Source: a bacterium (GTDB lineage Bacteria > Patescibacteriota > Saccharimonadia > Saccharimonadales > UBA4665). Taken from it: a stretch of 64,000 nucleotides of DNA. The notes beneath the pieces were generated by a model. It searched no databases and was not told the origin of the DNA. It saw only the letters and a list, made by a program, of their open reading frames with translations. Location: assembly GCA_021800155.1 (NCBI GenBank), contig JAJYZG010000002.1:1-64000 (forward strand), read 5' to 3'. Below, one piece after another: positions 1 through 64,000 of the stretch. The position numbers and the translations under genes are program-made. The first letter of the stretch is position 1; each line of letters starts with the position of its first letter.

Positions 1-40
1 CACTGACCCTTCTTCATAGCTGCACCCGGCTTGGCAGACT

Positions 41-80
41 ACTTCCGCAGACCCAAAAATACTTTTTTGTCTGCGGAAGT
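41..80. repeat. Perfect 12-bp inverted repeat (hairpin)
   Basis: ACTTCCGCAGAC at 41-52 is exactly mirrored by GTCTGCGGAAGT at 69-80 across a 16-nt AT-rich loop. It could form a stable hairpin. It may be the terminator of a gene left of the window or an operator; the T-run lies in the loop rather than after the stem, so a classical terminator is not certain. Confidence 0.6.
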
Positions 81-182
81 GAACCTTTCTGTCATGGTCC
101 TAAAGCCCATGGTGAGGTTTATGCTTAATTTAAGTTGCAGAAGCGAACAACAACCTGAATGAAAGGTTATGCTTTCTTTTGA

Positions 183-188
183 TATACT
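183..188 (+). promoter_or_regulatory. Possible -10 box upstream of the envelope cluster
   Basis: TATACT at 183-188 fits a sigma-70 -10 box. A 12-codon reading frame (206-244) with a Shine-Dalgarno-like AAGGATTAGG follows and stops just before the first large gene, in the same frame. No good -35 box is seen. The assignment is tentative. Confidence 0.3.
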
Positions 189-253
189 TATTTATAAGGA
201 TTAGGATGAAAGTTTATGGCTATTATCTTGGGCACATCCCATAGGTAGGGTTA

Positions 254-2836
254 TTGGAAACAAACATGGAAGACAATGGCTTTTATCATAAGGAAAATGG
301 CTTAGAAAATGCTTCTTCGGAAGAGTTGCGAGACAGCGAGCACAACTTTACCAGCAGTACCGAACAAACGGATGCCCCGAGTGGGGCACTGAATAAAGAG
401 GGGCTGTATCGGGCGGAGGGTGGAGCGGGATTTACCTCTGGAGTAGCAATGGGGGTGGCTGGTCTAACCCCATGGGGTAGGGCTTACCGTTTTGCGAAAA
501 CTCACAAAAAGTTGGTGGGCATTGGCGGGGGCGGTTTTATCGGTTTTATTATCGCTATCGTTATATTCTTTGGGTTTTTGGCTGCATACGAGCTAGTAAC
601 GATTGAAAAAGATATGCTGCGTTATGAAGAAAAGGGCGTAGCCTACGTAATCAAAAAAGCGTCTAACAGCATCATGAAACGGATGTATTGTCGCGGTATG
701 TCGGGTGCTACTGCTGCAAGTTTGGGTTGCTCATCAGAAAATAACACAGAGGGTAGCAAGGCAGTCGAGGACAAAACCGATCCCATGACTGCCGAAATTG
801 ATACTATGAAATTTACTGATCCTCAGGTTCAAAAAGCTTTGCTCGACCAAGGGATACAGGTAGAAGATAGCGGTAACCAACTTCGTTTTAAGGACCTTAC
901 GACAGGCAACTATATTAATTATGACCAGCTCGATCAAACCGATATGCAACTACGGTTTCAAAAAGCTATTCCCTCGTTCGACATAGGTCAAATTAAGGCG
1001 TACCGTCCACTGCTAACCGTTGACGAAGGGGCGGATTGGAATCCCATACCCGCACCGGAAGAAAGTAGCCCGGATAAAGACGTTGCGGAGGACATCAACG
1101 GAACAGCGGAAAACGAAGGCCAACAGCTTAAAGCGGCAGAGGTGGAAGACGGCAAATCTCCAACCAATGAACCTAAGTCTCAGGTAGCGAATGATACACT
1201 GGCGGCTGCAACTGAAGGTACTGTGCTAGAAACGGCAGATCAGGCAATCGCTGCCGGCGACTCAGAGGCGGTCGTAATTAGTAAAGCCGAAGCAGCTGCA
1301 GCTCCGCATTTAGGAGCAGCTCTCACTATAGGCTCGATTGTTGCTACACTCTGCTCAATAGATAGGGTCGCCACTAAGGTTTCTGAGTATAGAATACCTA
1401 CTATTCTAGCTTTTCTGGTACGCCACAGCTCCACGTTGTTGGGCATCGCGGATGAAATGAAAGTTGGGGGAACCATGACCGGTAAGCAAATTAGCGGGTT
1501 TACAAAACTGTTTAACGGCAATCAGTCAATTAAACCTACAAAAACATATGATCCAACGCTCTCGGACGCCGCGATGCCTTTCTCGCGTTCGGCTGCTTGG
1601 CAAAGAATCGAAGGCAATCCGGTGAACACAAACAGGAAAAGCAGTGGCTATAATCCTGATTTTTCTTCGTCACTATTGCCAACAAAAAATGCAGGCACTT
1701 CTGTTGTAAACTCCATCAATCGTATTTTGGACTTTATAGGAGGAGGTGCTCTCTGTTCTCTGGTTAACAATTCTGTGTTCGGTCACATATTCACGGTTAT
1801 TGGGTGGGCGGCTACAGCCGGGATTGATTTCAGTAGTATTGGTGTGGGCGAGGTAGCTATAATGGGGGCAGTAACCAGTTTTCAATTGGCGACCAAACAC
1901 ATAATTATCCCGCAAATAGTGAAGTATTTTACGCCAGTAGGCATGAACGGCCTTGAAAATTCAGTCCAGTGGATGAATAACGCCGATGCCGGAACCAATA
2001 TTTCTATGAATATGTATATGCAACGTTTGGGCGGCGAGCCAATGAGCCCCACACAAACTGCGGAATTGAATGCCAAGGGGGCCCAATTAGAAACGATAGC
2101 AGAGAGTCACAAATCCTTTTTGACTCGGACTTTTTCTTTCAGTGACCCCAGTTCGCTGGTATCGCGGGTGGCGGTAGATTTACCCCTATCACGGCTGGGG
2201 ATAATTAACTCTTTTTTCAGTGACATCATTAGTGCCCCCGAATTGTTGTTTCGCGCCTTTTCCGATTTGATTGGCGGAGCTAGAGTATTTGCATCACAAT
2301 CAACAAACCCCGGTGCTACCTATGGCCTCACTCAATACGGTTTTAGTACTAGCGAGATCACAAGATACGATCCCATCAATAATGAAAATTACTTAATACA
2401 TGCAGTGGTTCCATTTCACCAAAACACTAAAACGCTTATCCAACTACTGGGTAATCCGAGTAATTTCCCAAATGGCTCATATGACAGCAATCCAAACGAT
2501 CTGTTGCACTGTTTCGCTCAAGACCCCTACGGACCAAACGGGCAACTAACATCTTCGTTCCTTTGGGCGCAACAAAGCGATCAAGCACCCGTAAGTCCCA
2601 TATGCGGCACGATGGGCAACATGTCTGCCGATACCCCACCGGTCGGAATATCTTCACCGAATGTGGCACAGTATGTAGTGTGCCCCGGCATGGGATATGG
2701 AACTTTAGATAAGCGATGTAATAATTTTGTTACCAAGTTTCTTAGAAAACATGATGTGATCAATCGCTTTCGCCAGTATATTCTTGACGACCAGGTGACT
2801 AACTATATTTATGACTATCAAAGTACTGTTTCATGA
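254..2836 (+). CDS. Large membrane protein of unknown function, possibly secretion-associated
   Basis: Predicted protein of 860 residues that I do not recognise as a named family. The first ~80 residues are polar and acidic, followed by a Gly-rich hydrophobic segment (about residues 88-113) that should span the membrane. Further hydrophobic stretches lie near residues 350-390 and 490-565, with long polar regions between them. The start at 254 is TTG; an ATG at 266 is the alternative, and a ribosome-site-like AGGTAGGG precedes the TTG. The stop overlaps the next gene by 4 bases, so the two are co-transcribed. Because the partner is a secreted cell-wall hydrolase, a role in a type IV secretion-like or envelope-spanning machine is possible, but this is inference from context only. 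Confidence 0.75.
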   Translation: METNMEDNGFYHKENGLENASSEELRDSEHNFTSSTEQTDAPSGALNKEGLYRAEGGAGFTSGVAMGVAGLTPWGRAYRFAKTHKKLVGIGGGGFIGFIIAIVIFFGFLAAYELVTIEKDMLRYEEKGVAYVIKKASNSIMKRMYCRGMSGATAASLGCSSENNTEGSKAVEDKTDPMTAEIDTMKFTDPQVQKALLDQGIQVEDSGNQLRFKDLTTGNYINYDQLDQTDMQLRFQKAIPSFDIGQIKAYRPLLTVDEGADWNPIPAPEESSPDKDVAEDINGTAENEGQQLKAAEVEDGKSPTNEPKSQVANDTLAAATEGTVLETADQAIAAGDSEAVVISKAEAAAAPHLGAALTIGSIVATLCSIDRVATKVSEYRIPTILAFLVRHSSTLLGIADEMKVGGTMTGKQISGFTKLFNGNQSIKPTKTYDPTLSDAAMPFSRSAAWQRIEGNPVNTNRKSSGYNPDFSSSLLPTKNAGTSVVNSINRILDFIGGGALCSLVNNSVFGHIFTVIGWAATAGIDFSSIGVGEVAIMGAVTSFQLATKHIIIPQIVKYFTPVGMNGLENSVQWMNNADAGTNISMNMYMQRLGGEPMSPTQTAELNAKGAQLETIAESHKSFLTRTFSFSDPSSLVSRVAVDLPLSRLGIINSFFSDIISAPELLFRAFSDLIGGARVFASQSTNPGATYGLTQYGFSTSEITRYDPINNENYLIHAVVPFHQNTKTLIQLLGNPSNFPNGSYDSNPNDLLHCFAQDPYGPNGQLTSSFLWAQQSDQAPVSPICGTMGNMSADTPPVGISSPNVAQYVVCPGMGYGTLDKRCNNFVTKFLRKHDVINRFRQYILDDQVTNYIYDYQSTVS

Positions 2837-4677
2837 AAAAGCTTTTCCTGATTATTGTAGCGCCGGCGATTTTAATCTGTTCGGTGGCTAAAGTATATGC
2901 TCTTTCTAGCCAGGACTTGTTCAGCCTTGAAAATGACAGCATATATTATACCGGCAGTAACAAGAATCATAATTCTGGTGTGTGTGGTAATGGTAATGTT
3001 TCATCTCAAGCTCTAACTTCTGGACAAAATGTCTATATACTAGGAGACTCCATAACAGAAAGGGCCGAGAGCGCTTACATAACTACGTTCAAGGGCCTGG
3101 GTGTTAATGCGACGGTTGACGCACAATATGGCCGCAGTCTGACTTCGCCTGGCGGTGATGGCACCAAAACCACAGGAATGCAGGCTATAGCCATCGATCA
3201 GGCCAGCATTAAATCAGCCAATGCGATAGTTATCGCCCTAGGTACTAACGGCGGGGATACGCCCCAAAGCATAGATCGAGCCATATCTGCCATTAGAGCC
3301 GACAACGCTACAGCTCCGATATTCTGGGTGGATACCATTGTTATTGATCGACCAGACTACCTGCCAGTAATTCAAGCCGCCAATCAAGCCATATACGGAC
3401 AAGCCAAGAAGGAAGGTTATTCGGTAATTAGCTGGTTTAAAGAAGTTGACCCGAACAACAACCCAATTAAAATAACTGGTAAGGTCACCGACAACAATGG
3501 GTATATTTCCTTACAAGATGGGCTAAATGTTCACCCCACCGAACCTAAAGGAGTGGAAGCGTTGGTCAATCTCGTTGTTGGACAAGTAACAGGTAGCGGT
3601 ACGTCTAATTCTGCTGCTTTGGTCTGTTGTAATAATGGTGCACCCACCACTCTTACCGGCGGCGGTTCCGCTGAACAGGCCTTTAACTTCTTTGTACAAA
3701 GTGGCTTTACCCCAGTTGCGGCAGCCGGGATTGTTGGCAACCTAATGTATGAATCTGATGGCACGAGTGGGGCAATTGATCCCACTAAAGTACAGGGCGA
3801 TGGTGATAGTAGTTTTCCAACCGGTAGTGGCTGGGGATCTCCCCAATGGACTCCCAGCACCAAGGTTCTCGGTTACGCTCAACAGGCTGGTATAACCACA
3901 CCTATCGACCTACTATCTACTCAATTGAAGATTATACTGTGGGAATTTTCCAATAACTATCAGGGATTGAAGCAGCAACTTAATTCAGCAACCAGTGTTA
4001 GCAATTACAGTAGTGGCTCCACGGCCATATTCATGAACAATTTTGAGAGACCGAAAACCAATGAGTCAATTCAGTATAGGATACAGGATGCCGTATCGGT
4101 GTTGAAGAGTTCTGGGGGATCGACAGTTGCTAACACTGCTACTTGCAGCCCCACTAGCAGTACGGGCGGATATCAGAATCCGTTCCGAAACGTAACCACT
4201 CTTTCGCCAGGTCGCATTGATCAAGGTGTTGACTATACAGGAAACGGGCCTGTCTATGCTGTGGGTAGCGGGACTGTGACTGGTATTTTTCAAAATTGGT
4301 GTACGCCAGCAATGGGTGGCTGTGAAAAAGGTGAACCCCTTATTGCTTACCAATTGACCGCTGGATCTGCAGCCGGGAAAGTTGTGTATCTGGCGGAGTG
4401 CATAACCCCTAGGGTTAGCGTAGGTCAAACCGTTTCTACCAATACTATAATTGCAACAGTGATAAATAATCCAGGTTGCGACAACGGTATCGAGACTGGT
4501 TGGCTTAATCCATCGGATGAACCAACAAGCATGGCTTATAGTTGTTTTAATGGCCAAAACTCAACTGCCTTTGGGGATAATTTTAACCAATTGATGGTGA
4601 GTTTGGGCGTTGTGAGCGGTATTCAGAATCCACCAGTAACCTGCACTCTGCCAGCGGGATGGCCAACATGGCAATGA
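2833..4677 (+). CDS. Secreted three-domain protein: SGNH hydrolase, phage-tail-lysozyme-like, degenerate M23
   Basis: Predicted protein of 614 residues with an N-terminal signal peptide (residues 1-23). Residues ~65-250 form an SGNH/GDSL-type esterase: GDS at 71-73, GTNG at 137-140 and the D229/H234 pair (DGLNVHPT). Residues ~275-425 resemble the phage-tail lysozyme family (GIVGNLMYESDG, candidate catalytic Glu307, then GSPQWTP). Residues ~445-600 have the layout of an M23 peptidase (DQGVDYTG, then a VGSGTV strand), but the usual first zinc ligand His is Gln and no HxH is visible, so this domain is probably a non-catalytic wall-binding module. The domains point to remodelling of peptidoglycan or its acyl groups outside the cell. 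It lies between two membrane proteins, overlapping both (4 and 19 bases). Confidence 0.85.
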   Translation: MKKLFLIIVAPAILICSVAKVYALSSQDLFSLENDSIYYTGSNKNHNSGVCGNGNVSSQALTSGQNVYILGDSITERAESAYITTFKGLGVNATVDAQYGRSLTSPGGDGTKTTGMQAIAIDQASIKSANAIVIALGTNGGDTPQSIDRAISAIRADNATAPIFWVDTIVIDRPDYLPVIQAANQAIYGQAKKEGYSVISWFKEVDPNNNPIKITGKVTDNNGYISLQDGLNVHPTEPKGVEALVNLVVGQVTGSGTSNSAALVCCNNGAPTTLTGGGSAEQAFNFFVQSGFTPVAAAGIVGNLMYESDGTSGAIDPTKVQGDGDSSFPTGSGWGSPQWTPSTKVLGYAQQAGITTPIDLLSTQLKIILWEFSNNYQGLKQQLNSATSVSNYSSGSTAIFMNNFERPKTNESIQYRIQDAVSVLKSSGGSTVANTATCSPTSSTGGYQNPFRNVTTLSPGRIDQGVDYTGNGPVYAVGSGTVTGIFQNWCTPAMGGCEKGEPLIAYQLTAGSAAGKVVYLAECITPRVSVGQTVSTNTIIATVINNPGCDNGIETGWLNPSDEPTSMAYSCFNGQNSTAFGDNFNQLMVSLGVVSGIQNPPVTCTLPAGWPTWQ

Positions 4678-6143
4678 ACATAAATCCATATAACTCCCCG
4701 AGGGTAGCAAATTGGTCCTGGCGCGCAAAGGGTCTAGTACTGTTGTTGGTGGCTGCAGTCATTGCTGTAGCATTGTGGTGGTTGATTTATCGAGTTGCGG
4801 CAACGGCGTTAATAACAATCGAATCATCCAACCCCGCAGATTATGTGTCTATTACACCTGTCGTAAACGATACCCTGGAAACAGGCTCGACCCTAACCGC
4901 ACAACACGTTCTGAAAAAAAGTCTCAGTTATGGGACCTACGATCTAGAGGCCTTTGATACTTCAAATCGCTTAAGTCGTATTATCCATATAACCAGCAAT
5001 AGTCCTAGATCATACTTGTTAACATTAAACCACTTTAGTGGAGTTGCTGTATCTGCATATGGATCAAGTGTGACAGATTTAGTTGCAAGCACCGACCAGT
5101 TAGTGTTTCTGAATGCGGCCGGTCATCTACAAAGCATCAATGCGGCCGGGAATATCCAGAGTCTCGATGCGCTAACATCTTTGACTAGTGTAGTGTGGGC
5201 CACGCCCGAAACGGGCTTAGCAACAGATAGCAGGGGTGATCTCTACCGTATCAGCAATGGTTCTGTGCAACAGATAACTTTACCCTTTAAGGCAACGCCC
5301 AACATTACTTTTGCAGACAGTGCTGACGGATCAATTTTTGTTGGTCATAACAAGAAACTGTACTATGCCACTTCTGGGGGCAGACTTTCTCCAATCTACC
5401 ATGCTTCGAGCAATATTTTGGCTGTATCGGCCAGCAACAATGGCGCTGCAGTTATTGAAGGTAGCCTTCTTTCTAATCCCGATGGGAGTGGGTCGCTGGT
5501 TTTGGTCAGTACACGAGGCCTTTCTTCCGATACCGGATTGAATGCGAAGGGGATTAGTTGGTCACATGATGGCAAACTGATTGCCGTAAGAACAAACAAC
5601 GGTGGCTTAAACATCTACGCGGTTCGGAACGGTTCTCTTAGCATTACAGCATCAATACCTAACTATGGATCACTGGGCAATATGGCCTGGGGAACGAATG
5701 AAGATCTTTACTACAGCCAGGGCGGAACGGTTTGGGAATATTCTAGTGGCAGTGGTGATGAGTTCCAAATCGCTCAAACTCCCGGCCAAATGGAGGTTCT
5801 GGGGGTGTACCCGGATAGTGTAGGCAACTATGTTTATATCACTGTTGATGACAGCGGCCAACCCGAAGGAGAATTCACAAACAGTGAACTTTACCGCATT
5901 CCTTTAAAAAACCAGCCAGTTAATTTGCAGTTTAGCGCACTGGCCGGTATATTGCCCACGGTCATACAGGATACATGTGCAGTCAACTACTTAAATATTA
6001 GCTATTCCCCTGTGTTTTTTGTTGCTTTTCCTGCAACCGCAACACAGCAATTCTGTTCGACTGAGATCAGTGACTATCTTAACCAGTACGGCATAAATCC
6101 CTCGGCCGGTACCTTTGTCTATCAGCCACAGCCAATCAACTAA
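4659..6143 (+). CDS. Membrane-anchored beta-propeller-like protein
   Basis: Predicted protein of 494 residues. One transmembrane segment (about 24-48, VLLLVAAVIAVALWWLIYRVA) is followed by an extracytoplasmic domain with a PEGA-like start (residues ~50-110) and then repeated short blades such as GISWSHDGKLIAVRTNN and NMAWGTNEDLYYSQGG, typical of WD40/TolB-like propellers. The start overlaps the preceding gene by 19 bases, so the three genes form one unit. The likely role is a binding scaffold in the cell envelope; no enzyme motif is visible. It ends 6 bases from the convergent recF gene. Confidence 0.75.
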   Translation: MANMAMNINPYNSPRVANWSWRAKGLVLLLVAAVIAVALWWLIYRVAATALITIESSNPADYVSITPVVNDTLETGSTLTAQHVLKKSLSYGTYDLEAFDTSNRLSRIIHITSNSPRSYLLTLNHFSGVAVSAYGSSVTDLVASTDQLVFLNAAGHLQSINAAGNIQSLDALTSLTSVVWATPETGLATDSRGDLYRISNGSVQQITLPFKATPNITFADSADGSIFVGHNKKLYYATSGGRLSPIYHASSNILAVSASNNGAAVIEGSLLSNPDGSGSLVLVSTRGLSSDTGLNAKGISWSHDGKLIAVRTNNGGLNIYAVRNGSLSITASIPNYGSLGNMAWGTNEDLYYSQGGTVWEYSSGSGDEFQIAQTPGQMEVLGVYPDSVGNYVYITVDDSGQPEGEFTNSELYRIPLKNQPVNLQFSALAGILPTVIQDTCAVNYLNISYSPVFFVAFPATATQQFCSTEISDYLNQYGINPSAGTFVYQPQPIN

Positions 6144-6149
6144 GCGTTA

Positions 6150-7187
6150 TTAACTTGTTATGATGTTGCTCGAACTATCGTTTTTTAGTGAAGATTCAGT
6201 TGTAGTTATTAAGGACTGGTGTCCCGATAAGTATCTTGTTAGTGTTGTTGATCGTTCCCTGTCGAGTTCGCCAAAAACATCATCCATTAGTATGATTGCG
6301 CGTTTATCTAAGCATTGTTCAAGTTTATCTACCTCAAGTATTTTCAGCGCAATAACTAACATCCTTGCTTCCCCCCTAGACGCTGCGGCTGATGGCGTTT
6401 TTTGATTGATTAACACTTCTAGATCTTCTCTGTGTGGTCCGCTTCCAGTAAATCCGCGCATGAGGTCGATTTCCAGATCAGATTCAAGTTTTTTCAGCAG
6501 GTGGTTTTCGTATGAGCCAATTTCTACCCCGCTTTTATAGATCAAGTCTATTTTGGCGGCGGTGCCGGATAGGGCCGAGTAGACGTTTTTCACCTTCTTG
6601 TTTAACCCTAGAGTAAGTTCAGCTCGTAACCGTGCTATTTCGCCGCCCAAATGACTTAAACGTACATTCCATGGGAAAAGTTCAGCTGAAGATACCTTAC
6701 CCTTTCTTAAAAGAATGTTGCGCTGTCTAAGTGTTCGCATATATTCTCTTCTGGTTTTTTGAAAACCTGGTTTTATTAACTCCAATATTCCATCTAGGTA
6801 GTTCCGCCTCAGTTCGGGGGGTCCAGACAACATCAGTAGGTGATTGGGTTCAAATAAAACTATTGGCAATTGTGTGTTGGAACTTAACCGTCGATACGGC
6901 TTATTATTAATCACAAACTGTTTAGTGGGTTTATGGTGATGGTCAAGCTTTACTGTTCGGGAGTCGACACTCGTTTGTGCATCAATACGAGACCAGTGTT
7001 TGCTGTGCATTATAAGCTCACTGTCGGGCGCACGATACGAACTACCCAAGCACGCAAACATTACCGCCTCAAGTAGGTTGGTTTTACCGCTGGCGTTGGG
7101 TCCGGAGATTATATTGACACCGGAAGAAAAACTAAACTCTCGATCCAAATATGAGCGGAACTGACGCAGCCTAATTTTTTGGATCAT
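6150..7187 (-). CDS. recF: DNA replication and repair protein RecF
   Basis: Predicted protein of 345 residues. It has the RecF/SMC-type ATPase fold: N-terminal QIRLRQFRSY-like start, Walker A GPNASGKT at residues 29-36, an ABC-like signature region (GSGPHREDLEV) and a Walker B/D-loop IILMDDVFGELD near the C terminus. RecF binds gapped DNA with RecO and RecR and loads RecA. It sits 14 bases downstream of dnaN on the same strand, the classical dnaA-dnaN-recF order; gyrB does not follow. Its length is usual for the family. Confidence 0.95.
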   Translation of the reverse strand: MIQKIRLRQFRSYLDREFSFSSGVNIISGPNASGKTNLLEAVMFACLGSSYRAPDSELIMHSKHWSRIDAQTSVDSRTVKLDHHHKPTKQFVINNKPYRRLSSNTQLPIVLFEPNHLLMLSGPPELRRNYLDGILELIKPGFQKTRREYMRTLRQRNILLRKGKVSSAELFPWNVRLSHLGGEIARLRAELTLGLNKKVKNVYSALSGTAAKIDLIYKSGVEIGSYENHLLKKLESDLEIDLMRGFTGSGPHREDLEVLINQKTPSAAASRGEARMLVIALKILEVDKLEQCLDKRAIILMDDVFGELDRERSTTLTRYLSGHQSLITTTESSLKNDSSSNIITS

Positions 7188-7201
7188 TCTATTGATATAG
7201 T

Positions 7202-8293
7202 TTAGCTTTTAAGCGGCATGATTATATGCTTATAGCTCGGATCTTTAGGGTCTTTTAGAATGGTGGGTTCAAGTTTTCCGTTAAAGCCGAAATAAACTTC
7301 GTCACCAGTTAATACCTGCAGTGCATCAAGCAAGTAGCGGGAGTTGAGGGTAATGCTACCACCTCCTATGACTTTGCCAAGTGCGGTCGCGGTGTTCTCA
7401 CCGATCTGGCTTGCCACTGAACGAATATTTAGCGAACCGGACTTATTGTCAAGCTCGATTGTTACACTACCGGCGCTTTCCCTAGCGAACAAGCTGGATA
7501 CCTTGGTGACATTAACGAAATCAGGCTTGGACAGTTGAATAGATGATGCAAATTCGCCTGGTATAAGTTTTTGGTAGTCCGGGTAGTTTCCTTCTACTAA
7601 GCGCGCCGTAAGTTCAATATCCCCAACCTGGAACAAAACTTGTTGACCGTCGTGGGTTACATTAACTTCACCCTCAAAATCACCCATGATTCTCAGTAAG
7701 TCATTCATGGCGGAAGCCGGGACTAGCATCTTAACATCTTCTATACTTTTGCTAAGCTCTTTTTCTGCAAGGCGGTAACTATCTGTGGCGGCAACATAAA
7801 GCTTAGAGTCTTTGCTGTGGATAAATACCCCTGTTAAAACTTGACGGGTTTCATCACTACTCGCCGCAAAAACAGTTTGCTGTAAGCCTTTTTTTAGTGC
7901 GCCACAATCTAACTTCCAAGACTTTCCATGAGTAATTGTGGGCATTACCGGAAAATCGTCCGCCACAATCCCATTTACTACTGAGTGATATTGTTCGGTT
8001 GTAACTTTAAGTTTTGTGTTGGTTAACTCAAGCTCAATCACTCCACTGGGTAGACTTCCAACAAAATCTTGCATCAGCCGGGCTGGGACGGTTATAGCAC
8101 CCTCCTCATTAATTTTTGCACCGATATAGTGAACAATGGCTATGTCTAGGTTGGTGGCAGATAAACTCAGACGGTTATTAGCAGTTTTAATTAGCACGTT
8201 AGACAGGATTGGCAGGGTGTTGCGTCCTGACGCAACTCTACCTACTGAGTTCAGTGCTTGATTGAGATTTTCTTGGGTAACTTGTAGTTTCAT
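7202..8293 (-). CDS. dnaN: DNA polymerase III beta sliding clamp
   Basis: Predicted protein of 363 residues with three repeats of the clamp fold: start MKLQVTQENLNQALNSVGRV, central LVPASAMNDLLRIMGDFEG and RLVEGNYPDYQKLIP, and a C-terminal PTILKDPKDPSYKHIIMPL. The dimeric ring tethers DNA polymerase to the template. It is downstream of dnaA across the putative origin and upstream of recF. An AAAGGAAA ribosome site lies just upstream of the start. The size is normal for bacterial DnaN. Confidence 0.97.
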   Translation of the reverse strand: MKLQVTQENLNQALNSVGRVASGRNTLPILSNVLIKTANNRLSLSATNLDIAIVHYIGAKINEEGAITVPARLMQDFVGSLPSGVIELELTNTKLKVTTEQYHSVVNGIVADDFPVMPTITHGKSWKLDCGALKKGLQQTVFAASSDETRQVLTGVFIHSKDSKLYVAATDSYRLAEKELSKSIEDVKMLVPASAMNDLLRIMGDFEGEVNVTHDGQQVLFQVGDIELTARLVEGNYPDYQKLIPGEFASSIQLSKPDFVNVTKVSSLFARESAGSVTIELDNKSGSLNIRSVASQIGENTATALGKVIGGGSITLNSRYLLDALQVLTGDEVYFGFNGKLEPTILKDPKDPSYKHIIMPLKS

Positions 8294-8571
8294 GGCGATT
8301 TAGTTGTTTCCTTTCTTTGAGCTAAAAATAATAACAAAAATAAGATTAATAAAATTTGTATTTATAGTAGGTCTTTGTGGTTAATGTGGATAAGCCACCC
8401 CAAATAAGAGTAAATATAGAATTTAGGTGTGTGATCAAGTTTTGGTAAAGCTGTGTGAAAGAATCCTTAAAAACCACAACCTGAGGTAAAAACCACAACC
8501 CCGAAGTGTCTAGTAGATTAAGTTGTACACAACAAGGTGTTAGATATAGACACCCACCACACCAATTATCC
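8294..8571. other. Putative replication origin (oriC) between dnaN and dnaA
   Basis: The 278-base gap holds TGTGGATAA at 8385-8393 (a perfect DnaA box in reverse) directly adjacent to TGTGGTTAA at 8376-8384 (one mismatch). An AT-rich stretch at 8321-8369 beside dnaN could be the unwinding element. A 14-base direct repeat TAAAAACCACAACC occurs at 8468-8481 and 8487-8500, 19 bases apart. The location between dnaA and dnaN is the usual origin site in many bacteria. The assignment is inferred from boxes and position; strand skew was not computed. Confidence 0.65.
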
Positions 8572-9933
8572 CTAGGCATATAAACGCTCCTTAATTTCAG
8601 AAATTGCGCTACGTAACGAAGAATCAAGCTGTGATTCTTTCTCGATCTTATCAACCGAATGAATGGCGGTGGTATGGTCTTTGCGGCCTAGCTCCCGGGC
8701 GATTTTCGGAAAACTGAGGTGTAGCTCTTCCCTTAAGATATACATGGCTACTTGTCGCGGTACCACGATATCTTTATCACGCTTGGGACCCAATATATCT
8801 TCTATCGGTATCTGAAAATGTTTGGCAGTTCGTTCGATAATCTGCTTAGCAGAGAGGTGTTTGGGCCGGTTGTGACTGCTGCCGATTATACTTAAGGCAA
8901 TGTCCAGGTTTGGTTGAAGGGAGCGCATTTCACAAAAAGCCAGAAGCTGGTTTAGGGCTCCTTCTAACTCGCGTACGTTGGTGTTAATGTTGGTAGATAA
9001 ATATTCGACTACGTCATTTGGCAATGTCACATCGTTAACCTGAGCTTTGGCTTGGACAATCGCGCAGCGTGTCTCATAGTCCGGAGCTTGCATGTCGATA
9101 CTCATTCCCCAGGCAAACCGGCTTTGCAGACGTTCATCGATCACAATATCTTTAGGTGGTCGATCGGCACTGATAATGATCTGTTTGTTAGCTTGATGGA
9201 GACTGTTAAAGGTATGGAAGAACTCCTCTTGAATCTTTTCTTTGCCAGTAATGAACTGGATGTCGTCGACAATAAAGACATCAGCTGAGCGGTAATGGTT
9301 GGCGAACTCGGTTGTTTTGCGGTAGCGCAGAGCCTCAACAAACTCCTGAACAAACTGCTCGGTCGTAATATAGAGTACGCTTGCGTCAGGGTTGTTGGAC
9401 AGTATCGCATTACCTACCGCCTGAATTAGGTGGGTCTTGCCAATCCCCACTCCACCATAGAGCAGTAGGGGGTTGTATTTGGTTCCCGGGTTGGCAGTAA
9501 TTGATTGACAGGCGGCAAAGGCCAGCTCATTGCTTGACCCTACAATAAAATTATCAAAGGTATAGCGTTCGTTGAGTCCTTGTCGATAGGCGTGTGAGAT
9601 GCCGCTCCCGGCGCGGTTTGGCCGGGGAAGTGTTATGCTCATTGCGGGTTCAGACATGATTGACCCCGAACTATTCATTGGCTTAGGTTCCATAGCTACA
9701 ATCCGGTATTCGATTCTTTCAGCTCTCACACCGTTTTTTTGAAGTGTTTGCACCACTAAATCATTAAACTTTTTTTCCAACTGGCTCTTTATAAAAATAT
9801 TTGGTACCCCAACAACTACCAGCTCGTCGCTTTGCTGGACCAGCTGTGTGTTTTTAAACCAGGTGTGGTAGTTGCCAGCGGAAATAGAGAGTTCAATCTC
9901 TCCCAAAACCGCTTGCCACAGAGGACTGTTCAT
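8572..9933 (-). CDS. dnaA: Chromosomal replication initiator DnaA
   Basis: Predicted protein of 453 residues. Domain I (residues ~1-80, LWQAVLGEIELSISAGNYHTW) is followed by a short linker, the AAA+ domain with Walker A GGVGIGKT at 160-167 and Walker B VFIVDDIQF near 220, and the C-terminal helix-turn-helix box-binding domain with the signature DHTTAIHSVDKIE. It binds DnaA boxes and melts the origin. The AAA+ domain opens with YTFDNFIVG, as is usual. It is transcribed toward dnaN, with the putative origin immediately downstream. Confidence 0.98.
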   Translation of the reverse strand: MNSPLWQAVLGEIELSISAGNYHTWFKNTQLVQQSDELVVVGVPNIFIKSQLEKKFNDLVVQTLQKNGVRAERIEYRIVAMEPKPMNSSGSIMSEPAMSITLPRPNRAGSGISHAYRQGLNERYTFDNFIVGSSNELAFAACQSITANPGTKYNPLLLYGGVGIGKTHLIQAVGNAILSNNPDASVLYITTEQFVQEFVEALRYRKTTEFANHYRSADVFIVDDIQFITGKEKIQEEFFHTFNSLHQANKQIIISADRPPKDIVIDERLQSRFAWGMSIDMQAPDYETRCAIVQAKAQVNDVTLPNDVVEYLSTNINTNVRELEGALNQLLAFCEMRSLQPNLDIALSIIGSSHNRPKHLSAKQIIERTAKHFQIPIEDILGPKRDKDIVVPRQVAMYILREELHLSFPKIARELGRKDHTTAIHSVDKIEKESQLDSSLRSAISEIKERLYA

Positions 9934-10181
9934 TTGCTTTTTTAAACTCTCTGTCTCGACTTTGTGACCCTAGTTTAGACCCAAAACCGTTCGTTTTCCA
10001 CACCCTGATTCAATTAACGACCGGTTCTGTAAATAATTTTACTAAACTGAGGTAGGTTTATGCACATGCATTTTGCTGATCTATAAATCTGTGGATTAAG
10101 GTTAACAAGAAGTGGAAAACTTGCTAGGATTAGTAGGTTAAACATTGTTATTTTCACTAAAAGCAAAGGAACCAATAAACT
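9934..10181. promoter_or_regulatory. dnaA-rpmH divergent intergenic region with DnaA-box-like sites
   Basis: The divergent 248-base region contains TTTTCCACA at 9994-10002 and TGTGGATTA at 10090-10098, each one mismatch from a DnaA box. It must hold the promoters of dnaA (leftward) and of rpmH (rightward). The sites suggest autoregulation of dnaA, or a second part of a bipartite origin. Confidence 0.5.
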
Positions 10182-10319
10182 ATGCCCAAACGAACTTATC
10201 AACCAAAAAAACGACAGCGTGCCAAAGAGCACGGTTTTATGAAGCGCATGGCAAGTAAAGGCGGAAAGAATGTGTTAGCCCGGCGGCGGCAAAAAGGCCG
10301 CACCAAACTGACTGTTTAG
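10182..10319 (+). CDS. rpmH: Ribosomal protein bL34
   Basis: Predicted protein of 45 residues starting [18 protein letters not shown] and ending in a basic GRTKLTV tail, the complete and very conserved bL34 pattern ([19 protein letters not shown]). It is part of the 50S subunit. It starts with ATG at 10182 after an AAAGGA ribosome site and ends two bases before rnpA. The rpmH-rnpA-yidC-khpB order is conserved in bacteria and normally adjoins dnaA, as here. Confidence 0.97.
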
Positions 10320-10321
10320 AT

Positions 10322-10666
10322 ATGCTGGCTCGAGCCAACCGCTTTCATGGCTATAAATCACTTAATTGGGCATATGCGCACGGACAAAGCGTACGCGACC
10401 AAAGAGTTGCTCTGAAATTTGCACTTAACCCTAGACGCTCAAATTTTAGAGTCGCGGTCGTTATTTCACGCAAGGTTAACAAATCAGCAGTGGTACGCAA
10501 CCGTATCCGCCGCCGGATTTATGAAATGCTACGGGCTGAGTCGCCAAACATCACCGGTGGTTATGATTTGATTTTCAGTGTATATAACGACGATCTAGCC
10601 AATATGAAACCCACCGATCTAAACAAGCTGATTAAACAACTTCTTGAACGAGCTAAAATTATCTAA
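10322..10666 (+). CDS. rnpA: Ribonuclease P protein component
   Basis: Predicted protein of 114 residues, basic, with the RnpA signature RVAVVISRKVNKSAVVRNRIRRRIYEM split over residues ~40-66, including the RNR motif. It assists the catalytic RNA of RNase P in trimming tRNA 5' ends. It begins two bases after the rpmH stop and is surely co-transcribed. Its length is typical. Confidence 0.96.
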   Translation: MLARANRFHGYKSLNWAYAHGQSVRDQRVALKFALNPRRSNFRVAVVISRKVNKSAVVRNRIRRRIYEMLRAESPNITGGYDLIFSVYNDDLANMKPTDLNKLIKQLLERAKII

Positions 10667-10700
10667 AATCAAACTGCTTCACGCCAATCAAAGCGCTATC

Positions 10701-10709
10701 TGGTATAGT
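10701..10709 (+). promoter_or_regulatory. Extended -10 promoter element before yidC
   Basis: TGGTATAGT at 10701-10709 is an extended -10 box about 43 bases before the yidC start, in the only sizeable gap of the rpmH-khpB cluster. A weak TTCACG at 10679-10684 could be the -35, but the spacing is loose. Confidence 0.4.
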
Positions 10710-10751
10710 GGTTATTTAGAAAGTTAGAAAAGAGAGCTTATTTAAACCCCG

Positions 10752-11738
10752 ATGTTTACCACTATTATTGTCAAACCGTTATTTAACCTGCTGGTTGCCA
10801 TCTATGCCCTCATACCGGGTCATAATTTCGGTCTGGCGATAATTATCTTTACGATCATTGTGCGTCTGGTATTATGGCCGCTCGTCAAGCGTCAACTGCG
10901 CCAAGCTAAAATCATGCGCGATTTACAGCCGCAATTAAAAGAGATCAAGAAGAAAGCAGCTGGAGACCGGCAAAAAGAGTCAGCAATGCTAATGGAGTTA
11001 TATAAAGAGAAGGGGGTTAACCCGGTCGGCTCAATCGGTATTCTAATTCCGCAGCTGATCATCCTCTGGGGTCTGTATGATGCTTTGCATCAGGTGGCGG
11101 TTGATCCAAAAAGCTTGCTCACCCTCTCCTATAGTTGGATCCACAGCTTATCATGGATGCAAGTATTGTCTCACAACATCAACCGCTTCGATGACACCTT
11201 ACTCGGCTTCATTAATCTAACCAGGAGTGCTGTAAGTGGCGGTCATGTCTACTGGCCAGCAATGATCCTAGTTGTCTTAAGCGCCATTGCTCAGTATTAC
11301 CAGAGCAAACAGCTAATGCCGACACCCAAAGACGCCAAGTCCTTACGGCAAATCCTAAAAGAGGCTGGTAGCAGCGGATCTAAAGCCGACCAATCAGAAG
11401 TTAACGCCTCAGTTAGCCGCAGTATGCGTTATATCTTCCCGGTTATGATCTTTATTGTGACCATCGGGCTGCCGGCCGCCTTAGCACTCTATTGGTTCTT
11501 TTCTGGGGCGATCGCCTTCTTGCAGCAGTGGTTGGTTTTGCGTAAAGACGAAGAGGAAATGGAAGCTATTGCCGACACTTCAGCGAAAGATTTAAAGAAG
11601 ATTCCCGAAGGAGAAGTGGTAACTGAACCGGCCGGATTCGTATCCAAGAAACAGGCTCAGCAGGCTGTCACTAAACCCAAAACACCGAACAAGACTCCCT
11701 CTAAAAGCAAAGCCAAGAAGAGGAGGAAAAAGAAATGA
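10752..11738 (+). CDS. yidC: Membrane protein insertase YidC/Oxa1 family
   Basis: Predicted protein of 328 residues. It lacks the large periplasmic domain of proteobacterial YidC and resembles the short Gram-positive type. The conserved core runs from the first transmembrane segment (GLAIIIFTIIVRLVLWPL) through the charged KRQLRQAKIMRDLQPQLKEI hairpin to the last segment (GLPAALALYWFFSG). The basic Lys-rich tail (about 295-328) is typical of forms that bind ribosomes. It inserts membrane proteins alone or with SecYEG. Its TGA stop overlaps the khpB start by 4 bases. Confidence 0.95.
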   Translation: MFTTIIVKPLFNLLVAIYALIPGHNFGLAIIIFTIIVRLVLWPLVKRQLRQAKIMRDLQPQLKEIKKKAAGDRQKESAMLMELYKEKGVNPVGSIGILIPQLIILWGLYDALHQVAVDPKSLLTLSYSWIHSLSWMQVLSHNINRFDDTLLGFINLTRSAVSGGHVYWPAMILVVLSAIAQYYQSKQLMPTPKDAKSLRQILKEAGSSGSKADQSEVNASVSRSMRYIFPVMIFIVTIGLPAALALYWFFSGAIAFLQQWLVLRKDEEEMEAIADTSAKDLKKIPEGEVVTEPAGFVSKKQAQQAVTKPKTPNKTPSKSKAKKRRKKK

Positions 11739-12202
11739 ATGAGCGAATGGAAGAGGCGATTCGCTTCGCCAAGAAATACTTAGAGGACTTACTGTCCTTT
11801 TTTGGTCTTAACACCGACGTTTATGCCACTAGTGATGATGAAGTCATCCAGTTGTCAGTACCCAGCACTCACTTAAATGGGTTTCTGATTGGGCAGCGGG
11901 GCGAAAATATGCGCTCCCTGCAGTATCTGACATCAACCGCACTAAAAAACAATGACCATGAGTACACTAGGGTCAATGTGGATATTGCCGATTATAAGCG
12001 GCAACGGGCTGATCGTCTGCGTACTAAAGCCGAAGAGTGGGTTAAGAAGGTTAAAGACAACAAGGAACCATTAGAGCTAGAACCCATGCACGCAGCCGAC
12101 CGGCGAGTGGTGCATCAACTGGCGACCGAGCACGGTCTAACGAGCGAATCGTTAGGCGAAGGGCGTGAGCGCCATATTGTTTTAAGCTATAAGGGCGAGT
12201 AA
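11735..12202 (+). CDS. khpB: RNA-binding protein KhpB/Jag (KH and R3H domains)
   Basis: Predicted protein of 155 residues. A KH domain (residues ~25-90) carries the GQRGENMRSLQYL version of the GxxG loop, and an R3H domain follows (residues ~100-150, PMHAADRRVVHQLATEHG). The N-terminal Jag domain is short or missing. The family binds small RNAs and affects cell wall growth in Firmicutes. It is the last gene of the rpmH cluster and ends 5 bases before a convergent glycosyltransferase. Confidence 0.93.
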   Translation: MNERMEEAIRFAKKYLEDLLSFFGLNTDVYATSDDEVIQLSVPSTHLNGFLIGQRGENMRSLQYLTSTALKNNDHEYTRVNVDIADYKRQRADRLRTKAEEWVKKVKDNKEPLELEPMHAADRRVVHQLATEHGLTSESLGEGRERHIVLSYKGE

Positions 12203-12207
12203 AGAGA

Positions 12208-13296
12208 CTACAAGGCTCCGTTATATACCGCTAAAGTTTCAGCGGCTGTACGCTGCCAAGAATAGTTTGCAGCTCGCCTCTTGCCATTAGCAATGAGCTT
12301 CTCCCGCAGCTTTTCATTGCCTAAAACATCAGCGATAGCGCTGGCAATTGACTGTTTGTCTAAAGGATCGAAATAACGGGCCGCATCACCGTAAATTTCA
12401 GGCAGGCAAGTATTATTAGAAGAAACCACTGGCGCTCGATGGACCATGGCTTCCAGCCCCGGAAGACCGAACCCTTCACTTAGAGAGGGAAAAATATATG
12501 CCCGGCAATTTTCATATAGCCAGCGCAGCTCGCCATCAGATATATAGTCGGTAAATACTACACCGGATATGTTATTGCTACTAACTCGGCGCTCTAAGTC
12601 TAAGTAATTACGGTCCATTTTTCCAGCCAGAACTAGCTCTAGATCCGGGTATAGGCCTTTTAGGCTATCAAAAGCTTCAACTAAGCGCCACAAGTTCTTG
12701 TGCGGAGTTGAACGGCCTATATACATAATAAAAGGTTTTCCCTTTAGCTCATCAATCGGTTTAGCAGTTTCCTTGATGGGGTCAGCAGCTTCATAGGTAA
12801 CTACCACTTTTTTCTGCCTGACCTTAGAAAAGTTTATAAGATCATCCTTGACGTACTTGCTTGGAACAATCACTTTCTTGGATTTATGGGCTGCGTACCG
12901 AATCACCACCTTATATATCTGCTGTTTGGCCAAAAACACATATTTATTAGTATCGGGGTTAGTGAAGCGTGCAGTAGTGAGGTCATGAACAGTAGTTACC
13001 GAACGCTTTAAATAAAGCAAGGGCTGCTGGGTCATGCCGAAGTGGACCAAGTCGGCTTTTAGTTTGTAAAGCTGGAGTGCAAAACCCAATTGTTCGGACA
13101 AGGAAAATTCAGGATATGGGCATAACACTTTTGTAAATTTTGGGTTAGTAAAACTAGCTTGGTTATAGTCATTGTCTTTTAACAGGATCAGATATTCATT
13201 TTGGGTATCGATTGGTTCCAGATTTTCAATTACCTTATTAATATAACGTCCGGTTGAGGTTGAGTATTCTCTGGCATCAATGACAATTTTAGACAT
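12208..13296 (-). CDS. Glycosyltransferase family 4
   Basis: Predicted protein of 362 residues with a GT-B fold. The C-terminal half shows the GT4 pattern MYIGRSTPHKNLWRLVEAF (residues ~197-215) and the catalytic-site EX7E motif in PSLSEGFGLPGLEAM (~272-286). It should transfer a sugar from a nucleotide donor onto a growing surface glycan at the inner face of the membrane. It is cotranscribed with the upstream GT2 gene, with an 8-base overlap. The specific sugar cannot be told. Confidence 0.88.
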   Translation of the reverse strand: MSKIVIDAREYSTSTGRYINKVIENLEPIDTQNEYLILLKDNDYNQASFTNPKFTKVLCPYPEFSLSEQLGFALQLYKLKADLVHFGMTQQPLLYLKRSVTTVHDLTTARFTNPDTNKYVFLAKQQIYKVVIRYAAHKSKKVIVPSKYVKDDLINFSKVRQKKVVVTYEAADPIKETAKPIDELKGKPFIMYIGRSTPHKNLWRLVEAFDSLKGLYPDLELVLAGKMDRNYLDLERRVSSNNISGVVFTDYISDGELRWLYENCRAYIFPSLSEGFGLPGLEAMVHRAPVVSSNNTCLPEIYGDAARYFDPLDKQSIASAIADVLGNEKLREKLIANGKRRAANYSWQRTAAETLAVYNGAL

Positions 13297-14296
13297 CTTT
13301 TTTACCTGTTATTTTCCAGTATACACCCCTTATTTTTCTTAAAGCTCGGGCATTTGGCGGCAGATCATGAACGATAATGCTCCAAATGTAGTCATCGCTG
13401 ACTTTTTTGCTGCTCTGAATCCGTCGTCTTTCTTGTTGCTTTTTAGGAAACAACATATAGCTCCTAATAAAACCTTTAACGGCATATATACCTTGACCTC
13501 TAGTAAAAGCTCTGCCAATAAACTGAACCAGAGCAAGGTTAACCCTTATTCCTACAGAAAATAAATATTTATTAGGAACGTTTTTGTACCATACCCAAGG
13601 AATATTTTTGATTGAGTTGTAGGTAGTAAAACCTTTCATTTTTTTTGAGGTTGCACCCTGTCGATGGTAGGCAATTGCATCAGGCACGTATTTGACTTTC
13701 CATCCCGCCAATTGTGCCCGAAAGCTAATATCTACATCTTCAAAATAAGCAAAAAAGTCCTCATCAAATAACCCGATTTCTTTGAGCATGGATATGCGGT
13801 AGATAGAGGCACCGCCTGTAGCACCGAAAACATCTGTCTTATTGTCATATTTAGTGCTTACTCTTTCTCCTCTACCTCTGGGATAGGAAAGCCCCCAGTT
13901 AGAATAAATGTCTCCAGTACTATCTATGTGATCGCCATCATAAGACAAGAACTTGCAAGTCGCAATTCCAACCTCTGCATTATTGTCTAGGCAATTAACC
14001 AAGTGCTTTAGCCAATCCCTATCCGCTAAAGCATCGTTATTAAACAATGCCACGTAATCATAACCTTCATCAATGGCTTTTTTGATCCCTTGATTAACCG
14101 CAGTGAAACCTTTGTTAACCTTGTTTACTATAAGTTGAACTTCAGGAAAGTTAGATTTAATAAACTCTAATGAATTGTCGGTTGAACCATTTTCAACTAC
14201 AATTATCTGAGCATTTTGCTTTAGTAAAGAGTCGATACACTCGCCTATATCTTCTTTACCGTTTAGGTTGGGTATTACAACCGCTGATTGACTCAT
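13289..14296 (-). CDS. Glycosyltransferase family 2 (rhamnosyltransferase-like)
   Basis: Predicted protein of 335 residues with a GT-A fold. The N-terminal nucleotide-binding strand AVVIPNLNGKEDIGECIDSLL, the NND metal-binding motif in YVALFNNDAL (residues ~86-95) and the acceptor-site FAYFEDVDISFR (~183-194) match WbbL-type rhamnosyltransferases. Given rmlABCD in the same locus, dTDP-rhamnose is a plausible donor, but that is inference. It is divergent from the ABC exporter permease, with a 40-base gap holding promoters. Confidence 0.85.
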   Translation of the reverse strand: MSQSAVVIPNLNGKEDIGECIDSLLKQNAQIIVVENGSTDNSLEFIKSNFPEVQLIVNKVNKGFTAVNQGIKKAIDEGYDYVALFNNDALADRDWLKHLVNCLDNNAEVGIATCKFLSYDGDHIDSTGDIYSNWGLSYPRGRGERVSTKYDNKTDVFGATGGASIYRISMLKEIGLFDEDFFAYFEDVDISFRAQLAGWKVKYVPDAIAYHRQGATSKKMKGFTTYNSIKNIPWVWYKNVPNKYLFSVGIRVNLALVQFIGRAFTRGQGIYAVKGFIRSYMLFPKKQQERRRIQSSKKVSDDYIWSIIVHDLPPNARALRKIRGVYWKITGKKDV

Positions 14297-14318
14297 CGAC
14301 TATCTTCCATGCTTAAAC

Positions 14319-14324
14319 TATAAT
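14319..14324 (+). promoter_or_regulatory. -10 box of the exporter operon (leaderless type)
   Basis: TATAAT at 14319-14324 lies 12 bases before the ATG at 14337. No Shine-Dalgarno sequence is seen, so the transcript probably begins at or just before the start codon. Confidence 0.55.
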
Positions 14325-14336
14325 ATCCCATAACAA

Positions 14337-15140
14337 ATGTTGAAGCGTCTATTCTCGAAACAAAACCGAGCACTGCTCTCTGAGCTTGTGAGAACCGACT
14401 TTAAGCTAAGGTATCAGGGATCAGTTTTGGGTTATTTGTGGTCTCTCCTGAGGCCACTACTTATATTTGTTATTCTATATTTCGTATTTGTGAAATTTCT
14501 AAAGCTAGGAAATGGAGTTCCACACTATCCTGTCTACCTTCTTCTTGGGATAGTGGTGTGGAACTTCTTTGTCGAAATGACTGTTCAAAGCACCTCTTCT
14601 GTTGTTGGGAGGGGAGACCTAATAAGAAAAATCCGCATTCCGCGTTGGATGGTTGTTTTCAGCACAAGCTTTTCTGCTCTCATTAATCTTGCACTTAATC
14701 TAGTAGTCGTAGCGGTCTTTATGGCCATTAATCATGTTGAAATTAGAAATACACTTTTGCTTGCAGCCCCTATATTGTTAGAAATATACATATTTGCACT
14801 AGGCATATCTTTTCTTCTCGCAGCCCTTTTTGTAAAGTTCCGTGACATTAGCTATATATGGGAGGTTTTATTACAGGCGGGTTTTTACGCAACCCCTATA
14901 CTATATCCGCTATCGAGGATACCAAGCATTGCTTTTCAAAAAATAATCATGCTAAATCCAATGGCACAAGCGGTTCAAGACATTAGGTTCGCCCTCATTA
15001 CTCACCAAACAACTACTATCTATAGTTTATATAGAAACAACTATCTTATTATCGTGCCATTTATTGTCGTAGTGCTATTTTTGTTTTTGGGCGTGTTTTA
15101 CTTTAAGATGCAATCCAAGTATTTTGCGGAGAATATATGA
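14337..15140 (+). CDS. Polysaccharide ABC exporter permease (Wzm-like)
   Basis: Predicted protein of 267 residues of the ABC-2 membrane family. It begins LVRTDFKLRYQGSVLGYLW, the amphipathic start typical of O-antigen and teichoic acid exporters, and has about six membrane spans up to IVVVLFLFLGVFYFKM. It forms the channel with the next gene product and moves lipid-linked glycan across the membrane. The stop overlaps the ATPase gene by 4 bases. Confidence 0.93.
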   Translation: MLKRLFSKQNRALLSELVRTDFKLRYQGSVLGYLWSLLRPLLIFVILYFVFVKFLKLGNGVPHYPVYLLLGIVVWNFFVEMTVQSTSSVVGRGDLIRKIRIPRWMVVFSTSFSALINLALNLVVVAVFMAINHVEIRNTLLLAAPILLEIYIFALGISFLLAALFVKFRDISYIWEVLLQAGFYATPILYPLSRIPSIAFQKIIMLNPMAQAVQDIRFALITHQTTTIYSLYRNNYLIIVPFIVVVLFLFLGVFYFKMQSKYFAENI

Positions 15141-16354
15141 TGAGTGACGATATAGCAATACATATAAGTGGTGTAAGTAAAGACTTCGTGTTAGACAGGG
15201 ATAAGGAAAACACCATAAAAGGCCTAATAGTAAACTCTTGGAAAAGAAATAAGGGCCACAAAGTCCTTAATGCTTTATCTGATGTTTCGTTTGAGGTGAA
15301 AAAAGGTGAATTTTTTGGAATCGTTGGAAGAAATGGGAGTGGTAAAAGTACGCTTCTGAAGCTTATGGCTGGTATATACTCTCCAACCAGTGGCCGCATA
15401 ACAATAAATGGTAAGCTAACCCCTTTTATTGAACTCGGAGTAGGTTTCAATCCAGAACTAACTGGTAGAGAGAACGTTTATTTAAATGGCGCACTTTTAG
15501 GATTCAATCGTAAAGAAATGAGAGCTATGTATGAAGATATTGTTGATTTTGCAGAACTGCATAAGTTTATGGACCAAAAACTAAAAAATTATTCTTCTGG
15601 AATGCAGGTTAGACTAGCATTCTCCATAGCCATTAAAGCCCAAAGTGACATATTAGTACTTGATGAAGTACTAGCAGTGGGCGATGCGGCTTTTCAACAA
15701 AAATGTAATTCGTATTTTCAAAGCTTAAAACGAAAAGAACAGACAATCATATTAGTTACACATGCCATGGACAACGTTAATCGTTATTGTGACCGGGCAA
15801 TGCTGATTGGTGATGGTAAAGTCAAACTAATCGGAAAACCAGAAGATGTCGCCAACCAGTACACACTGGAAAACCTTAATGCTGAAAAAACGTCTTCAAA
15901 ATCAAAATCAAAAGTAGTTTCAAATGAAGATGGATCAACCAGAAAGCTGAGCGAGCACGTTAAACGTCTGGATATTGTGGCCCAATCCCCACTTTTATTT
16001 ACTAAACCAACGCAGGACGAAGAGTTTGTTTTTGATGTAATATATGAGCTCACTGAAGATATTCCTGTTGATCTAGGCATATCAGTACTGTATCAGAACG
16101 TCTCACTAATTGAGCACAACACCAAAAAATTAAAAATTAACCATAACAAAAATACAATCTATACTCTTACTTATAAGGTTCCTTTAAAAAATCTTAATTC
16201 AGGAAGGTTTGATGTATCTGCTGCAATCTTTCAAAAAAAAGGTTTTATTCTTATTGGGTTTAACACAGATTCTTGTAGCTTTATAATCGATAGGGGTGTC
16301 AAATCAGGCGGAGGAGTGATTGTCTCGAGAGGAGAGTGGCTTATTAATGAGTAA
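15137..16354 (+). CDS. Polysaccharide ABC exporter ATPase with C-terminal glycan-binding domain (Wzt-like)
   Basis: Predicted protein of 405 residues. The ATPase domain has Walker A GRNGSGKST (64-72), signature YSSGMQVRLAF (~154-164) and Walker B ILVLDEVLAVGDAAF (~174-188). After a Ser/Lys linker (~250-265), residues ~270-400 are a beta-rich Wzt-type C-terminal domain (SPLLFTKPTQDEEFVFDVIYEL), which in known systems recognises the finished glycan and its end cap. Such ATPases are often paired with a chain-terminating methyltransferase; one is encoded 2.4 kb downstream. The start has two consecutive ATG codons. Confidence 0.94.
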   Translation: MMSDDIAIHISGVSKDFVLDRDKENTIKGLIVNSWKRNKGHKVLNALSDVSFEVKKGEFFGIVGRNGSGKSTLLKLMAGIYSPTSGRITINGKLTPFIELGVGFNPELTGRENVYLNGALLGFNRKEMRAMYEDIVDFAELHKFMDQKLKNYSSGMQVRLAFSIAIKAQSDILVLDEVLAVGDAAFQQKCNSYFQSLKRKEQTIILVTHAMDNVNRYCDRAMLIGDGKVKLIGKPEDVANQYTLENLNAEKTSSKSKSKVVSNEDGSTRKLSEHVKRLDIVAQSPLLFTKPTQDEEFVFDVIYELTEDIPVDLGISVLYQNVSLIEHNTKKLKINHNKNTIYTLTYKVPLKNLNSGRFDVSAAIFQKKGFILIGFNTDSCSFIIDRGVKSGGGVIVSRGEWLINE

Positions 16355-17459
16355 CAAAGAAAACATATATGTCGCAAAGGCTTTTCTTCCTCCATTCGAG
16401 GAATACAGCAACTACTTAAAGGAGATTTGGGAAAGCCACCAACTTACAAACGGAGGCCCCCTGGTTAATAAACTAGAACAAGAGCTAAAAGAATATTTAA
16501 ATTTAGATACCTCCAGCTCGTTAATTTATGTTACTAACGGTACATTGGCTCTACAGCTTGCAATTAGGGCCTTGGAGGTAGAGGGTGAGGTAATAACCAC
16601 TCCGTTTACTTATGTTGCCACAGTATCTTCAATTCTATGGGAGAGGTGTGTGCCGGTATTTGTAGACGTTGACCCAGAAACACTTTGCATAGACCCAAAT
16701 AAGATAGAAGATGCTATAACCCCAAAAACAACAGCAATCATGCCTGTACATGTATTTGGTAATCCATGTGATATAGATAAGATAAGAACAATAGCAAAAC
16801 GGAACAATTTAAAAGTTATTTACGACGGTGCACATGCATTTGGTGTAGAGACACAAGGTAAATCACTGCTAGACAGTGGCGACATAAGCATTTGTAGTTT
16901 TCATGCTACAAAGCTTTTTCATACTATTGAAGGAGGATGCCTAGTTATTAAAGACAGAGCATTAGCAAATAAAGTAGAGATTATGCGAAGGTTTGGCCAC
17001 AACGATGACGAACATTTGATGCTAGGAATCAACGCTAAGGCCTCTGAATTTCAAGCTGCTATGGGACTATGCAACTTGAAGTACATAGACGGGCTAATAG
17101 CGCAGAGAAAAAAGATTGCAGAAAAATATGATAAGATCACCAAAAGTTTATTTAAGTTGCCCAAGTGGCAAAAGAAGACCAAGTACAACTACGCGTACTA
17201 CCCGATAATTACAAAGGACAAAGAGGAAACTCTTAAACTAATAAGGAGATTTAACGAAAATCAAATTTATCCTCGGCGTTATTTCTACCCTTCGCTTAAT
17301 AAGTTACCATACTTACCAATTCCAAAGATTCAATGCAAAATATCTGAAGATATTTCGCAACGTATATTATGCCTTCCATTATATAACGGCCTCGAGCCCA
17401 ATGAAATTGAAAGGATCGGCAACATTTTAAATAAAGGCCATATAGATGACGCGTGGTAG
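16347..17459 (+). CDS. DegT/DnrJ/EryC1/StrS sugar aminotransferase
   Basis: Predicted protein of 370 residues from the ATG at 16347. A TTG 27 bases upstream is possible, but GAGAGGAGAG at 16326-16335 favours the ATG. The PLP-binding pattern is complete: NGTLALQLAIRAL, the YDGAHAFGV aspartate, and FHATKLFHTIEGG with the Schiff-base lysine. It converts a keto-sugar nucleotide into an amino-sugar. It overlaps the ATPase gene by 8 bases and the ATP-grasp gene by 14, so it is within the exporter operon. The product sugar is unknown. Confidence 0.93.
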   Translation: MSNKENIYVAKAFLPPFEEYSNYLKEIWESHQLTNGGPLVNKLEQELKEYLNLDTSSSLIYVTNGTLALQLAIRALEVEGEVITTPFTYVATVSSILWERCVPVFVDVDPETLCIDPNKIEDAITPKTTAIMPVHVFGNPCDIDKIRTIAKRNNLKVIYDGAHAFGVETQGKSLLDSGDISICSFHATKLFHTIEGGCLVIKDRALANKVEIMRRFGHNDDEHLMLGINAKASEFQAAMGLCNLKYIDGLIAQRKKIAEKYDKITKSLFKLPKWQKKTKYNYAYYPIITKDKEETLKLIRRFNENQIYPRRYFYPSLNKLPYLPIPKIQCKISEDISQRILCLPLYNGLEPNEIERIGNILNKGHIDDAW

Positions 17460-18735
17460 ACTCAATATTCTTATTTTTCCTTGTGGAACAGAGATCGGAT
17501 TAGAAATAAACAGATCTATTTGCAATGATACACATTTTAACGTATATGGAGCCTCAAGCATAGAAGATCACGGCAGCTTTGTATTTAACAACTATATTGG
17601 CGGGCTCCCTTTTGTTTTTGAAAAAAATTTTATCAACGAGATAAATAAAGTCATAAAAGAAAACGAAATTGACCTTATATTTCCTGCCCATGACGAAGTA
17701 CTTCTAAAACTATCAGAAGAGTTTGAAAAAGGTTGTCTTGAGTGCCCTTATATCGGGCCAAACTATTCTATCTGTAATACCTGCAGGTTCAAAAGCAAAA
17801 CCTATAAAGTCCTAGAAGGCAGTATAGCAACGCCTAAACTTTTCAAATCTATCATAGATGTAAAAAAGGAAGAGCTTCCAGTTTTTGTAAAGCCGGACAA
17901 TGGTCAGGGATCAAAAGGCGCTACCATGGTCACTAGCCTAGAGGAGCTTAAGATAATTGGTCGAGACAAACTAGTAATGGAGTATCTTCCGGGAAGAGAA
18001 TTTACCATTGATTGTTTTTCCAATAAAGACGGTATTCTTTTGTTTTGTGAAGGCAGAGAAAGGATTAGGGTATCCAACGGAATTAGCGTTCGCACGGCTT
18101 CTACTGAAGATGTCCGGTTTATTGAGATCGCAAGAATAATAAACAGTCGGCTTAGGATGCGGGGTGTCTGGTTCTTCCAAGTGAAAGAGGATAGGCATAA
18201 AAATCTTGTCCTGCTTGAGGTCGCTCCAAGAGTAGCTGGTACTATGTGTCTAGTGCGCTGTAAAGGTGTGAACCTGCCATTAGTGGCTCTATATGATTCA
18301 ATGGGTATCAATGTGGAAATTCTTGAAAACAACTATAAAATATTAGTTGATAGGTCTCTCCATAGCTCTTACAAACTAGACCTTTATTATGAAAAAGTCT
18401 ATATTGACCTAGACGATTCAGTCTTGCTTGATGGCAGGGTAAATCTTTTACTAATCTCATTTATCTACCAGTGTATTAACGAAAAGATCGTGCTCTCGTT
18501 AATAACCAAACACAAGGATGAACTTAATGAGACTTTAAAACAGCATAGATTATTCTCCCTGTTCGACGAAGTCATCCAAATCAATCCTGAAGATGAGAAA
18601 TTTAAATACATTAATTCTAACAAATCTATATTTATTGATGACTCTTTCAGAGAAAGAAAGAAGGTTAAAGAGAACGTCGGCATACCTGTTTTTGATACAC
18701 ATATGATAGAGGCTTTGATTAAACCTTTTGAGTAA
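17446..18735 (+). CDS. ATP-grasp ligase fused to a HAD-like phosphatase domain
   Basis: Predicted protein of 429 residues. Residues ~1-100 look like a pre-ATP-grasp domain, and ~110-300 form an ATP-grasp fold (FVKPDNGQGSKGATMV, LVMEYLPGREFTIDCF, VLLEVAPRVAGTMC). Residues ~310-429 carry HAD motifs: IDLDDSVLLDG (motif I), LITKHK (motif II) and SIFIDDSFRERKKV (motif IV). ATP-grasp enzymes join a carboxylate to an amine through an acyl phosphate. Next to a sugar aminotransferase, it may attach an amino acid to an amino-sugar; that is inference. It overlaps the next gene slightly. Confidence 0.8.
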   Translation: MTRGRLNILIFPCGTEIGLEINRSICNDTHFNVYGASSIEDHGSFVFNNYIGGLPFVFEKNFINEINKVIKENEIDLIFPAHDEVLLKLSEEFEKGCLECPYIGPNYSICNTCRFKSKTYKVLEGSIATPKLFKSIIDVKKEELPVFVKPDNGQGSKGATMVTSLEELKIIGRDKLVMEYLPGREFTIDCFSNKDGILLFCEGRERIRVSNGISVRTASTEDVRFIEIARIINSRLRMRGVWFFQVKEDRHKNLVLLEVAPRVAGTMCLVRCKGVNLPLVALYDSMGINVEILENNYKILVDRSLHSSYKLDLYYEKVYIDLDDSVLLDGRVNLLLISFIYQCINEKIVLSLITKHKDELNETLKQHRLFSLFDEVIQINPEDEKFKYINSNKSIFIDDSFRERKKVKENVGIPVFDTHMIEALIKPFE

Positions 18736-18739
18736 AAGA

Positions 18740-19291
18740 ATGAAACACATTGCCCAGATAGATATTGACAACCTCAAGCGTATACGCAAAAATGTAAGCT
18801 TATTTATAGGTGATTGTGCTAGAAAATATGACGCCATAGGCAGAGTGGTATTAGATATAGCTCCGCAAAATCATGAAGGTTCTGCACCTTACTTCAAGTT
18901 TGCTCATATTGATACTCTTGATATTGATCCTGAATCAAATGCAACATTCATTGCCGATATTTGCCAAGACAATTCATCGATCATTCCCAACAATACCTAT
19001 GATTTCATTGTGTGTACTGAAGTTTTAGAGCATACGCTACAGCCTTTTCATGCGGCAACCGAGATCCATCGTCTGCTTAAACCGGGTGGACTAGCTTTTG
19101 TGACAGTTCCTTTTAATTTGCGGATACACGGCCCCCTACCAGACTGTTGGAGGATAACTGAATATGGTTTAAGGTCTATTTTCAATAACTTCAAAGTCGT
19201 AGAAATTAATGCCCTCGAAGCTAAAGACAGGTTTTTAATGCCTATCCACTATACCCTAATTGCAGAAAAATATAATCTCAATGAGTCATGA
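18740..19291 (+). CDS. SAM-dependent methyltransferase (type 11)
   Basis: Predicted protein of 183 residues from ATG 18740; a TTG at 18728 adds four residues. The Rossmann core shows VVLDIAPQNH, the acidic strand IDTLDIDPESNATF, and YDFIVCTEVLEHTLQPF followed by RLLKPGGLAFVTVPF. It probably methylates a sugar of the glycan, perhaps as an end cap recognised by the Wzt-like ATPase. The 3' end overlaps the next glycosyltransferase by 4 bases. Confidence 0.87.
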   Translation: MKHIAQIDIDNLKRIRKNVSLFIGDCARKYDAIGRVVLDIAPQNHEGSAPYFKFAHIDTLDIDPESNATFIADICQDNSSIIPNNTYDFIVCTEVLEHTLQPFHAATEIHRLLKPGGLAFVTVPFNLRIHGPLPDCWRITEYGLRSIFNNFKVVEINALEAKDRFLMPIHYTLIAEKYNLNES

Positions 19292-21195
19292 GCGAACCCC
19301 TAGTTAGCATAATCAGCATTACCTATAATCAAGAAAACTATATTAAAGATGCGCTGAACAGCTTTTTGTCTCAGAATATAAATTTCCCACTGGAAATAAT
19401 AGTGGCAGACGACCACTCGAGTGACAAAACACCTATGATAATCAGCCAGTATCATGAGAAAAACCCTAATGTCTTAAAACCTGTACTAAGAAACAAAAAT
19501 GTTGGGGCGGTTAATAATTGTATATCTGCGATGCAAATGGCTCGAGGAAAGTATATAGCTCTATGCGAGGGTGACGATTACTGGACCTCCCCCAATAAAC
19601 TACAAAAACAAATTGATCTACTGGAAAGCAACCCCAAAATTTCTATTTGTTTCCATCCCGTTAAAGTGGTCTTTGAGGGGGGCTCTAAAAAAAGCTACAC
19701 AATACCGGATTCTTCAACGGGCCTTATTTTTAACACTAAGCGGCTTCTAAAGGCGAATTTTATTCAAACTAATTCGGTAGTGTATAGACGACAGAATTAT
19801 CGAAATATACCCAACAATATCATGCCACTGGATTGGTTCCTGCATCTATATCACGCTCAATTTGGAACAATCGGCTTTATAAATGAAGTAATGTCGGTTT
19901 ACAGAAGACATCCGGGAGGCATATGGTGGGATGAACAGTCTGCACCTACAAAAATTATTGAAAAATATGGAGGCGACATGCTCCGGTTTCACAAGGAAGT
20001 GCTAGCACTATATGGAGATAACCATACATATAAAAAAATCATCCTATCGAACGCCTGCAAACATACCATTGAGACAATAAGAGTTAAAGGAGAAAAGACT
20101 GCAAGAGAACTTCTTAAATCAATACCCGACTTTACATATGACATGTTCCAGTTTTCTGTAAATACAAATATGATTATATGCCGTGAATTGTCAATTGCTA
20201 AAGATAATAATCTAAAAAATCAGAATATAATTGATGAACTGTCGAATCGCAATAAAGCCTATGAAGAACAATTCGCAGCTATTCAGCGATCTAGAGCATA
20301 TAAGTTGTCAACCCACATTTCTTCGCTTACAAATATTAAAAAGCAGCTAAAGAAGAGAGCGAATAATGGATTAAAGCCCAACAGAAATGTTACTGTAGTT
20401 ATTCCTGTTTACGGAGATTGGAAATCTCTGCAGGTATGTATATTTTCTTTGCAGAAATATCTACCTGCTGGAAATTCTGTTTTACTTATAAATGACTGTG
20501 GGCCGGAAGTTGATTTTATTGAGAAAAAGATTATCAATAACATAAGCGATCTTGATTATAAATATTATAGGAATGACGAAAACCTTGGATTTATTAAGAC
20601 CTGTAACCGAGCAGTTTATGAGCTGGACAAGACCAAAAATGATATTTTACTTCTGAATAGCGACACGAAAGTAACTGAAGGATTTCTTGAGGATATGATC
20701 AAGGTGCTATATAGATCGAAGGACATAGCCTCTGTGTCGCCAAGAAGCAACAACGCCACAGTATTCTCGATTCCTTTTGAGGCTGCAACGGACTACAATT
20801 ATCCCCCTCAAAAATCATATGATATATATAAGAAAATAAGAGATAAATTACCCGAAGTATATGAAACACCAACCACACATGGATTTTGCATGTTAATAAA
20901 GAGAAGTGTAATTAATAAATATGGTCTTTTTGATGAAATTTACGGTAAAGGATACTGCGAAGAAAGTGATTTCTGCATGCGTGTTCGTAAACATGGCTAT
21001 ACCCACGCTATAGCCAACAGAGCATACGTTTTTCATTTTGGTTCAAAAAGCTTCACAAAAGAAGAAAGAGATAAACGAGTAGAAAATAATAACGTTATAT
21101 TATTTTCACGATATCCCGAATATGGCAAATTAGTTGACGATTATATAAAGAGAGAAGTACTTCCCGAACAGAACCTTATTAGACGCATTACATAA
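19288..21195 (+). CDS. Two-domain glycosyltransferase (GT2 + GT2)
   Basis: Predicted protein of 635 residues. The first GT2 domain (residues ~1-240) has VSIISITYNQENYIKDAL and the metal-site CEGDDYW. A helical linker with a coiled-coil-like stretch (~290-360) follows. The second GT2 domain (~370-620) has VTVVIPVYGDWKSLQ, LLLNSDTKV and the acceptor-site GYCEESDFCMRVRKHG. Bifunctional enzymes of this layout polymerise alternating linkages in some O-antigens. It is the last gene of the plus-strand exporter operon and its end overlaps the convergent gene by 8 bases. Confidence 0.88.
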   Translation: MSEPLVSIISITYNQENYIKDALNSFLSQNINFPLEIIVADDHSSDKTPMIISQYHEKNPNVLKPVLRNKNVGAVNNCISAMQMARGKYIALCEGDDYWTSPNKLQKQIDLLESNPKISICFHPVKVVFEGGSKKSYTIPDSSTGLIFNTKRLLKANFIQTNSVVYRRQNYRNIPNNIMPLDWFLHLYHAQFGTIGFINEVMSVYRRHPGGIWWDEQSAPTKIIEKYGGDMLRFHKEVLALYGDNHTYKKIILSNACKHTIETIRVKGEKTARELLKSIPDFTYDMFQFSVNTNMIICRELSIAKDNNLKNQNIIDELSNRNKAYEEQFAAIQRSRAYKLSTHISSLTNIKKQLKKRANNGLKPNRNVTVVIPVYGDWKSLQVCIFSLQKYLPAGNSVLLINDCGPEVDFIEKKIINNISDLDYKYYRNDENLGFIKTCNRAVYELDKTKNDILLLNSDTKVTEGFLEDMIKVLYRSKDIASVSPRSNNATVFSIPFEAATDYNYPPQKSYDIYKKIRDKLPEVYETPTTHGFCMLIKRSVINKYGLFDEIYGKGYCEESDFCMRVRKHGYTHAIANRAYVFHFGSKSFTKEERDKRVENNNVILFSRYPEYGKLVDDYIKREVLPEQNLIRRIT

Positions 21196-22531
21196 ACTTT
21201 TTTATTACTGTATAAGCGCGAACTACTGGATGAGAATTTATTTTTTCAATTTTGTTTTGTTGCTTGTCAATAACGGCATCTTTTTCTGCTAATGTTTTTT
21301 TTGTTCCGGATAACATAGCCTCATAATCGTTGACCACGCTGAGAAGGGGAGAAAGCGCAAGAGAATTCCTTTTTTTCGGCGCAGTCCTTATGTATTTTAA
21401 AAAATCTCTGTAACAGTTTTCTGGAGAAAAACGCGCAGCAACATCTTTAGCTGCGTAAGTTGATAGTTTTTTTGACAACTTAGGATCTTCTATTAATTCT
21501 CTCATTTTGTTTGCTAAATCATTTGCGTCTCTTAGCTTATAAAGTAGCCCATTCTTTCTGTTGCTGACTATTTCTGATGTTCCTGCGTCATCCGCACCTA
21601 TTACAGGCTTTCCTAGCTGCATGGCTTCCACTGTCACTAAACCAAAGGCTTCTGCCTCCGAACACATTAACATAGCATCAGCATATTGGATGTATGAAGC
21701 AGGATTCTTAACAACACCAAGAAAATGAATTCTATCATTAAGTTTCTCGGTTTCAATATACTGACGAAGATGCTCATAGTATCCATTATCTAAAGGCGCA
21801 CCAATGATAGATAACTCCGCATCAATACCTCTTTCTCGTAGTAGTTTAATTGCTACCACAGCATCTTCTTGGCCCTTGCGTTCAATAATAGAGCCAACCA
21901 TAATAAATTTATTATTTTTATTAATAAAAGGTGTTTTCATATTTTTATCCGGAATTCTCTTTTTGGTTAGGGGATATACAATTCCCGGGTAATCGTTAAA
22001 AATAAATTGATTGGCATAAAAGGAAGCCGTGTATTTAGAGTTGCAAAATATCTTATCGGACAGTTCGTCTATCGTCCTGACTGTCTCTTCCCAGCTCAAG
22101 AACGTTTTAAAGTCCAGTGCAAGCTCGTGTAAAAACCATACATGCGGTAAGTTTGTGAGAGCTGCGGCATACGCCATCCATGGAGCTGCAATAGTATTAG
22201 TCATGCACATTCGCGGTTTCATTTTTCTTATGGTACTAATCATTCCAACAAGAACATTTGATGTGTAGTCATCATTTGTAAACTTAAAATCCGCAGGATC
22301 AGCTTTTCCCAGTACCCACCATGGTTGAGGGGTATATGAGATACTTACTTTAGGGAGTGTTTTTCTTAATGATCTAGTAAAATCACCATCATAAGGAGAA
22401 ACTACATGTATAGACACGCCCTCCTTATCTAGATAATCTAACATCGATAATAGTGCTACTTCTGCGCCACCACTAAGTTCGGCTGAATGAGCCGCTATTA
22501 GAAGGTCGGTACCATTATGAGAACTACTCAC
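21188..22531 (-). CDS. Glycosyltransferase family 4
   Basis: Predicted protein of 447 residues with a GT-B fold. The N-terminal HSAELSGGAEVALLSMLDYL glycine loop and the C-terminal FIMVGSIIERKGQEDAV plus EX7E motif CSEAEAFGLVTVEAMQLG are typical of GT4. The last ~60 residues form a charged coiled-coil-like tail (LAEKDAVIDKQQNKIEKI). It is the last gene of a three-gene minus-strand operon, overlapping its upstream partner by 8 bases. Sugar specificity is unknown. Confidence 0.88.
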   Translation of the reverse strand: MSSSHNGTDLLIAAHSAELSGGAEVALLSMLDYLDKEGVSIHVVSPYDGDFTRSLRKTLPKVSISYTPQPWWVLGKADPADFKFTNDDYTSNVLVGMISTIRKMKPRMCMTNTIAAPWMAYAAALTNLPHVWFLHELALDFKTFLSWEETVRTIDELSDKIFCNSKYTASFYANQFIFNDYPGIVYPLTKKRIPDKNMKTPFINKNNKFIMVGSIIERKGQEDAVVAIKLLRERGIDAELSIIGAPLDNGYYEHLRQYIETEKLNDRIHFLGVVKNPASYIQYADAMLMCSEAEAFGLVTVEAMQLGKPVIGADDAGTSEIVSNRKNGLLYKLRDANDLANKMRELIEDPKLSKKLSTYAAKDVAARFSPENCYRDFLKYIRTAPKKRNSLALSPLLSVVNDYEAMLSGTKKTLAEKDAVIDKQQNKIEKINSHPVVRAYTVIKKFM

Positions 22532-24992
22532 TATTTATCTCTTGCTTGTATCTTTCTGGAAGTTCGTTAGATGTCCATGATGTTATAGACTTATTTGAAT
22601 GTTTATTATAAAACACATCTTCCTCTGTTTGTAATTTAGGATTTACATACCAGGGCATATGTCGAATGAGATAAGGCGCTCCAGTTCTTAAACTTGGGTG
22701 CAAAGTGTAGTTGTAAGTAAAAGGTTTATACATTGCGAAAGTTGTGTCCACTCCAGCCTCATATACCCCCGGTATCAATTCGTTTTTCCAGAATTGCCCC
22801 TCCCACGTCTTAACCTCCTTTTTTAGAGGATAATAGTCCGGAATGTCATCGATCTTTAGTCCTAGGCCAACCTTTTCATATTTTAGAAACTGTAGGTGAA
22901 TATTTGCTAGATGCTTTAACACATCAGGAGGGCACTCAGAATCAGGCAAGACATCTGGGTCAGTAACAATGTAGTAACTTTCCGGCACAAGAATCCGCAC
23001 AATATCAAGCACCCAGGGTGATGTATGTCCGATATTTCGTCTTAGCTCCAGAACTTGATATGGGCTATTGTCGTAGTATTTTAATAGAGGTGGATAGTTG
23101 GAAAAATTATCAATAAAGACTATTTTCGTTAAGCCTAGTTTCTCAAGCCAAAGTACAAGCTGGCTCAATGTGTTTATGCGCTGATAACATATAACAAAAA
23201 CAGGAATGTCTGTTAAATGCGATAAGTTTTGTTGACTAAGTTCCTTAATTCTGTCCAAGGAAACACCTTGACGGGAATTATTAATAAATTTGTTGAGGTA
23301 CTCCTCGTTTTTAATATGCATTAATTCAGTGGTTAGCTTTTTACGGTTCATGAGAGCTACATACAAAAAAAGATTTTTTAACCTAGCTAGTTTTAATCGT
23401 AGTGGAACCCGTTTGTTTATACTCCACCTTATTAGTGTATAGAGCTGAAGAACTCTATGGTGATGATCTAAATATCTAGTAAACCTAGATCTATTTCTAG
23501 TTTTTAAAAGCTCATTATTATAGCTTATAGCGTCTTTTATGGGGGTCAAATCTTTAGGTTTTAAACATTTTTTTGGTAATGTTCCCTTAAGTTTTCTGTC
23601 AATTTGGGCATATATAAGAGTGTCATAAATGTTTTTAACTATAGATTGGGATCTGCCATGAAATCCTCCTATAGACTGGTAGTAATTCTTTTCGATTAAA
23701 AGTGCATTTTTCCCATTCGTAAATACGTGGATTTTCTTTTTGTGAGCATTCTTAGAAAGAAACTTTTGATAATCTCGCAGATCGCTTAAAGCATTTGCAT
23801 CACCTACTAATATCCATTGCATTCGTGAAACTATACAACCTAGGTTTATAGATGGAGAAACGAAATACCCCATGTCCTCTACTAACCTGAAATTACTTAA
23901 GTGGGCAGCCTTAACAATATTTTTCTTATTGGATACCACAAATATATATTCGTGAAGTGGATTAGGATCATCAACAAGATTGCGAGCCAAATATTTATCG
24001 GTGCAGTCGATGACTATACTAAATCTCACTTGCTCCTCTAGATAAATTTTACAAACACCTTTATTACCTAGGTTATTTTGCAGTTTATGCCTACAATAAA
24101 TATTTGGTATTAAATAGATAATATTCCAAAGAACAGCTTTAGTATAAGCAAGACCTAACCTGCGACAGCTTTTACTAAAAGGTATTTTTAGAATAGACTT
24201 TAAAAAATCCAGGTAATAGTTATATAGGAAACATGCTAAGTATCTTCCTTCGAAGTTACGTAGAGCATACATATATCGATTTCGAAAGATGTGGTAGTAA
24301 AAGAAAAATGAACCTTCTTTAGCTCCAGAACTGGCACCATTGCGATGCCATATCATTACTTTAGGATTATATAACACTTTATAGCCAGCTCGTTTCATTC
24401 TAGCGAAGAGATCGGTCTCTTCGTAATATGCGAAAAACGGCTTATACAGATAACCCACGCTGTCAATTGCGCTTCGCCGAACTATAACTGCCGATCCCGA
24501 CACACTATTGACTTCCTGTATTGCATTATAGTCTTGTGATTGAAGATGAGTTTCGCCAGTAGAAACAGATACTTCGAGATAAGAATAAAATTGATTAGTT
24601 TCGTCCAGTACAGGTGATGAGTCATCCCAAAAATAAGATCGCCCGCCCACTACCGCTACTCGTTTATCTTCAAAAAGCGAAAGACTTTGTTTTAGGTAGT
24701 CGCTTTTAATTACAGCATCATTATTTAATAAAAGAATAAATTCACCATTTGCGACCTCAAATCCGTCGAGTTGGCCACCAGTAAAACCACGATTAACCTT
24801 GTTGTCAATATATTTAATATCTTTCAGAGAACTAAGATATTTTTTTTCTGCGATACTAGAACCGTTATCTACAATAATCACTTCATAGTTTGGATAATCC
24901 AAGGTGCGAACGTGTTCTAGGCATATCTTTGTATATTCTAAGCCATTCCAATTTAAGATAATAACTGATACCAAGGGATGATATGAAGCCAT
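22524..24992 (-). CDS. Large multidomain glycosyltransferase (N-terminal GT2, C-terminal GT-like)
   Basis: Predicted protein of 822 residues. Residues ~1-270 are a WbbL-like GT2 domain: VSVIILNWNGLEYTKICLEH, LLLNNDAVIKSD and FFAYYEETDLFARMKRAGY. Residues ~330-470 are unassigned, and ~480-580 are very basic. Residues ~590-822 contain a second GT-A-like region (FVICYQRINTLSQLVLWLEK, then YYIVTDPDVLPDSECP with a DxD-like TDPD). This C-terminal part resembles small glycosyltransferases found alone elsewhere. It probably adds two sugars in succession. It overlaps its upstream neighbour by one base. Confidence 0.82.
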   Translation of the reverse strand: MASYHPLVSVIILNWNGLEYTKICLEHVRTLDYPNYEVIIVDNGSSIAEKKYLSSLKDIKYIDNKVNRGFTGGQLDGFEVANGEFILLLNNDAVIKSDYLKQSLSLFEDKRVAVVGGRSYFWDDSSPVLDETNQFYSYLEVSVSTGETHLQSQDYNAIQEVNSVSGSAVIVRRSAIDSVGYLYKPFFAYYEETDLFARMKRAGYKVLYNPKVMIWHRNGASSGAKEGSFFFYYHIFRNRYMYALRNFEGRYLACFLYNYYLDFLKSILKIPFSKSCRRLGLAYTKAVLWNIIYLIPNIYCRHKLQNNLGNKGVCKIYLEEQVRFSIVIDCTDKYLARNLVDDPNPLHEYIFVVSNKKNIVKAAHLSNFRLVEDMGYFVSPSINLGCIVSRMQWILVGDANALSDLRDYQKFLSKNAHKKKIHVFTNGKNALLIEKNYYQSIGGFHGRSQSIVKNIYDTLIYAQIDRKLKGTLPKKCLKPKDLTPIKDAISYNNELLKTRNRSRFTRYLDHHHRVLQLYTLIRWSINKRVPLRLKLARLKNLFLYVALMNRKKLTTELMHIKNEEYLNKFINNSRQGVSLDRIKELSQQNLSHLTDIPVFVICYQRINTLSQLVLWLEKLGLTKIVFIDNFSNYPPLLKYYDNSPYQVLELRRNIGHTSPWVLDIVRILVPESYYIVTDPDVLPDSECPPDVLKHLANIHLQFLKYEKVGLGLKIDDIPDYYPLKKEVKTWEGQFWKNELIPGVYEAGVDTTFAMYKPFTYNYTLHPSLRTGAPYLIRHMPWYVNPKLQTEEDVFYNKHSNKSITSWTSNELPERYKQEINSE

Positions 24993-26338
24993 TAGTTGGA
25001 TAAGTTAAGAGCTTTTATAATTATACGTTTAACATACTTTGGCATTATTCTTTTAGCTCCTGATAGAAGCAAGTTTCTGTTTGTGGGTACGCTAGCAGGT
25101 TTGCGATTAAGTCTATTAAGATCTTTTATAAGGTAGTCATGTAGAGGTTTAAGTGTTACATTCCAATCAAACTCAGGTCTTATAGCAATAATATTTTTCC
25201 TTAATTTGTTATTTACTCCGGGGTTCAATATATCTAGGATCGCCTGTTCAATTGATGCAACATCTCCAGGAGGCACCACTATACCTAAGTTGTTAGGTTT
25301 GATCACTTCATCTGAGAAGTAGTCTCCTGCAGTCGATATTGTAGGCAGCCCTACCAATATATGATCTAAAATGCGGGTCCTATGAGACACTTCAGTCTCC
25401 ATAGAATCTTTATGAATACTGATTGCCGCATCTGCTTCAAGTAAATAATCAAGCCTATCATTATATTTAACCCAACCTTCATTAAAAAAAACTGTCTTGT
25501 TTAATAGGCCATTATCTTTAGCCATCCTTTTTGTTTTAGTAGCCTCGAGCATTTTTGGTATAGAAGAATTCGGATGATTAGTGCCAAGAAACAACAGCTT
25601 AATGTCGGGTCTGTTTGCAGACAGATTTGCCATTGCTTTTATTAAAGATAGTCCATCAAAATGCTCCCAAATTCCTCCAGTCCATAATAAAACCTTGTCC
25701 GATTTACCTATTCCAGATATGCACCCTTTTATTACAGGATTGCCGACCGTTTGTTTAATGCCAGTATCTATACCCATAGGAGAATAAATAAACCTATCAT
25801 ATACAGGTCTACTCATGTATTCCGATGGTTTTATTTGTCCTGATCCAAATATAAAACCTAGCCAAAAGTCTTTTTGTCTTCGGTTTGAAAATAAAAATAG
25901 ATCTCCGTTTTCGAAGAAAAGTCTATACATTGATATAGAACGTAGAAATTCAAAATTTGTAGATGCCTTAATTTTTTTTTGACTAAATATGTGTGATGCT
26001 AAATTTTCGACAGGAACAGGTGCATAAATATCGAAAACCAAAAATATATTATTTTCATTGCAATATTTGATCATACTTTCATTTAACCAGAGCGCTATTA
26101 TAACCTCTTGATAGTTAAAGTCTTTTTCAAAATTATTGGAGTCTATGCTGACAATGGAATAGTGTCTCTCTAATTTATCGTCAGGTAAGTATGAAGGATC
26201 AAAAAAACCAACAGTTACATCGAAAGAACTTGATAGGGCTTGTGCCATATAATGATAACGTATGCCCGGACCAGCCATGCTGCTTCCAATTTTATCGTGT
26301 GATATAATTAAAACTTTTCTTTTTTTCCCAACATTCAT
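24992..26338 (-). CDS. Glycosyltransferase family 4
   Basis: Predicted protein of 448 residues with GT-B features: ISHDKIGSSMAGPGIRYHYMAQAL at the N terminus (the glycine loop that contacts the acceptor), VLLWTGGIWEHFDGL in the middle, and a C-terminal donor site (HRTRILDHILVGLPTISTAGDYFSDE). The EX7E motif is not classical. It is the first gene of the three-gene minus-strand operon. Coding is strongly AT-rich compared with genes outside 14-29 kb. Confidence 0.85.
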   Translation of the reverse strand: MNVGKKRKVLIISHDKIGSSMAGPGIRYHYMAQALSSSFDVTVGFFDPSYLPDDKLERHYSIVSIDSNNFEKDFNYQEVIIALWLNESMIKYCNENNIFLVFDIYAPVPVENLASHIFSQKKIKASTNFEFLRSISMYRLFFENGDLFLFSNRRQKDFWLGFIFGSGQIKPSEYMSRPVYDRFIYSPMGIDTGIKQTVGNPVIKGCISGIGKSDKVLLWTGGIWEHFDGLSLIKAMANLSANRPDIKLLFLGTNHPNSSIPKMLEATKTKRMAKDNGLLNKTVFFNEGWVKYNDRLDYLLEADAAISIHKDSMETEVSHRTRILDHILVGLPTISTAGDYFSDEVIKPNNLGIVVPPGDVASIEQAILDILNPGVNNKLRKNIIAIRPEFDWNVTLKPLHDYLIKDLNRLNRKPASVPTNRNLLLSGAKRIMPKYVKRIIIKALNLSN

Positions 26339-26366
26339 TTTATATAAATTTTATCTTACATGGAGC

Positions 26367-26711
26367 CTAAATTCTAGAACCAAACACAACCCGCGTTAAG
26401 TCTAGCTGTTTGTTAGGGTTCTGCAAACACCAATCGTAAACTTCCTGGGGTGTATACCAATTCAGCCTTCTAATTAGCTTGTTGTTTAGTTCCCATGCAA
26501 TGTTATATAGCTCTTTCTGGTTAAGATTATGGATGCCACTATGTTTGGGTAGATAGACCCCAAGTTTACGGCTACTGTTCTCGTTAGCCCCACGCTGCCA
26601 GCTGGAGTATGGATCGACTATCCGGCAATTTTGTTTCTTGTCTTCCTTTAGCTAGGCTAGTAGTTGGTCCCCGATGATGGTTTCATAGCACTTTTCATAG
26701 CGAGAACTAGG
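26367..26711 (-). pseudogene. Remnant of an IS30-family transposase (3' part)
   Basis: Reading the minus strand from 26711 to the stop at 26367-26369 gives a frame with the IS30 signature VDPYSSWQRGANENSSRKLG and continues through IAWELNNKLIRRLNWYTPQEVYDWCL, the end of the DDE transposase. A TAG at 26653-26655 interrupts the frame, and the N-terminal half including the first catalytic aspartates is missing. It is therefore a decayed insertion sequence. It lies at the edge of the AT-rich polysaccharide block and supports past rearrangement there. Confidence 0.82.
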
Positions 26712-26852
26712 GTAACACTATTAGTGTCTAACTGGTAATATTCGGTAACATTATTTATGATCTAAGAGGTGCGGGCGGGTAGATTGTATATCTAGAATAC
26801 TGTAATATAGAAAGGTAAACACAAAATAAAATCCATCGAGGCTTAAGGTTGC

Positions 26853-26858
26853 TATACA
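26853..26858 (+). promoter_or_regulatory. -10 box of the secreted-protein pair (leaderless type)
   Basis: TATACA at 26853-26858, with TGC before it (extended -10), is 9 bases upstream of the ATG at 26868. There is no ribosome-binding site, so the message is probably leaderless. Confidence 0.45.
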
Positions 26859-26867
26859 AACCCGAAT

Positions 26868-27446
26868 ATGAAAAGGAAAAATCATACCTACATCTATGTT
26901 GTTGCTACGACTGTCGCGATTGCGATGGTACTAACAGGGTCTCTTTTGTATAGGCACTATAATAACAAACCTAATATTAACTCCAAGGTGATAAAAACAA
27001 TAAAAAGTAGCCCTAAGACAAGTTCCAGTCCAAATAATCCAAAGACTTCTGCAAACACAAGCGGAAGTGCCAATAATGGTAGCAGTTCAATCTCAACAGA
27101 CAATTCCGCAAATTCTTCATCGGGTCATGCTAACCTTATTGCGCCTAGCGGAATTTTTGTAAGTAATCATAACCCAGACCTAAGTGGTTACCCATACCCA
27201 AGCGAAGAAGCGTCAACTTGCAACACTTCTCCAGGAGCAAGCTGCTATATTAAGTTTGTTGGGCCTAACGGGCAAGTTAAATCTTTACCTACTCAAACAA
27301 CCAACTCAAGCGGATCAACTTCATGGACATGGGATGTTTATAGCTCTGGATTTACAGTAGGTAAATGGCAAATAACAGCAGTAGTAAGCCTTGATGGTAC
27401 CACCAAAACAACAACCGACAGTATGGATTTAAATGTACAGCAATGA
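26868..27446 (+). CDS. Membrane-anchored Ser/Thr-rich protein with Ig-like domain
   Basis: Predicted protein of 192 residues with no named family. A single N-terminal transmembrane segment (residues ~8-26) is followed by a low-complexity Ser/Asn/Thr/Pro linker (~35-90) and a compact C-terminal domain (~100-190) whose strand pattern (SCYIKFVGPNGQVKSL, SGSTSWTWDVYS, GKWQITAVVSLDG) resembles bacterial immunoglobulin-like folds. Probably exposed at the cell surface. Its stop overlaps the next gene by 4 bases, so the two likely act together. Confidence 0.75.
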   Translation: MKRKNHTYIYVVATTVAIAMVLTGSLLYRHYNNKPNINSKVIKTIKSSPKTSSSPNNPKTSANTSGSANNGSSSISTDNSANSSSGHANLIAPSGIFVSNHNPDLSGYPYPSEEASTCNTSPGASCYIKFVGPNGQVKSLPTQTTNSSGSTSWTWDVYSSGFTVGKWQITAVVSLDGTTKTTTDSMDLNVQQ

Positions 27447-29143
27447 TAAAAAGATTTCTTTTAGTCTTACTATCTTCACTAATACTAATAATGCCGATTT
27501 TTTTATTGGTACCGAGTACTGCAGCTTCCTCGTTGCCTTTTAATCCGAATGATCTGATTGACGATATAACTTTTAATAATACTACTACTATGTCTGCAGC
27601 TTACATAGATTCATGGTTAAACAATAACTTCTCTAACAGTTGCATTAGCTCTAATGCAAACTCCAACGGAAACGCTGGGTTTACTACTCCAAGCCCAGAT
27701 GGATGGGACTCTGCGACGAATCAGTACAATTTTGGTAGTAACGTCACCGCTGGCCAGGCAATTTATAATGTATCCCAGGAGTACAATGTTAATCCCCAAG
27801 TTATACTAACCACACTACAAAAAGAACAAGGGGTTGTAAGCGGAGGAGCAGGTTGTTATTACAATACTCCTAATCCCGCAGCTCCATTTTCGAGTACACC
27901 CTCCCCCAGCAATACATTTACATGTGATATTGGAGGACAGTCAACTATCTGTACGTATGCTTGTACAACGGGAGGTGGCTGTATGCCTATAGCCATGAGT
28001 TATGCTTGTCCTGGGTACTGTAGTGCTGGAGCCGAGGGTTTTTCATTGCAGCTTGAAGAGGGAGCCTGGTTGCTACGATTTGGGCAAGAACGATCCCAAG
28101 GCATATTAAGCGGTTATACTGGTTATGATCCGGGAGACGAAAACTATAACTACACCGGTCCTATGACACAAGGATATAGACAGTCAATTGCTGGTGGACC
28201 ATCAATTTATTATGACGGTACATATACAACCCAAGATGGTGTTGATGTTACCATCGATAATGGTGCAACCGCAAGCCTTTACTACTACACTCCATTCGAA
28301 AGCGGAAACTTGCTTTTTGACAATCTTTTTCAAGGCACTATAAGCAATGGAGACCTAGGTTTCGGAAGCGTATATTCAAACAATACATTTACGCCCCATC
28401 CAAACGGTACTTTAATTAGCAATGGATCACAGATTTTTCTGATAAATAACCAACAACGTGATTGGATAACTAATCCATATGTGTTTGAAAGTTACGGATA
28501 TCAATGGAATACAGTTGTACCAGCGACAATAGGGGATACAGAATTACCTGCTGGTCCCAATATTGACACTTTAGCTCCAGGAACAATTTTCTATTCAACC
28601 GGAACGCCTGTATACGTCATGAATTATATAGGAGGTGTTCTAGAAAAGCAGCAGATATCCCTAAGCTCTTATAATGGATTGGGCTATAAATGGTCTCAGG
28701 TTATGTATGTCCCTCCCGATTTTGTTCCTTCAGCGACCGCCCCTAATATATATTTCTCTGATCAGCATCCACCGGGTACGCTAGTGGCCGACTATAGTAC
28801 GGGTAAGGTGTATCTACTCACACAAACATCAAAGGATTGGGTACTAGGTCCCGACGCCTTTAACACTAACAGTTATAGCTGGAGTAATGTCTTGCCGGCA
28901 ACTGCAATTGATCTGTCGCTGCCAGATGGCTCAGATATAAATTTAGCTAATGGAACAATGTTATTGGCCTCAGGTAACATATATCTTGTTAACTACGACA
29001 GCAACAACAATATCTATATCCAGCCAGTTGGTCCTTGGGATTGCTTTTCTAATAGACTGCATTATGGATTGGTAAACTTGTATAGCATTAGCCCAGCAAG
29101 TTTGCCCAGCACAGTTGGCCCTATATTTACTTGTTCCGATTAA
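27443..29143 (+). CDS. Secreted protein with lysozyme-like domain and ~63-residue repeats
   Basis: Predicted protein of 566 residues with a signal peptide (1-28). Residues ~85-290 contain AIYNVSQEYNVNPQVILTTLQKEQGVV, split by helices in a way that resembles lytic transglycosylase folds, with a candidate catalytic Glu in QKEQG; a Cys-rich insertion follows (~135-190). From about residue 316 a motif of ~63 residues repeats about three and a half times, each with a GTL/GTI start, a VYLL or IFLI strand, and in most copies DW and YxW. This is probably a wall-binding repeat. The lysozyme assignment is inference. It is partnered with the anchored protein just upstream. Confidence 0.72.
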   Translation: MIKRFLLVLLSSLILIMPIFLLVPSTAASSLPFNPNDLIDDITFNNTTTMSAAYIDSWLNNNFSNSCISSNANSNGNAGFTTPSPDGWDSATNQYNFGSNVTAGQAIYNVSQEYNVNPQVILTTLQKEQGVVSGGAGCYYNTPNPAAPFSSTPSPSNTFTCDIGGQSTICTYACTTGGGCMPIAMSYACPGYCSAGAEGFSLQLEEGAWLLRFGQERSQGILSGYTGYDPGDENYNYTGPMTQGYRQSIAGGPSIYYDGTYTTQDGVDVTIDNGATASLYYYTPFESGNLLFDNLFQGTISNGDLGFGSVYSNNTFTPHPNGTLISNGSQIFLINNQQRDWITNPYVFESYGYQWNTVVPATIGDTELPAGPNIDTLAPGTIFYSTGTPVYVMNYIGGVLEKQQISLSSYNGLGYKWSQVMYVPPDFVPSATAPNIYFSDQHPPGTLVADYSTGKVYLLTQTSKDWVLGPDAFNTNSYSWSNVLPATAIDLSLPDGSDINLANGTMLLASGNIYLVNYDSNNNIYIQPVGPWDCFSNRLHYGLVNLYSISPASLPSTVGPIFTCSD

Positions 29144-29145
29144 CT

Positions 29146-30009
29146 CTACGCGTTTAGAATAGACAATAGGTAACTTCCATATCCGGATTTTTGCAGTTGG
29201 ACAGCTATTTTTGTTAATTGGTATCTATTAATATAGCCTTCTTGATAAGCAATTTCCTCTATGCAGCCTATCTTAAAACCCTGTCTTTTTTCTATAACAT
29301 GAATAAATTCAGATGCATCGCTCATGCTTTCAAATGTTCCTGTGTCTAGCCAGGCACTACCTCGATCCATTGTATGAACTTTGAGCTTTCCTTTCTTTAA
29401 ATATTCTTCGTTAACGGCTGTAATCTCAAGTTCACCCCTTTTACTTGGATAAATGCTTTTTGCTATGCCTATAACATCGTTATCGTAGAAATAGAGACCA
29501 ACCACTGCGTAGTTTGACTTTGGATTACTTGGTTTTTCTTCGATAGACATTGCGTTCATGTTGTCATCGAATTCAACAACTCCGTATCTCTCAGGGTCAG
29601 ATACTTGATAGGCAAACACAACACCACCTTCTGGGTCGGTACACTCTTTTAGGCTACGACCAAAGTCCGGCCCATAAAAAATGTTATCACCTAGTATTAG
29701 TGCAACCTTATCGTTTCCTATAAATTCTTCACCGATAATAAATGCTTGCGCCAAGCCTTCAGGCTTAGGTTGGACTGCGTAGCTAAGCCTTATCCCAATG
29801 TCCGATCCGTTACCCAGCAGACGCTTAAACTGATGCTGGTCATCAGGAGTAGTGATTATAAGGATATCCCTTATTCCAGCCTGCATCAGAGTGCTTAAGG
29901 GATAGTAAATCATGGGTTTATCATAGATAGGCATGAGCTGCTTAGATATGGCTTTTGTGATCGGATACAAACGAGTTCCTGACCCACCCGCTAAAATAAT
30001 GCCCTTCAT
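29146..30009 (-). CDS. rmlA: Glucose-1-phosphate thymidylyltransferase
   Basis: Predicted protein of 287 residues. The start [24 protein letters not shown] is the nucleotidyltransferase signature, followed by [16 protein letters not shown] and the metal-site [10 protein letters not shown]. It makes dTDP-glucose from glucose-1-phosphate and dTTP, the first step to dTDP-L-rhamnose. It is the last gene of the rmlBCDA operon, overlapping rmlD by 4 bases, and converges with the repeat protein with a 2-base gap. Confidence 0.97.
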
Positions 30010-30857
30010 TTCGACTCCTTATCTAAGTATTCTTTTAGGCTTTCTTGCCAATCTTTAGGTTTAAAACAGGTAGATTCAATCTTCTTTAAATCAAAGGTAC
30101 TATTTAAAGGCCTTGGTGCGGCTTTAGGATTGTCATTGAAATACTCGACACTGGTTACGTCCTTAACATTGAGTCCGTTCCCAGTTCTCGAGAACACTTC
30201 CCGGGCTAAATTAGCCCAATTTGTTTGCTCACCTTCATTACTTAGATTGTAGGTACCGTAAGGAGCACCCGAAGCAAGAAGGTGGTAGATTCCATCGGCA
30301 AGTACGTTGGTGAAGGTGGGTCTTCCTGTTTGATCAGATACCACAGAAGGGATTATTCCTTTATTTGCTAGCTCAAGCATGGTTCTGACAAAGTTTTTAC
30401 CTTCACCGATTACCCAAGAAGTTCTAATGATGAAATGTTCCCGCATCATGTTTACCGTTATGTCTCCAGCTGCTTTGGTTTGTCCGTAAACTCCTAGGGG
30501 ACTGAATGGTTCGTCTTCCTTGTGCGGATTAAGTGTACCGTCAAAAACATAGTCAGAAGAAATATGCACTAAAGTGCAATCGTTAATCTCGGCAAGTCTA
30601 GTAATCATCCCGGCTCCTATGGCATTAACTTGCCATGCTCTAACTCTGCCTTCCTTAGTTTCACATTTGTCCACATTGGTGTAAGCAGCAGCATTTACGA
30701 TTACTTTCGCTTTGGACAAATCAAGGTTGGACAGGCTATCCCAGTTAGATATATCGATATCTTTATGGCTTAATTTTTTTGCTAAAGGAAATTTAGAGGC
30801 AAGAGCTTTGCCCAGTTGACCCTCCACACCAATAATAACTACATTTGAAGAGTCCAA
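30006..30857 (-). CDS. rmlD: dTDP-4-dehydrorhamnose reductase
   Basis: Predicted protein of 283 residues of the short-chain dehydrogenase family. The NAD(P)-binding [10 protein letters not shown] (residues ~10-19) replaces the usual GxxGxxG. The catalytic YGQTKAAGD, with Tyr and Lys, lies near residue 128, and the substrate strand ISSDYVFDG near 100. It performs the last reduction to dTDP-L-rhamnose. Its start is 2 bases after the rmlC stop. Confidence 0.95.
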
Positions 30858-30859
30858 GG

Positions 30860-32424
<1,565 letters not shown>

Positions 32425-32434
32425 TTATTGTTCC

Positions 32435-32440
32435 ATTATA
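32435..32440 (-). promoter_or_regulatory. -10 box of the rml operon (leaderless type)
   Basis: On the minus strand TATAAT, preceded by TGG (extended -10), lies 10 bases before the rmlB ATG, with no Shine-Dalgarno. It shows that rmlBCDA can be transcribed separately from the genes upstream. Confidence 0.6.
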
Positions 32441-32454
32441 CCAACGAGTTTATA

Positions 32455-33063
32455 CTAAGCCAGCGTCCACTTACCTAGAACCATATATAACCTTGTTTGC
32501 TGAATACCGTTACGTTCAGTTGTCGCTTCGCCTGCATAAACAAATCCAGCTTTTTCGTATGTATTTATAGCCACTAAATTGTTACTGTTTGTATCGAGCC
32601 AAATGCCCTTGTTTCTGTGTAGAGCTTTATTGGCAGCAAGTATAGCTAAAGTATATGGAAATGAGAGATGCTTATGCAGGGCTTTGTTATAAAGTCGGAT
32701 TGCAAAAGTTATGCTTGCACCGGGCATAATAGGAGCTTCATCTCCGGGTGTTTCTGGGCCAGTCCAGCCGAACCCGGCTAGCTGTAATTGGTTCGAGTCT
32801 AGTTTTCGTACCAAGGGTAGCGCCAGCCTACCTTTGGATAGCCAAGCACCGACCGCTTCTACGTTGGCAAACCGGTCGATCGAGTCACCTGGGCAGCTGT
32901 CCACTATGTGGTCTTCTTTCGAAGCTTCGACTAGCTGTTCAGCTAAAGCCCTGTTTAGCCCTGTCATAACACAGAAGCCTGCGTTGCGCAGACGCATCTG
33001 ATCAACCCTTGCGGGTAGCTCTCTAGGCTTATCGCATAAGGTGGTGGGGTACACTTCTAACAT
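32455..33063 (-). CDS. GNAT-family N-acetyltransferase-like protein
   Basis: Predicted protein of 202 residues. The C-terminal half fits a GNAT fold: NKALHRNKGIWLDTNSNNLVAINTYEKAGFVYAGE (read in two parts), which is the strand-helix region binding acetyl-CoA and the ageing AxxxYEKxGF motif. The N-terminal half is divergent. The start ATG at 33063 has a strong AAGGAG site inside the end of the upstream phosphohexomutase gene. It may acetylate a sugar precursor or a small molecule; the substrate is unknown. Confidence 0.7.
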   Translation of the reverse strand: MLEVYPTTLCDKPRELPARVDQMRLRNAGFCVMTGLNRALAEQLVEASKEDHIVDSCPGDSIDRFANVEAVGAWLSKGRLALPLVRKLDSNQLQLAGFGWTGPETPGDEAPIMPGASITFAIRLYNKALHKHLSFPYTLAILAANKALHRNKGIWLDTNSNNLVAINTYEKAGFVYAGEATTERNGIQQTRLYMVLGKWTLA

Positions 33064-33066
33064 GAC

Positions 33067-34416
33067 TTACTCCTTAGTAATTATCCTGACTACATTATCT
33101 ACTAACTTATCTAGTATTTGTTTCGAATTAGCTTCGGCATTAAAGCGCATCACCGGTTCGGTATTGCTGACTCGTAAGTTGAACCAAAAAGAATCGCCAG
33201 TGACCGTTAGTCCGTCGAGCTTGTCTTGAGGAAGGCTCGCATATTCTTTCGCTAGGCGGGTAAAAACAGCCTCTTTGTTTTGGCTTACATCAAGGTTCAT
33301 TTCGGGAATCATAAAGAGTCGTCTGTATTCATCAACCAGCTCAGACAGCTTCTTGCCACTGTCGCTGATCGCCTGCATTGCTACCAGGGATCCGATCAGC
33401 CCCGAATCGGCATCGTAGTTTTCCTTAAAGAACATATGTCCAGTTGTCTCGCCTCCGAACGGCGCACCAATTTCACGCATTTTCGCCCCTATATATACTC
33501 GTCCAGCTTTAGATCTTATCGGTTCGCCTCCCCACTGTTTGATTAATTCACGAGTAGCACGGCTGGTCCTGACGTCATAAACAATTTTGCTATTTGGATA
33601 TTTATTTAGATAGAGTTTGGATATAAGGCTAATCATGTCCGATCCGTTGACCGGCCGGCCACAATCGTCTACTAAAACGGCGCGATCTCCATCACCGTCA
33701 AAAGCTATACCTAAGTCTAAACTGTTTTCTTTGACGGCCTGAACTAGGTCGGACAAGTTTTCAGTTTTCTGCGGATTGGCTTCATGGTTAGGGAAGGTTC
33801 CGTCTAGATCGAAATACATTTGCTTTACCTTTAGTGGCAGCTTGGGCAATATGGCCGGTAAAATTGCTCCGGCCATGCCGTTGCCTGCATCGATCGCAAC
33901 TTTAAATGGTTTAAGTTCTGAAATGAAGCCAAGACAATGTTCTACCCATTCTTTAGTAATAGATATCCGCTCAACTTTACCCTTGGCTGTTGGATTGGAA
34001 ATAGACTCTTTTGAAAGTACGATATCCCTGATTTTATCCAGGCCACTGTCTAAGCCTACAGCAGTGACATGGTCCCGGTAAAGCTTGATGCCATTGTCTT
34101 TTCCTGGGTTATGACTGGCAGTTATAACAGCGCCTCCGGATAAACCCCATTTACCAATAGCAAAATAGATCATGTCAGAGGTAACTAAACCGATATCCCA
34201 GACGTCCAGACCCACGTCTGTTAGCCCGTCAATAAATGCTTGAGCTAGCTCTTTCGAATCCGGCCGCATGTCATGCCCAACGGCAACGGTACCCTTAATT
34301 GGTAGCCAGACTCCGTAAGCCATGGCAATGCGCTTCACAATTTTTTTGTTCAGTACCGAGCCGACTTGACCCCTAATATCGTACGACTTAAAGATTGAGA
34401 AAAGATCGTCAGTCAT
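33067..34416 (-). CDS. manB: Phosphomannomutase/phosphoglucomutase
   Basis: Predicted protein of 449 residues of the alpha-D-phosphohexomutase family. It has the start FKSYDIRGQVGS, the active phosphoserine loop VITASHNPGKDNG (residues ~97-109), the metal-binding FDGDGDRAVL (~240-249), the sugar-binding GGETTGHMFFKENYD and the phosphate-binding RVSNTEPVMR. It interconverts hexose 1- and 6-phosphates and feeds nucleotide-sugar synthesis. It overlaps yvcK by 8 bases; a GAAGGAG site precedes the start. Substrate preference cannot be read from the sequence. Confidence 0.93.
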   Translation of the reverse strand: MTDDLFSIFKSYDIRGQVGSVLNKKIVKRIAMAYGVWLPIKGTVAVGHDMRPDSKELAQAFIDGLTDVGLDVWDIGLVTSDMIYFAIGKWGLSGGAVITASHNPGKDNGIKLYRDHVTAVGLDSGLDKIRDIVLSKESISNPTAKGKVERISITKEWVEHCLGFISELKPFKVAIDAGNGMAGAILPAILPKLPLKVKQMYFDLDGTFPNHEANPQKTENLSDLVQAVKENSLDLGIAFDGDGDRAVLVDDCGRPVNGSDMISLISKLYLNKYPNSKIVYDVRTSRATRELIKQWGGEPIRSKAGRVYIGAKMREIGAPFGGETTGHMFFKENYDADSGLIGSLVAMQAISDSGKKLSELVDEYRRLFMIPEMNLDVSQNKEAVFTRLAKEYASLPQDKLDGLTVTGDSFWFNLRVSNTEPVMRFNAEANSKQILDKLVDNVVRIITKE

Positions 34417-35416
34417 TTGTATTCTCCTTCGTTTTTGAGTGAGCTTTTAGCAACTCTTGTAGCTGATTGCGCACCGCCAGTGCATCGTGCCGTATCAATG
34501 TTCGTTTTATTACCTTATCCTTCGGGTCGGGTTTATATATTTCTTTTGCGACCAGATTGGCACCAATGGCTTGGGCGCTTATGCCCGCAAACCGCTTTTT
34601 ATCTATGCTTGGAGGAAACTCATTGTCTTCGCCATATTTTTGCAACAGTTCTTTTGCGGGCAAGGCTTTGTTATATAACACATAATCGATGGTTCCTGAT
34701 CCAATATAGCGCTCTAACTCTTTAATGTAATCCGCCACATGCCAGTTTAGGGTTTGGTTTGGTTTGTTTATTAGGTTAGCTACCATGACGATGGGTGCAG
34801 AGGTAGAGTTCAGCGCTTTAGCCACTCCTTTAACGCAAAAAACCGGCAATATTGATCCGTATAAATTGCCAGGGGCGATTATAACTAGATCGGCTTGTAA
34901 GATTGCCGTTTTGGCTAGCTTGTTTATTTTTGCCTCAGGCTTTAAGAATAAGCGTGCATCTCGGTTTTTGATGACGTGTTGAGTGATAGTATATTCACCG
35001 CGAATTAACTTATTCCCGTCTTGTAATAGCAGCTCATGCTTATCTTCAGTTACCGGCAGGACTCTTCCGGTAATGCTCAAGAGGTCAGAGACTAGCTCCA
35101 CCGCTTTAGTAAAGCTGCCAAGTTGCAGCTCAAGCGCGGATAACACGATATTGCCGACGGTATGGTTGGCTAACTTTCCCTTGCCGAAACGATAGCTGAA
35201 TAAGTCTCTGGCTCCCGGATGGTTGCTGAGTGCCACTAAGCACTGGCGGACGTCTCCGGGCGGTAACACACCAAGCTCATCTCTTAAGGAACCGGTCGAT
35301 CCGCCGTCATCACTCATGTTGACGATAGCTGTAATGTCAGGGGTCCAGGCTTTAAGTGCTTGCAGCAGGGTAAAGCTGCCGGTGCCGCCGCCAATAACCA
35401 CCAGCTTGGGGTTCAT
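34409..35416 (-). CDS. yvcK: YvcK/CofD-like protein (gluconeogenesis factor)
   Basis: Predicted protein of 335 residues. The start LVVIGGGTGSFTLLQALK, followed by VNMSDDGGSTGSLRDELG and LPPGDVRQCLVALS, is diagnostic of the YvcK family. YvcK binds UDP-GlcNAc in Bacillus and Mycobacterium relatives and adjusts peptidoglycan precursor synthesis, in part through GlmS. Here it directly follows glmS with a 4-base overlap, which fits that role. Confidence 0.93.
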   Translation of the reverse strand: MNPKLVVIGGGTGSFTLLQALKAWTPDITAIVNMSDDGGSTGSLRDELGVLPPGDVRQCLVALSNHPGARDLFSYRFGKGKLANHTVGNIVLSALELQLGSFTKAVELVSDLLSITGRVLPVTEDKHELLLQDGNKLIRGEYTITQHVIKNRDARLFLKPEAKINKLAKTAILQADLVIIAPGNLYGSILPVFCVKGVAKALNSTSAPIVMVANLINKPNQTLNWHVADYIKELERYIGSGTIDYVLYNKALPAKELLQKYGEDNEFPPSIDKKRFAGISAQAIGANLVAKEIYKPDPKDKVIKRTLIRHDALAVRNQLQELLKAHSKTKENTND

Positions 35417-37242
35417 TCAACGGTTACCGATTTAGCTAAATTACGCGGGTGGTCAATATCTAATTGTTTTGCTTCAGCGATATAGTAGGCAAACAACTGC
35501 AAGGCGATAGCACTGAGTATCGGTTGAGTTTGTTCCATGGTTTTTGGCAGGTAAATTAAATCATCAGTTAAGCTAGCCACCTTTTTATTACCTGCGCTTG
35601 CCATAATAATCAGCGGTCCATTGCGGGTTTTGATCTCTTCGATGTTAGATATGGTCTTGGCTAATTCGTTAGAATCGGTTGCGAGGGCGAGGGTGGGGAA
35701 ATCTTTATCAATTAGCGCTAGTGGCCCGTGCTTCATTTCGCCAGCGGCGTAACCTTCGGCATGGATGTAGGAAATTTCTTTCAGCTTCAGCGCTCCTTCA
35801 AGGGCGCAAGGATAGTTATAGCCCCGGCCGATGAAAAAGAAGTCTTGCTTGTCCATATACTTTATGGTGATGCGTTTAATTTCCGGTGCTTGTTCTAACA
35901 CGGCGGCAGCTTTTTGCGGCAACAAGCTTAGTTCGTTGAGTAGTTTCCGGTAGTCTTTGTTCTCCCCTTTAGAAAGATGCAAGGCAATTAAAGTTAGAAC
36001 TGTTACTTGGGCAATAAAAGCTTTGGTTGAGGCGACCGCTCGTTCTGCGCCGGCATGGGTATATACACCGGCATCAGTTAAACGCGCGATGGTACTACCG
36101 ATCGCGTTGACTACTCCCAGTCTAAGGCAGCCAAAGTCCTTGGCCTTTTCAAGCGCTGCAATGGTGTCAGCGGTTTCGCCGGATTGGGAAATGGCGAGCA
36201 AGATTGTGGCGCGGGAGAATGGCTCTTTGCGGTATTTAAACTCGCTGGCTAACTGAACTTCCACTGGAATGTTGGCCAACTCTTCAATTAAATATTCGCC
36301 GACTAAACCGGCATAATATGAAGTGCCACAGGCCACAATGACAATGCGGTCGATATGGTTAAGCTGTTTATTGACTGATTCCAGTCCACCCAGCTTAATA
36401 ATGCCTTGATCGGCTAAAACCCGACCCCGCGTGGCGGCACGAATGGTTTGCGGCGCCTCATAAATCTCTTTAAGCATGAAATTCGGGAAGTGGCCGAGCG
36501 CGGCTTGTTCCTGGTCATAGTCCAGTAGTTCGAGCTTCGGTTTTTTAGGCATGCTGCGGCTAAAGTCAATGATTTTAAGGCTGGTTTGGTTAATTACTGC
36601 TAGATCGTTATCTTCTAAAAAGACGACATCTTTGGTATGCGCCATGATCGCATTAGGGTCTGATGCCAGAACATATTCGTTGTTACCTACGCCGATGACT
36701 AACGGGCTCGAAAAGCGGGCTGCAAACAGTGTGGTTGGTTCGCGTGTGGTGATCACGGCTATCGCAAAGGCACCACGCAAATCGTTCAGGGCTGCTTTAA
36801 GTCCGGCTAAAAAGGTTTTTGAACGGGCAGTGTAGTAGTCAATCAGGTTCGGGATAACTTCCGTATCGGTATCTGAATAAAATTTGTAACCATGTTCAGT
36901 CAGCCGGTCCTTTATTTCCTGGTAGTTTTCAATAATGCCGTTATGGACTACAAAAATATCTTTAGCGTTATTGCTGTGCGGGTGAGCGTTAACAGAGTTC
37001 GGTAGCCCATGAGTTGCCCAGCGGGTATGGCCGATCGCGAGCTGAGATTTGCCAGCTTGTTGTTTAACTAGGGGCTTGAGGTTTTCAACTCTGCCAGCTT
37101 GCTTGATAACCTGTCCCGTTTGGTTTTGATCGATGAGTGCGACGCCAACCGAATCATAGCCTCGGTATTCAAGTGCTGAGAGGCCTTTTACCACAACATC
37201 CGTAGCTTGTTTAGGGCCGATGTAGCCGACGATACCGCACAT
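35413..37242 (-). CDS. glmS: Glutamine-fructose-6-phosphate aminotransferase (isomerizing)
   Basis: Predicted protein of 609 residues. The N-terminal glutaminase domain starts MCGIVGYIGPKQATDVV with the Cys2 nucleophile and contains HTRWATHG. Two SIS domains follow (VACGTSYYAGLVGEYL, AISQSGETADTIAAL, GRGYNYPCALEGALKLKEISY), and the protein ends HPRNLAKSVTVE, the conserved terminal Lys-Ser-Val-Thr-Val-Glu. It makes glucosamine-6-phosphate for UDP-GlcNAc. It lies between a glycosyltransferase and yvcK in a minus-strand operon. Confidence 0.98.
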   Translation of the reverse strand: MCGIVGYIGPKQATDVVVKGLSALEYRGYDSVGVALIDQNQTGQVIKQAGRVENLKPLVKQQAGKSQLAIGHTRWATHGLPNSVNAHPHSNNAKDIFVVHNGIIENYQEIKDRLTEHGYKFYSDTDTEVIPNLIDYYTARSKTFLAGLKAALNDLRGAFAIAVITTREPTTLFAARFSSPLVIGVGNNEYVLASDPNAIMAHTKDVVFLEDNDLAVINQTSLKIIDFSRSMPKKPKLELLDYDQEQAALGHFPNFMLKEIYEAPQTIRAATRGRVLADQGIIKLGGLESVNKQLNHIDRIVIVACGTSYYAGLVGEYLIEELANIPVEVQLASEFKYRKEPFSRATILLAISQSGETADTIAALEKAKDFGCLRLGVVNAIGSTIARLTDAGVYTHAGAERAVASTKAFIAQVTVLTLIALHLSKGENKDYRKLLNELSLLPQKAAAVLEQAPEIKRITIKYMDKQDFFFIGRGYNYPCALEGALKLKEISYIHAEGYAAGEMKHGPLALIDKDFPTLALATDSNELAKTISNIEEIKTRNGPLIIMASAGNKKVASLTDDLIYLPKTMEQTQPILSAIALQLFAYYIAEAKQLDIDHPRNLAKSVTVE

Positions 37243-38382
37243 TTAAACCGTTAACTCCTTAAGAGAATCTTCAATTAGGGTTTTCATATTTTTTTTGAAT
37301 ACGTCGATCGAAAAGTTTTCGCTGAACTGTTCAATTTTGCCGTGATTAAAGCGGTCGGGATTAAACGACTCAATGACCTTAGCCAAGCTGCTGGCGCTAA
37401 GTCGGTCAAAAAACAAGCCGGTTTTATTTGGAATGATGTAATCGCGTGGACCGCCTTTGCTATACGCGATGACTGGAGTTCCGGCGGCCATGGCCTCGAT
37501 CGGAGTAACCCCAAAATCTTCAGTGTTGGTTGGAAAGATAAGAGCCAGAGCTGACTGCAAATGTTTCGGCAAATCCTCATCGCTTACCGCTGTCAGAAAG
37601 GTAACGCTCCGCCCTGCCATTTTCTCCAATTTCTTATGCATCGGTCCATTGCCAATGACAACTAAGGGAATCTTTAAATTGCTGCAGGCCGCCACGGCAA
37701 TGTCTATCCGCTTATACGGGGTTTGGCGGCCGGCAACCACGAAGCCGTGTCTAGTTGGAGGTGTACCTTTAATTTTGAATCGGTCAATGTCTACTGGTGG
37801 ATGGATAACGACTGAATCACGACGGTAATATTTCTTGATCATCTCTTTAATATGGGTTGAATTGGCGATCATGATATCCGGACTCTTGGCAGCGTGACGG
37901 TCCCATATCCTTAAAGGTTTTACTAATATTCTTAAACCGATTCGCGCAAGCCAGTTGGTACCGAATGGGAAACCGGGATGTTTAAGATACTCATCGAAGC
38001 GGAACCAGTAATAGTGAGTCGGCGAATGGCAATAGTTAATGTGCAATGCTCCGGGCCGTTTGTGAACTGACTTGGCTTCCGCCCCTGAAACCGACAATAT
38101 TAGGTCGTATTCGCTTAAATCGAGTCGGGGAAAGACGATGGCTCGTAAAACCGGCAAGAATTTCTTTAGACTTTTCGGCAGAGATTGTAGTTTGGTAGTG
38201 CGGATATCCGCATCACTAAACCAGTTGTAGCCGTACCAGACTTTGGGGTTATCGTCATACTGTGATGTATAAATGGGTGCATTAGGGTACATTTGGTGCA
38301 GAATATAGACTACCCGCTCTGCTCCTCCGGTACCGAGCAGCCAGTCGCACACAATTGCAACCTTCAGTTTGGATTTAGCCAT
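37243..38382 (-). CDS. Glycosyltransferase family 4 (mannosyltransferase-like)
   Basis: Predicted protein of 379 residues. It begins KVAIVCDWLLGTGGAERVVYIL (GT4 glycine loop), then has HSPTHYYWFRFDEYL, GFVVAGRQTPYKRIDIAV and the EX7E site FPTNTEDFGVTPIEAM. The WDRHAAKSPDIMIANS stretch is common in WcaI/WbaZ-like enzymes. It follows the initiating transferase gene by one base and may add the second sugar to the undecaprenyl-linked first sugar; this is inference. Confidence 0.9.
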   Translation of the reverse strand: MAKSKLKVAIVCDWLLGTGGAERVVYILHQMYPNAPIYTSQYDDNPKVWYGYNWFSDADIRTTKLQSLPKSLKKFLPVLRAIVFPRLDLSEYDLILSVSGAEAKSVHKRPGALHINYCHSPTHYYWFRFDEYLKHPGFPFGTNWLARIGLRILVKPLRIWDRHAAKSPDIMIANSTHIKEMIKKYYRRDSVVIHPPVDIDRFKIKGTPPTRHGFVVAGRQTPYKRIDIAVAACSNLKIPLVVIGNGPMHKKLEKMAGRSVTFLTAVSDEDLPKHLQSALALIFPTNTEDFGVTPIEAMAAGTPVIAYSKGGPRDYIIPNKTGLFFDRLSASSLAKVIESFNPDRFNHGKIEQFSENFSIDVFKKNMKTLIEDSLKELTV

Positions 38383-38383
38383 C

Positions 38384-39820
38384 TTAGACTGCCCCTTTGT
38401 GCCTTAAGACAATCCAGACGGTCTTAATAAGGATCACCAGGTCATTCCATAAGCTCCAGTTCTGTACATAATAAAGATCGAGTTGCCGGCGTTCGTCAAA
38501 AGATATATTACGCCGTCCGGAGACAACCGCCAACCCGGTTAGTCCCGAGCGTACGCTTAAAATAGCATAGCGTTTGGTATATAGCTCTAGCTCTTGCGGT
38601 ATGAGCGCACGTGGTCCGACTAGGCTTAAGTCCCCCTTAACTACGTTAATCAGTTGGGGTAATTCATCGAGCGAGAATTTCCTTAAAAATCGCCCGATTG
38701 CAGATATTCTCGGGTCGTTGGGTACGAAATCCCCGTTTTTACGGTAAGCCCTGGCCAGATCCGGCCGCCCGAGCTTGGCAAACGCTTCTTCCGGTGTCAG
38801 CCCACTAAACTCAATTTTGTTAGTGCGAAACTTATAGACTTTAAACTTTTGATCATAGCGGGTTAGACGAACTTGCCGGAAGAACACCGGTCCCGGATCA
38901 AACACTTTAATGGCGAGGGCAATTAGCAGCATAAAAGGGGATGCAATAATTAGCATGATGGTGCCTAAGACGACGTCCAGGGCGCGTTTAACAATTTGTC
39001 CCCAGCCAATTAGCGCTGTCTGGTGTACTTCAATGACCGGTACTCCGCGGAAGACTTCTACCCCTATGTTACCAACAAACAGTTCGCCGTTACCGGGTAC
39101 GAAACGATAGGCGACGTGATGCTGCTGCGCATAGCTTAAGATTTGGCTGTTTTTAGATTCGTCACTATATAGTTCGGTTTGGATAATGGTGTGCAACCGG
39201 TTGCCGATCTTCTTAACAGCTTGATTAAAATTAGCAAATAAGGCATAAGGCGCCGTGCTTCTCAGCGGATGTTTGACCCCGCCAACTACTCCGATTACTC
39301 GGTAGCCGGAGATTTCTGAAGGAGTTAACAGATCAATTAATTCGCGGCTGAGTGCGGTATCGCCGACGATCAGCACGTTGTTAATACCCTTATCATAACG
39401 AAACAGAATACGTCGTCCGAAACGAGTTACGTTTCTAAAACCTAAGATCAAGAGCAAGGCTAGAAAGTAGCCATACAAGATAACTAAGCGTGCTGGAAAA
39501 ATCTTTACGTTAAAAACGTAACCGAAGCTAATGATAAACAGTACCCCAATAAAGACTCCGACGGCCAGTCTGCCGATTTCTTTAAAGCGCTGTTCATATA
39601 TTTCTTTCGTGTATAGTCCAATAAGTGCAAAAAACAGAATGAAAAAAGGTAGCAGTACTAAAAAAGTTTCTAGATAAGTGCGAGCCGTGATGGGGGTAGA
39701 AATGCGGACGTGGCTGACACTAACGCGAAAGATATAAGCAAGCGAGAAGGCACCGACTAATGCTAAAAAATCGCCCACGATCAGAAATACGTTATATACG
39801 AGCGACGAGTTGTTTTTCAT
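38384..39820 (-). CDS. Initiating polyprenyl-phosphate sugar-phosphate transferase (WbaP/WcaJ-like)
   Basis: Predicted protein of 478 residues. Four N-terminal membrane segments (~1-125) and a Rossmann-like cytoplasmic domain (~145-235) are followed by a fifth segment and the catalytic bacterial sugar transferase domain: KRALDVVLGTIMLIIASPF, VFFRQVRLTRYDQKFKVYKF, DELPQLINVVKGDLSLVGPR, and QNWSLWNDLVILIKT. It moves a sugar-1-phosphate onto undecaprenyl phosphate, starting the surface glycan. It is the first gene of the leftward operon down to glmS and beyond. Confidence 0.95.
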   Translation of the reverse strand: MKNNSSLVYNVFLIVGDFLALVGAFSLAYIFRVSVSHVRISTPITARTYLETFLVLLPFFILFFALIGLYTKEIYEQRFKEIGRLAVGVFIGVLFIISFGYVFNVKIFPARLVILYGYFLALLLILGFRNVTRFGRRILFRYDKGINNVLIVGDTALSRELIDLLTPSEISGYRVIGVVGGVKHPLRSTAPYALFANFNQAVKKIGNRLHTIIQTELYSDESKNSQILSYAQQHHVAYRFVPGNGELFVGNIGVEVFRGVPVIEVHQTALIGWGQIVKRALDVVLGTIMLIIASPFMLLIALAIKVFDPGPVFFRQVRLTRYDQKFKVYKFRTNKIEFSGLTPEEAFAKLGRPDLARAYRKNGDFVPNDPRISAIGRFLRKFSLDELPQLINVVKGDLSLVGPRALIPQELELYTKRYAILSVRSGLTGLAVVSGRRNISFDERRQLDLYYVQNWSLWNDLVILIKTVWIVLRHKGAV

Positions 39821-39909
39821 CTAAGGATTCTTACGGCTGGCACAGTTATCTATTTTAGGTTTAAGCCGTAATTCTAGAATAACTTGTTAAAGATATTTTT
39901 GTACAGGAT

Positions 39910-40128
39910 TTAATAAGGTCTATTTTTGCGATGAGTCCTGAAATTAGCATTGCGTACTTTTTGTGCGTCTGCTTTTACCACTTCTTGGATTGCAGAACGC
40001 AGTGCTCTAATTATGTTGATGTCATCTAGGTTAATATCATCATCGCTTGATTCAAAAGAAATAGGCAGTGAAGAATCTTCATCTAAAGGAGGGCATGGCA
40101 GGGATTCGCTATTATTGTCTACTTCCAT
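39910..40128 (-). CDS. Small acidic protein of unknown function
   Basis: Predicted protein of 72 residues, acidic in the first half (SSDDDINLDDINI) and basic at the C terminus (RTHRKNRPY). No family is recognised. There is no clear ribosome-binding site; the gene stands alone in the 430-base gap between the sugar transferase and the O-antigen-ligase-like gene. The composition is protein-like, but its reality is uncertain. The rest of the gap (39821-39909, 40129-40235) is AT-rich and holds nothing I can name. Confidence 0.4.
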   Translation of the reverse strand: MEVDNNSESLPCPPLDEDSSLPISFESSDDDINLDDINIIRALRSAIQEVVKADAQKVRNANFRTHRKNRPY

Positions 40129-40235
40129 AACTTATGTTCTGTATATCATATATATTATATCTGAGAATAGCCAAAGTACTTCTAAAGCAACAGGATGCTC
40201 CTAAAAGACATGTAGGCCTAACATCTTACTGTGGT

Positions 40236-40241
40236 TATAAT
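40236..40241 (+). promoter_or_regulatory. -10 box before the O-antigen-ligase-like gene (leaderless type)
   Basis: TATAAT at 40236-40241 lies 8 bases before the ATG at 40250. The following AGGGGGAAATG leaves no room for a leader with a separate ribosome site upstream of the expected transcript start. Confidence 0.5.
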
Positions 40242-40249
40242 AGGGGGAA

Positions 40250-41647
40250 ATGAAAGCTGCTGTCGCTCTGGTGCGTTCTAAAGCTGTGGTTTTGGTGTGC
40301 GGATTAATAGCAATTATTATCGTTTTGCTGCCGTTCCATGCCTTTTTAACGGTCTGGGCGGCATCTAACTTCGGTCACTATACCTTATTTAGATTATGGA
40401 AAGAGTTTTTGGTTGCCTTTTGTGGCTTAGTGGTGATTGGTTGGTTTTTTACTGATACTAAAGTCCGCCGCGGCATCTTTAAGACCAAGCTGGCGTGGCT
40501 AATTATGGCTTATGCGGCACTTGATCTAATACTTGCGCTGATTGATTACCAGACCCATAAAGTAAGTCTCAAAGCGGTAGCTTATGGTGTGCTCGACGAT
40601 CTGCGCTTTTTGGCCTTCTTTATCATTTGTTGGGCGGCCGGTATAAAGAGCCATACTTTAAACCGGCAGTGGGAAAAACTGATTCTTTGGCCGGCAGCTA
40701 TAGTAGTGGCGTTCGGATTACTGCAGATGAGTGTACTTCCGGCTAATGTCCTGTCTCATTTTGGCTACGGTCCGCATACCATTATGCCGTTTCAGACAAT
40801 TAATAATAACCCGCATTACATCAGGATATTATCTACTTTAAGGGGATCTGATCCGCTCGGGGCCTACCTGATTCTGCCCATAGCAGTTCTAGCTGTTCTG
40901 CTAATTTCTTACCCGAAGAGCTGGAATTGGCTTAAAGTGCTGTTTCTCATTGGTGCGGCTGCGGTTTTATACGGCAGCTATTCACGCGGTGCGTGGATTG
41001 GCGCCGTTTTGGCGGTAGTCTTAGTGGCAGTAATTGGCTTGAATAAGCAAGGCTTAGCTAAATTCAAAACTCCGCTAATGATCATTGGTGTAATAATACT
41101 AGTGTTAATCATAGGAGCGTTCGCGGCTTTAGGTACCAGCAAACGGTTTCAGAATATTGTTTTCCATACGCAAAGCAATTCTGCTGCACCGGTCAGTTCG
41201 GATGCGGCCCACTTAAGCGCCTTAAAAACTAGTATTAAACAGGTGCTTAACCAACCGTTTGGCGATGGACCCGGTACGTCCGGACCGGCAAGTGTCTATA
41301 ACCATGATGCGCCGGCTAGGATAACCGAGGATTATTTTTTGGAGGTTGGGGAAGAATCCGGCTGGATCGGCTTAATTTTATTTGTTGCCATTAATCTATA
41401 CGTTGGCTTGTTGCTGTGGCAGCGCCGCCGTTCACCTTTTGCGCTGGCGCTATTAGCCGCGTTTATAGGGCTTAGCTTTGTTAATTTGCTGACACTTGAA
41501 TGGACCGATGACACGATGACTTATATTTTTTGGGGGCTGGCTGGATTAGGTATTGCCGTTGCACCTGAAAAAGATCAACTGCAACGGTCAAAAGCTGATC
41601 AGAGATTATTAACTAATGTGGCTTTGGCCAGGAAAAAGACCAGCTGA
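40250..41647 (+). CDS. O-antigen ligase / polymerase-like membrane protein
   Basis: Predicted protein of 465 residues with about ten membrane spans and one long external loop. The conserved GAYLILPIAVLAVLLISYP and YGSYSRGAWIGAVLAVV segments match the O-antigen ligase (Wzy/WaaL, PF04932) family, with the loop Arg in SYSRGAW. It should attach or polymerise lipid-linked glycan at the outer face. In a bacterium without LPS, the acceptor may be a wall polymer or lipid; this is inference. The TGA stop overlaps the next ATG. Confidence 0.87.
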   Translation: MKAAVALVRSKAVVLVCGLIAIIIVLLPFHAFLTVWAASNFGHYTLFRLWKEFLVAFCGLVVIGWFFTDTKVRRGIFKTKLAWLIMAYAALDLILALIDYQTHKVSLKAVAYGVLDDLRFLAFFIICWAAGIKSHTLNRQWEKLILWPAAIVVAFGLLQMSVLPANVLSHFGYGPHTIMPFQTINNNPHYIRILSTLRGSDPLGAYLILPIAVLAVLLISYPKSWNWLKVLFLIGAAAVLYGSYSRGAWIGAVLAVVLVAVIGLNKQGLAKFKTPLMIIGVIILVLIIGAFAALGTSKRFQNIVFHTQSNSAAPVSSDAAHLSALKTSIKQVLNQPFGDGPGTSGPASVYNHDAPARITEDYFLEVGEESGWIGLILFVAINLYVGLLLWQRRRSPFALALLAAFIGLSFVNLLTLEWTDDTMTYIFWGLAGLGIAVAPEKDQLQRSKADQRLLTNVALARKKTS

Positions 41648-42108
41648 TGCCGGCAAAAGAAAGTTCGCTCCGGCCGACGAAAAAGCAACGAGAATTACTC
41701 AATTTTATTAGTGATTTTATTGCCAGTCATGGTTACAGCCCCAGTTACCGGGAAATCATGAGTGGATTGAACTACAATTCGGTTGCAACAGTGGCGCTAC
41801 ATGTTAACAGTTTAATCAAGCGTGGGCATTTGCAAAAAAGGGATCGTTCGGCTCGCTCGCTTGAAGTTGTCGGTGACAGACACCTTGAGCCATTGCTAAC
41901 CAATGCAGTAACCCCGGTTGAGGAAAAGTGGTTAGTTGAAAAAGTTGAACATATGTGCCGGGAGTTGGAGCGCTCATCAACCCCCACTAGGACTGATCTG
42001 GACAATTTGATTATTCTAATCGGGGCTATGAAAATTCTCGGCTTGGAAGGTGCAGCGCAAAGTTTTAGTCCGAGAATTAATCGTATAAGACAACACTTCA
42101 AAACCTAG
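41647..42108 (+). CDS. LexA-type DNA-binding protein without peptidase domain
   Basis: Predicted protein of 153 residues. Residues ~8-72 match the LexA winged helix (LRPTKKQRELLNFISDFIASHGYSPSYREIM, read in two parts, then VATVALHVNSLIKRGHLQKR). The S24 autoprotease domain is absent; the C-terminal ~80 residues are helical and unassigned, with a KWLVEKVEHMCREL stretch. It is therefore not a self-cleaving LexA. It may regulate the adjacent genes; it starts inside the stop of the ligase gene (TGATG). Confidence 0.85.
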   Translation: MPAKESSLRPTKKQRELLNFISDFIASHGYSPSYREIMSGLNYNSVATVALHVNSLIKRGHLQKRDRSARSLEVVGDRHLEPLLTNAVTPVEEKWLVEKVEHMCRELERSSTPTRTDLDNLIILIGAMKILGLEGAAQSFSPRINRIRQHFKT

Positions 42109-42155
42109 TCAAATAGGCATTTACTTTTTGGAAATATCATGAGATAAATAAACTT

Positions 42156-43073
42156 ATGATTGAGACTTTAGCAAGTCGTGAAGTCTACCGTGAGTCAGGT
42201 CGACGTAGACCTGAGAAGAGGACGGCTCACTCAAAGGGCAAAATATTACAGTTGTTGGGCAATGGGAGTATCGATCTCGTAAGAGCCAGCCACTTGCTCA
42301 AAAATACCGGTATCCATGGTATGGTATTGGCTGGCGAGGCTTTGTTAGATCAAGCCACTAAAACCACCAATCTAGAAGAAGCCCAGACACACTATGTCGG
42401 TGCTGCCCAAGTGCTCACAACAGTTGAACGTTTAAGTGCTAATGGGCCGGATAATTTAGCGGCTCATGTTGCGCGGGCACGTATTATTAAGTCATTTATA
42501 CCTGTCCGCGCCTATATGGATTCAGAAAAACGCTTGCCCCCGAACGATGGATCGACCTCGCATAACATTTACCGAACACTGGTTGAGGAAATGGTTCGAC
42601 TGCGTGATGCGTATAGGAAGGTTGACTCTTGGCCAGACAAAGGGCGGTTGATCGGCCAATTAGGAGAGTTTACGGTGCTTTCACTCCTAAGTAGATTTGG
42701 AGAGCAACATATTGACGATCAATCATATTGTGCAATGCCTTCATTATTGACTGAGGATAGGCAGTTGAATCGAAGTTTAAATTCGTTCGGACCTTGGGAC
42801 ATTAGCATCTATACGCATATGGGTGAAGAAGAGCCGCGTCTAACCTATCGATTGCAAGTCAAAAACCAGTGCGAAGCTTCAACTCGGGAAGAAGGAGATA
42901 CTGAATTGTCTTGGGTGGATCTCCGCCGCGATCTAGCCTTGTACTCCGGCGAGAGTCGTGTTGATGCCAAGATTGCTAGCGAAATGGCTGCTGAATTTTA
43001 TCTTAATGAGGATTGGGCAACCCGTCATCTCGATATACGAACCGGTAAGTTACTTGATGTAATAGATGCTTAG
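42156..43073 (+). CDS. Unknown protein with possible PD-(D/E)XK nuclease-like core
   Basis: Predicted protein of 305 residues, no family recognised. The N-terminal part (1-130) is helical. Residues ~165-240 have GQLGEFTVLSLLSRFGEQH, then GPWDISIYTHM and YRLQVKNQCE, which fits the E...D...(Q)VK order of PD-(D/E)XK domains. Nuclease activity is inference only. It follows the LexA-like gene on the same strand after 47 bases, and a promoter and riboswitch lie right after it. Confidence 0.65.
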   Translation: MIETLASREVYRESGRRRPEKRTAHSKGKILQLLGNGSIDLVRASHLLKNTGIHGMVLAGEALLDQATKTTNLEEAQTHYVGAAQVLTTVERLSANGPDNLAAHVARARIIKSFIPVRAYMDSEKRLPPNDGSTSHNIYRTLVEEMVRLRDAYRKVDSWPDKGRLIGQLGEFTVLSLLSRFGEQHIDDQSYCAMPSLLTEDRQLNRSLNSFGPWDISIYTHMGEEEPRLTYRLQVKNQCEASTREEGDTELSWVDLRRDLALYSGESRVDAKIASEMAAEFYLNEDWATRHLDIRTGKLLDVIDA

Positions 43074-43122
43074 AAAGCCTAAGCTTCGTGCTTATCCTTA
43101 GCCGGATTCGTGAACTCAGACG

Positions 43123-43131
43123 TGCTAAAAT
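43123..43131 (+). promoter_or_regulatory. Extended -10 promoter of the riboswitch transcript
   Basis: TGCTAAAAT at 43123-43131 is an extended -10 element placed so that the transcript would start at about 43138, just before the cobalamin riboswitch core. Confidence 0.55.
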
Positions 43132-43140
43132 AGAATTACT

Positions 43141-43230
43141 TAACATGCAGACCGGAAGTAGGTGTAATTCCTGCGCTGTGCCGCAACTGTGAGCCAGATT
43201 TACTCTGGTAAGCCAGACACGGTTAGATAA
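43141..43230 (+). ncRNA. Cobalamin riboswitch (aptamer)
   Basis: The segment contains the conserved aptamer core: GGAAGTAGGTGTAATTCC, then GCTGTGCCGCAACTGTGA, then GCCAGA at 43193-43198 and AGCCAGACAC at 43211-43220, with a small CCAGA/TCTGG hairpin between them and an ACCG/CGGT closing pair (43151-43154 with 43220-43223). This is the order and sequence of the cobalamin (B12) element. It precedes an expression platform and an unknown protein gene. A covariance-model search was not possible here. Confidence 0.85.
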
Positions 43231-43236
43231 GTCTCT

Positions 43237-43300
43237 CGAGCAAGAGCGAGAAAGCAGTTGTTTCATAAGCCCTTGCTCGATTAAGTCAAAGGGCTTTTTT
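43237..43300 (+). terminator. Riboswitch expression platform: terminator / SD-sequestering hairpin
   Basis: AAGCCCTT (43267-43274) pairs with AAGGGCTT (43289-43296) ahead of a run of T's, forming an intrinsic terminator that also buries the Shine-Dalgarno AAAGGG nine bases before the ATG at 43303. An alternative stem, CGAGCAAG (43237-43244) with CTTGCTCG (43272-43279), overlaps the terminator arm and would act as antiterminator. Ligand binding could switch between the two. Confidence 0.75.
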
Positions 43301-43302
43301 AA

Positions 43303-44529
43303 ATGGAAACAGCAACTGAGTTAAAAACCAATGAGAAACTAAAAAGCTTTAACTTGCTGGCTGGGGTTAATGCTCTCAGATATGATCTTCAGCTTTACGG
43401 GCAAGTCCTGCCGCAAACGCTGGAACAAGTAAAAAATGAACACTTAAGCTATATCACTGAAGGCATTGATAAAGCTTCGCGCACAGAATTTGTATTCAAA
43501 CGCTCAGGTGAAGATTTAATTTACTTTGATGATGGGCATTGGCGCAGCTACGATGACATGCTGGAAGCTGGAAAAAATGCAGCAATACATGATGCTGAGC
43601 TTGACAGTCGCCGACAATTTCTCGTGGATTGGGCTGAAAATGATATTCAGCAACATGAAAGAAATAAACAGCTAAAGCCGGGCCAAAGCCGCGTGTGGAT
43701 TTCCCTATACCCTAAAGATGTTGAACAAAAGTATGGATACGAGTTGATGCGTAGTTGCGGGTTGGTGCCGGAGCGTCAGATGGGCTACCTCTACCAGGCA
43801 AGTTGTAATAGTGACGGTAGTATAACTTTGTCTTCGCAGACGATTGATCGCAGCGATACTGCAGCCGCTATGGCCGTGATGGCTGCCGCCGAGCGTGATC
43901 CAACACTTGGGCTAGATGAGCTAACCGAAGTCTATGACGCGTTTTTGTCTGCTAAGAATGGTGGTCATTTTTTTGCTGGTCGTAGAAGTAGTGAGCGCAG
44001 CGAAAATGCCTGGGCTGAAGTGCTAAAAAACCATGATCTGATCGACTACCTGATGCGCGGGCTGAGAAAACTAGCGGCTGTTTCGGTTAAAGAAGAACAG
44101 CTGGAGACTGAAACTAAAAGGCTTATTTACGGAGTGTGGGCCGCCTTTAGCAGAAGACTAAACAAAACGAATGCAGTGTCAGTAGAAACCGGTAACAACG
44201 TTAAAGCCATAAATTATCTTATAACTTATGCCAGATTGAACCATGAAGTAGATTCAGCTTTTCAAGCTTTTGCCAAAGAAAGAAGATTAATGAGTGGCTG
44301 CGGCGGTTCCTTATCCGTCTTTAGCGAAACTGATTTAAATAATATTGAGTCTGAAGCTGTCCATTCTCAAATCTTCGCTGCTAAATTTGCAACCACTGAA
44401 GTCATGAAGTGTGTTCATTGTCCTTTGTGTCACAAGCAGGGGGTTGATGCTTTAGTGACGATCAAAAATGGCAAAAAAATCATAACTTGTTCTAAGTGTA
44501 AGCAGTCCAAAACTTACAACGCTAATTAA
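43303..44529 (+). CDS. Unknown protein with C-terminal zinc ribbon under riboswitch control
   Basis: Predicted protein of 408 residues; no family recognised. The body is mainly alpha-helical, with charged stretches such as VDWAENDIQQHERNKQL and a central AAAMAVMAAAERDPTLGL. The last ~35 residues hold CVHCPLCHKQGVD and ITCSKCKQSK, a CxxC...CxxC zinc ribbon of the kind found in nucleic-acid-binding proteins. It sits alone after the cobalamin riboswitch, 2 bases past the terminator U-run. It is not a recognisable B12 enzyme or transporter, so the link to cobalamin is unexplained. Confidence 0.85.
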   Translation: METATELKTNEKLKSFNLLAGVNALRYDLQLYGQVLPQTLEQVKNEHLSYITEGIDKASRTEFVFKRSGEDLIYFDDGHWRSYDDMLEAGKNAAIHDAELDSRRQFLVDWAENDIQQHERNKQLKPGQSRVWISLYPKDVEQKYGYELMRSCGLVPERQMGYLYQASCNSDGSITLSSQTIDRSDTAAAMAVMAAAERDPTLGLDELTEVYDAFLSAKNGGHFFAGRRSSERSENAWAEVLKNHDLIDYLMRGLRKLAAVSVKEEQLETETKRLIYGVWAAFSRRLNKTNAVSVETGNNVKAINYLITYARLNHEVDSAFQAFAKERRLMSGCGGSLSVFSETDLNNIESEAVHSQIFAAKFATTEVMKCVHCPLCHKQGVDALVTIKNGKKIITCSKCKQSKTYNAN

Positions 44530-44563
44530 GTAAAGTTTTAGCTTTAAATGTAAAATTAGATAT

Positions 44564-44743
44564 ATGAAAGCTGAGCTTATTCCTAACATCAGCCAACCTC
44601 TAATTAAAGTGGCGATAGGTTCACTTGGTCTTATGCCCGATAATCGGGGCGCTTACCCGTTGGTAGCTCTGTACGGACATTGCTTATCTTTAACATACTG
44701 TCTTCCAGCGAGGTGTTGTGCAGAGGGGACACTAGCCTTATGA
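44564..44743 (+). CDS. Possible small protein upstream of nadD
   Basis: Frame of 59 residues (start MKAELIPNISQPLIKVAIG) whose TGA overlaps the nadD ATG. No ribosome site and no family are seen, and it ends with a Cys-rich stretch (LTYCLPARCCAEG) that looks unusual. It could be a short coupled leader, or chance. Confidence 0.25.
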   Translation: MKAELIPNISQPLIKVAIGSLGLMPDNRGAYPLVALYGHCLSLTYCLPARCCAEGTLAL

Positions 44744-45327
44744 AGCGCATCGGTATCTTCAGCGGAACTTTTAATCCAGTTCATGCCGGACATATTGGGT
44801 TTGCTTTGCAAAGTCTAACGCAGGCCAAACTCGACAAGGTATATTTAATGCCCGAACGCTACCGTGAAGGTAAAAGTGATGTTGCTCACTTTGCTCATCG
44901 TGTGGCGATGGTTCGCCAGGCGATACGTCCACATCGACAGCTTGGCTTAATTGAGAGCAGTGATGTCAGTTTTTCAGTCAATAAAACCTTGGTCAAACTC
45001 AGAAACCAGTTTTATGGCTACCGTCTGGTTTTTCTTGTCGGATCGGACAGTCTCAAAACGATGGGCAGCTGGCCGGGTGTCGAAAATTTACTAAAGACTT
45101 CTGAGTTAGTCGTCGGTATTCGTAAGGCCGATGAGGCCGACGTAGCTACCTGGGTGCAAGCGTTACCGGTCAATCCTAGACAACTAACGTTAATACCTTC
45201 GCATGCTCCGGCAGTTTCCTCAACTAAGATCCGCGAGGCTTTGAGACGGAGTGAGACTGCCGAGGGAACGTTATCGAGTGTTCGTCGCTATAGCGACCGC
45301 AATTGGCTCTATGTATCCCTTACCTAA
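44740..45327 (+). CDS. nadD: Nicotinate-nucleotide adenylyltransferase
   Basis: Predicted protein of 195 residues from the ATG at 44740; an upstream ATG at 44680 adds 20 residues not typical of the family. It has GIFSGTFNPVHAGHIGFA with the HxGH active site and the C-terminal SSTKIREALR motif of nucleotidylyltransferases. It makes deamido-NAD from nicotinate mononucleotide. The LVGSDSLKTMGSW strand also fits. CPR bacteria often keep only salvage-like parts of NAD synthesis; other genes of the pathway are not in the window. Confidence 0.85.
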   Translation: MKRIGIFSGTFNPVHAGHIGFALQSLTQAKLDKVYLMPERYREGKSDVAHFAHRVAMVRQAIRPHRQLGLIESSDVSFSVNKTLVKLRNQFYGYRLVFLVGSDSLKTMGSWPGVENLLKTSELVVGIRKADEADVATWVQALPVNPRQLTLIPSHAPAVSSTKIREALRRSETAEGTLSSVRRYSDRNWLYVSLT

Positions 45328-45414
45328 AAAGTTTGTTCAGACTGATTTATGCACAAGCGCTAAGGTGTTAGATAAAGGTTCATTAATCAGAGGGTGAGTA
45401 AACTAATTAACTCC

Positions 45415-45444
45415 TTGACAAGGGGTTAGAAGCTTAGTTACAAT
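45415..45444 (+). promoter_or_regulatory. Consensus sigma-70 promoter
   Basis: TTGACA at 45415-45420 and TACAAT at 45439-45444, spaced by 18 bases, form a near-perfect promoter. It reads into a 110-base leader with two hairpins and then a 31-codon frame. There is no large gene in this direction until 46469. Confidence 0.7.
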
Positions 45445-45456
45445 CTTGGCATCCTG

Positions 45457-45536
45457 AAGCGGATATAGTTCCGCAAAAGATAAAAATTAAAAATAAAAAT
45501 AAAAACAATAAGCTAAGGTCAGGACGCCTTAACTTA
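45457..45536 (+). ncRNA. Structured leader: two hairpins
   Basis: Downstream of the strong promoter, GCGGA/TCCGC forms a small hairpin near 45459-45474, and TAAGCTAAGG (45509-45518) pairs with CCTTAACTTA (45527-45536) with one mismatch. They are joined by an A-rich linker. This could be a regulatory leader or a small RNA; the function is unknown. Confidence 0.4.
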
Positions 45537-45568
45537 TAACAACGCAGGCCAGGGAAAGGAAAAGCAAC

Positions 45569-45664
45569 ATGTCAATCTTAGTCAAAACAAACACTGAAGA
45601 TGAAGGGACAGTCGAAGTGCGAGTCGTTCGCCGCCCCAGTTGGCAACAATACATCTATTACTAG
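45569..45664 (+). CDS. Very small protein (31 residues) behind a strong promoter
   Basis: The frame starts MSILVKTNTEDEGTVEVRVV and ends WQQYIYY, with an AGGGAAAGGA ribosome site 8 bases before the ATG. Too short for family recognition. The strong promoter, leader and ribosome site make it plausible as a real peptide; it could also be a leader peptide. The next gene on the other strand ends 11 bases on. Confidence 0.5.
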   Translation: MSILVKTNTEDEGTVEVRVVRRPSWQQYIYY

Positions 45665-45674
45665 GGAGCTAGCA

Positions 45675-46382
45675 TCACTTCTTTGTTTGGTTAGTGGTGG
45701 TGGGTTTTGAGCTGCTGACCTTACCATTATTGGCCAGTGCTGCATTAAGGTATTTCTCGAATCCGCTGACGGTCGCCGGATTACCAATATTCTTACCGCC
45801 CAAGAAGAATGTCGGCGTGCCTTGCACGTTGAGTTTGTTGCCGGCGTTCATATCGGCTTGAATGGCGTTATTAACCTTGCTGCTGTTGTAATAGGAATTA
45901 AATTGAGTGATGTTTAGTCCGAGCTGCTTGGCGTAACTGTCAAAGTCAGGCAACGGATTGCTGGCATTGATCCAGGTGTTATAGGTGGTTCCGGAAGTTT
46001 CTGCGGTGTAGTACTTGACATTCTCACTGTAAAGTTTGTTATGCATTTGCCAGAAATCACCCATTAATCCGGCAGCTTCGGCAGCTCTAGCCGCCGCATA
46101 AGCATTCGGGTGCAGACTGGTTAAGGGATAGTTACGAAACTGGAAAGCGACTTTATTTAGGTATTTAGGTAGCACTTGTTGGAGAACGGGATAGACCTCG
46201 CCACAGTATGGGCATTGGTAATCGCCGTATTCAACCAACTTAATATTGGAAGCTGAATCACCCTCGATGTGTTCGGTGGGCGGAGCGCTAGATGCACCAG
46301 TGTTTTTATTGTGAGTAAAGATAAATGTCACACCGAATATGGCGACAATTGCAGCGAGTATTGCCCAAAAAGTCTTGGTCAT
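45675..46382 (-). CDS. DsbA/DsbG-like thiol oxidoreductase (thioredoxin fold)
   Basis: Predicted protein of 235 residues with one N-terminal membrane segment (~5-23). The thioredoxin_4-type domain has the active site YGDYQCPYCGEVYPV (CPYC) near residue 54-68 and the cis-Pro strand VQGTPTFFLGGKNIGN. It should form disulfides in exported proteins; several in this window are Cys-containing secreted proteins. A -10 box TATACT (46414-46419 on the minus strand) with AAGGAGA before the start gives it a classical leader, unlike many neighbours. Confidence 0.92.
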   Translation of the reverse strand: MTKTFWAILAAIVAIFGVTFIFTHNKNTGASSAPPTEHIEGDSASNIKLVEYGDYQCPYCGEVYPVLQQVLPKYLNKVAFQFRNYPLTSLHPNAYAAARAAEAAGLMGDFWQMHNKLYSENVKYYTAETSGTTYNTWINASNPLPDFDSYAKQLGLNITQFNSYYNSSKVNNAIQADMNAGNKLNVQGTPTFFLGGKNIGNPATVSGFEKYLNAALANNGKVSSSKPTTTNQTKK

Positions 46383-46468
46383 TTAAGGGTCTCCTTGAAT
46401 AGTTGCTCGTTTCAGTATAGCAGATCAGCCTGAAGAGTTACCCTAAAAGTGTTAAGATAGGTTTATCT

Positions 46469-47458
46469 ATGCACAATCTAATTGCAGCCTGCATATGTCT
46501 GGCCATAGCATTATTGATGTTGATTTTGCGGAAAGCTTACTTTAATCTGCCAATTTATGAGCTTAAGCGGCAAGCTAAACGCGGCGATCATTTTGCCAAG
46601 GCCATCTATCCGGCAATTGCCTATCCGGCTTTTAGAGGGTTTTTATGGCTTTTAATGGTTGTTGCTAGCAGTATGGGATTAATCCTACTAAGCCGTGAAC
46701 TGCCGTTGTGGCTTGCTGTTATTCCTGCCGTGATTTGGATGTGGCTAATATTCTCATGGATTCCTAACCGCCGGATAGCCAAGATTAGCTATAAAACCGC
46801 GCAGCTGATGTCGCCGTTTTTTGCTTGGTTTATCTCGAGTACTTATCCTGCTTTGAAACAACTGGAACGGTTACAAAGACGGTATCCGCCGCTCCATACC
46901 AAGATTTATGAGAGCGAAGATTTGCGTATGTTTTTGCAGCGACAAGCACGCCAAGAAGATAACCGGATTTCACCAGCTCAACTATCCCGCTTGTTTAAGT
47001 TGATCGATTTTGAATCTGCTAAAGTCAAAGATTTTTATCGGCCTTGGAAGCAGACTCTTAAATTAGTACCCGAAGACATCATCGGACCGAAACTGCTAGA
47101 TGAAATGCATAAGTCCAAACAGAACGCATTTGTGGTGGTTAAAAACAAAAACAGCCGTCAGGTTATAGGGGTTTTGAATCAAGCGACGGTCGGACTGCAC
47201 TCGGAGGGTAAGGTGCGCGATCACATGGAAAACTCTATCGAAGTCATCAATGAATTTAATTCAATCGAGCGAGCATTTAACCAGTTTGCTAGTGGTGTTT
47301 CCCCGGTGCTAGTAGTGACTGACCAAGAAAATGAAGCCCTTGGTATTATCACGCTTAAAGATGCGCTTAAAGCCTGGCTCGAGTTAGAAGATCATGTAAG
47401 AGAACCGGCTTCGCAGGAACAGCAGGAAGCGGCACTACCTGAAGTGGAGGTAGTTTAA
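46469..47458 (+). CDS. CBS-domain membrane protein (CNNM/CorC-like)
   Basis: Predicted protein of 329 residues. About three membrane spans (~3-20, 55-75, 80-95) precede a cytoplasmic CBS pair (~190-310), visible as PWKQTLKLVPEDIIGP, NAFVVVKNKNSRQVIGVLN and PVLVVTDQENEALGIITLKDAL. The pattern fits the CNNM/CorC group of Mg/Co transport-related proteins. A TAAGAT -10 box 10 bases before the ATG suggests a leaderless message. The stop abuts aspS with no gap. Confidence 0.8.
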   Translation: MHNLIAACICLAIALLMLILRKAYFNLPIYELKRQAKRGDHFAKAIYPAIAYPAFRGFLWLLMVVASSMGLILLSRELPLWLAVIPAVIWMWLIFSWIPNRRIAKISYKTAQLMSPFFAWFISSTYPALKQLERLQRRYPPLHTKIYESEDLRMFLQRQARQEDNRISPAQLSRLFKLIDFESAKVKDFYRPWKQTLKLVPEDIIGPKLLDEMHKSKQNAFVVVKNKNSRQVIGVLNQATVGLHSEGKVRDHMENSIEVINEFNSIERAFNQFASGVSPVLVVTDQENEALGIITLKDALKAWLELEDHVREPASQEQQEAALPEVEVV

Positions 47459-48763
47459 ATGCGTGTATTATCCAATCAGCTATCTGAACATGTAGATGAA
47501 ACCGTTCATCTTGAAGGTTGGCTGCACAAAAAACGTCTGCTTGGGGGGCTAACATTTATTAACTTGCGTGACCGCGGCGGAGTCGTGCAGGCGTTGCTTA
47601 AGGATCCGACAGAGGTTGACAAGCTCAAAGGAGTTCACATTGGAAGTATTTTAGAACTAGACGGAGTGGTAGTTCGTGAAGCCCGGGCTCCGGGCGGGGT
47701 TGAACTTCACGATGTCAAGCTAAATGTTGTGGTTCCGGTCGTTTACGAGCCTCCGATTGAGATTGATAAGCCGCTTAGCCATAAACCGGAAAATCTTGAT
47801 ACTCTGTTCGAGCATCGCTCCCTTGGACTGCGCAACCTCAATGAGGCCAAAGTCTTTTATGTGCGGTCAATGCTCTTAAAATATATCCGCGAGTTTCTTT
47901 ATTCGAAAGATTTTGTCGAAATTCAGACTCCCAAATTGGTGGCTAACGCGGCAGAAGGAGGAGCAGAGGTCTTTAAACTCGATTACTTTGGAAAACCGGC
48001 TTCACTGGCCCAGAGCCCACAGTTATACAAGCAAGTTATGGTCGGCGTGTTCGAACGGGTGTTTGAAGTTGGCCCGGCCTTTCGAGCCGAACCGAGCGCA
48101 ACTACCAGACATGTTTCAGAAGTCACAATGCTGGATCTCGAGATGGCGTTTATTCATGGCCACGAAGACGTCTTAAATATGGTCCAGGCTCTGCTTTATG
48201 CGGTGGTGACTAAAGTTTGGGAGCAGCATGGAGACATCTTAAATGACCTGAAAGCGCCAAAACCGTTGTTAAAGGATAAATTCCCCAGGTATTCGATGAA
48301 GCAAATCCATGAGCTATATGCGAAAGAGAATCAGACGGATATGTCGGGCGAAGTCGATTTAACGCCGGATGAAGAACGCTGGATATGTGAGTATGCTAAG
48401 CAACATGATGGCTGCGAGGCAGTTTTTGCAACAGATTTACCCCGGAGCAAAATGAAGTTTTATCATATGGCTAAAGACGATGCAAGTGCACTGAGCGCTG
48501 ACCTGTTGTTTAAGGGGCTTGAACTGGCAACTTGTCCTCAGCGCGAGCACCGCTATGATCAGCTAAAGCAACAAATGGAAGCAGCCGGAATCAGTATCGA
48601 TGACCATGCCTACCAATTTTACCTGCAGGCATTTAAACATGGTATGCCGGCCCATGGCGGGTGCGGTTTCGGCATCGATCGTTTGGTCGAGAAAGTAGTA
48701 GGGCTAGGCAATATTAAGGAGGCGATTCTGTTTCCGCGCGATATTAATCGCATTGTTCCCTGA
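47459..48763 (+). CDS. aspS: Aspartyl-tRNA synthetase, archaeal type (probably non-discriminating)
   Basis: Predicted protein of 434 residues. An OB-fold anticodon-binding domain (~1-105, VHLEGWLHKKRLLGGLTFINLRD) is followed by the class II core with motif 2 (FRAEPSATTRHVSEVTMLD) and motif 3 (GCGFGIDRLVEKVVG). The ~140-residue bacterial GAD insertion domain is absent, so it resembles archaeal/eukaryotic AspRS, a form used for both Asp-tRNA(Asp) and Asp-tRNA(Asn) with GatCAB. It follows the CBS-domain gene without a gap. Confidence 0.93.
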   Translation: MRVLSNQLSEHVDETVHLEGWLHKKRLLGGLTFINLRDRGGVVQALLKDPTEVDKLKGVHIGSILELDGVVVREARAPGGVELHDVKLNVVVPVVYEPPIEIDKPLSHKPENLDTLFEHRSLGLRNLNEAKVFYVRSMLLKYIREFLYSKDFVEIQTPKLVANAAEGGAEVFKLDYFGKPASLAQSPQLYKQVMVGVFERVFEVGPAFRAEPSATTRHVSEVTMLDLEMAFIHGHEDVLNMVQALLYAVVTKVWEQHGDILNDLKAPKPLLKDKFPRYSMKQIHELYAKENQTDMSGEVDLTPDEERWICEYAKQHDGCEAVFATDLPRSKMKFYHMAKDDASALSADLLFKGLELATCPQREHRYDQLKQQMEAAGISIDDHAYQFYLQAFKHGMPAHGGCGFGIDRLVEKVVGLGNIKEAILFPRDINRIVP

Positions 48764-48809
48764 GCTTTTTCATGTTTTTATTAGCCATAAGCTGTAAAAT
48801 AGAAATGTA

Positions 48810-49643
48810 ATGGACCCGAATCGGTACAGGAGTGTTCCGAACTCCGACCGCCAAAACAGTTACAATGATGCCGGGTTACCGGCGGCTCCACCGCCAAAAT
48901 ACCAGAACCATAATAAGCGCTCTGGCTCAAAGCGGTGGGTTAAGGTTGGTCTACTCATAGCAGCTGTCGTTTTAATTGGTGGAGTGGGTGTTTTTGTGGC
49001 TAGCGGTCACAAGTCCAAGCCTACTGTCGCTAAAGAAGCCAGGACCACCCGGAAGCTAGCCGCTGCGGTAGCTGCACCCAAAGCTCCGTTAATCCCCTCA
49101 ACTTCATATACTTCGACTAACTTTAATACGACCTTTAATTATCCTAACGGCTGGAACTTGATCGATAGTGCTAATGCGCCGCTTACCGTCACTTCTCCGG
49201 TCATGAATATCATTGCTGCCAATGGACAGACTAAGCTTGGAGAGGTGACATTAACGCTTGCTCATCAGGGTGGTGTACCACCGGCGTTTGGCAGTACATC
49301 TGTGGCTGTACTAAGTTCGACTAAAATTACTTTCACTCAGCCGTCAACTAGTCAAGCGGCGCAAAGCTACATCAGCTTCGTCCAATATCCGGCTACTACT
49401 ACCCGGGGCGGATTAGACGGTATCTATTTAAGTGGAAATTATGGGTACCAAAAATATCAGGATATACCTCAATCAAATATTGCCGCGGTTGACCCTCTGG
49501 TATATGTTTCGTTCTATTCATGTGTTAACAAGCTTTGCCCAGATAGCAGCCGGGCTCCTTTAACGATTGCTGCAACCGACTGGAACAACAGCCAGTTTTC
49601 TGCTCCTATCCTGCTAATGTTTAAGTCATTTACTTTTGATTAA
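48810..49643 (+). CDS. Membrane-anchored extracytoplasmic protein, unknown
   Basis: Predicted protein of 277 residues. A polar Pro/Asn-rich cytoplasmic stretch (1-45) is followed by one membrane segment (~47-68) and an extracytoplasmic domain starting YTSTNFNTTFNYPNGWNL, which resembles a PsbP/Mog1-like lipoprotein fold. Two Cys near the C terminus (SCVNKLCPDSS) could form a disulfide. Its own promoter TAAAAT (48795-48800) lies 9 bases before the ATG. Function unknown. Confidence 0.75.
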   Translation: MDPNRYRSVPNSDRQNSYNDAGLPAAPPPKYQNHNKRSGSKRWVKVGLLIAAVVLIGGVGVFVASGHKSKPTVAKEARTTRKLAAAVAAPKAPLIPSTSYTSTNFNTTFNYPNGWNLIDSANAPLTVTSPVMNIIAANGQTKLGEVTLTLAHQGGVPPAFGSTSVAVLSSTKITFTQPSTSQAAQSYISFVQYPATTTRGGLDGIYLSGNYGYQKYQDIPQSNIAAVDPLVYVSFYSCVNKLCPDSSRAPLTIAATDWNNSQFSAPILLMFKSFTFD

Positions 49644-49678
49644 TCTTGCTTAAGTCTGGATAATGGTGGGCAGAAGTT

Positions 49679-50290
49679 ATGGCTAAAAAAAAGCAAGATA
49701 AAGTAACAGACAACGATTTAACAGAAGACCCGAAAGTTATTGCCAAGGTCGATGCGATGATGTCGACTGGTCGGGATCGGCCAGAGCTGGAGACAGAATC
49801 AAAATCCGTGGATGAGTTTGAAAAACTACAGCCGGAGCCTAGTGAAAGCTCGCCGCCCCCCCTTGATATATTTGCAGATACGCCATCAGCACCATTATTA
49901 AACGAGGTAAAGACAAAACCGAAACGAGCTGCCCATAAAGTAAAAATTGCCGTAGAAGAGGTGACTGAAGCCGACGAAGAGGGGCGAGTTGAGGTTAACG
50001 AAATACCCAAAGAAGAAGTAAAACCGCTCAAAGTAGATAACTATGACGATCCACAAACCGCTCAAGCTATTAATGCAATCGTGGCCGAAGAGGCTGACAC
50101 AACACTTGGAGTACAGGATGCAGAACTTGAACAGGTTAAGGCCGAATCCGCACCGGCTCAGAGTAGTCATGCCGCGGCTTGGTTCTGGGTCTTGGTGGTG
50201 ATTGTTTGCTTGGTCGCTATTGGCATGGCGATCTATTTGATCGATCCTAACATGCATGTTTCATTAAGCTCGATTAAACATCATCTCTAA
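49679..50290 (+). CDS. Acidic C-terminally anchored membrane protein, unknown
   Basis: Predicted protein of 203 residues. The first ~165 residues are highly charged and acidic with no recognised domain (ADEEGRVEVNEIPKEEVKPL), followed by a single membrane segment (~168-188, AAWFWVLVVIVCLVAIGMAIYL) and a short tail. It could be a tail-anchored scaffold. It is one of three small membrane proteins encoded in series here (48810, 49679, 50328). Confidence 0.65.
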   Translation: MAKKKQDKVTDNDLTEDPKVIAKVDAMMSTGRDRPELETESKSVDEFEKLQPEPSESSPPPLDIFADTPSAPLLNEVKTKPKRAAHKVKIAVEEVTEADEEGRVEVNEIPKEEVKPLKVDNYDDPQTAQAINAIVAEEADTTLGVQDAELEQVKAESAPAQSSHAAAWFWVLVVIVCLVAIGMAIYLIDPNMHVSLSSIKHHL

Positions 50291-50327
50291 TGTGGTATAT
50301 AATTAAACTAAAGAAGCATGAGCATTT

Positions 50328-50567
50328 ATGGATAACACTCCTCCGGTACCAACTTCGAACGCGTTACCCGTAACACCGCCCCCGGTGGACGATGTAAAGC
50401 CTCCGGCCAGGCCGCTACCCGCTCAACCGCAACAGCAGCCCGAAACAAAACGGCCACCGGTTGAATCTAAGGCACCAAGTGGCACCAATGCGGCAATCAC
50501 AGCCACGGTCATAATTGTGGTTGTTATCGCCATATTAATCGTTTACGCTTACATTAAGACTAAATAA
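50328..50567 (+). CDS. Small proline-rich tail-anchored protein, unknown
   Basis: Predicted protein of 79 residues. Pro-rich and Gln-rich for about 50 residues (NALPVTPPPVDDVKPPARPL), then one C-terminal membrane span (ITATVIIVVVIAILIVYAYI). A TATAAT box lies about 33 bases upstream. Likely a cytoplasmic-facing anchor; no function can be assigned. Confidence 0.6.
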   Translation: MDNTPPVPTSNALPVTPPPVDDVKPPARPLPAQPQQQPETKRPPVESKAPSGTNAAITATVIIVVVIAILIVYAYIKTK

Positions 50568-50600
50568 AACCTTCCTACACTTTTAATTTAGAATAGTCTT

Positions 50601-51164
50601 ATGGAAAGACAAGCTGCTAAGGCCTTATTACAGCCGAGAGCAGTCATTGTATTGCCCACTGATACGGTTTATGGCTTGGTCGCCCGGGCAGTAGATAAGC
50701 CGGCGGTAGAGCGACTTTATCGTCTCAAAGATCGTGTCAATAAGCCCGGAACAGTAATCGCTGCAAATATCGAGCAGCTTGTCAGTCTAGGTATCACCAG
50801 GCGGTATCTTAAGGCAGTCGAGCAATATTGGCCCGGCCCGGTTAGCGTTATTATTCCAGTGTCCAACCCTAAGTTGAACTATCTGACATCTGGCGCTTAT
50901 GGCCTGGCGATCCGCTTGCCGGACGCTAAACCACTCCTAGCTTTGCTTAAACAAACCGGACCATTAATGACAACTAGCGCCAATTTACCAGGGCAGCCGG
51001 TAGCAGTAACAATTGACCAGGCTAAAGCTTATTTCCATAATCAAGTTGATGCCTATATTGATGGAGGACCATTGATTGGTCGCCGGCCGAGCACGATTAT
51101 TCGGGTGGTTGACGATGCAATTGAAGTAGTTAGACAAGGTGCTATGGATATTAGAACTGATTGA
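50601..51164 (+). CDS. tsaC: Threonylcarbamoyl-AMP synthase (Sua5/YrdC family)
   Basis: Predicted protein of 187 residues with the YrdC signature VIVLPTDTVYGLVARA, LYRLKDRVNKPGTVIA, and the later YWPGPVSVIIP and TSANLPGQP stretches. It makes the intermediate for the t6A modification of ANN-reading tRNAs. A TAGAAT box at 50589-50594, 6 bases before the start, suggests a leaderless transcript. The length is that of the single-domain form. Confidence 0.92.
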   Translation: MERQAAKALLQPRAVIVLPTDTVYGLVARAVDKPAVERLYRLKDRVNKPGTVIAANIEQLVSLGITRRYLKAVEQYWPGPVSVIIPVSNPKLNYLTSGAYGLAIRLPDAKPLLALLKQTGPLMTTSANLPGQPVAVTIDQAKAYFHNQVDAYIDGGPLIGRRPSTIIRVVDDAIEVVRQGAMDIRTD

Positions 51165-51226
51165 CTTGTGCAGCGGCTAGGCATAGATCTACAATTATCG
51201 TAAGCTATAAATTGAGTAATTTTATT

Positions 51227-52447
51227 ATGTCTATCTTCTCTTCTCAGCCAGCTGATTCCAGCGCACAACCGGGTGAAATAAATTGCCAGATCAAACCCGA
51301 AGGTCCGATTTATACCGGATTATCCGGTAACGAGCTTTATTGTTTAGAGAGTATCGGGTACAAACCAGGTAATTTGTTGGTTGGCAACGCCGTATTTGCA
51401 CTTGGAGTTATAGGTGGCATTAAGTCAAGTTTGCGAACCGCAGTTGGTGGCGAAATTGCACAAGTTACCAATATGATTGCTGAAGGACGGCGCTTAAGTC
51501 TTGAGCGCTTCAGTAATGAGCTGATGCAAAACGGTGCGTCGGCAGCTACGGGCGTTACCAGCGAACTCGTATTTCATCCTGACAATGTTGAGTTTTTATC
51601 GGTGGGCTCGGCGATTAGCCCGAGCAATCCGGGGAACGGTGCACGCTTTACTTCGGCCAGTGATGGCCAGGAGTTGTTTTGCCAAGTCGATGCCGGCTAC
51701 GATCCGATCGACTTTGTGTTTGGTAATGTGGCGTATTCAATCGGAGTTGCCCGCGGTTTGCTAGGCGGGCTTAAGGAAATGGTACGTGGTGAAGTGACGC
51801 AGTTTAGTAATATCTTTAATCAGACACGCAATCTGGCGCTTGAACGTATTATTAACGAGGCAAGAACCAAAAATGCCAACAGCGTTGTCGGGATCAAAAC
51901 TACCATTCTTCCCGTTGGTGTTAGCGGCGTTCAGGAAATGGTAATGATCGGCACCGCTTCATATAACCCGCAGTTGAGTGCGGCTACCAGCTTAACCGAG
52001 GGTGTTATAACCAGCGACTTAACAGCCGAAGAAATGTGGAACGTGACCAAACTCGGTTATGCGCCGCTTAAACTTATCTTGGGCACGTCGGTGTTCTCGC
52101 TGGGTTTGGCGGGGGGTATTAAAGCTAGTTTCCGTAATTTGGTCAAAGGTGAGGTTAAGGTGTTGAGCGAACTAATTTATGGTGCTCGAGAGCAGTCACT
52201 CAAGAGGGTACACGATCAGGCTGAAGCGATTGGGGCCGATGACGTGTTAGGGATTAAAACGTATATTTATGACATTGGCAGTGGTGTAATTGAATTTTTA
52301 GCCATCGGTACAGCGGTTAAACGAATGCAAGGTTTAGGTACACGTTCAGAACAACTGCCGCCCCAAGCCATTATTCGTGATAAAGATACGTTTGTTAACG
52401 TCACCGAAACTAGTTACGGCGTGTCGCTTCAGACCCCAATACGTTAA
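51227..52447 (+). CDS. Triple YbjQ/heavy-metal-binding-domain protein
   Basis: Predicted protein of 406 residues from ATG 51227; a frame opening at 51161 overlaps tsaC and is less likely. Three tandem copies of a ~100-residue domain lie at about 31-130, 144-245 and 264-364. Each has a Y-x-P-G/x...GNxV(F/Y) segment, a (G)GL/I-K-xx-R...GE strand, an LER or LKR helix and a final IGTAV-type end, as in the YbjQ (PF01906) family, which forms pentamers and may bind metal. The triplication in one chain is unusual. Function unknown. Confidence 0.78.
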   Translation: MSIFSSQPADSSAQPGEINCQIKPEGPIYTGLSGNELYCLESIGYKPGNLLVGNAVFALGVIGGIKSSLRTAVGGEIAQVTNMIAEGRRLSLERFSNELMQNGASAATGVTSELVFHPDNVEFLSVGSAISPSNPGNGARFTSASDGQELFCQVDAGYDPIDFVFGNVAYSIGVARGLLGGLKEMVRGEVTQFSNIFNQTRNLALERIINEARTKNANSVVGIKTTILPVGVSGVQEMVMIGTASYNPQLSAATSLTEGVITSDLTAEEMWNVTKLGYAPLKLILGTSVFSLGLAGGIKASFRNLVKGEVKVLSELIYGAREQSLKRVHDQAEAIGADDVLGIKTYIYDIGSGVIEFLAIGTAVKRMQGLGTRSEQLPPQAIIRDKDTFVNVTETSYGVSLQTPIR

Positions 52448-53736
52448 ACATAGTATTGCTCTCTCAACCAGTCGTCGAGGCTGCCTCCGCCTCCTCCGGC
52501 CATGGCAATGACCATGTCGCCTTTATTTAAGTGGGCGTCAATAGTTCGCTTAAGATCACTATTACGTGTGGCTGGAAGAGCAATCGTTGGGTCACTAAGA
52601 CGGGATATAAGCTCAGCCGGGGCTAAAATGCGCTGGTTGGGGTCTTCCCGCGCCAGATAACTCGGCAGCCAATAAACTTGAGCTGCCCCAGCAAAGCTAT
52701 CTTTGTAGTCATTGATCATATAATGCTGTCGCCGATTGGTCAACGGCTCATAAATTATGACTATCGCCTGCTTGGGTTTAGCCATTTCTTTCGCTACACT
52801 CATTGCTGCACGGATTTTTTCGGGCGTATGTGCATAATCGCTGTATAAACCCGGGACAATTTCCTCCATTCTTCTGGATAGGCCCGGAAAAAGATTGATA
52901 CTTTCAATCAGCTCCGTAGCGGGGACGTCGCATATCCTTAAAAGCGTTTGCAGCGCCAACCAACCATCCAATCGGTTATATAGACCTTTGAGCTTGAGTT
53001 TAGATAGTTGCGGATGTGCCGGATCTTGAATAGCTAGATTCTTAGCTGTGTTAAGTCCGAGATATAAGGCATCATCTTGCCATATCAGGGTTTGTTCGCT
53101 CTGAGAGATAAACTCTTTAAATGCTTGTTGGTAACTTTCGCGCGAAGGAAAGATCTCATGGTGGTCCCAACTGACCCCGGTTATAACGCTCAGCCAAGGC
53201 TCAAATTGCAAAAAGTTGCGGTCAAATTCGTCAGCTTCAAAAACAAAATAATGACTGCCTTTTTGGTAGCGTCCCATTGGTCCAAAGCTGGTTTTAGCCG
53301 GCAGCAAGTAGCTTATACTTACCTGATGCTGATAACACAGCCAAGTTATTATAGCGGTGGTGGTGGTTTTGCCATGAGTACCAGCTACGGCAATGAGCGA
53401 TAAGCTGTTATCTTTTGTGATCTGATTGATTAACTCGTCGCGCTTACTTTGTTTTATGCCTTCATCGGTGGCGAAGCGCAACTCCGGCGCATTGGGTTGT
53501 TCGAGCGGTAGAGCCGAGGTATAGATTAGCCAGTCAATCGGGTGCTTTTTATGAACTTGAGCAATACTATTATAGCTTTGGTCCAGATAAATATCTGTTA
53601 TACCGGATTCCCTAAGATGCTCAATATAGCTCGAGTTTTGTTTGTCTGAACCGGATACTTCATAGCCGGCAGCCAGCGCGATCTCGGCTAGCGGTCCGAT
53701 ACCGGCACCGCCTATGCCAGAGAAGTAAATATGCAT
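52444..53736 (-). CDS. murC: UDP-N-acetylmuramate-alanine ligase (Mur ligase)
   Basis: Predicted protein of 430 residues. It starts HIYFSGIGGAGIGPLAEIAL (Rossmann-like UDP-binding domain), has the Mur-ligase P-loop GTHGKTTTTAIITW and EADEFDRNFL, and the C-terminal YSDYAHTPEKIRAAM. These fit MurC; Mpl is a close relative, so the exact substrate is open. A TAGACT box lies 6 bases before the start on the minus strand. It adds L-Ala to UDP-MurNAc in peptidoglycan synthesis. Confidence 0.85.
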   Translation of the reverse strand: MHIYFSGIGGAGIGPLAEIALAAGYEVSGSDKQNSSYIEHLRESGITDIYLDQSYNSIAQVHKKHPIDWLIYTSALPLEQPNAPELRFATDEGIKQSKRDELINQITKDNSLSLIAVAGTHGKTTTTAIITWLCYQHQVSISYLLPAKTSFGPMGRYQKGSHYFVFEADEFDRNFLQFEPWLSVITGVSWDHHEIFPSRESYQQAFKEFISQSEQTLIWQDDALYLGLNTAKNLAIQDPAHPQLSKLKLKGLYNRLDGWLALQTLLRICDVPATELIESINLFPGLSRRMEEIVPGLYSDYAHTPEKIRAAMSVAKEMAKPKQAIVIIYEPLTNRRQHYMINDYKDSFAGAAQVYWLPSYLAREDPNQRILAPAELISRLSDPTIALPATRNSDLKRTIDAHLNKGDMVIAMAGGGGGSLDDWLREQYYV

Positions 53737-53789
53737 GATCTTAGTCTAACACGGCGCCAAATAGCTCTAGCTTAAGTTAAAATGATACT

Positions 53790-54404
53790 ATGGCAACTAC
53801 CCGCCCTAGACATTTTACTTCGATGCGGCTGTTTGATATCCGCCCCGTATATTTTTTGATTGCAACATTGATAGTGGGGGTTGTTTGTGTCATTGCGCTT
53901 AGGAGCAATAACGAGCATATGGCACAATTACGATCAGACGTGTATGCCGCTGATTATAATGGACACGGAGTGCAGCAAGCATTAGACAATCTGCAAGCTT
54001 ATGTTACAGCGCATATGAACACCAATCTGTCAGCTGGGGTGGGGTCAGTCTATCCGCCAATTCAACTGGAATATACCTATTTAAGGCTGGTAACGGCAGC
54101 CGATAAGTCGGCACTAAGCGATAACATTGGTCTTTATACTGCTGCACAAACTTACTGTCAACGGCTTGATCCGTCTGACTTTTCAGGTCATAACAGAGTA
54201 CCCTGTATTGAGCAGTATGTAACAAGCCACGGAGCCAAGTTACCTAATATACCCGCTGCCTTGTATGAATTCGATTTTGTCTCTCCATCATGGAGTCCAG
54301 ATTTAGCAGGGTGGACGCTATTAGCTACTATTGCGCTTGCGGGCGTTACAATGGTGGACTTTTTGGTTCGTTTTTACCGGCATCGCTTAGTAAAAACTGC
54401 TTGA
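53790..54404 (+). CDS. Two-pass membrane protein of unknown function
   Basis: Predicted protein of 204 residues. Membrane segments at ~18-37 (VYFLIATLIVGVVCVIAL) and ~175-193 (GWTLLATIALAGVTMVDFLV) enclose an extracytoplasmic domain with two Cys (QRLDPSD near YCQRL and VPCIEQ). No known family. It is divergent from murC with a 53-base gap, and its -10 box lies a few bases upstream of the ATG. Confidence 0.6.
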   Translation: MATTRPRHFTSMRLFDIRPVYFLIATLIVGVVCVIALRSNNEHMAQLRSDVYAADYNGHGVQQALDNLQAYVTAHMNTNLSAGVGSVYPPIQLEYTYLRLVTAADKSALSDNIGLYTAAQTYCQRLDPSDFSGHNRVPCIEQYVTSHGAKLPNIPAALYEFDFVSPSWSPDLAGWTLLATIALAGVTMVDFLVRFYRHRLVKTA

Positions 54405-54468
54405 GATCAAATAAATACTCCTTTTTTATGTGAGGGGGCATTTATTTCCTAGTCTTACTACGCAAGTG

Positions 54469-55089
54469 CTATGGTTTCGCGGTTGGCGGAGTGGTGGTTA
54501 CACTGCTAGGTGTGGGGCTGCCGGTAGTAGCACTCTGGTTAGTGCAGGTCTGGCCGTGCGGATATTCTTTATAGTATTGTGCTACAGCTTTTGCTACCTG
54601 ACCGCTACTGCGGAGATTTTCCCAGAATGTTACCTGTTGCATATTGATTACCATCTGGTCATATGGCGCGTGTAATTCACAGCCCAGCTTAACCAGTGAT
54701 ACGTTGTTGTTACTACTACTACTGCTGCTGCTCTGATTGTTGGTTTGCAGGTAGAAAATATTTGTCAACACCAGATACTGCGGATTGATCGATTGAATAT
54801 TGCCGAAGTAAACCTGGCCGGTGTTCAGGAATACTGCTTGAAGTTTATTGCTATAGACGTAATTTGCTTGGGATTTAGGTTGAGTCGAGGCCACTACCAA
54901 TGTCACTGCCACAAGCAGTATAACGATCATTGCCCCGAGAATTAATGATGCCCACTTAGTTAATAGACTTTCTAATAACTTTTTGGGTTGTTTAGTATGA
55001 TGCCGCGAAGATCCGGTGAAATCTGGAACCCTGTTAACCGGACTCTGGTTGCTGGTAACCGGCACGCCACCGCGATTCGAAAACTCCAT
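54469..55089 (-). CDS. Membrane-anchored protein with Ser/Asn microsatellite tract, unknown
   Basis: Predicted protein of 206 residues from the ATG at 55089, preceded by GGTGGAG; a longer start at 55155 is less likely. One membrane segment (~53-75, LILGAMIVILLVAVTLVVAS) is followed by an extracytoplasmic domain with a repeat-like SSSSSSSNNN tract (trinucleotide repeats at ~54705-54730) and a Thr/Pro-rich end. Function unknown. Confidence 0.65.
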   Translation of the reverse strand: MEFSNRGGVPVTSNQSPVNRVPDFTGSSRHHTKQPKKLLESLLTKWASLILGAMIVILLVAVTLVVASTQPKSQANYVYSNKLQAVFLNTGQVYFGNIQSINPQYLVLTNIFYLQTNNQSSSSSSSNNNVSLVKLGCELHAPYDQMVINMQQVTFWENLRSSGQVAKAVAQYYKEYPHGQTCTNQSATTGSPTPSSVTTTPPTAKP

Positions 55090-55194
55090 ATCTGTTTTTC
55101 TCCACCTACTTAGTGTTAATGCTTGACTACCATAGTGTAAACAACCGTCCGGCATAACGCAAGTACTTTTATAGGGGTCGTATCTATAAAAATA

Positions 55195-55224
55195 TTGACA
55201 AACAAAAAGCTAACAGAGTATGTT
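55195..55224 (+). promoter_or_regulatory. Sigma-70 promoter of the 64-residue protein
   Basis: TTGACA at 55195-55200 and TATGTT at 55219-55224 with an 18-base spacer. The leader then carries an AAGAGGGAGAGG ribosome site just before the ATG at 55265, marking a conventional, probably strong, transcription unit. Confidence 0.65.
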
Positions 55225-55264
55225 GAGTGTACCAACAACTTTATAAGAGGGAGAGGTATTGTTT

Positions 55265-55459
55265 ATGGCATACCAGCACACAAATTCAAAAGGGGTCACA
55301 TACTATTTAAACTCTAAAAAGGTCACTCTGCGTGGTGGTAAAGTGCAGACAATCTACTACTTCAGTAAAGACAAGCGTCCTGAAGCTACAGATCTGCCTG
55401 CGGATCGTGAAGTGAACGAAAACCCTCGCAACGGTTTTTTGACCGTTAAGCGCAAGTAA
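55265..55459 (+). CDS. Small basic protein (64 residues), unknown
   Basis: The start is ATG 55265, with a strong ribosome site upstream. The sequence has a pattern VTYYLNSKKVTLRGGKVQTIYYF followed by a KDKRPEATDLP segment. Short proteins of this look recur in CPR genomes, but I know of no assigned role. It has its own promoter and terminator, so it is a monocistronic and probably well expressed gene. Confidence 0.7.
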   Translation: MAYQHTNSKGVTYYLNSKKVTLRGGKVQTIYYFSKDKRPEATDLPADREVNENPRNGFLTVKRK

Positions 55460-55479
55460 GCAACATTAGTGGGCAAGTA

Positions 55480-55514
55480 AAGGCTCCCGGGATTTACCTG
55501 GGAGCCTTATTTTG
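55480..55514 (+). terminator. Intrinsic terminator
   Basis: AAGGCTCCC pairs with GGGAGCCTT around a short loop, followed by TATTTTGT. It ends the small-protein transcript. Confidence 0.8.
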
Positions 55515-55546
55515 TGTAAAATAACCAATTGTGTTAATGCTTGTAT

Positions 55547-55705
55547 ATGTGCAGACAGCAGCGGCTTTTGGACGTTGAATCGGTTAAAGAAAAAACCGTT
55601 AAAACACCTGATGAGCTAGATGAACTAATCAACTTGATCGACAAATGCTTCGTAACTGGAAAAGACAGCTTCCGGTTTGAGTATAGCTGTTCTCGATTTG
55701 ATTAA
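55547..55705 (+). CDS. Possible small protein (52 residues)
   Basis: The frame runs from an ATG at 55547 to TAA at 55703-55705 with a protein-like sequence (LLDVESVKEKTVKTPDELDELINLIDK, read in parts). No ribosome site is evident. The 124 bases after it, up to the Dus gene, hold nothing recognisable. It could be a fragment of a larger gene. Confidence 0.3.
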   Translation: MCRQQRLLDVESVKEKTVKTPDELDELINLIDKCFVTGKDSFRFEYSCSRFD

Positions 55706-55838
55706 ATAAAGAGCAACAGCCAGGCATTTAATTCGCCCAACAAATATACAGGTATAGAATCCATCATAAAATGAACCGGGATATACAACTAGCCCAAAAG
55801 GCTGCAAAGATGAGTAAACAAAACGAAATTTGATATTT

Positions 55839-56849
55839 ATGATAACTACCAAGGGTCCACGCATCAACACCAAGCCATTATTTATTCTGGCGCCGATGGA
55901 TGATGTGACTGATACCGTCTTTCGTCAGGTTATAAGTGCCTGCGGCAAACCTGACTTGTGTTTTAGTGAATTTGTTAATGTCGATGGTCTAATTAGCGCC
56001 GGTCGTAAGTCTTTGCGGAAAAAACTTGAACGTTTCGAAGAAGAGCCACCTCTTGTGGCCCATATCTGGGGTCTGAACCCGGTTAATTTTAACAAGATTG
56101 CTTGGCAACTGGCTTCAGGATCTCTTGCGCGAGAGATAGGGTTGTCGACGAACTACGCGGGAATTGATCTAAATATGGGTTGCCCTGTACGGGCGGTAAC
56201 TAAAATCGGGGCCTGTTCGGGACTTATTAAAAACCGTGAACTCGCTGCAGAAATTATTGCAGCCGTAAAGGATGGCAGCGGGGGCAGATTGCCGGTAAGT
56301 GTTAAAACCAGACTCGGGTTTGACGAAATCGACCCTTCCTGGACAGAGTTTATTTTCAAACAGGGAGTGGATATGCTTAGTATTCATCTCCGTACTGTTA
56401 AAGAAATGAGCAAGGTACCGGCCCATTTTGAAGAACTGATGCGGATTAGGCGTCAGCGCGACAGATTGAGTCCCAATACACTCCTGATAGCGAACGGCGA
56501 CATTAAGGATATTCATCAGGGTCAGGCGATTATTAATAGTTATAACATAGACGGCGTAATGATTGGCCGCGGAGTTTTTACTGACCCATTTGCGTTTAGT
56601 GTCAATAACCGATGGGCAGATGTTGGGACGAGCGGTCGTATTACACTGTTTAAGAAACACTTAATGTTATATAAAAACTGGGCAGAAAACCCGGACAAGG
56701 GCGTTAAACGACTCAACAAATATGCCAAAATTTATCTGTCGGGGTTTGATGATGCCAAGCAGCTCCGGGAGAAGCTGTCTGTGGCTTCTACGGTAGACGA
56801 CATGCTAACCGAGCTAGATACTTTTGAGGCGGGTTTACCTGTGATGTAA
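55839..56849 (+). CDS. tRNA-dihydrouridine synthase (Dus family)
   Basis: Predicted protein of 336 residues from ATG 55839; a TTG 9 bases upstream is an alternative. The FMN-binding TIM barrel shows LFILAPMDDVTDTVFRQVI, the GIDLNMGCPVRAVTKIGACSGL segment with the catalytic Cys and the VSVKTRLGFDE and IANGDIKDI strands. It reduces uridines in tRNA D loops. The subtype (DusA, B or C) cannot be set. Its 3' end overlaps the next convergent gene by 15 bases. Confidence 0.92.
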   Translation: MITTKGPRINTKPLFILAPMDDVTDTVFRQVISACGKPDLCFSEFVNVDGLISAGRKSLRKKLERFEEEPPLVAHIWGLNPVNFNKIAWQLASGSLAREIGLSTNYAGIDLNMGCPVRAVTKIGACSGLIKNRELAAEIIAAVKDGSGGRLPVSVKTRLGFDEIDPSWTEFIFKQGVDMLSIHLRTVKEMSKVPAHFEELMRIRRQRDRLSPNTLLIANGDIKDIHQGQAIINSYNIDGVMIGRGVFTDPFAFSVNNRWADVGTSGRITLFKKHLMLYKNWAENPDKGVKRLNKYAKIYLSGFDDAKQLREKLSVASTVDDMLTELDTFEAGLPVM

Positions 56850-57230
56850 CCGCCGGTGCAGGTGGTGGATGATTAAGTGCTGGAAAGCGATGGTTATTTG
56901 ATCAGAGGAATAGCCTTTAGTCTCAAGATCTTTTTTAATATTCTGCTTTAGCTGTTTATTGAATTGAGCTTTGCTTAAACCGGAAGTTTTTAGCATTGCT
57001 AAAAAAGTGTGATCTTTGTGTGCGGTGGTAATTTTTTGGGTGGTTGTATCCAGAGTTTGAGCAATTGCGATAAGCCTTTGTTGTCGGTATACAACTTTAG
57101 GAATTCCGCTCGAACCAATATAGCTTTCATGGTGGTGGATCTTGGCTGCATGGACGATATCATAGATAGTGGAGGACAGAATTATAACGAGTCCTAATGT
57201 CAGCATGACGTTGCGAACTTTGTGCTTCAC
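56835..57230 (-). CDS. Small exported or membrane-anchored protein, unknown
   Basis: Predicted protein of 131 residues with an N-terminal hydrophobic segment (~6-25, VMLTLGLVIILSSTIYDIVHA) that could be a signal or anchor. The rest is basic and His-rich at the end (HLIIHHLHRRLHHR). Convergent with the Dus gene. No family recognised. Confidence 0.55.
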   Translation of the reverse strand: MKHKVRNVMLTLGLVIILSSTIYDIVHAAKIHHHESYIGSSGIPKVVYRQQRLIAIAQTLDTTTQKITTAHKDHTFLAMLKTSGLSKAQFNKQLKQNIKKDLETKGYSSDQITIAFQHLIIHHLHRRLHHR

Positions 57231-57364
57231 GTTTATACACTAACTTGCTTACCTTAAAAAAGTCTGGTGGATCCAAATGCTATCTTTTGAGATTAAGTCT
57301 GCCAGCACTTTAGCTTCAGCTATCAAACGGCCATTCAATTTAATCCCCGTTAATTTAAGAATTG

Positions 57365-58089
57365 TTAGTTTGTTGAAGTTTCTGTAGCCAAAACTTGACC
57401 GTTGCCAATCCGGATTATGCTAAGGGTATAATTTGTGCAGTTATTAGCGGCAGTGCTACAACCGTTCGGACTGGCAACATAGTTATACTTTTCTCCAGAT
57501 GGTGGAGTTAAAATTTTCTCTAGTCGTTGCAGGCCTGGACCGGAGCTACCTAGTACACTATTTATTTGTGCTGCATCTAAGCTGGCTGGATACGAGTTCT
57601 GGATCACGTTGTATTCGGCGAGCTGCATTCGTATAATTGCCGCATATGATTGAGCCGCCGCCTGAATGGCCGGAGCGAGGCTATTGCTTGCAGTCGAAGT
57701 TGCTTTGGAAGATTGCGCCGAGGCTGAAGTTGATGCACTAGTCTTTTTAGGTTGGTTACTGGAGTGTAGTAATGCAAAAGCTCCGCCTCCTAATCCTGCA
57801 AGAACAATAATTCCTAAGATGACTAGTAATGCGTGGCTGGGCTTGTGGTTAACAGCATTAACTTGAATGGAGTCTTCTGCAGACGTTTGTTTACTTGTCT
57901 CTAGTGGTCCTCCCATAACCGTAATTGGTCCAATTGGTGGAGGTGTCTGTGGAGTTTCAGCTTGCGGCTGATTAGATTGTTGTGCAGTAGCTTGCCCGAG
58001 GCTATGCTACCTTCTGACTGCGGCTGCTCTATTTGATTCGCGCTATCTGGTGGTGAAGGTGTGATATCAGGCTGGTGTGCATTATCCAT
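57365..58089 (-). pseudogene. Membrane-anchored protein interrupted by an apparent frameshift
   Basis: Two overlapping frames on the minus strand belong together. The 5' part (start MDNAHQPDITPSPPDSANQI at 58089) is Pro/Gln-rich; near 57995-58003 a one-base shift joins it to a frame reading GQATAQQSNQPQAETPQTPPP that continues through a membrane segment (HALLVILGIIVLAGLGGGAFALL) and a Ser/Ala linker to a C-terminal pseudopilin-like domain. Joined, the protein would have about 241 residues. Internal ATG 57916 could give a truncated product. A sequencing error, recent mutation or programmed shift are all possible. Confidence 0.6.
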
Positions 58090-58158
58090 TGTTTTTATGC
58101 TTATAGGAAGATTTTAACAATAGTGCAGCTTAAAAATTAACGTCAAGCAAAAGTGGAA

Positions 58159-58234
58159 TGGTGGGGACGGCAGGATTTGAACCTGCGACCAATCGGTTAT
58201 GAGCCGACTGCTCTAACCACTGAGCTACGTCCCC
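58159..58234 (-). tRNA. tRNA-Met (CAU), elongator type or Ile2
   Basis: On the minus strand a complete cloverleaf reads GGGGACG (acceptor), GCTC/GAGC D arm, anticodon loop CTCATAA with stem GTCGG/CCGAT, GCAGG/CCTGC T arm and CGTCCCC, then discriminator A and an encoded CCA. The G1:C72 pair rules out an initiator. CAU could be elongator Met or lysidine-modified Ile2. Confidence 0.92.
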
Positions 58235-58303
58235 CCGCAACCGGTTTACGTTAACGGAGTATACACTACTAGTTATATTAGATATATAATTGGCTTTAAA
58301 GTT

Positions 58304-58747
58304 ATGCAAACAAAAATTCATTATTTAAAGGCGATAGTTTCAGATTTTATAGCTAGAATGCACGACATCCGCTTTGCTGGTCAGGTGGTGTTTGTATTAA
58401 TTGTGCTGATAGTAAGTTGGAGCGGGGTGAGAGCAATCCAAATGAATTATAACCTACAGAAACAAATTACGACGACTAAACAAGAAAATATTATTCAGAA
58501 GCTACAAAACAATAATCTGACGCTCCAGAACGAATATTACAGCTCTAAACAGTATCTGGGATTACAGGCAAGGTTAAACTTCGGGCTAGCGCTTCCCGGA
58601 GAACAGGAGATACTGGTGCCGCGTAGTGTCGCTTTGGCATATGCCCCTAAAATCACAGTAAATGACAATGAGCCTAGCAAAATTAGCGTTCCATCTCTAC
58701 AGAGGCATATAACAGATTGGGTTAACTTTTTCCTGCATCGCCAATAG
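58304..58747 (+). CDS. Septum-formation initiator-like protein (FtsB/DivIC family)
   Basis: Predicted protein of 147 residues. One membrane segment (~25-42, VVFVLIVLIVSWSGVRAI) is followed by a coiled coil (~50-90, LQKLQNNNLTLQNEYYS region) and a short beta-rich tail (QEILVPRSVAL), the layout of DivIC/FtsB. It probably bridges divisome proteins outside the membrane. A TATAAT box lies about 15 bases upstream of the ATG. Confidence 0.72.
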   Translation: MQTKIHYLKAIVSDFIARMHDIRFAGQVVFVLIVLIVSWSGVRAIQMNYNLQKQITTTKQENIIQKLQNNNLTLQNEYYSSKQYLGLQARLNFGLALPGEQEILVPRSVALAYAPKITVNDNEPSKISVPSLQRHITDWVNFFLHRQ

Positions 58748-58822
58748 AACTCGTAACTATAGCTTACGTTGACTATGACTACCTCTGTTTGTTAATATAG
58801 CACTCGGCTGTTTTAAAGATAA

Positions 58823-58897
58823 CGCGGGGTGGAGCAGCGGCAGCTCGCGTGGCTCATAACCACGAGGTCACAGGTTCGAGTCCTGTCCCCGCAACCA
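58823..58897 (+). tRNA. Initiator tRNA-fMet (CAU)
   Basis: Complete cloverleaf: acceptor CGCGGGG/CCCCGCA with the C1:A72 mismatch typical of initiators, D arm GAGC/GCTC with a short loop, anticodon loop CTCATAA, T arm ACAGG/CCTGT, and encoded ACCA. The usual three G:C pairs at the base of the anticodon stem are UGG/CCA here, a small deviation. An intrinsic terminator follows. The T arm and 3' end are the start of the repeat found twice more downstream. Confidence 0.95.
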
Positions 58898-59131
58898 GAT
58901 TGGACAGCCAAAATACGAGACCGTGTTCCTTGACCGGTCTCTATTTATTTACCCCTATTAAATCTTACATTTTGGCTCATATTTTTAAAATTGCCAAATG
59001 CAGCCACGTTAGGCTCGAACCATTGAAATGACCACTATTGCGCCAATTAACTCCTTACGCAGGTTCCAGAACTGACCGCTCCTCTATATAAGGGCTGGAC
59101 ACCTGCAAAACTGACTGGGCTCCATGACCGT
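58873..59131 (+). repeat. tRNA-derived repeat, copy A (with the real tRNA-fMet)
   Basis: The unit of ~255 bases starts at the T arm (GGTTCGAGTCCTG) and includes the tRNA 3' end and CCA, a terminator hairpin (58917-58950), the motif GGCTCGAACC at 59012-59021, and a stem CAGGTTCCAG/CTGGACACCTG at 59060-59105. The same blocks in the same order occur at 62170 and 63320. Copy A is part of the intact tRNA gene; it is the presumed original. Confidence 0.85.
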
Positions 59132-59152
59132 AGTGCGTATTAATCATATCTT

Positions 59153-59473
59153 TTGTGCTACAGTATTGCTGTGTCAGGACGACCAAAACCGACTTATTTT
59201 AATGGTTGTCTTATCTGTGATGCTGTATCAAAAGCTAATAAGCAAGGTAAATCACTATCCGAAACGGAGCTTATGAAAGCTTTCAAGGCCCAGGATGCCA
59301 AAAACAAGAGCCAATATAAAGGTACTAATGGCATTAAGCTGAGTAAGCTTGCTCAGCAAAAGCTTAACGAGGCTCTTTCCAAGGGTGATAAAGTCGCTGC
59401 TATCAAGATTGTGCTCGATGCAAATAGATGCGGTTTAGCCGATGCTAAATCATATGTAGACGGACTGTTGTAG
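59153..59473 (+). CDS. L7/L12 C-terminal-like small protein
   Basis: Predicted protein of 106 residues. The start is TTG 59153 or GTG 59171; neither has a ribosome site. The end KVAAIKIVLDANRCGLADAKSYVD resembles the L7/L12 C-terminal helix that contacts translation factors; the N terminus (SGRPKPTYFNGCLICDAV) is different. It is the first gene of the island after repeat A. Role unknown. Confidence 0.6.
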   Translation: MCYSIAVSGRPKPTYFNGCLICDAVSKANKQGKSLSETELMKAFKAQDAKNKSQYKGTNGIKLSKLAQQKLNEALSKGDKVAAIKIVLDANRCGLADAKSYVDGLL

Positions 59474-59484
59474 GTTAACTTGCG

Positions 59485-61599
59485 CTACTTCCCTAACCTC
59501 TTATAAACTCGCTCACGCTGTTTAAATTGCCTATCAAGAAAGGGAATATTCTTATCATGATAGTCAATCAAGACCTTAGGGCTGGAGCTATGCATTAGTC
59601 GGCCAACATATTGGGTTAATTTGCCTTCAAAAGAAAAAGGGAAAGCCAAAACTAGTGCTTCAATGTTGTCGATGTGCATACCCTCCCCAAATATTTGCCC
59701 AGTAGCTAGTAACACCTGGTAATGCCCATCGCTAATTTGCTTCATTTTGGACACACGACTTGTAGCAGAATCATCTCCGGTGAATATAAGCGTCTCACAC
59801 TGACCCTTTAAATATAACTCCAGAATTTTAAGGTGTTCTTTGCGTTCGCTAAGTACAAGAGTTTTTCTACCTAGCTTGACTTGCTCGAGTATATCGCTTG
59901 CCACAATAGTATTACGGGAAGTGTCATAGCTGACTACATTAGCTATTAGATTAAACTGATCAGTCTTCCAGTTGAACGGCACAGCCAGCGCAGTCTCCCT
60001 AATAACAGTTTCAAAATGGACTGATTGCTTGTGTCCAGCCGTAATATAGCCGGACATGTCGGCAATAATATCACCAATATAAACATAGATTAGCTGCTCG
60101 TCATTATGTTTTCGCTTTGGTGTTGCAGTTAAGCCATACAAAAACTCTGGATTTAGATTAGCGATAACTTCACGGAACGTTTTAGCTGGAATATGATGAC
60201 ATTCGTCAATAATGATTGTTCCAAATTTATCCCGATACTTAGCCAAGTCTTGGGATCGAGCAAAACTTTGCAGTAACCCTACCGTGATTTCTTTACCAAT
60301 GCTTTTCTTGCTGCCAGAGAATCTACCAATTTGGGTTTTTGGAATATTTAAAAATTTTTGTATACGATCAACCCATTGATCAAGCAATTGCTGACGGTGA
60401 ACTAGTACTAATGCGGGCTTTTGGTGTTTTGCAATCAGCTCTAGCCCAATCATAGTCTTGCCACTGCTAGGTGGCGCAACAATAACTCCTTGCTTTTCGC
60501 TCTGAGCTAGTTCAACTATGTCTTGCTGTGCCTCTTTTAGTTTTATGCTGCTTTTAAATTTGCAATCAGGAAGTCTTGGAGTTACGAAGCTAACATTGTA
60601 TCCAATACTATTCTCATAGCAAAAATTGAGTAGTCTGGATAAAAAGCCACGTGGCAAAGTGACTGTTTTTGCAGATTCGTCAATAAGTCGAAAATACTTC
60701 TGAACTTTATACAGAGATTTACCCAACCGTTTTTTAGTCAGGTATTCAGTGCTAAGAAAATTTAGCTGTTCTTTCAGGTAACCGACTAACGGTCCACTTA
60801 ATTGAGATTTTTGTAGTGTAATATTTTGGCCAACGCTAATTTTGAGTCTCTTACGATTTTTAGTTGCATCACTATCTACTCCGGAGATAAGTTTGTTATA
60901 GGCGGTTGCCAACTCATCGGTTGAATAACGCTTGATGTTTTGGAGCACCGTGAACTGATCCTCGTAGGGTTCTGTTGTTATCGGATCAATAAAAACCGTG
61001 TTCTCATTTTTAACCGACTCACCTTGAAAGGGTAAGGCAATTAGATTACCAAGACCATTCTTAGTAATAGTGTCTTGGCTAGGGAATAGCCGATCAAAAC
61101 TAGCCTCTTTATCGAAGGCTGATAAGTTTAGAGCTTTACGAGCGACTTCAAGTCCGATAGCACGACTTTTATGACAAGGATAGGCTTCTTCAAAGAATAC
61201 CCAAACATGTCCACCGTTACCAGAACGCGACCGCTCTATGTAGGCGGTCAGCCCAACCTTATCCAACTCCTGTTGATAAGTTAAGCAGTCGTTTAGCCAA
61301 TTTCCCCCATCAAAATCTGCCGCTAAAAAGTAAGATGTGTTATCTTCTAGAATTAGGTATATGCCAATAGTCATTTGACCAGTTAAATGTTTTCGAATAA
61401 TGCCATCTGTAAGGGGTGTTGGTGCTTTATGTTCAAAATCTTTAATTGTGCCACCATGGGCTTTGTGGGCATTAAACTCATTCCAATCAAAAGTATAATC
61501 AGGAAAGTAACCACCTGTTTTATCCCAACGCCTCGCGAAAATATCCTCACGTCCCCTAAACAGGGATCTATAAAGCTTAATTTTATCTGTCGAATCCAT
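59485..61599 (-). CDS. Primase-helicase fusion (AEP-TOTE-like primase domain plus superfamily II helicase)
   Basis: Predicted protein of 704 residues. The N-terminal domain (~1-230) has an archaeo-eukaryotic primase pattern: DFD at 95-97, the GNGGHVW histidine (131), and NGLGNLIALPFQG. The helicase (~340-704) has Walker A PPSSGKTMIGLEL near 375-385, DECHH near 464, GLTATPKR and the final QYVGRLMHS. I relate it to primase-helicase proteins of the AEP-TOTE type, thought to act in anti-invader conflict, but the assignment is from memory. It is divergent from hicB with only 24 bases between starts. Confidence 0.82.
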   Translation of the reverse strand: MDSTDKIKLYRSLFRGREDIFARRWDKTGGYFPDYTFDWNEFNAHKAHGGTIKDFEHKAPTPLTDGIIRKHLTGQMTIGIYLILEDNTSYFLAADFDGGNWLNDCLTYQQELDKVGLTAYIERSRSGNGGHVWVFFEEAYPCHKSRAIGLEVARKALNLSAFDKEASFDRLFPSQDTITKNGLGNLIALPFQGESVKNENTVFIDPITTEPYEDQFTVLQNIKRYSTDELATAYNKLISGVDSDATKNRKRLKISVGQNITLQKSQLSGPLVGYLKEQLNFLSTEYLTKKRLGKSLYKVQKYFRLIDESAKTVTLPRGFLSRLLNFCYENSIGYNVSFVTPRLPDCKFKSSIKLKEAQQDIVELAQSEKQGVIVAPPSSGKTMIGLELIAKHQKPALVLVHRQQLLDQWVDRIQKFLNIPKTQIGRFSGSKKSIGKEITVGLLQSFARSQDLAKYRDKFGTIIIDECHHIPAKTFREVIANLNPEFLYGLTATPKRKHNDEQLIYVYIGDIIADMSGYITAGHKQSVHFETVIRETALAVPFNWKTDQFNLIANVVSYDTSRNTIVASDILEQVKLGRKTLVLSERKEHLKILELYLKGQCETLIFTGDDSATSRVSKMKQISDGHYQVLLATGQIFGEGMHIDNIEALVLAFPFSFEGKLTQYVGRLMHSSSPKVLIDYHDKNIPFLDRQFKQRERVYKRLGK

Positions 61600-61611
61600 A
61601 GTTACTTATGC

Positions 61612-61617
61612 TATTAT
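61612..61617 (+). promoter_or_regulatory. Overlapping divergent promoters of the helicase and hicBA
   Basis: TATTAT at 61612-61617, with TGC before it, is 6 bases before the hicB ATG. On the other strand CATAAT-like boxes face the helicase ATG at 61599. The two start codons are 24 bases apart, so both promoters overlap and could be repressed together, probably by HicB. Confidence 0.5.
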
Positions 61618-61623
61618 GTAATC

Positions 61624-61851
61624 ATGAAACACGTTATTCAATTCCATGTTTACAAAGGAGAGCAGTATTATATTGCTGAGAGCCTTGATTTACCTGTAGT
61701 TACTCAAGCTAAGACCTTAGATGAATTAGCTAAGAATATTGAAGAAGCAGTAAGCCTGCACCTTGAAGATGAAGATCCTGCGGTTTATAGTTTAGCACCG
61801 GATCCATCTGTCATGCTCAATATGGAGCTTGGCTTACCATCTTATGCCTAA
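61624..61851 (+). CDS. hicB: HicB-family antitoxin
   Basis: Predicted protein of 75 residues from ATG 61624; a longer open frame upstream to 61387 overlaps the helicase gene and is not needed. It has the HicB partial RNase H-like fold: FHVYKGEQYYIAESLDLPVVTQAKTLDELAKNIEEAV (in parts). The classical C-terminal DNA-binding domain is not obvious. Its end overlaps hicA by 8 bases. Confidence 0.78.
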   Translation: MKHVIQFHVYKGEQYYIAESLDLPVVTQAKTLDELAKNIEEAVSLHLEDEDPAVYSLAPDPSVMLNMELGLPSYA

Positions 61852-62086
61852 ATTAAAAAGACTTTCAGGCAGTGACATTATAAAAATACTAGGTCTGTTT
61901 GATTTTGTGCAGGTAAGTCAAAAAGGCAGTCATGTAAAACTGAGACGAATTGTCAACAAGGAAAACCAAACCCTCACTATACCCTTACATAAAGAACTTG
62001 ATAAGGGTACGGCTAATGCTATATTCAGACAGGTCTGTCGCTATGTTGACGAGTCCACGTTAAGAGAACACTTCTTTACCAAATAA
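61844..62086 (+). CDS. hicA: HicA-family mRNA-interferase toxin
   Basis: Predicted protein of 80 residues from ATG 61844 (MPKLKRLSGSDIIKIL); an ATG at 61829 is possible. The dsRBD-like fold shows the core GSHVKLRR with the catalytic-site His and the basic C-terminal half. It cleaves mRNAs. The antitoxin gene comes first here (hicBA order), which is less common than hicAB. Confidence 0.82.
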   Translation: MPKLKRLSGSDIIKILGLFDFVQVSQKGSHVKLRRIVNKENQTLTIPLHKELDKGTANAIFRQVCRYVDESTLREHFFTK

Positions 62087-62169
62087 CTGTAAAGCGAAGG
62101 AAGATTTTGATTAAACCAAAATGTAAGCTAGGATGTATTGAGCCTAAAATTTAAGCGGTAATAGGGGGT

Positions 62170-62430
62170 GGTTCGAGTCCTGCCCCCGCAACCAGATCAT
62201 GCACCCACAGGGGTAGACCGGGTTCCTAGACCGGTCTCTATTCATTTACCCCTGTTTGTTAAAGATTATTGTTACTAATTTATAAATACTTGGAATTGAT
62301 AGGCCATGGCTCGAACCGCCGAAATACCAAATTTATTGCATTTAACTGTTCGACTAAGTTCCAGAACCGTCCGCTACCCATTATGAGGACTGGACAGCCC
62401 AAAATCTGCCCGTGTTCCATGTCCGATGTC
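62170..62430 (+). repeat. tRNA-derived repeat, copy B
   Basis: GGTTCGAGTCCTGCCCCCGC followed by AACCAGAT copies the tRNA-fMet T arm and acceptor end. A terminator-like hairpin AGACCGG/CCGGTCT (62215-62237), GGCTCGAACC (62308-62317) and TTCCAG...CTGGA (62359-62394) follow. No tRNA 5' half precedes it. It separates the primase-helicase/HicBA interval from the PIN interval. The 440-base stretch 62087-62526 holds only this repeat. Confidence 0.85.
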
Positions 62431-62526
62431 CTATCTAGGCGAGCGCGTTAATTAATAAAAAAGCGTGAATATTTTACAAAAGTGCTGTAATTCACGATAA
62501 ATGGCTGATATGTAGTGAATATGTGT

Positions 62527-62958
62527 TTACTTGTCTTTCAGCTGGGGAAATAAGTATTTTACTGAAGACGTATACATAATTTTTATATTATTAAATTCTT
62601 TAAGCGACAGCAGGTCCAGGTCGGCCGTGATGATTAAATCAGCCTTTGCTTCCAAGGCGCACTCCAATATTTTATTATCATCTGGATCGCGTTCTGTTAG
62701 CACGTCTACCTTTTGCAAGGGCCTCACAACCGTCACAGCTTCTTCTATACGATTTAGCCAGCGAACAACTGCAGCTCTAGGAAACCCAAACTTATTTTCG
62801 AGCTTATCTTGTAGCTCTTGTAATATTTCTGGCGAAGTGTAATAAGTACCTAAGTATTGTGCGGCTGAATCTTCGACGATCTTGTAGATAATGCTTTGCG
62901 GATTCAAAGCGGCAGCAATATATACGTTGGTATCAAGGACTACTCGGACAGGGTTCAT
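62527..62958 (-). CDS. PIN-domain toxin (VapC-like ribonuclease)
   Basis: Predicted protein of 143 residues. The start VRVVLDTNVYIAAAL carries the first conserved Asp of PIN nucleases; ERDPDDNKILECALEA and the later LIITADLDLL carry further acidic residues. It is co-transcribed behind its antitoxin, overlapping by 4 bases, as in toxin-antitoxin pairs. The target RNA is unknown. Confidence 0.87.
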   Translation of the reverse strand: MNPVRVVLDTNVYIAAALNPQSIIYKIVEDSAAQYLGTYYTSPEILQELQDKLENKFGFPRAAVVRWLNRIEEAVTVVRPLQKVDVLTERDPDDNKILECALEAKADLIITADLDLLSLKEFNNIKIMYTSSVKYLFPQLKDK

Positions 62959-63170
62959 CCTAAATATTTTTCTATATCGTCAACATTGGTAAGGTTGAGC
63001 TCATCCAGTTTTTTACGTATTTGCGCTGACATCTCTTTCCAGGTTCTTTCCCAAGCGGCCTGTTCTAATAGCCTGCGTACGACAACACTCTTAGAAACGC
63101 CGTCTTCCTTAGAGAATCTCTCGATCTCTTTTTTCAGTTTTTCGTCTAGTGAAATACTTAACGTTGTCAT
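62955..63170 (-). CDS. Ribbon-helix-helix antitoxin
   Basis: Predicted protein of 71 residues starting MTTLSISLDEKLKKEIERFS, a short beta strand followed by two helices (SKSVVVRRLLEQAAW), a ribbon-helix-helix DNA-binding pattern, and a longer C-terminal helix. It should neutralise the PIN toxin and repress the pair. On the minus strand TATACT (63177-63182) lies 6 bases before the ATG, so the message is probably leaderless. Confidence 0.82.
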   Translation of the reverse strand: MTTLSISLDEKLKKEIERFSKEDGVSKSVVVRRLLEQAAWERTWKEMSAQIRKKLDELNLTNVDDIEKYLG

Positions 63171-63319
63171 GCTAGTAGTATAACAAAAAAATTATCATTT
63201 TCCAAGAACATTATTAATAATTTTCCACTAAATTGACTGATCAAGAATGATTTTTACAGGGGTGATAACTATGCTAGGATACAGCGAGTCGCGGAAGCGA
63301 CGGTAGTACATTTTGGTTC

Positions 63320-63570
63320 GGTTCGAGTCCTGGCCCCGCAACCAGATCATGCACCAACAGAGGTAGACCGGGTTCCTAGACCGGTCTTTTTATTTTCTCC
63401 TTAAACCTCTACCCCAGTTATTTGGTTCGAGTTCTATCCTCTTTGGCTCGAACCACGCTAATATATTGAAATATCCACAACGCCCCTACAGAGGCGGTTC
63501 CAGAAGTGTCCACTTCTCTATATGAGGACCGGACACCTGGAACCCAGACCGGGTTCCATGACCAAAATGC
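63320..63570 (+). repeat. tRNA-derived repeat, copy C
   Basis: GGTTCGAGTCCTG with CCCCGCAACCAGAT repeats the tRNA end; the hairpin AGACCGG/CCGGTCT with a T-run (63365-63395), GGTTCGAG/CTCGAACC (63424-63454) and the long stem TTCCAG..GTGTCC/GGACAC..CTGGAA (63498-63542) follow. It separates the PIN interval from the YjzC-like interval. The gap 63571-63741 holds the palindrome and otherwise nothing that I can name. Confidence 0.85.
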
Positions 63571-63711
63571 TTAACTCCTTTACAACTCCTTGGAAAAGAT
63601 AAGCGGAAAAGCTATATTTAGTGTTGACCGCCACGTCCATGACACTATTCTCGTTGCCTGTACGTAGATGACCACTGGCTGCCAATGCAGCAGACGAGAA
63701 AAAGTCGAATC

Positions 63712-63729
63712 TCGTTTTAATTAAAACGA
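63712..63729. promoter_or_regulatory. Perfect 18-base palindrome before the YjzC-like gene
   Basis: TCGTTTTAATTAAAACGA is an exact palindrome, overlapping the start of the AAAGGA ribosome site. It could be an operator for a dimeric repressor, or a hairpin that hides the ribosome site. Confidence 0.5.
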
Positions 63730-63741
63730 AAGGACATTGAA

Positions 63742-63927
63742 ATGGCAGGTAATAAACCAACATTTCTAAGTCCTGGGCAAAAAGTTCCGAAGTCTGGCCT
63801 TTACGGCATTATTGGACCAAGGGGCGGAGTGATTGGTGAAGAGCGGACAGGTGTCCGCGGTAAAACTTTACCACCCACACTCAAACCAGGACAAAAATAC
63901 GTCTTAGTTGATCCAACTAAGACGTAG
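63742..63927 (+). CDS. YjzC-like small protein
   Basis: Predicted protein of 61 residues with an ordinary ribosome site (AAAGGA). GNKPTFLSPGQKVPKSGLY and the later LPPTLKPGQKYVLVDP fit the YjzC family of small proteins, whose function is unknown (some relatives occur in spore-forming Firmicutes). It is the only gene in the interval right of copy C, and the island may continue past the window end. Confidence 0.65.
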   Translation: MAGNKPTFLSPGQKVPKSGLYGIIGPRGGVIGEERTGVRGKTLPPTLKPGQKYVLVDPTKT

Positions 63928-64000
63928 TCGCTAGAAGCGTGGCGGTCACCATGTGACTTTCACTTAGTTAGTAATATTAACCATAACCAATATTAAGTCA

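Follow-up and report, generated by a model that had tools for sequence, protein, structure and literature searches.

A predicted cobalamin riboswitch upstream of an undescribed zinc-ribbon protein family in Saccharimonadales

The analyzed window, a 64,000-nt stretch from a 1.1 Mb Patescibacteria genome of the order Saccharimonadales, contains a structured RNA leader directly followed by an open reading frame at 43303-44529, which encodes a protein of 408 residues with a zinc ribbon (C-x2-C...C-x2-C) at its C-terminus. This reading frame and all leader features described here are on the forward strand. Upstream of the leader are a protein with a LexA-type DNA-binding domain but no peptidase part (41647-42108) and a 305-residue protein without a Pfam match (42156-43073). 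A NadD-like nucleotidyltransferase (44740-45327) follows downstream on the same strand as the 408-residue gene. Among 99 loci carrying relatives of the 408-residue protein, a LexA-like homologue was found upstream in 55 and a NadD-like homologue in 60, with 58 of the latter copies downstream on the same strand. Since the NadD-like neighbor is so widely kept, the locus is an old syntenic block. A mobile or phage origin was rejected, as there was no match to phage or plasmid records and the chromosomal neighbors were conserved in 55-60 of the 99 loci.

The putative aptamer core spans 43151-43223 and comprises P3 (43151-43154/43220-43223), P4 (43158-43162/43170-43174), P5 (43177-43178/43184-43185) with its loop L5 (43179-43183), and P6 (43187-43189/43214-43216). 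It is followed by the hairpin P13 (CTCT-CGAGCA-AGAG, 43233-43246), the loop of which, L13, pairs with L5 in a kissing loop (P14) with one bulged A. A cobalamin aptamer had been proposed here from the sequence alone, with the reservation that a sub-threshold covariance score would refute it. When a 351-base stretch was searched with cmscan, the Rfam model RF00174 matched positions 43123-43242 with 29.6 bits (E = 6e-6), and no other RF00174 match was found in the genome. Taken literally, the check failed, as the score is 1.9 bits short of the gathering score of 31.5 bits. This gathering score is a curation threshold and not a structural feature, and the orthologous RNA of G003, the nearest relative with the gene (89% protein identity), reached 33.0 bits with the same model, which is above the cut-off. 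A covariance model designated R1 was built from 42 relatives, leaving out the window and its closest relative. With R1, the window scored 86.9 bits (E = 6e-18) at 43151-43246 over the full length of the model, while the second-best match in the 64 kb had only 11.6 bits. The sub-threshold Rfam score is consequently no real refutation of the riboswitch.

The 42 relatives, again without the window, also supported the structure by covariation. In P3, P4, P5, P6, P13, and the L5-L13 kissing helix, 99.1% of the cells were paired, and 154 cells carried double changes, compared with 42 in shuffled alignments and at most 19 when the partners were slid. The covariation score was 0.454 versus 0.135 in the shuffles. 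Covariation was strong in P3, P4, P6, and P13, the last of which had double changes at all four pairs with 100% of the cells paired, and more than 10 different P13 stem sequences occurred among the relatives. The five pairs of the kissing helix, formed by L5 (UGCCG) and L13 (CG-a-GCA) with one base bulged, were invariant in 42 of 42 sequences. The folding energy of the leader gave a z-score of -1.18, and the leader is thus distinguished by its covariation and not by folding energy alone.

The RNA resembles the short class II type of RF00174, such as env8, in having a P3-P6 core, conserved sequences in L4 and L5, P13, and a kissing loop of L5 and L13 in which one base is bulged. In a cobalamin riboswitch, a single bulged base in the kissing helix was reported to make docking ligand-dependent (PMC10907184), and the kissing helix of the window has this same feature. 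The RNA differs from the Rfam consensus in its L5 loop, which is C-rich in the consensus and UGCCG here. Compared with the env8 type, the leader has only about 15-20 nt ahead of P3, and in Saccharimonadales the expression platform is supplemented by a terminator-like hairpin that immediately precedes the ATG. The region 43151-43300 would accordingly be a short cobalamin riboswitch with one simple P6 hairpin and no multi-branched extension. Judged from its sequence and covariation, the RNA is almost certainly a cobalamin riboswitch, and it is a new, slightly unusual member of the known class RF00174; the ligand is inferred, as there are no binding data. The score below the Rfam cut-off could be taken to mean that a diverged, cobalamin-like aptamer senses something else, or nothing at all, which we find barely credible given that 42-64 sequences show hardly any change in the core and the kissing loop and that DUF4430/transcobalamin-like proteins and nrdAB are under the control of this same RNA.

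An extended -10 promoter element, TGCTAAAAT, is located at 43123-43131. Its counterpart, TGNTANNNT, precedes P3 by 29-52 nt (median 33) in 71 of 110 relatives, compared with a mean of 6.8 in shuffled sequences. Transcription is therefore inferred to start near 43138. Since the promoter element lies only about 33 nt ahead of P3, the RNA begins shortly before P3, and there is no space for a long P1/P2. The motif TTAACA (43140-43145) near the inferred 5' end was also conserved, with 71 of 110 relatives carrying it immediately ahead of P3 (2.3 on average in shuffled sequences), and no role was assigned to it.

The expression platform had been predicted to comprise a terminator, a competing antiterminator, and a sequestered ribosome site, and all three elements were recovered in the window leader, which contains both mutually exclusive helices and a hidden ribosome site. 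The terminator-like hairpin at 43267-43300, identified by minimum free energy folding, has 8-bp arms, AAGCCCTT (43267-43274) and AAGGGCTT (43289-43296), and its 3' side leads into a run of six T's, the last of which (43300) is three bases ahead of the ATG (43303). The 5' strand of the antiterminator, TCGAGCAAG (43236-43244), spans L13 and P13, and its perfect 9-base complement, CTTGCTCGA (43272-43280), is located in the 5' arm and loop of the hairpin. These nine perfect pairs were equalled by none of 100 shuffles. The computed energies of the two states were nearly the same, with -12.5 kcal/mol for P13 plus the terminator hairpin and -12.1 kcal/mol for the antiterminator. In addition, the 3' arm of the hairpin shares positions with the Shine-Dalgarno-like AAAGGG at 43288-43293, which is thus buried. 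In the minimum free energy fold, the segment CAGTTGTTTCAT (43255-43266) can also pair with the start of the reading frame (43303-43308 and 43313-43318), extending the hairpin over the ATG. This pairing was visibly weaker in G003 and was not retained as a general feature, which it probably is not.

Among the relatives, a T run right before the start codon was present in 62 of 83. The antiterminator complementarity was individually significant in just 23 of these 83, so the exact platform varies. In another class of Patescibacteria, where 14 loci were inspected, 2-8 nt separate the ATG from the 3' strand of P13, which carries an AGGA-type ribosome site, in 12 of them, so that docking would hide the ribosome site directly. 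In the window, bound cobalamin, probably adenosylcobalamin, would dock the P13 loop on L5 and withdraw P13 from the antiterminator, allowing the hairpin at 43267-43296 to form. Transcription would then stop in the T run, and the 408-residue gene would have its ribosome site hidden. When cobalamin is scarce, the antiterminator would form instead and the gene would be expressed. Since docking of L13 on L5 would tip the nearly equal balance toward the hairpin, we consider it very probable that ligand binding represses the gene, a direction that is inferred and has not been measured.

The protein was described in the original prediction as unrecognised and as fitting no known B12 target, and the homology and structure searches proposed there left this description intact. 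Searches of Pfam, NCBIfam, and PDB sequences placed the window protein in no family, and no known-family match recurred among 103 family members. The AlphaFold2 model was confident (pLDDT 88.4, pTM 0.78), and a Foldseek search with it returned no match at E <= 0.001 in the PDB or among viral models; the model of a short relative (see below) likewise had none at this threshold. The weak Pfam candidates (GlcNAc transferase, IFT121 zinc finger, Elf1) were discarded as scattered, below cut-off, and not family-wide, as were the Foldseek candidates (LasR, longin, and PAS-like; caprolactamase and PAS), none of which reached E <= 0.001 and all of which had low TM-scores. In these Pfam, NCBIfam, PDB, and fold searches, the protein matched none of the known target families for cobalamin transport, synthesis, or isoenzymes.

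Iterated profile searches starting from the window protein recruited 105 of 112 large proteins of the order into one family, nearly all of the 112 having been taken downstream of RF00174 hits. The layout consists of N-terminal helices with an invariant E53, an alpha/beta domain with R110 and S134, then C333, and the C-terminal zinc ribbon (C373/C376/C396/C399). With a mean column identity of 12%, the family varies more than most enzymes do; E53, C333, and the ribbon are kept, and R110 and S134 less strictly so. The window protein meets the family traits, having E53, an S134-type strand motif, C333, the ribbon, and a gene right after the switch. The target is thus an undescribed family whose defining trait is control by a cobalamin riboswitch.

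The pairing was also counted with the protein as the query. An RF00174 match was present in 120 of 198 Saccharimonadales genomes, nearly always one in each, and was above the cut-off in 37 of the 198. A protein search found the family in 120 of the 198 genomes as well. Of these family-positive genomes, 107 had an RF00174 match, and 12 of the remaining 13 had the switch according to R1 or its core sequence, bringing the total to 119 of 120. The last genome, G136, has its family copy starting right at the edge of a contig. When the order-level profile was applied to a sample of the whole phylum, all but one marginal match (E = 2e-4) were in Saccharimonadales. Shorter relatives of 250-330 residues occur in another Patescibacteria class. 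Their kinship was initially in doubt, with an hhalign probability of 4.7% using five sequences, which rose to 96.7% over the N-terminal domain, i.e., beyond the zinc ribbon, using 18 sequences. The controls were clean (0.7% and 3.4% for reversed sequences and 0.1% for DUF6580), and non-kinship was therefore rejected. When loci in this other class were found by the protein alone, the RNA was directly upstream in 15 of 21 new loci. As far as these genome sequences can tell, the pairing of family and switch is near-obligate and order-wide, and the window protein would be the form specific to this order within a cytoplasmic Patescibacteria family that the switch controls in nearly all cases. Being both order-wide and nearly exclusive, the pairing strengthens the proposal of a new B12-responsive function, while the function itself has not been demonstrated. 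No paper on this pairing was found in a search that covered only part of the literature.

NrdJ is the adenosylcobalamin-dependent class II ribonucleotide reductase. It was detected above the cut-off (TIGR02504) in 54 of 61 near relatives, including the window's own genome (C52). Among the near relatives, no B12-binding domain (PF02310) was found above the cut-off and no adenosyltransferase of the PF01923 type was found, the CobA and EutT types and the B12 ABC and ECF transporters being outside the search. NrdJ was thus the one B12 enzyme found. Over the 198 genomes, 111 had both the family and NrdJ, nine the family only, 25 NrdJ only, and 53 neither; the table was not corrected for shared ancestry, which inflates such counts. 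Some of the nine family-positive genomes without an over-cut-off NrdJ are incomplete assemblies, and in these searches 14 NrdJ genomes had neither switch nor family. Among 27 genomes with only low-scoring, class I-like reductase matches, the switch was present in none and the family in one. By this genome comparison, the family tracks NrdJ.

In Streptomyces, a B12 riboswitch controls the class I nrdAB next to the class II NrdJ. The Saccharimonadales likewise have a cobalamin switch in NrdJ-dependent genomes, and exactly the Streptomyces arrangement was seen in one of them (G192:C26, L292), where the switch is directly upstream of nrdA-nrdB and the genome also has NrdJ-like matches. The usual target in the order differs from that of Streptomyces in being the unknown zinc-ribbon protein and not a reductase. 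This classic isoenzyme logic, together with the way the family follows NrdJ (111 of 120 family genomes, but only one of the 27 class I-like genomes, with no switch in any of them), could indicate a B12-independent bypass, with the same switch, in which the protein helps dNTP supply in some other way when NrdJ stalls without adenosylcobalamin, as NrdAB would. We regard a bypass as unlikely, as the protein resembles neither a ribonucleotide reductase nor any salvage family and its operon partners are DUF4430 and DUF6580 genes instead of nucleotide genes.

Within the order, about a dozen RF00174 matches are followed by short DUF4430 proteins, which have a hydrophobic segment at the N-terminus. 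Elsewhere in the phylum, DUF4430 proteins are the usual riboswitch targets, some with a transcobalamin-type alpha-toroid domain, and are commonly followed by DUF6580. DUF4430 resembles the transcobalamin C-domain and DUF6580 a membrane protein, whereas the window protein is soluble and unrelated to them in sequence. Such pairs under cobalamin riboswitches occur across the phylum (L048, L057, L091, L099, L111, L147, L191, L244, and others) and look like a B12 uptake system. These operons share the same RNA and phylum with the family and sometimes the same operon, in the orders switch-DUF4430-DUF6580-family gene (G030, G150), switch-family gene-DUF4430 (G082), and DUF6580-switch-family gene (G659), although within the order only three genomes were seen with the family and DUF4430/DUF6580 genes in one operon. 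The shared operons point to the B12 economy rather than a B12-unrelated role, and together with the other targets they are the main arguments both for cobalamin as the ligand and for such a role.

Very different proteins follow the riboswitch at several loci of other Patescibacteria classes (L217, L227, L229, L203, L232, L195), some of them long and of low complexity and several ending in AA. A cobalamin riboswitch of a different type precedes a 428-residue protein with weak reductase N-domain and TauD matches at L068 (G097:C2); this odd target was left out of the evidence, as the contig is probably a contaminant.

The shared operons also suggest a link to acquisition, and in a host-dependent lineage a fast-varying, B12-repressed protein might be secreted or directed at the host to obtain its B12 or nucleotides. 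That is very unlikely for this family, since a membrane- or signal-peptide-like segment, sought as a 19-residue window of mean hydropathy above 1.8, was present in 0 of 105 members.

An AA C-terminus, often LAA or VAA, was found in 16 of 100 family members (e.g., L072, L098, L106, L140, and L153) compared with eight of 571 other reading frames. These endings are similar to ssrA-type degradation tags and may confer built-in instability. With the C-terminal zinc ribbon and the fast sequence change, they would suit an unstable regulatory or checkpoint protein, rather than a supply enzyme, that is produced solely when B12 runs short and might, for instance, slow DNA replication or hold NrdJ. We rate the chance of this as small, because the AA ending is absent from the window protein and most members, the related genomes are not independent, and there is no match to a DNA-binding family.

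Taken as a whole, the observations are best explained by a protein that cobalamin represses and that supplies or handles B12 for NrdJ, an explanation we consider probable with due reserve. Since these bacteria need B12 for their DNA-building enzyme, the gene probably helps with B12 shortage, and the protein would obtain or prepare cobalamin for NrdJ by scavenging, trafficking, or adenosylation. The biochemical role by itself is inferred without activity data, and we give supply or handling not quite an even chance. Against the explanation as a whole counts the absence of any homologue of known function and of any confident fold match. It is more speculative still, and on present evidence rather doubtful, that this superfamily, for which no fold match is known, handles cobalamin as a factor not recognized before, such as a new adenosyltransferase or a chaperone charging NrdJ. 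If true, Saccharibacteria would have in this factor their principal gene under B12 control, and their life on borrowed B12 in the absence of known B12 genes would be explained.

Most of these host-dependent bacteria seem to have just one gene that responds to B12. The switch ties a widespread unknown family to a specific vitamin and, via co-occurrence, to DNA precursor synthesis. Since the link between vitamin and protein is near-obligate and order-wide, the function is directly testable, and the finding suggests that the dependence between Saccharibacteria and their hosts includes the supply of B12.

Follow-up and report, generated by a model that had tools for sequence, protein, structure and literature searches.

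Which process brought a fused primase-helicase gene next to a hicBA toxin-antitoxin pair in this Saccharibacteria genome? The window, that is the whole stretch of 64,000 bp that was analysed, encodes the two head-to-head with their start codons 24 bp apart. The initial annotation took them for a regulated immune module, in which the toxin-antitoxin pair controls a promoter shared with the helicase. We suggest instead that part of a tRNA-anchored cassette array lies in the window, with an AEP-TOTE helicase and an exchangeable toxin as its cargo, and we consider this reading fairly probable.

The primase-helicase and the hicBA pair

The genes in question are the following.

59153 to 59473, plus strand: small ORF ending in a weak resemblance to the C-terminal part of L7/L12 (PF00542, E=0.01, under the cut-off); a fragment or passenger is probable
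59485 to 61599, minus strand: AEP-TOTE primase domain with an XPB-like SF2 helicase, 704 aa, start codon ATG (Pfam, PDB profile, AlphaFold2/Foldseek, alignment and codon divergence)
61600 to 61623, no strand: gap of 24 bp between the two start codons, of which the 21 bp next to hicB are identical to the hicB leader of a relative, G053
61624 to 61851, plus strand: hicB, 75 aa, HicB-like fold only (Pfam matches below cut-off; 2yzt)
61844 to 62086, plus strand: hicA, about 80 aa, HicA toxin family (PF07927)

The proposed fusion of an AEP-like primase to an SF2 helicase was confirmed. Residues 5-231 match the AEP-TOTE family PF22548 (E=1.2e-76, 257.8 bits against a cut-off of 27), and the match spans positions 1-228 of the 230 in the profile, that is the whole domain. 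The DFD and GGHVW motifs singled out by the initial annotation are intact. Pfam places the ResIII/DEAD/Helicase_C match at residues 356-668. In an alignment of 17 homologues, which are 31-77% identical to the window protein, D95, D97 and H131 are invariant. D169 is invariant or nearly so, as are the helicase motifs Walker A GKT (380), DECHH (465) and QxxGR (663). D95, D97 and H131 make up the metal-binding DxD and downstream histidine expected of an active AEP; the equivalent DxD is required for the activity of CAPP, the CRISPR-associated primase-polymerase (PMC8211822). Judged by a between-genus divergence of 60-64% at third codon positions against 11-14% at second positions, purifying selection seems to act on the gene.

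An AlphaFold2 model (input of 19 sequences, pLDDT 85) matches XPBII in a Foldseek search, and an XPB/RadD-like fold was also indicated by a sequence profile search against the PDB. The N-terminal domain of the model matches the Marinitoga CAPP Prim-Pol 7p9j with a TM of 0.78 on the target, and structure prediction thus agrees with the proposed primase domain. Two narrower assignments were rejected. The protein scores 81.4 against a cut-off of 610 for the XPB equivalog NF045503, and it is not a plain XPB repair helicase, which agrees with the initial annotation. For the CAPP equivalog NF040561 it scores 87.6 against a cut-off of 200.

HicA carries the toxin domain of HicAB systems (PF07927, 51.4 against a cut-off of 27, E=1.2e-13). 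All matches of HicB to HicB-type families in Pfam are below cut-off, and the solved structure closest to it is that of the short Thermus protein TTHA1756 (2yzt, E=1e-3). Neither Pfam nor a structure-profile search gave an HTH or RHH match in the 75 aa protein, which thus differs from the DNA-binding HicB by which HicAB pairs regulate themselves.

If HicBA and the primase-helicase were one immune module, its expression would be set by HicB acting on a shared 24 bp promoter. The divergent arrangement at 24 bp and the frequency of toxin genes beside this helicase family agree with such a module. However, control of the promoter by HicB finds no support, since HicB is a single-domain protein of 75 aa with no recognised DNA-binding domain. 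Nor is hicBA conserved with the helicase: a survey of about 20 CPR loci and about 100 named or viral ones, which included phmmer and a motif search, turned up no further full-length AEP-TOTE helicase with hicBA beside it. The one relative with hicBA is the congener G053, at the same tRNA-Met locus and with a nearly identical hicB. Its hicA is broken by a stop codon, and hicBA is oriented differently, tail-to-tail with a C-terminal remnant of the helicase, with a tRNA-T-arm-like scar between them.

A promoter scan of the 24 bp gap gave only a weak consensus match. The 21 of 24 bases next to the hicB start are identical before hicB in G053, and because they are kept there despite the absence of the helicase 5' end, the gap is best read as the leader of hicB itself, travelling with hicBA. 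In the window, the junction falls just at the helicase start codon. The annotated 24-base spacing thus holds; its interpretation as a shared or overlapping promoter under toxin-antitoxin control is not supported, and we rejected the shared-promoter module on the comparison with G053. We consider a HicB-regulated immune module very improbable; the commonest partner in the family is Fic. hicBA is an ordinary toxin-antitoxin pair that stands beside the helicase by chance of assembly. As part of the array reading as a whole, it is fairly probable that cassette assembly, and not a shared regulatory promoter, brought the two together.

Repeats and cassettes behind tRNA-Met

The locus is explained by repeats, R1 (58873-59130) and P/R2 (62099-62425), which flank the region covered by the initial annotation and were left outside it. 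The elements of the array are as follows.

58823 to 58897, plus strand: tRNA-Met (CAT), the anchor, GGTTCGAG (ARAGORN); its 3' end is copied in each of the repeats
58873 to 59130, plus strand: repeat R1, 258 bp, P'-arm-like, opening cassette 1 (repeat comparison)
62099 to 62167, plus strand: P element closing cassette 1, a block of about 70 bp with a covarying hairpin (nhmmer, E=5e-13)
62170 to 62425, plus strand: repeat R2, opening cassette 2 (repeat comparison)
62527 to 62958, minus strand: PIN-domain toxin of cassette 2 (TIGR00305); the same pair is found in arrays of other genera
62955 to 63170, minus strand: ribbon-helix-helix (RHH) antitoxin of cassette 2 (PF01402), 87-97% identical across genera
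63243 to 63318, plus strand: P element closing cassette 2 (nhmmer, E=1.6e-17)
63320 to 63563, plus strand: repeat R3, opening a third unit that runs past the window (repeat comparison)

In brief, the tRNA is followed by R1, the small ORF, the helicase and hicBA, then P, R2, the PIN and RHH genes, P and R3. The third unit encodes YjzC-like and DUF4238 proteins and then, further along the contig, a 424 aa serine recombinase and a PLD nuclease-like protein. The three R copies (245-258 bp, spaced by 3297 and 1150 bp) begin at the T-arm of tRNA-Met. R1 consists of the tRNA 3' end, a GACCG..CGGTCT hairpin, a variable middle and a second 18 bp motif. The 18 bp motif GACCGNGTTCCNTGACCG occurs six times in the 64 kb, two per repeat and all in R1-R3, where 0.12 occurrences are expected. 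Direct repeats of the tRNA 3' end mark the unit boundaries, as in tRNA-targeted elements. We infer that tRNA-Met (CAT) is the attachment site, with the crossover in or near its T-arm.

In most arrays a conserved hairpin block of about 75 bp, P, stands directly before the internal cores. Among 20 copies of this hairpin, four pairs are kept at 90%, and there are 12 double-changed cells against 4.8 in shuffles. None of 500 shuffles reached the real covariation value, and most slid versions were far below it. An alignment of 26 copies across the family is shared downstream of the core and differs upstream between tRNA and cassette copies, a pattern that insertion at the T-arm should produce. When cassettes are compared, nucleotide similarity extends from R across P and ends inside the next repeat. 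Some repeats are partial or have no P element.

Integron attC sites are recombined as folded single strands. In comparison with shuffled sequence, R1 gives the better fold on both strands (z about -2.9 and -2.3), with little covariation; in the P hairpin the pairs covary. We rejected the repeat as a folded RNA, as RNAalifold gave 16 pairs with almost no covariation, and as a known RNA family, as there was no credible Rfam match besides tRNAs.

We propose that units consisting of a 258 bp repeat, one or a few conflict genes and a hairpin element of about 75 bp were inserted successively behind the T-arm end of tRNA-Met(CAT), each insertion restoring the 3' end of the tRNA. R and P may be the arms of an attP-like recombination site, with the enzyme supplied in trans. 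In the window, cassette assembly would have filled the toxin slot between the helicase and the P element with hicBA.

Arrays in other Saccharibacteria and the movement of cassettes

Repeats are located behind the same tRNA-Met(CAT) in about 25-30 Saccharibacteria genomes; nearly all the genomes are draft MAGs. The cargo is mostly toxin-antitoxin genes and varies by genome; local seeds alone recognised toxin or antitoxin genes in 20 of the 28 repeat-bearing loci. It includes RHH and PIN, BrnTA-like, AbrB and Doc, MazF-like, VapBC-like and Fic genes, and furthermore the AEP-TOTE helicase, probable copper-transport genes and tRNA-Trp/Cys. It should be noted that the names BrnTA, AbrB/Doc, MazF-like and copper-transport were given by sequence recognition, without a Pfam search of each. 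The tRNA-Trp and tRNA-Cys genes are found behind repeats in G026 and G010 (L037:5604-5869 and L041:10671-10938).

The order R, helicase, toxin, P is kept in G037, G056, G026 and G000 and partly in G040 and G032. The toxin between helicase and P end is Fic in G037 and G056, PIN/RHH in G026 and hicBA in the window. In the genus g23 the flanks match, with the tRNA on the left and HSP20 and pilin-like genes on the right. The insert from tRNA to HSP20 is 98 bp in G042, about 0.8 kb in G045, 1.6 kb in G044 and about 10 kb in G040. Comparison of these flanks shows a near-empty site in G042. G026 and G057 share the PIN toxin at 97% identity, and for G010 and G026 the figure is 92%; flanking core proteins are mostly about 50-60% identical between genera. 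At the level of protein identity, this shows a recent cross-genus spread of one cargo, the PIN module. The 100% identity of contig C32 of G009, nearly identical to the array of G061, was left out as evidence of transfer because the contig may be mis-binned. Related repeat blocks are found at tRNA-Asn in G536 and, in G027 and G036, with the 3' end of a different tRNA; a P element is located near tRNA-Gln in G003 and G005. The array structure, i.e. the repeats, their order and recurrence, the differing content and the near-empty site, is well supported by genome comparison.

Three further loci should be mentioned. A second repeat family of about 80-96 bp, e.g. GGTAGGCGTGATAGGAACGAATTG, is present in three to four copies at L005:13788-15717 (contig C27 71787-73716). 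The copies separate a MazF/AbrB-like pair, a VapBC-like pair and a short ORF, which suggests another toxin cassette array. In G041 (L262:1694-2304) a RelBE-like pair directly follows tRNA-Met, with a terminator-like hairpin and no 258 bp repeat. G526, which belongs to another family of the order, has a copy of the repeat at the end of a 441 aa ORF (L244:8494-8731), with no tRNA nearby.

We found no tyrosine integrase or recombinase within the arrays examined, and no recombinase gene common to them. Cassettes 1 and 2 encode no integrase, and the serine recombinase is located only beyond R3. A tyrosine recombinase is encoded in 12 of 14 array genomes. In ten of the 12 it is the only one and has the length of Xer; G026 and G056 encode a second, and the two array genomes with none are incomplete. 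Serine recombinases vary among array genomes. The 424 aa serine recombinase is 89% identical between G000 and G004, in both of which it lies beyond the repeats, and a remnant is present in G028. As it flanks arrays in these three genomes only, with relatives located elsewhere, it is at most a candidate for the array's own enzyme.

We favour a recombinase acting in trans, with RecA exchange after transformation as a serious rival. Saccharibacteria are transformable, and the 258 bp repeats, at roughly 70-90% identity, would supply the homology for natural transformation and RecA recombination at the repeats or the conserved tRNA locus; a site-specific recombinase would then play no part. The arrays contain no integrase, and some of the array pattern could arise from RecA exchange at the repeats instead. 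However, cassette homology ends near the T-arm/P boundary, conservation of the P and P' blocks extends past the tRNA core and includes a covarying hairpin, and related elements occur at tRNA-Asn and near tRNA-Gln. Movement by RecA alone therefore seems to us rather unlikely, though not strikingly so.

The arrays could also be ordinary tandem tRNA islands, in which old full elements with integrases of their own have been reduced to toxin-antitoxin relics. Elements are known to accumulate in tandem at the 3' ends of tRNAs. The arrays do contain decayed genes, such as helicase fragments in G056, G047 and G057 and the broken hicA in G053, and the 424 aa serine recombinase beyond the repeats would fit as well. 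On the other hand, units down to 1.15 kb in size with one intact toxin-antitoxin pair recur nearly unchanged across genera, which implies that the small unit itself moves, and the array loci examined from the family include no intact integrase-bearing version. The repeat was likewise not found in viral and phage collections by exact-pattern scans and blastn; a single pattern match in a viral contig lay inside a gene and was dismissed as chance. We regard a tandem-island origin as unlikely and retain the tRNA-anchored cassette array as the preferred reading.

The AEP-TOTE helicase family and its toxin partners

The AEP-TOTE helicase is present in 14 of 380 genomes of the wider phylum, and a scan of GTDB species gave more than 500 candidate relatives or loci. 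Among 68 same-strand upstream neighbours there were 20 Fic, 6 AbiEii, 3 HipA, 2 RhuM, 2 YhcG-type nucleases and 2 PIN proteins, as well as 4 with AlbA_2 and 5 with RecG-type HATPase_c_4, perhaps partly the same proteins. Of the 51 upstream neighbours with 200 aa or more, 19 carry a Fic motif, compared with 12 of 945 other ORFs (Fisher p=7e-19, a guide only, as the loci are not phylogenetically independent). Fic counts are from Pfam and the Fic motif; calls from local profiles were set aside because they included some AlbA_2 or HTH proteins. Fic and helicase genes stand as pairs, roughly 0-32 nt apart, in G037, G036, G040, G195, G253 and G111, and in an Acinetobacter plasmid HigBA is directly upstream of the helicase in an operon. 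Many homologues have no recognisable toxin neighbour, and adjacency of Fic and helicase is not proof of joint function. From gene neighbourhoods, AEP-TOTE helicases appear recurrently beside exchangeable toxin or abortive genes. The proposed link to conflict systems is borne out: the family is a known conflict-related one, and toxin neighbours are a genuine family theme.

DUF6155 or similar-looking proteins are located beside AEP-TOTE helicases in several phyla (L053 of G027, L154, L172, L173 and L182). In Sphingobium plasmid pTB1 (L282) the helicase gene and the end of a TniB-TniQ operon overlap, which gives the impression of a Tn5053/Tn7-like transposon that includes the helicase.

We suggest that the helicase probably acts against invading DNA, opening or remodelling foreign or stalled DNA, and that the primase-polymerase would act on the strand thus exposed. 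The separate, exchangeable toxin, usually Fic and sometimes PIN, AbiEii, HipA or HigBA, may be a cell-arresting arm or an addiction module. Both this anti-invader function and the recombination mechanism are inferred. Alternatively, the helicase may be a replication or repair enzyme of a mobile element and not a conflict gene. Its XPB/RadD-like fold would suit this, and the family rides on transposons and plasmids, with a member beside a Tn3 transposase in Escherichia albertii and another beside TniB-TniQ in Sphingobium. Yet the 3.3 kb cassette has no other replication or mobility gene recognised by Pfam, and toxin or abortive partners are strongly enriched. We find this role doubtful and prefer a conflict function.

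TOTE conflict systems are named for TPR, OB, TBP and Effector in a passage of PMC12458937 that cites Aravind et al. 2022. The window protein shares their primase domain, with catalytic residues intact, fused to an SF2 helicase, whereas its locus has toxin partners in place of the TPR, OB/cold-shock and TBP core genes. No TPR, OB or TBP genes were among the Pfam matches of neighbouring genes in the window, nor among the top neighbour families elsewhere (25 families listed each). The CAPP-helicase type combines a CRISPR-associated primase-polymerase with a helicase (PMC8211822). The likeness lies in the order, Prim-Pol domain then helicase, and in the structural match to 7p9j, but no cas gene was among the window neighbours scanned with Pfam, and the equivalog score is below cut-off as given above.

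Like integrons, the arrays are anchored series of short mobile units in which toxin-antitoxin genes abound and each unit has a repeat resembling a recombination site. Unlike integrons, the window array is anchored by a tRNA, its site is about 330 bp with the tRNA 3' end and arms, no IntI integrase is encoded beside it, and the arrays examined encode no tyrosine recombinase. Islander-type tandem islands and tycheposons insert at a tRNA 3' end, rebuild the gene and carry variable cargo, and the arrays resemble them in this; the Saccharibacteria units differ in being cargo-only cassettes of 1-3.5 kb with no integrase or replication genes. Tn3-family transposons carry toxin-antitoxin passengers. 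There, too, such genes and this helicase family are carried by mobile DNA, but the mobility apparatus differs from that of tRNA-anchored cassettes.

The helicase belongs to a known conflict-related family, whereas the tRNA-anchored array is apparently undescribed. In the literature covered, mostly non-subscription papers, we found no description of tRNA-anchored arrays in Saccharibacteria or of the pairing of Fic with AEP-TOTE helicases. We speculate, tentatively and as a possibility short of a probable one, that Saccharibacteria own an integron-like, tRNA-landing P-core-R system, in which cassettes of toxin and anti-invader genes lack an integrase and a host or mobile enzyme acts in trans, and that AEP-TOTE helicases are a general anti-invader core with plug-in toxins. 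If true, this would reveal how bacteria that are highly reduced and depend on a host keep a stock of toxin and defence genes and trade them, and one tRNA gene would be a simple address for finding such genes. For the AEP-TOTE helicases, a large family without known function, the results give a testable rule: seek the exchangeable toxin next door.
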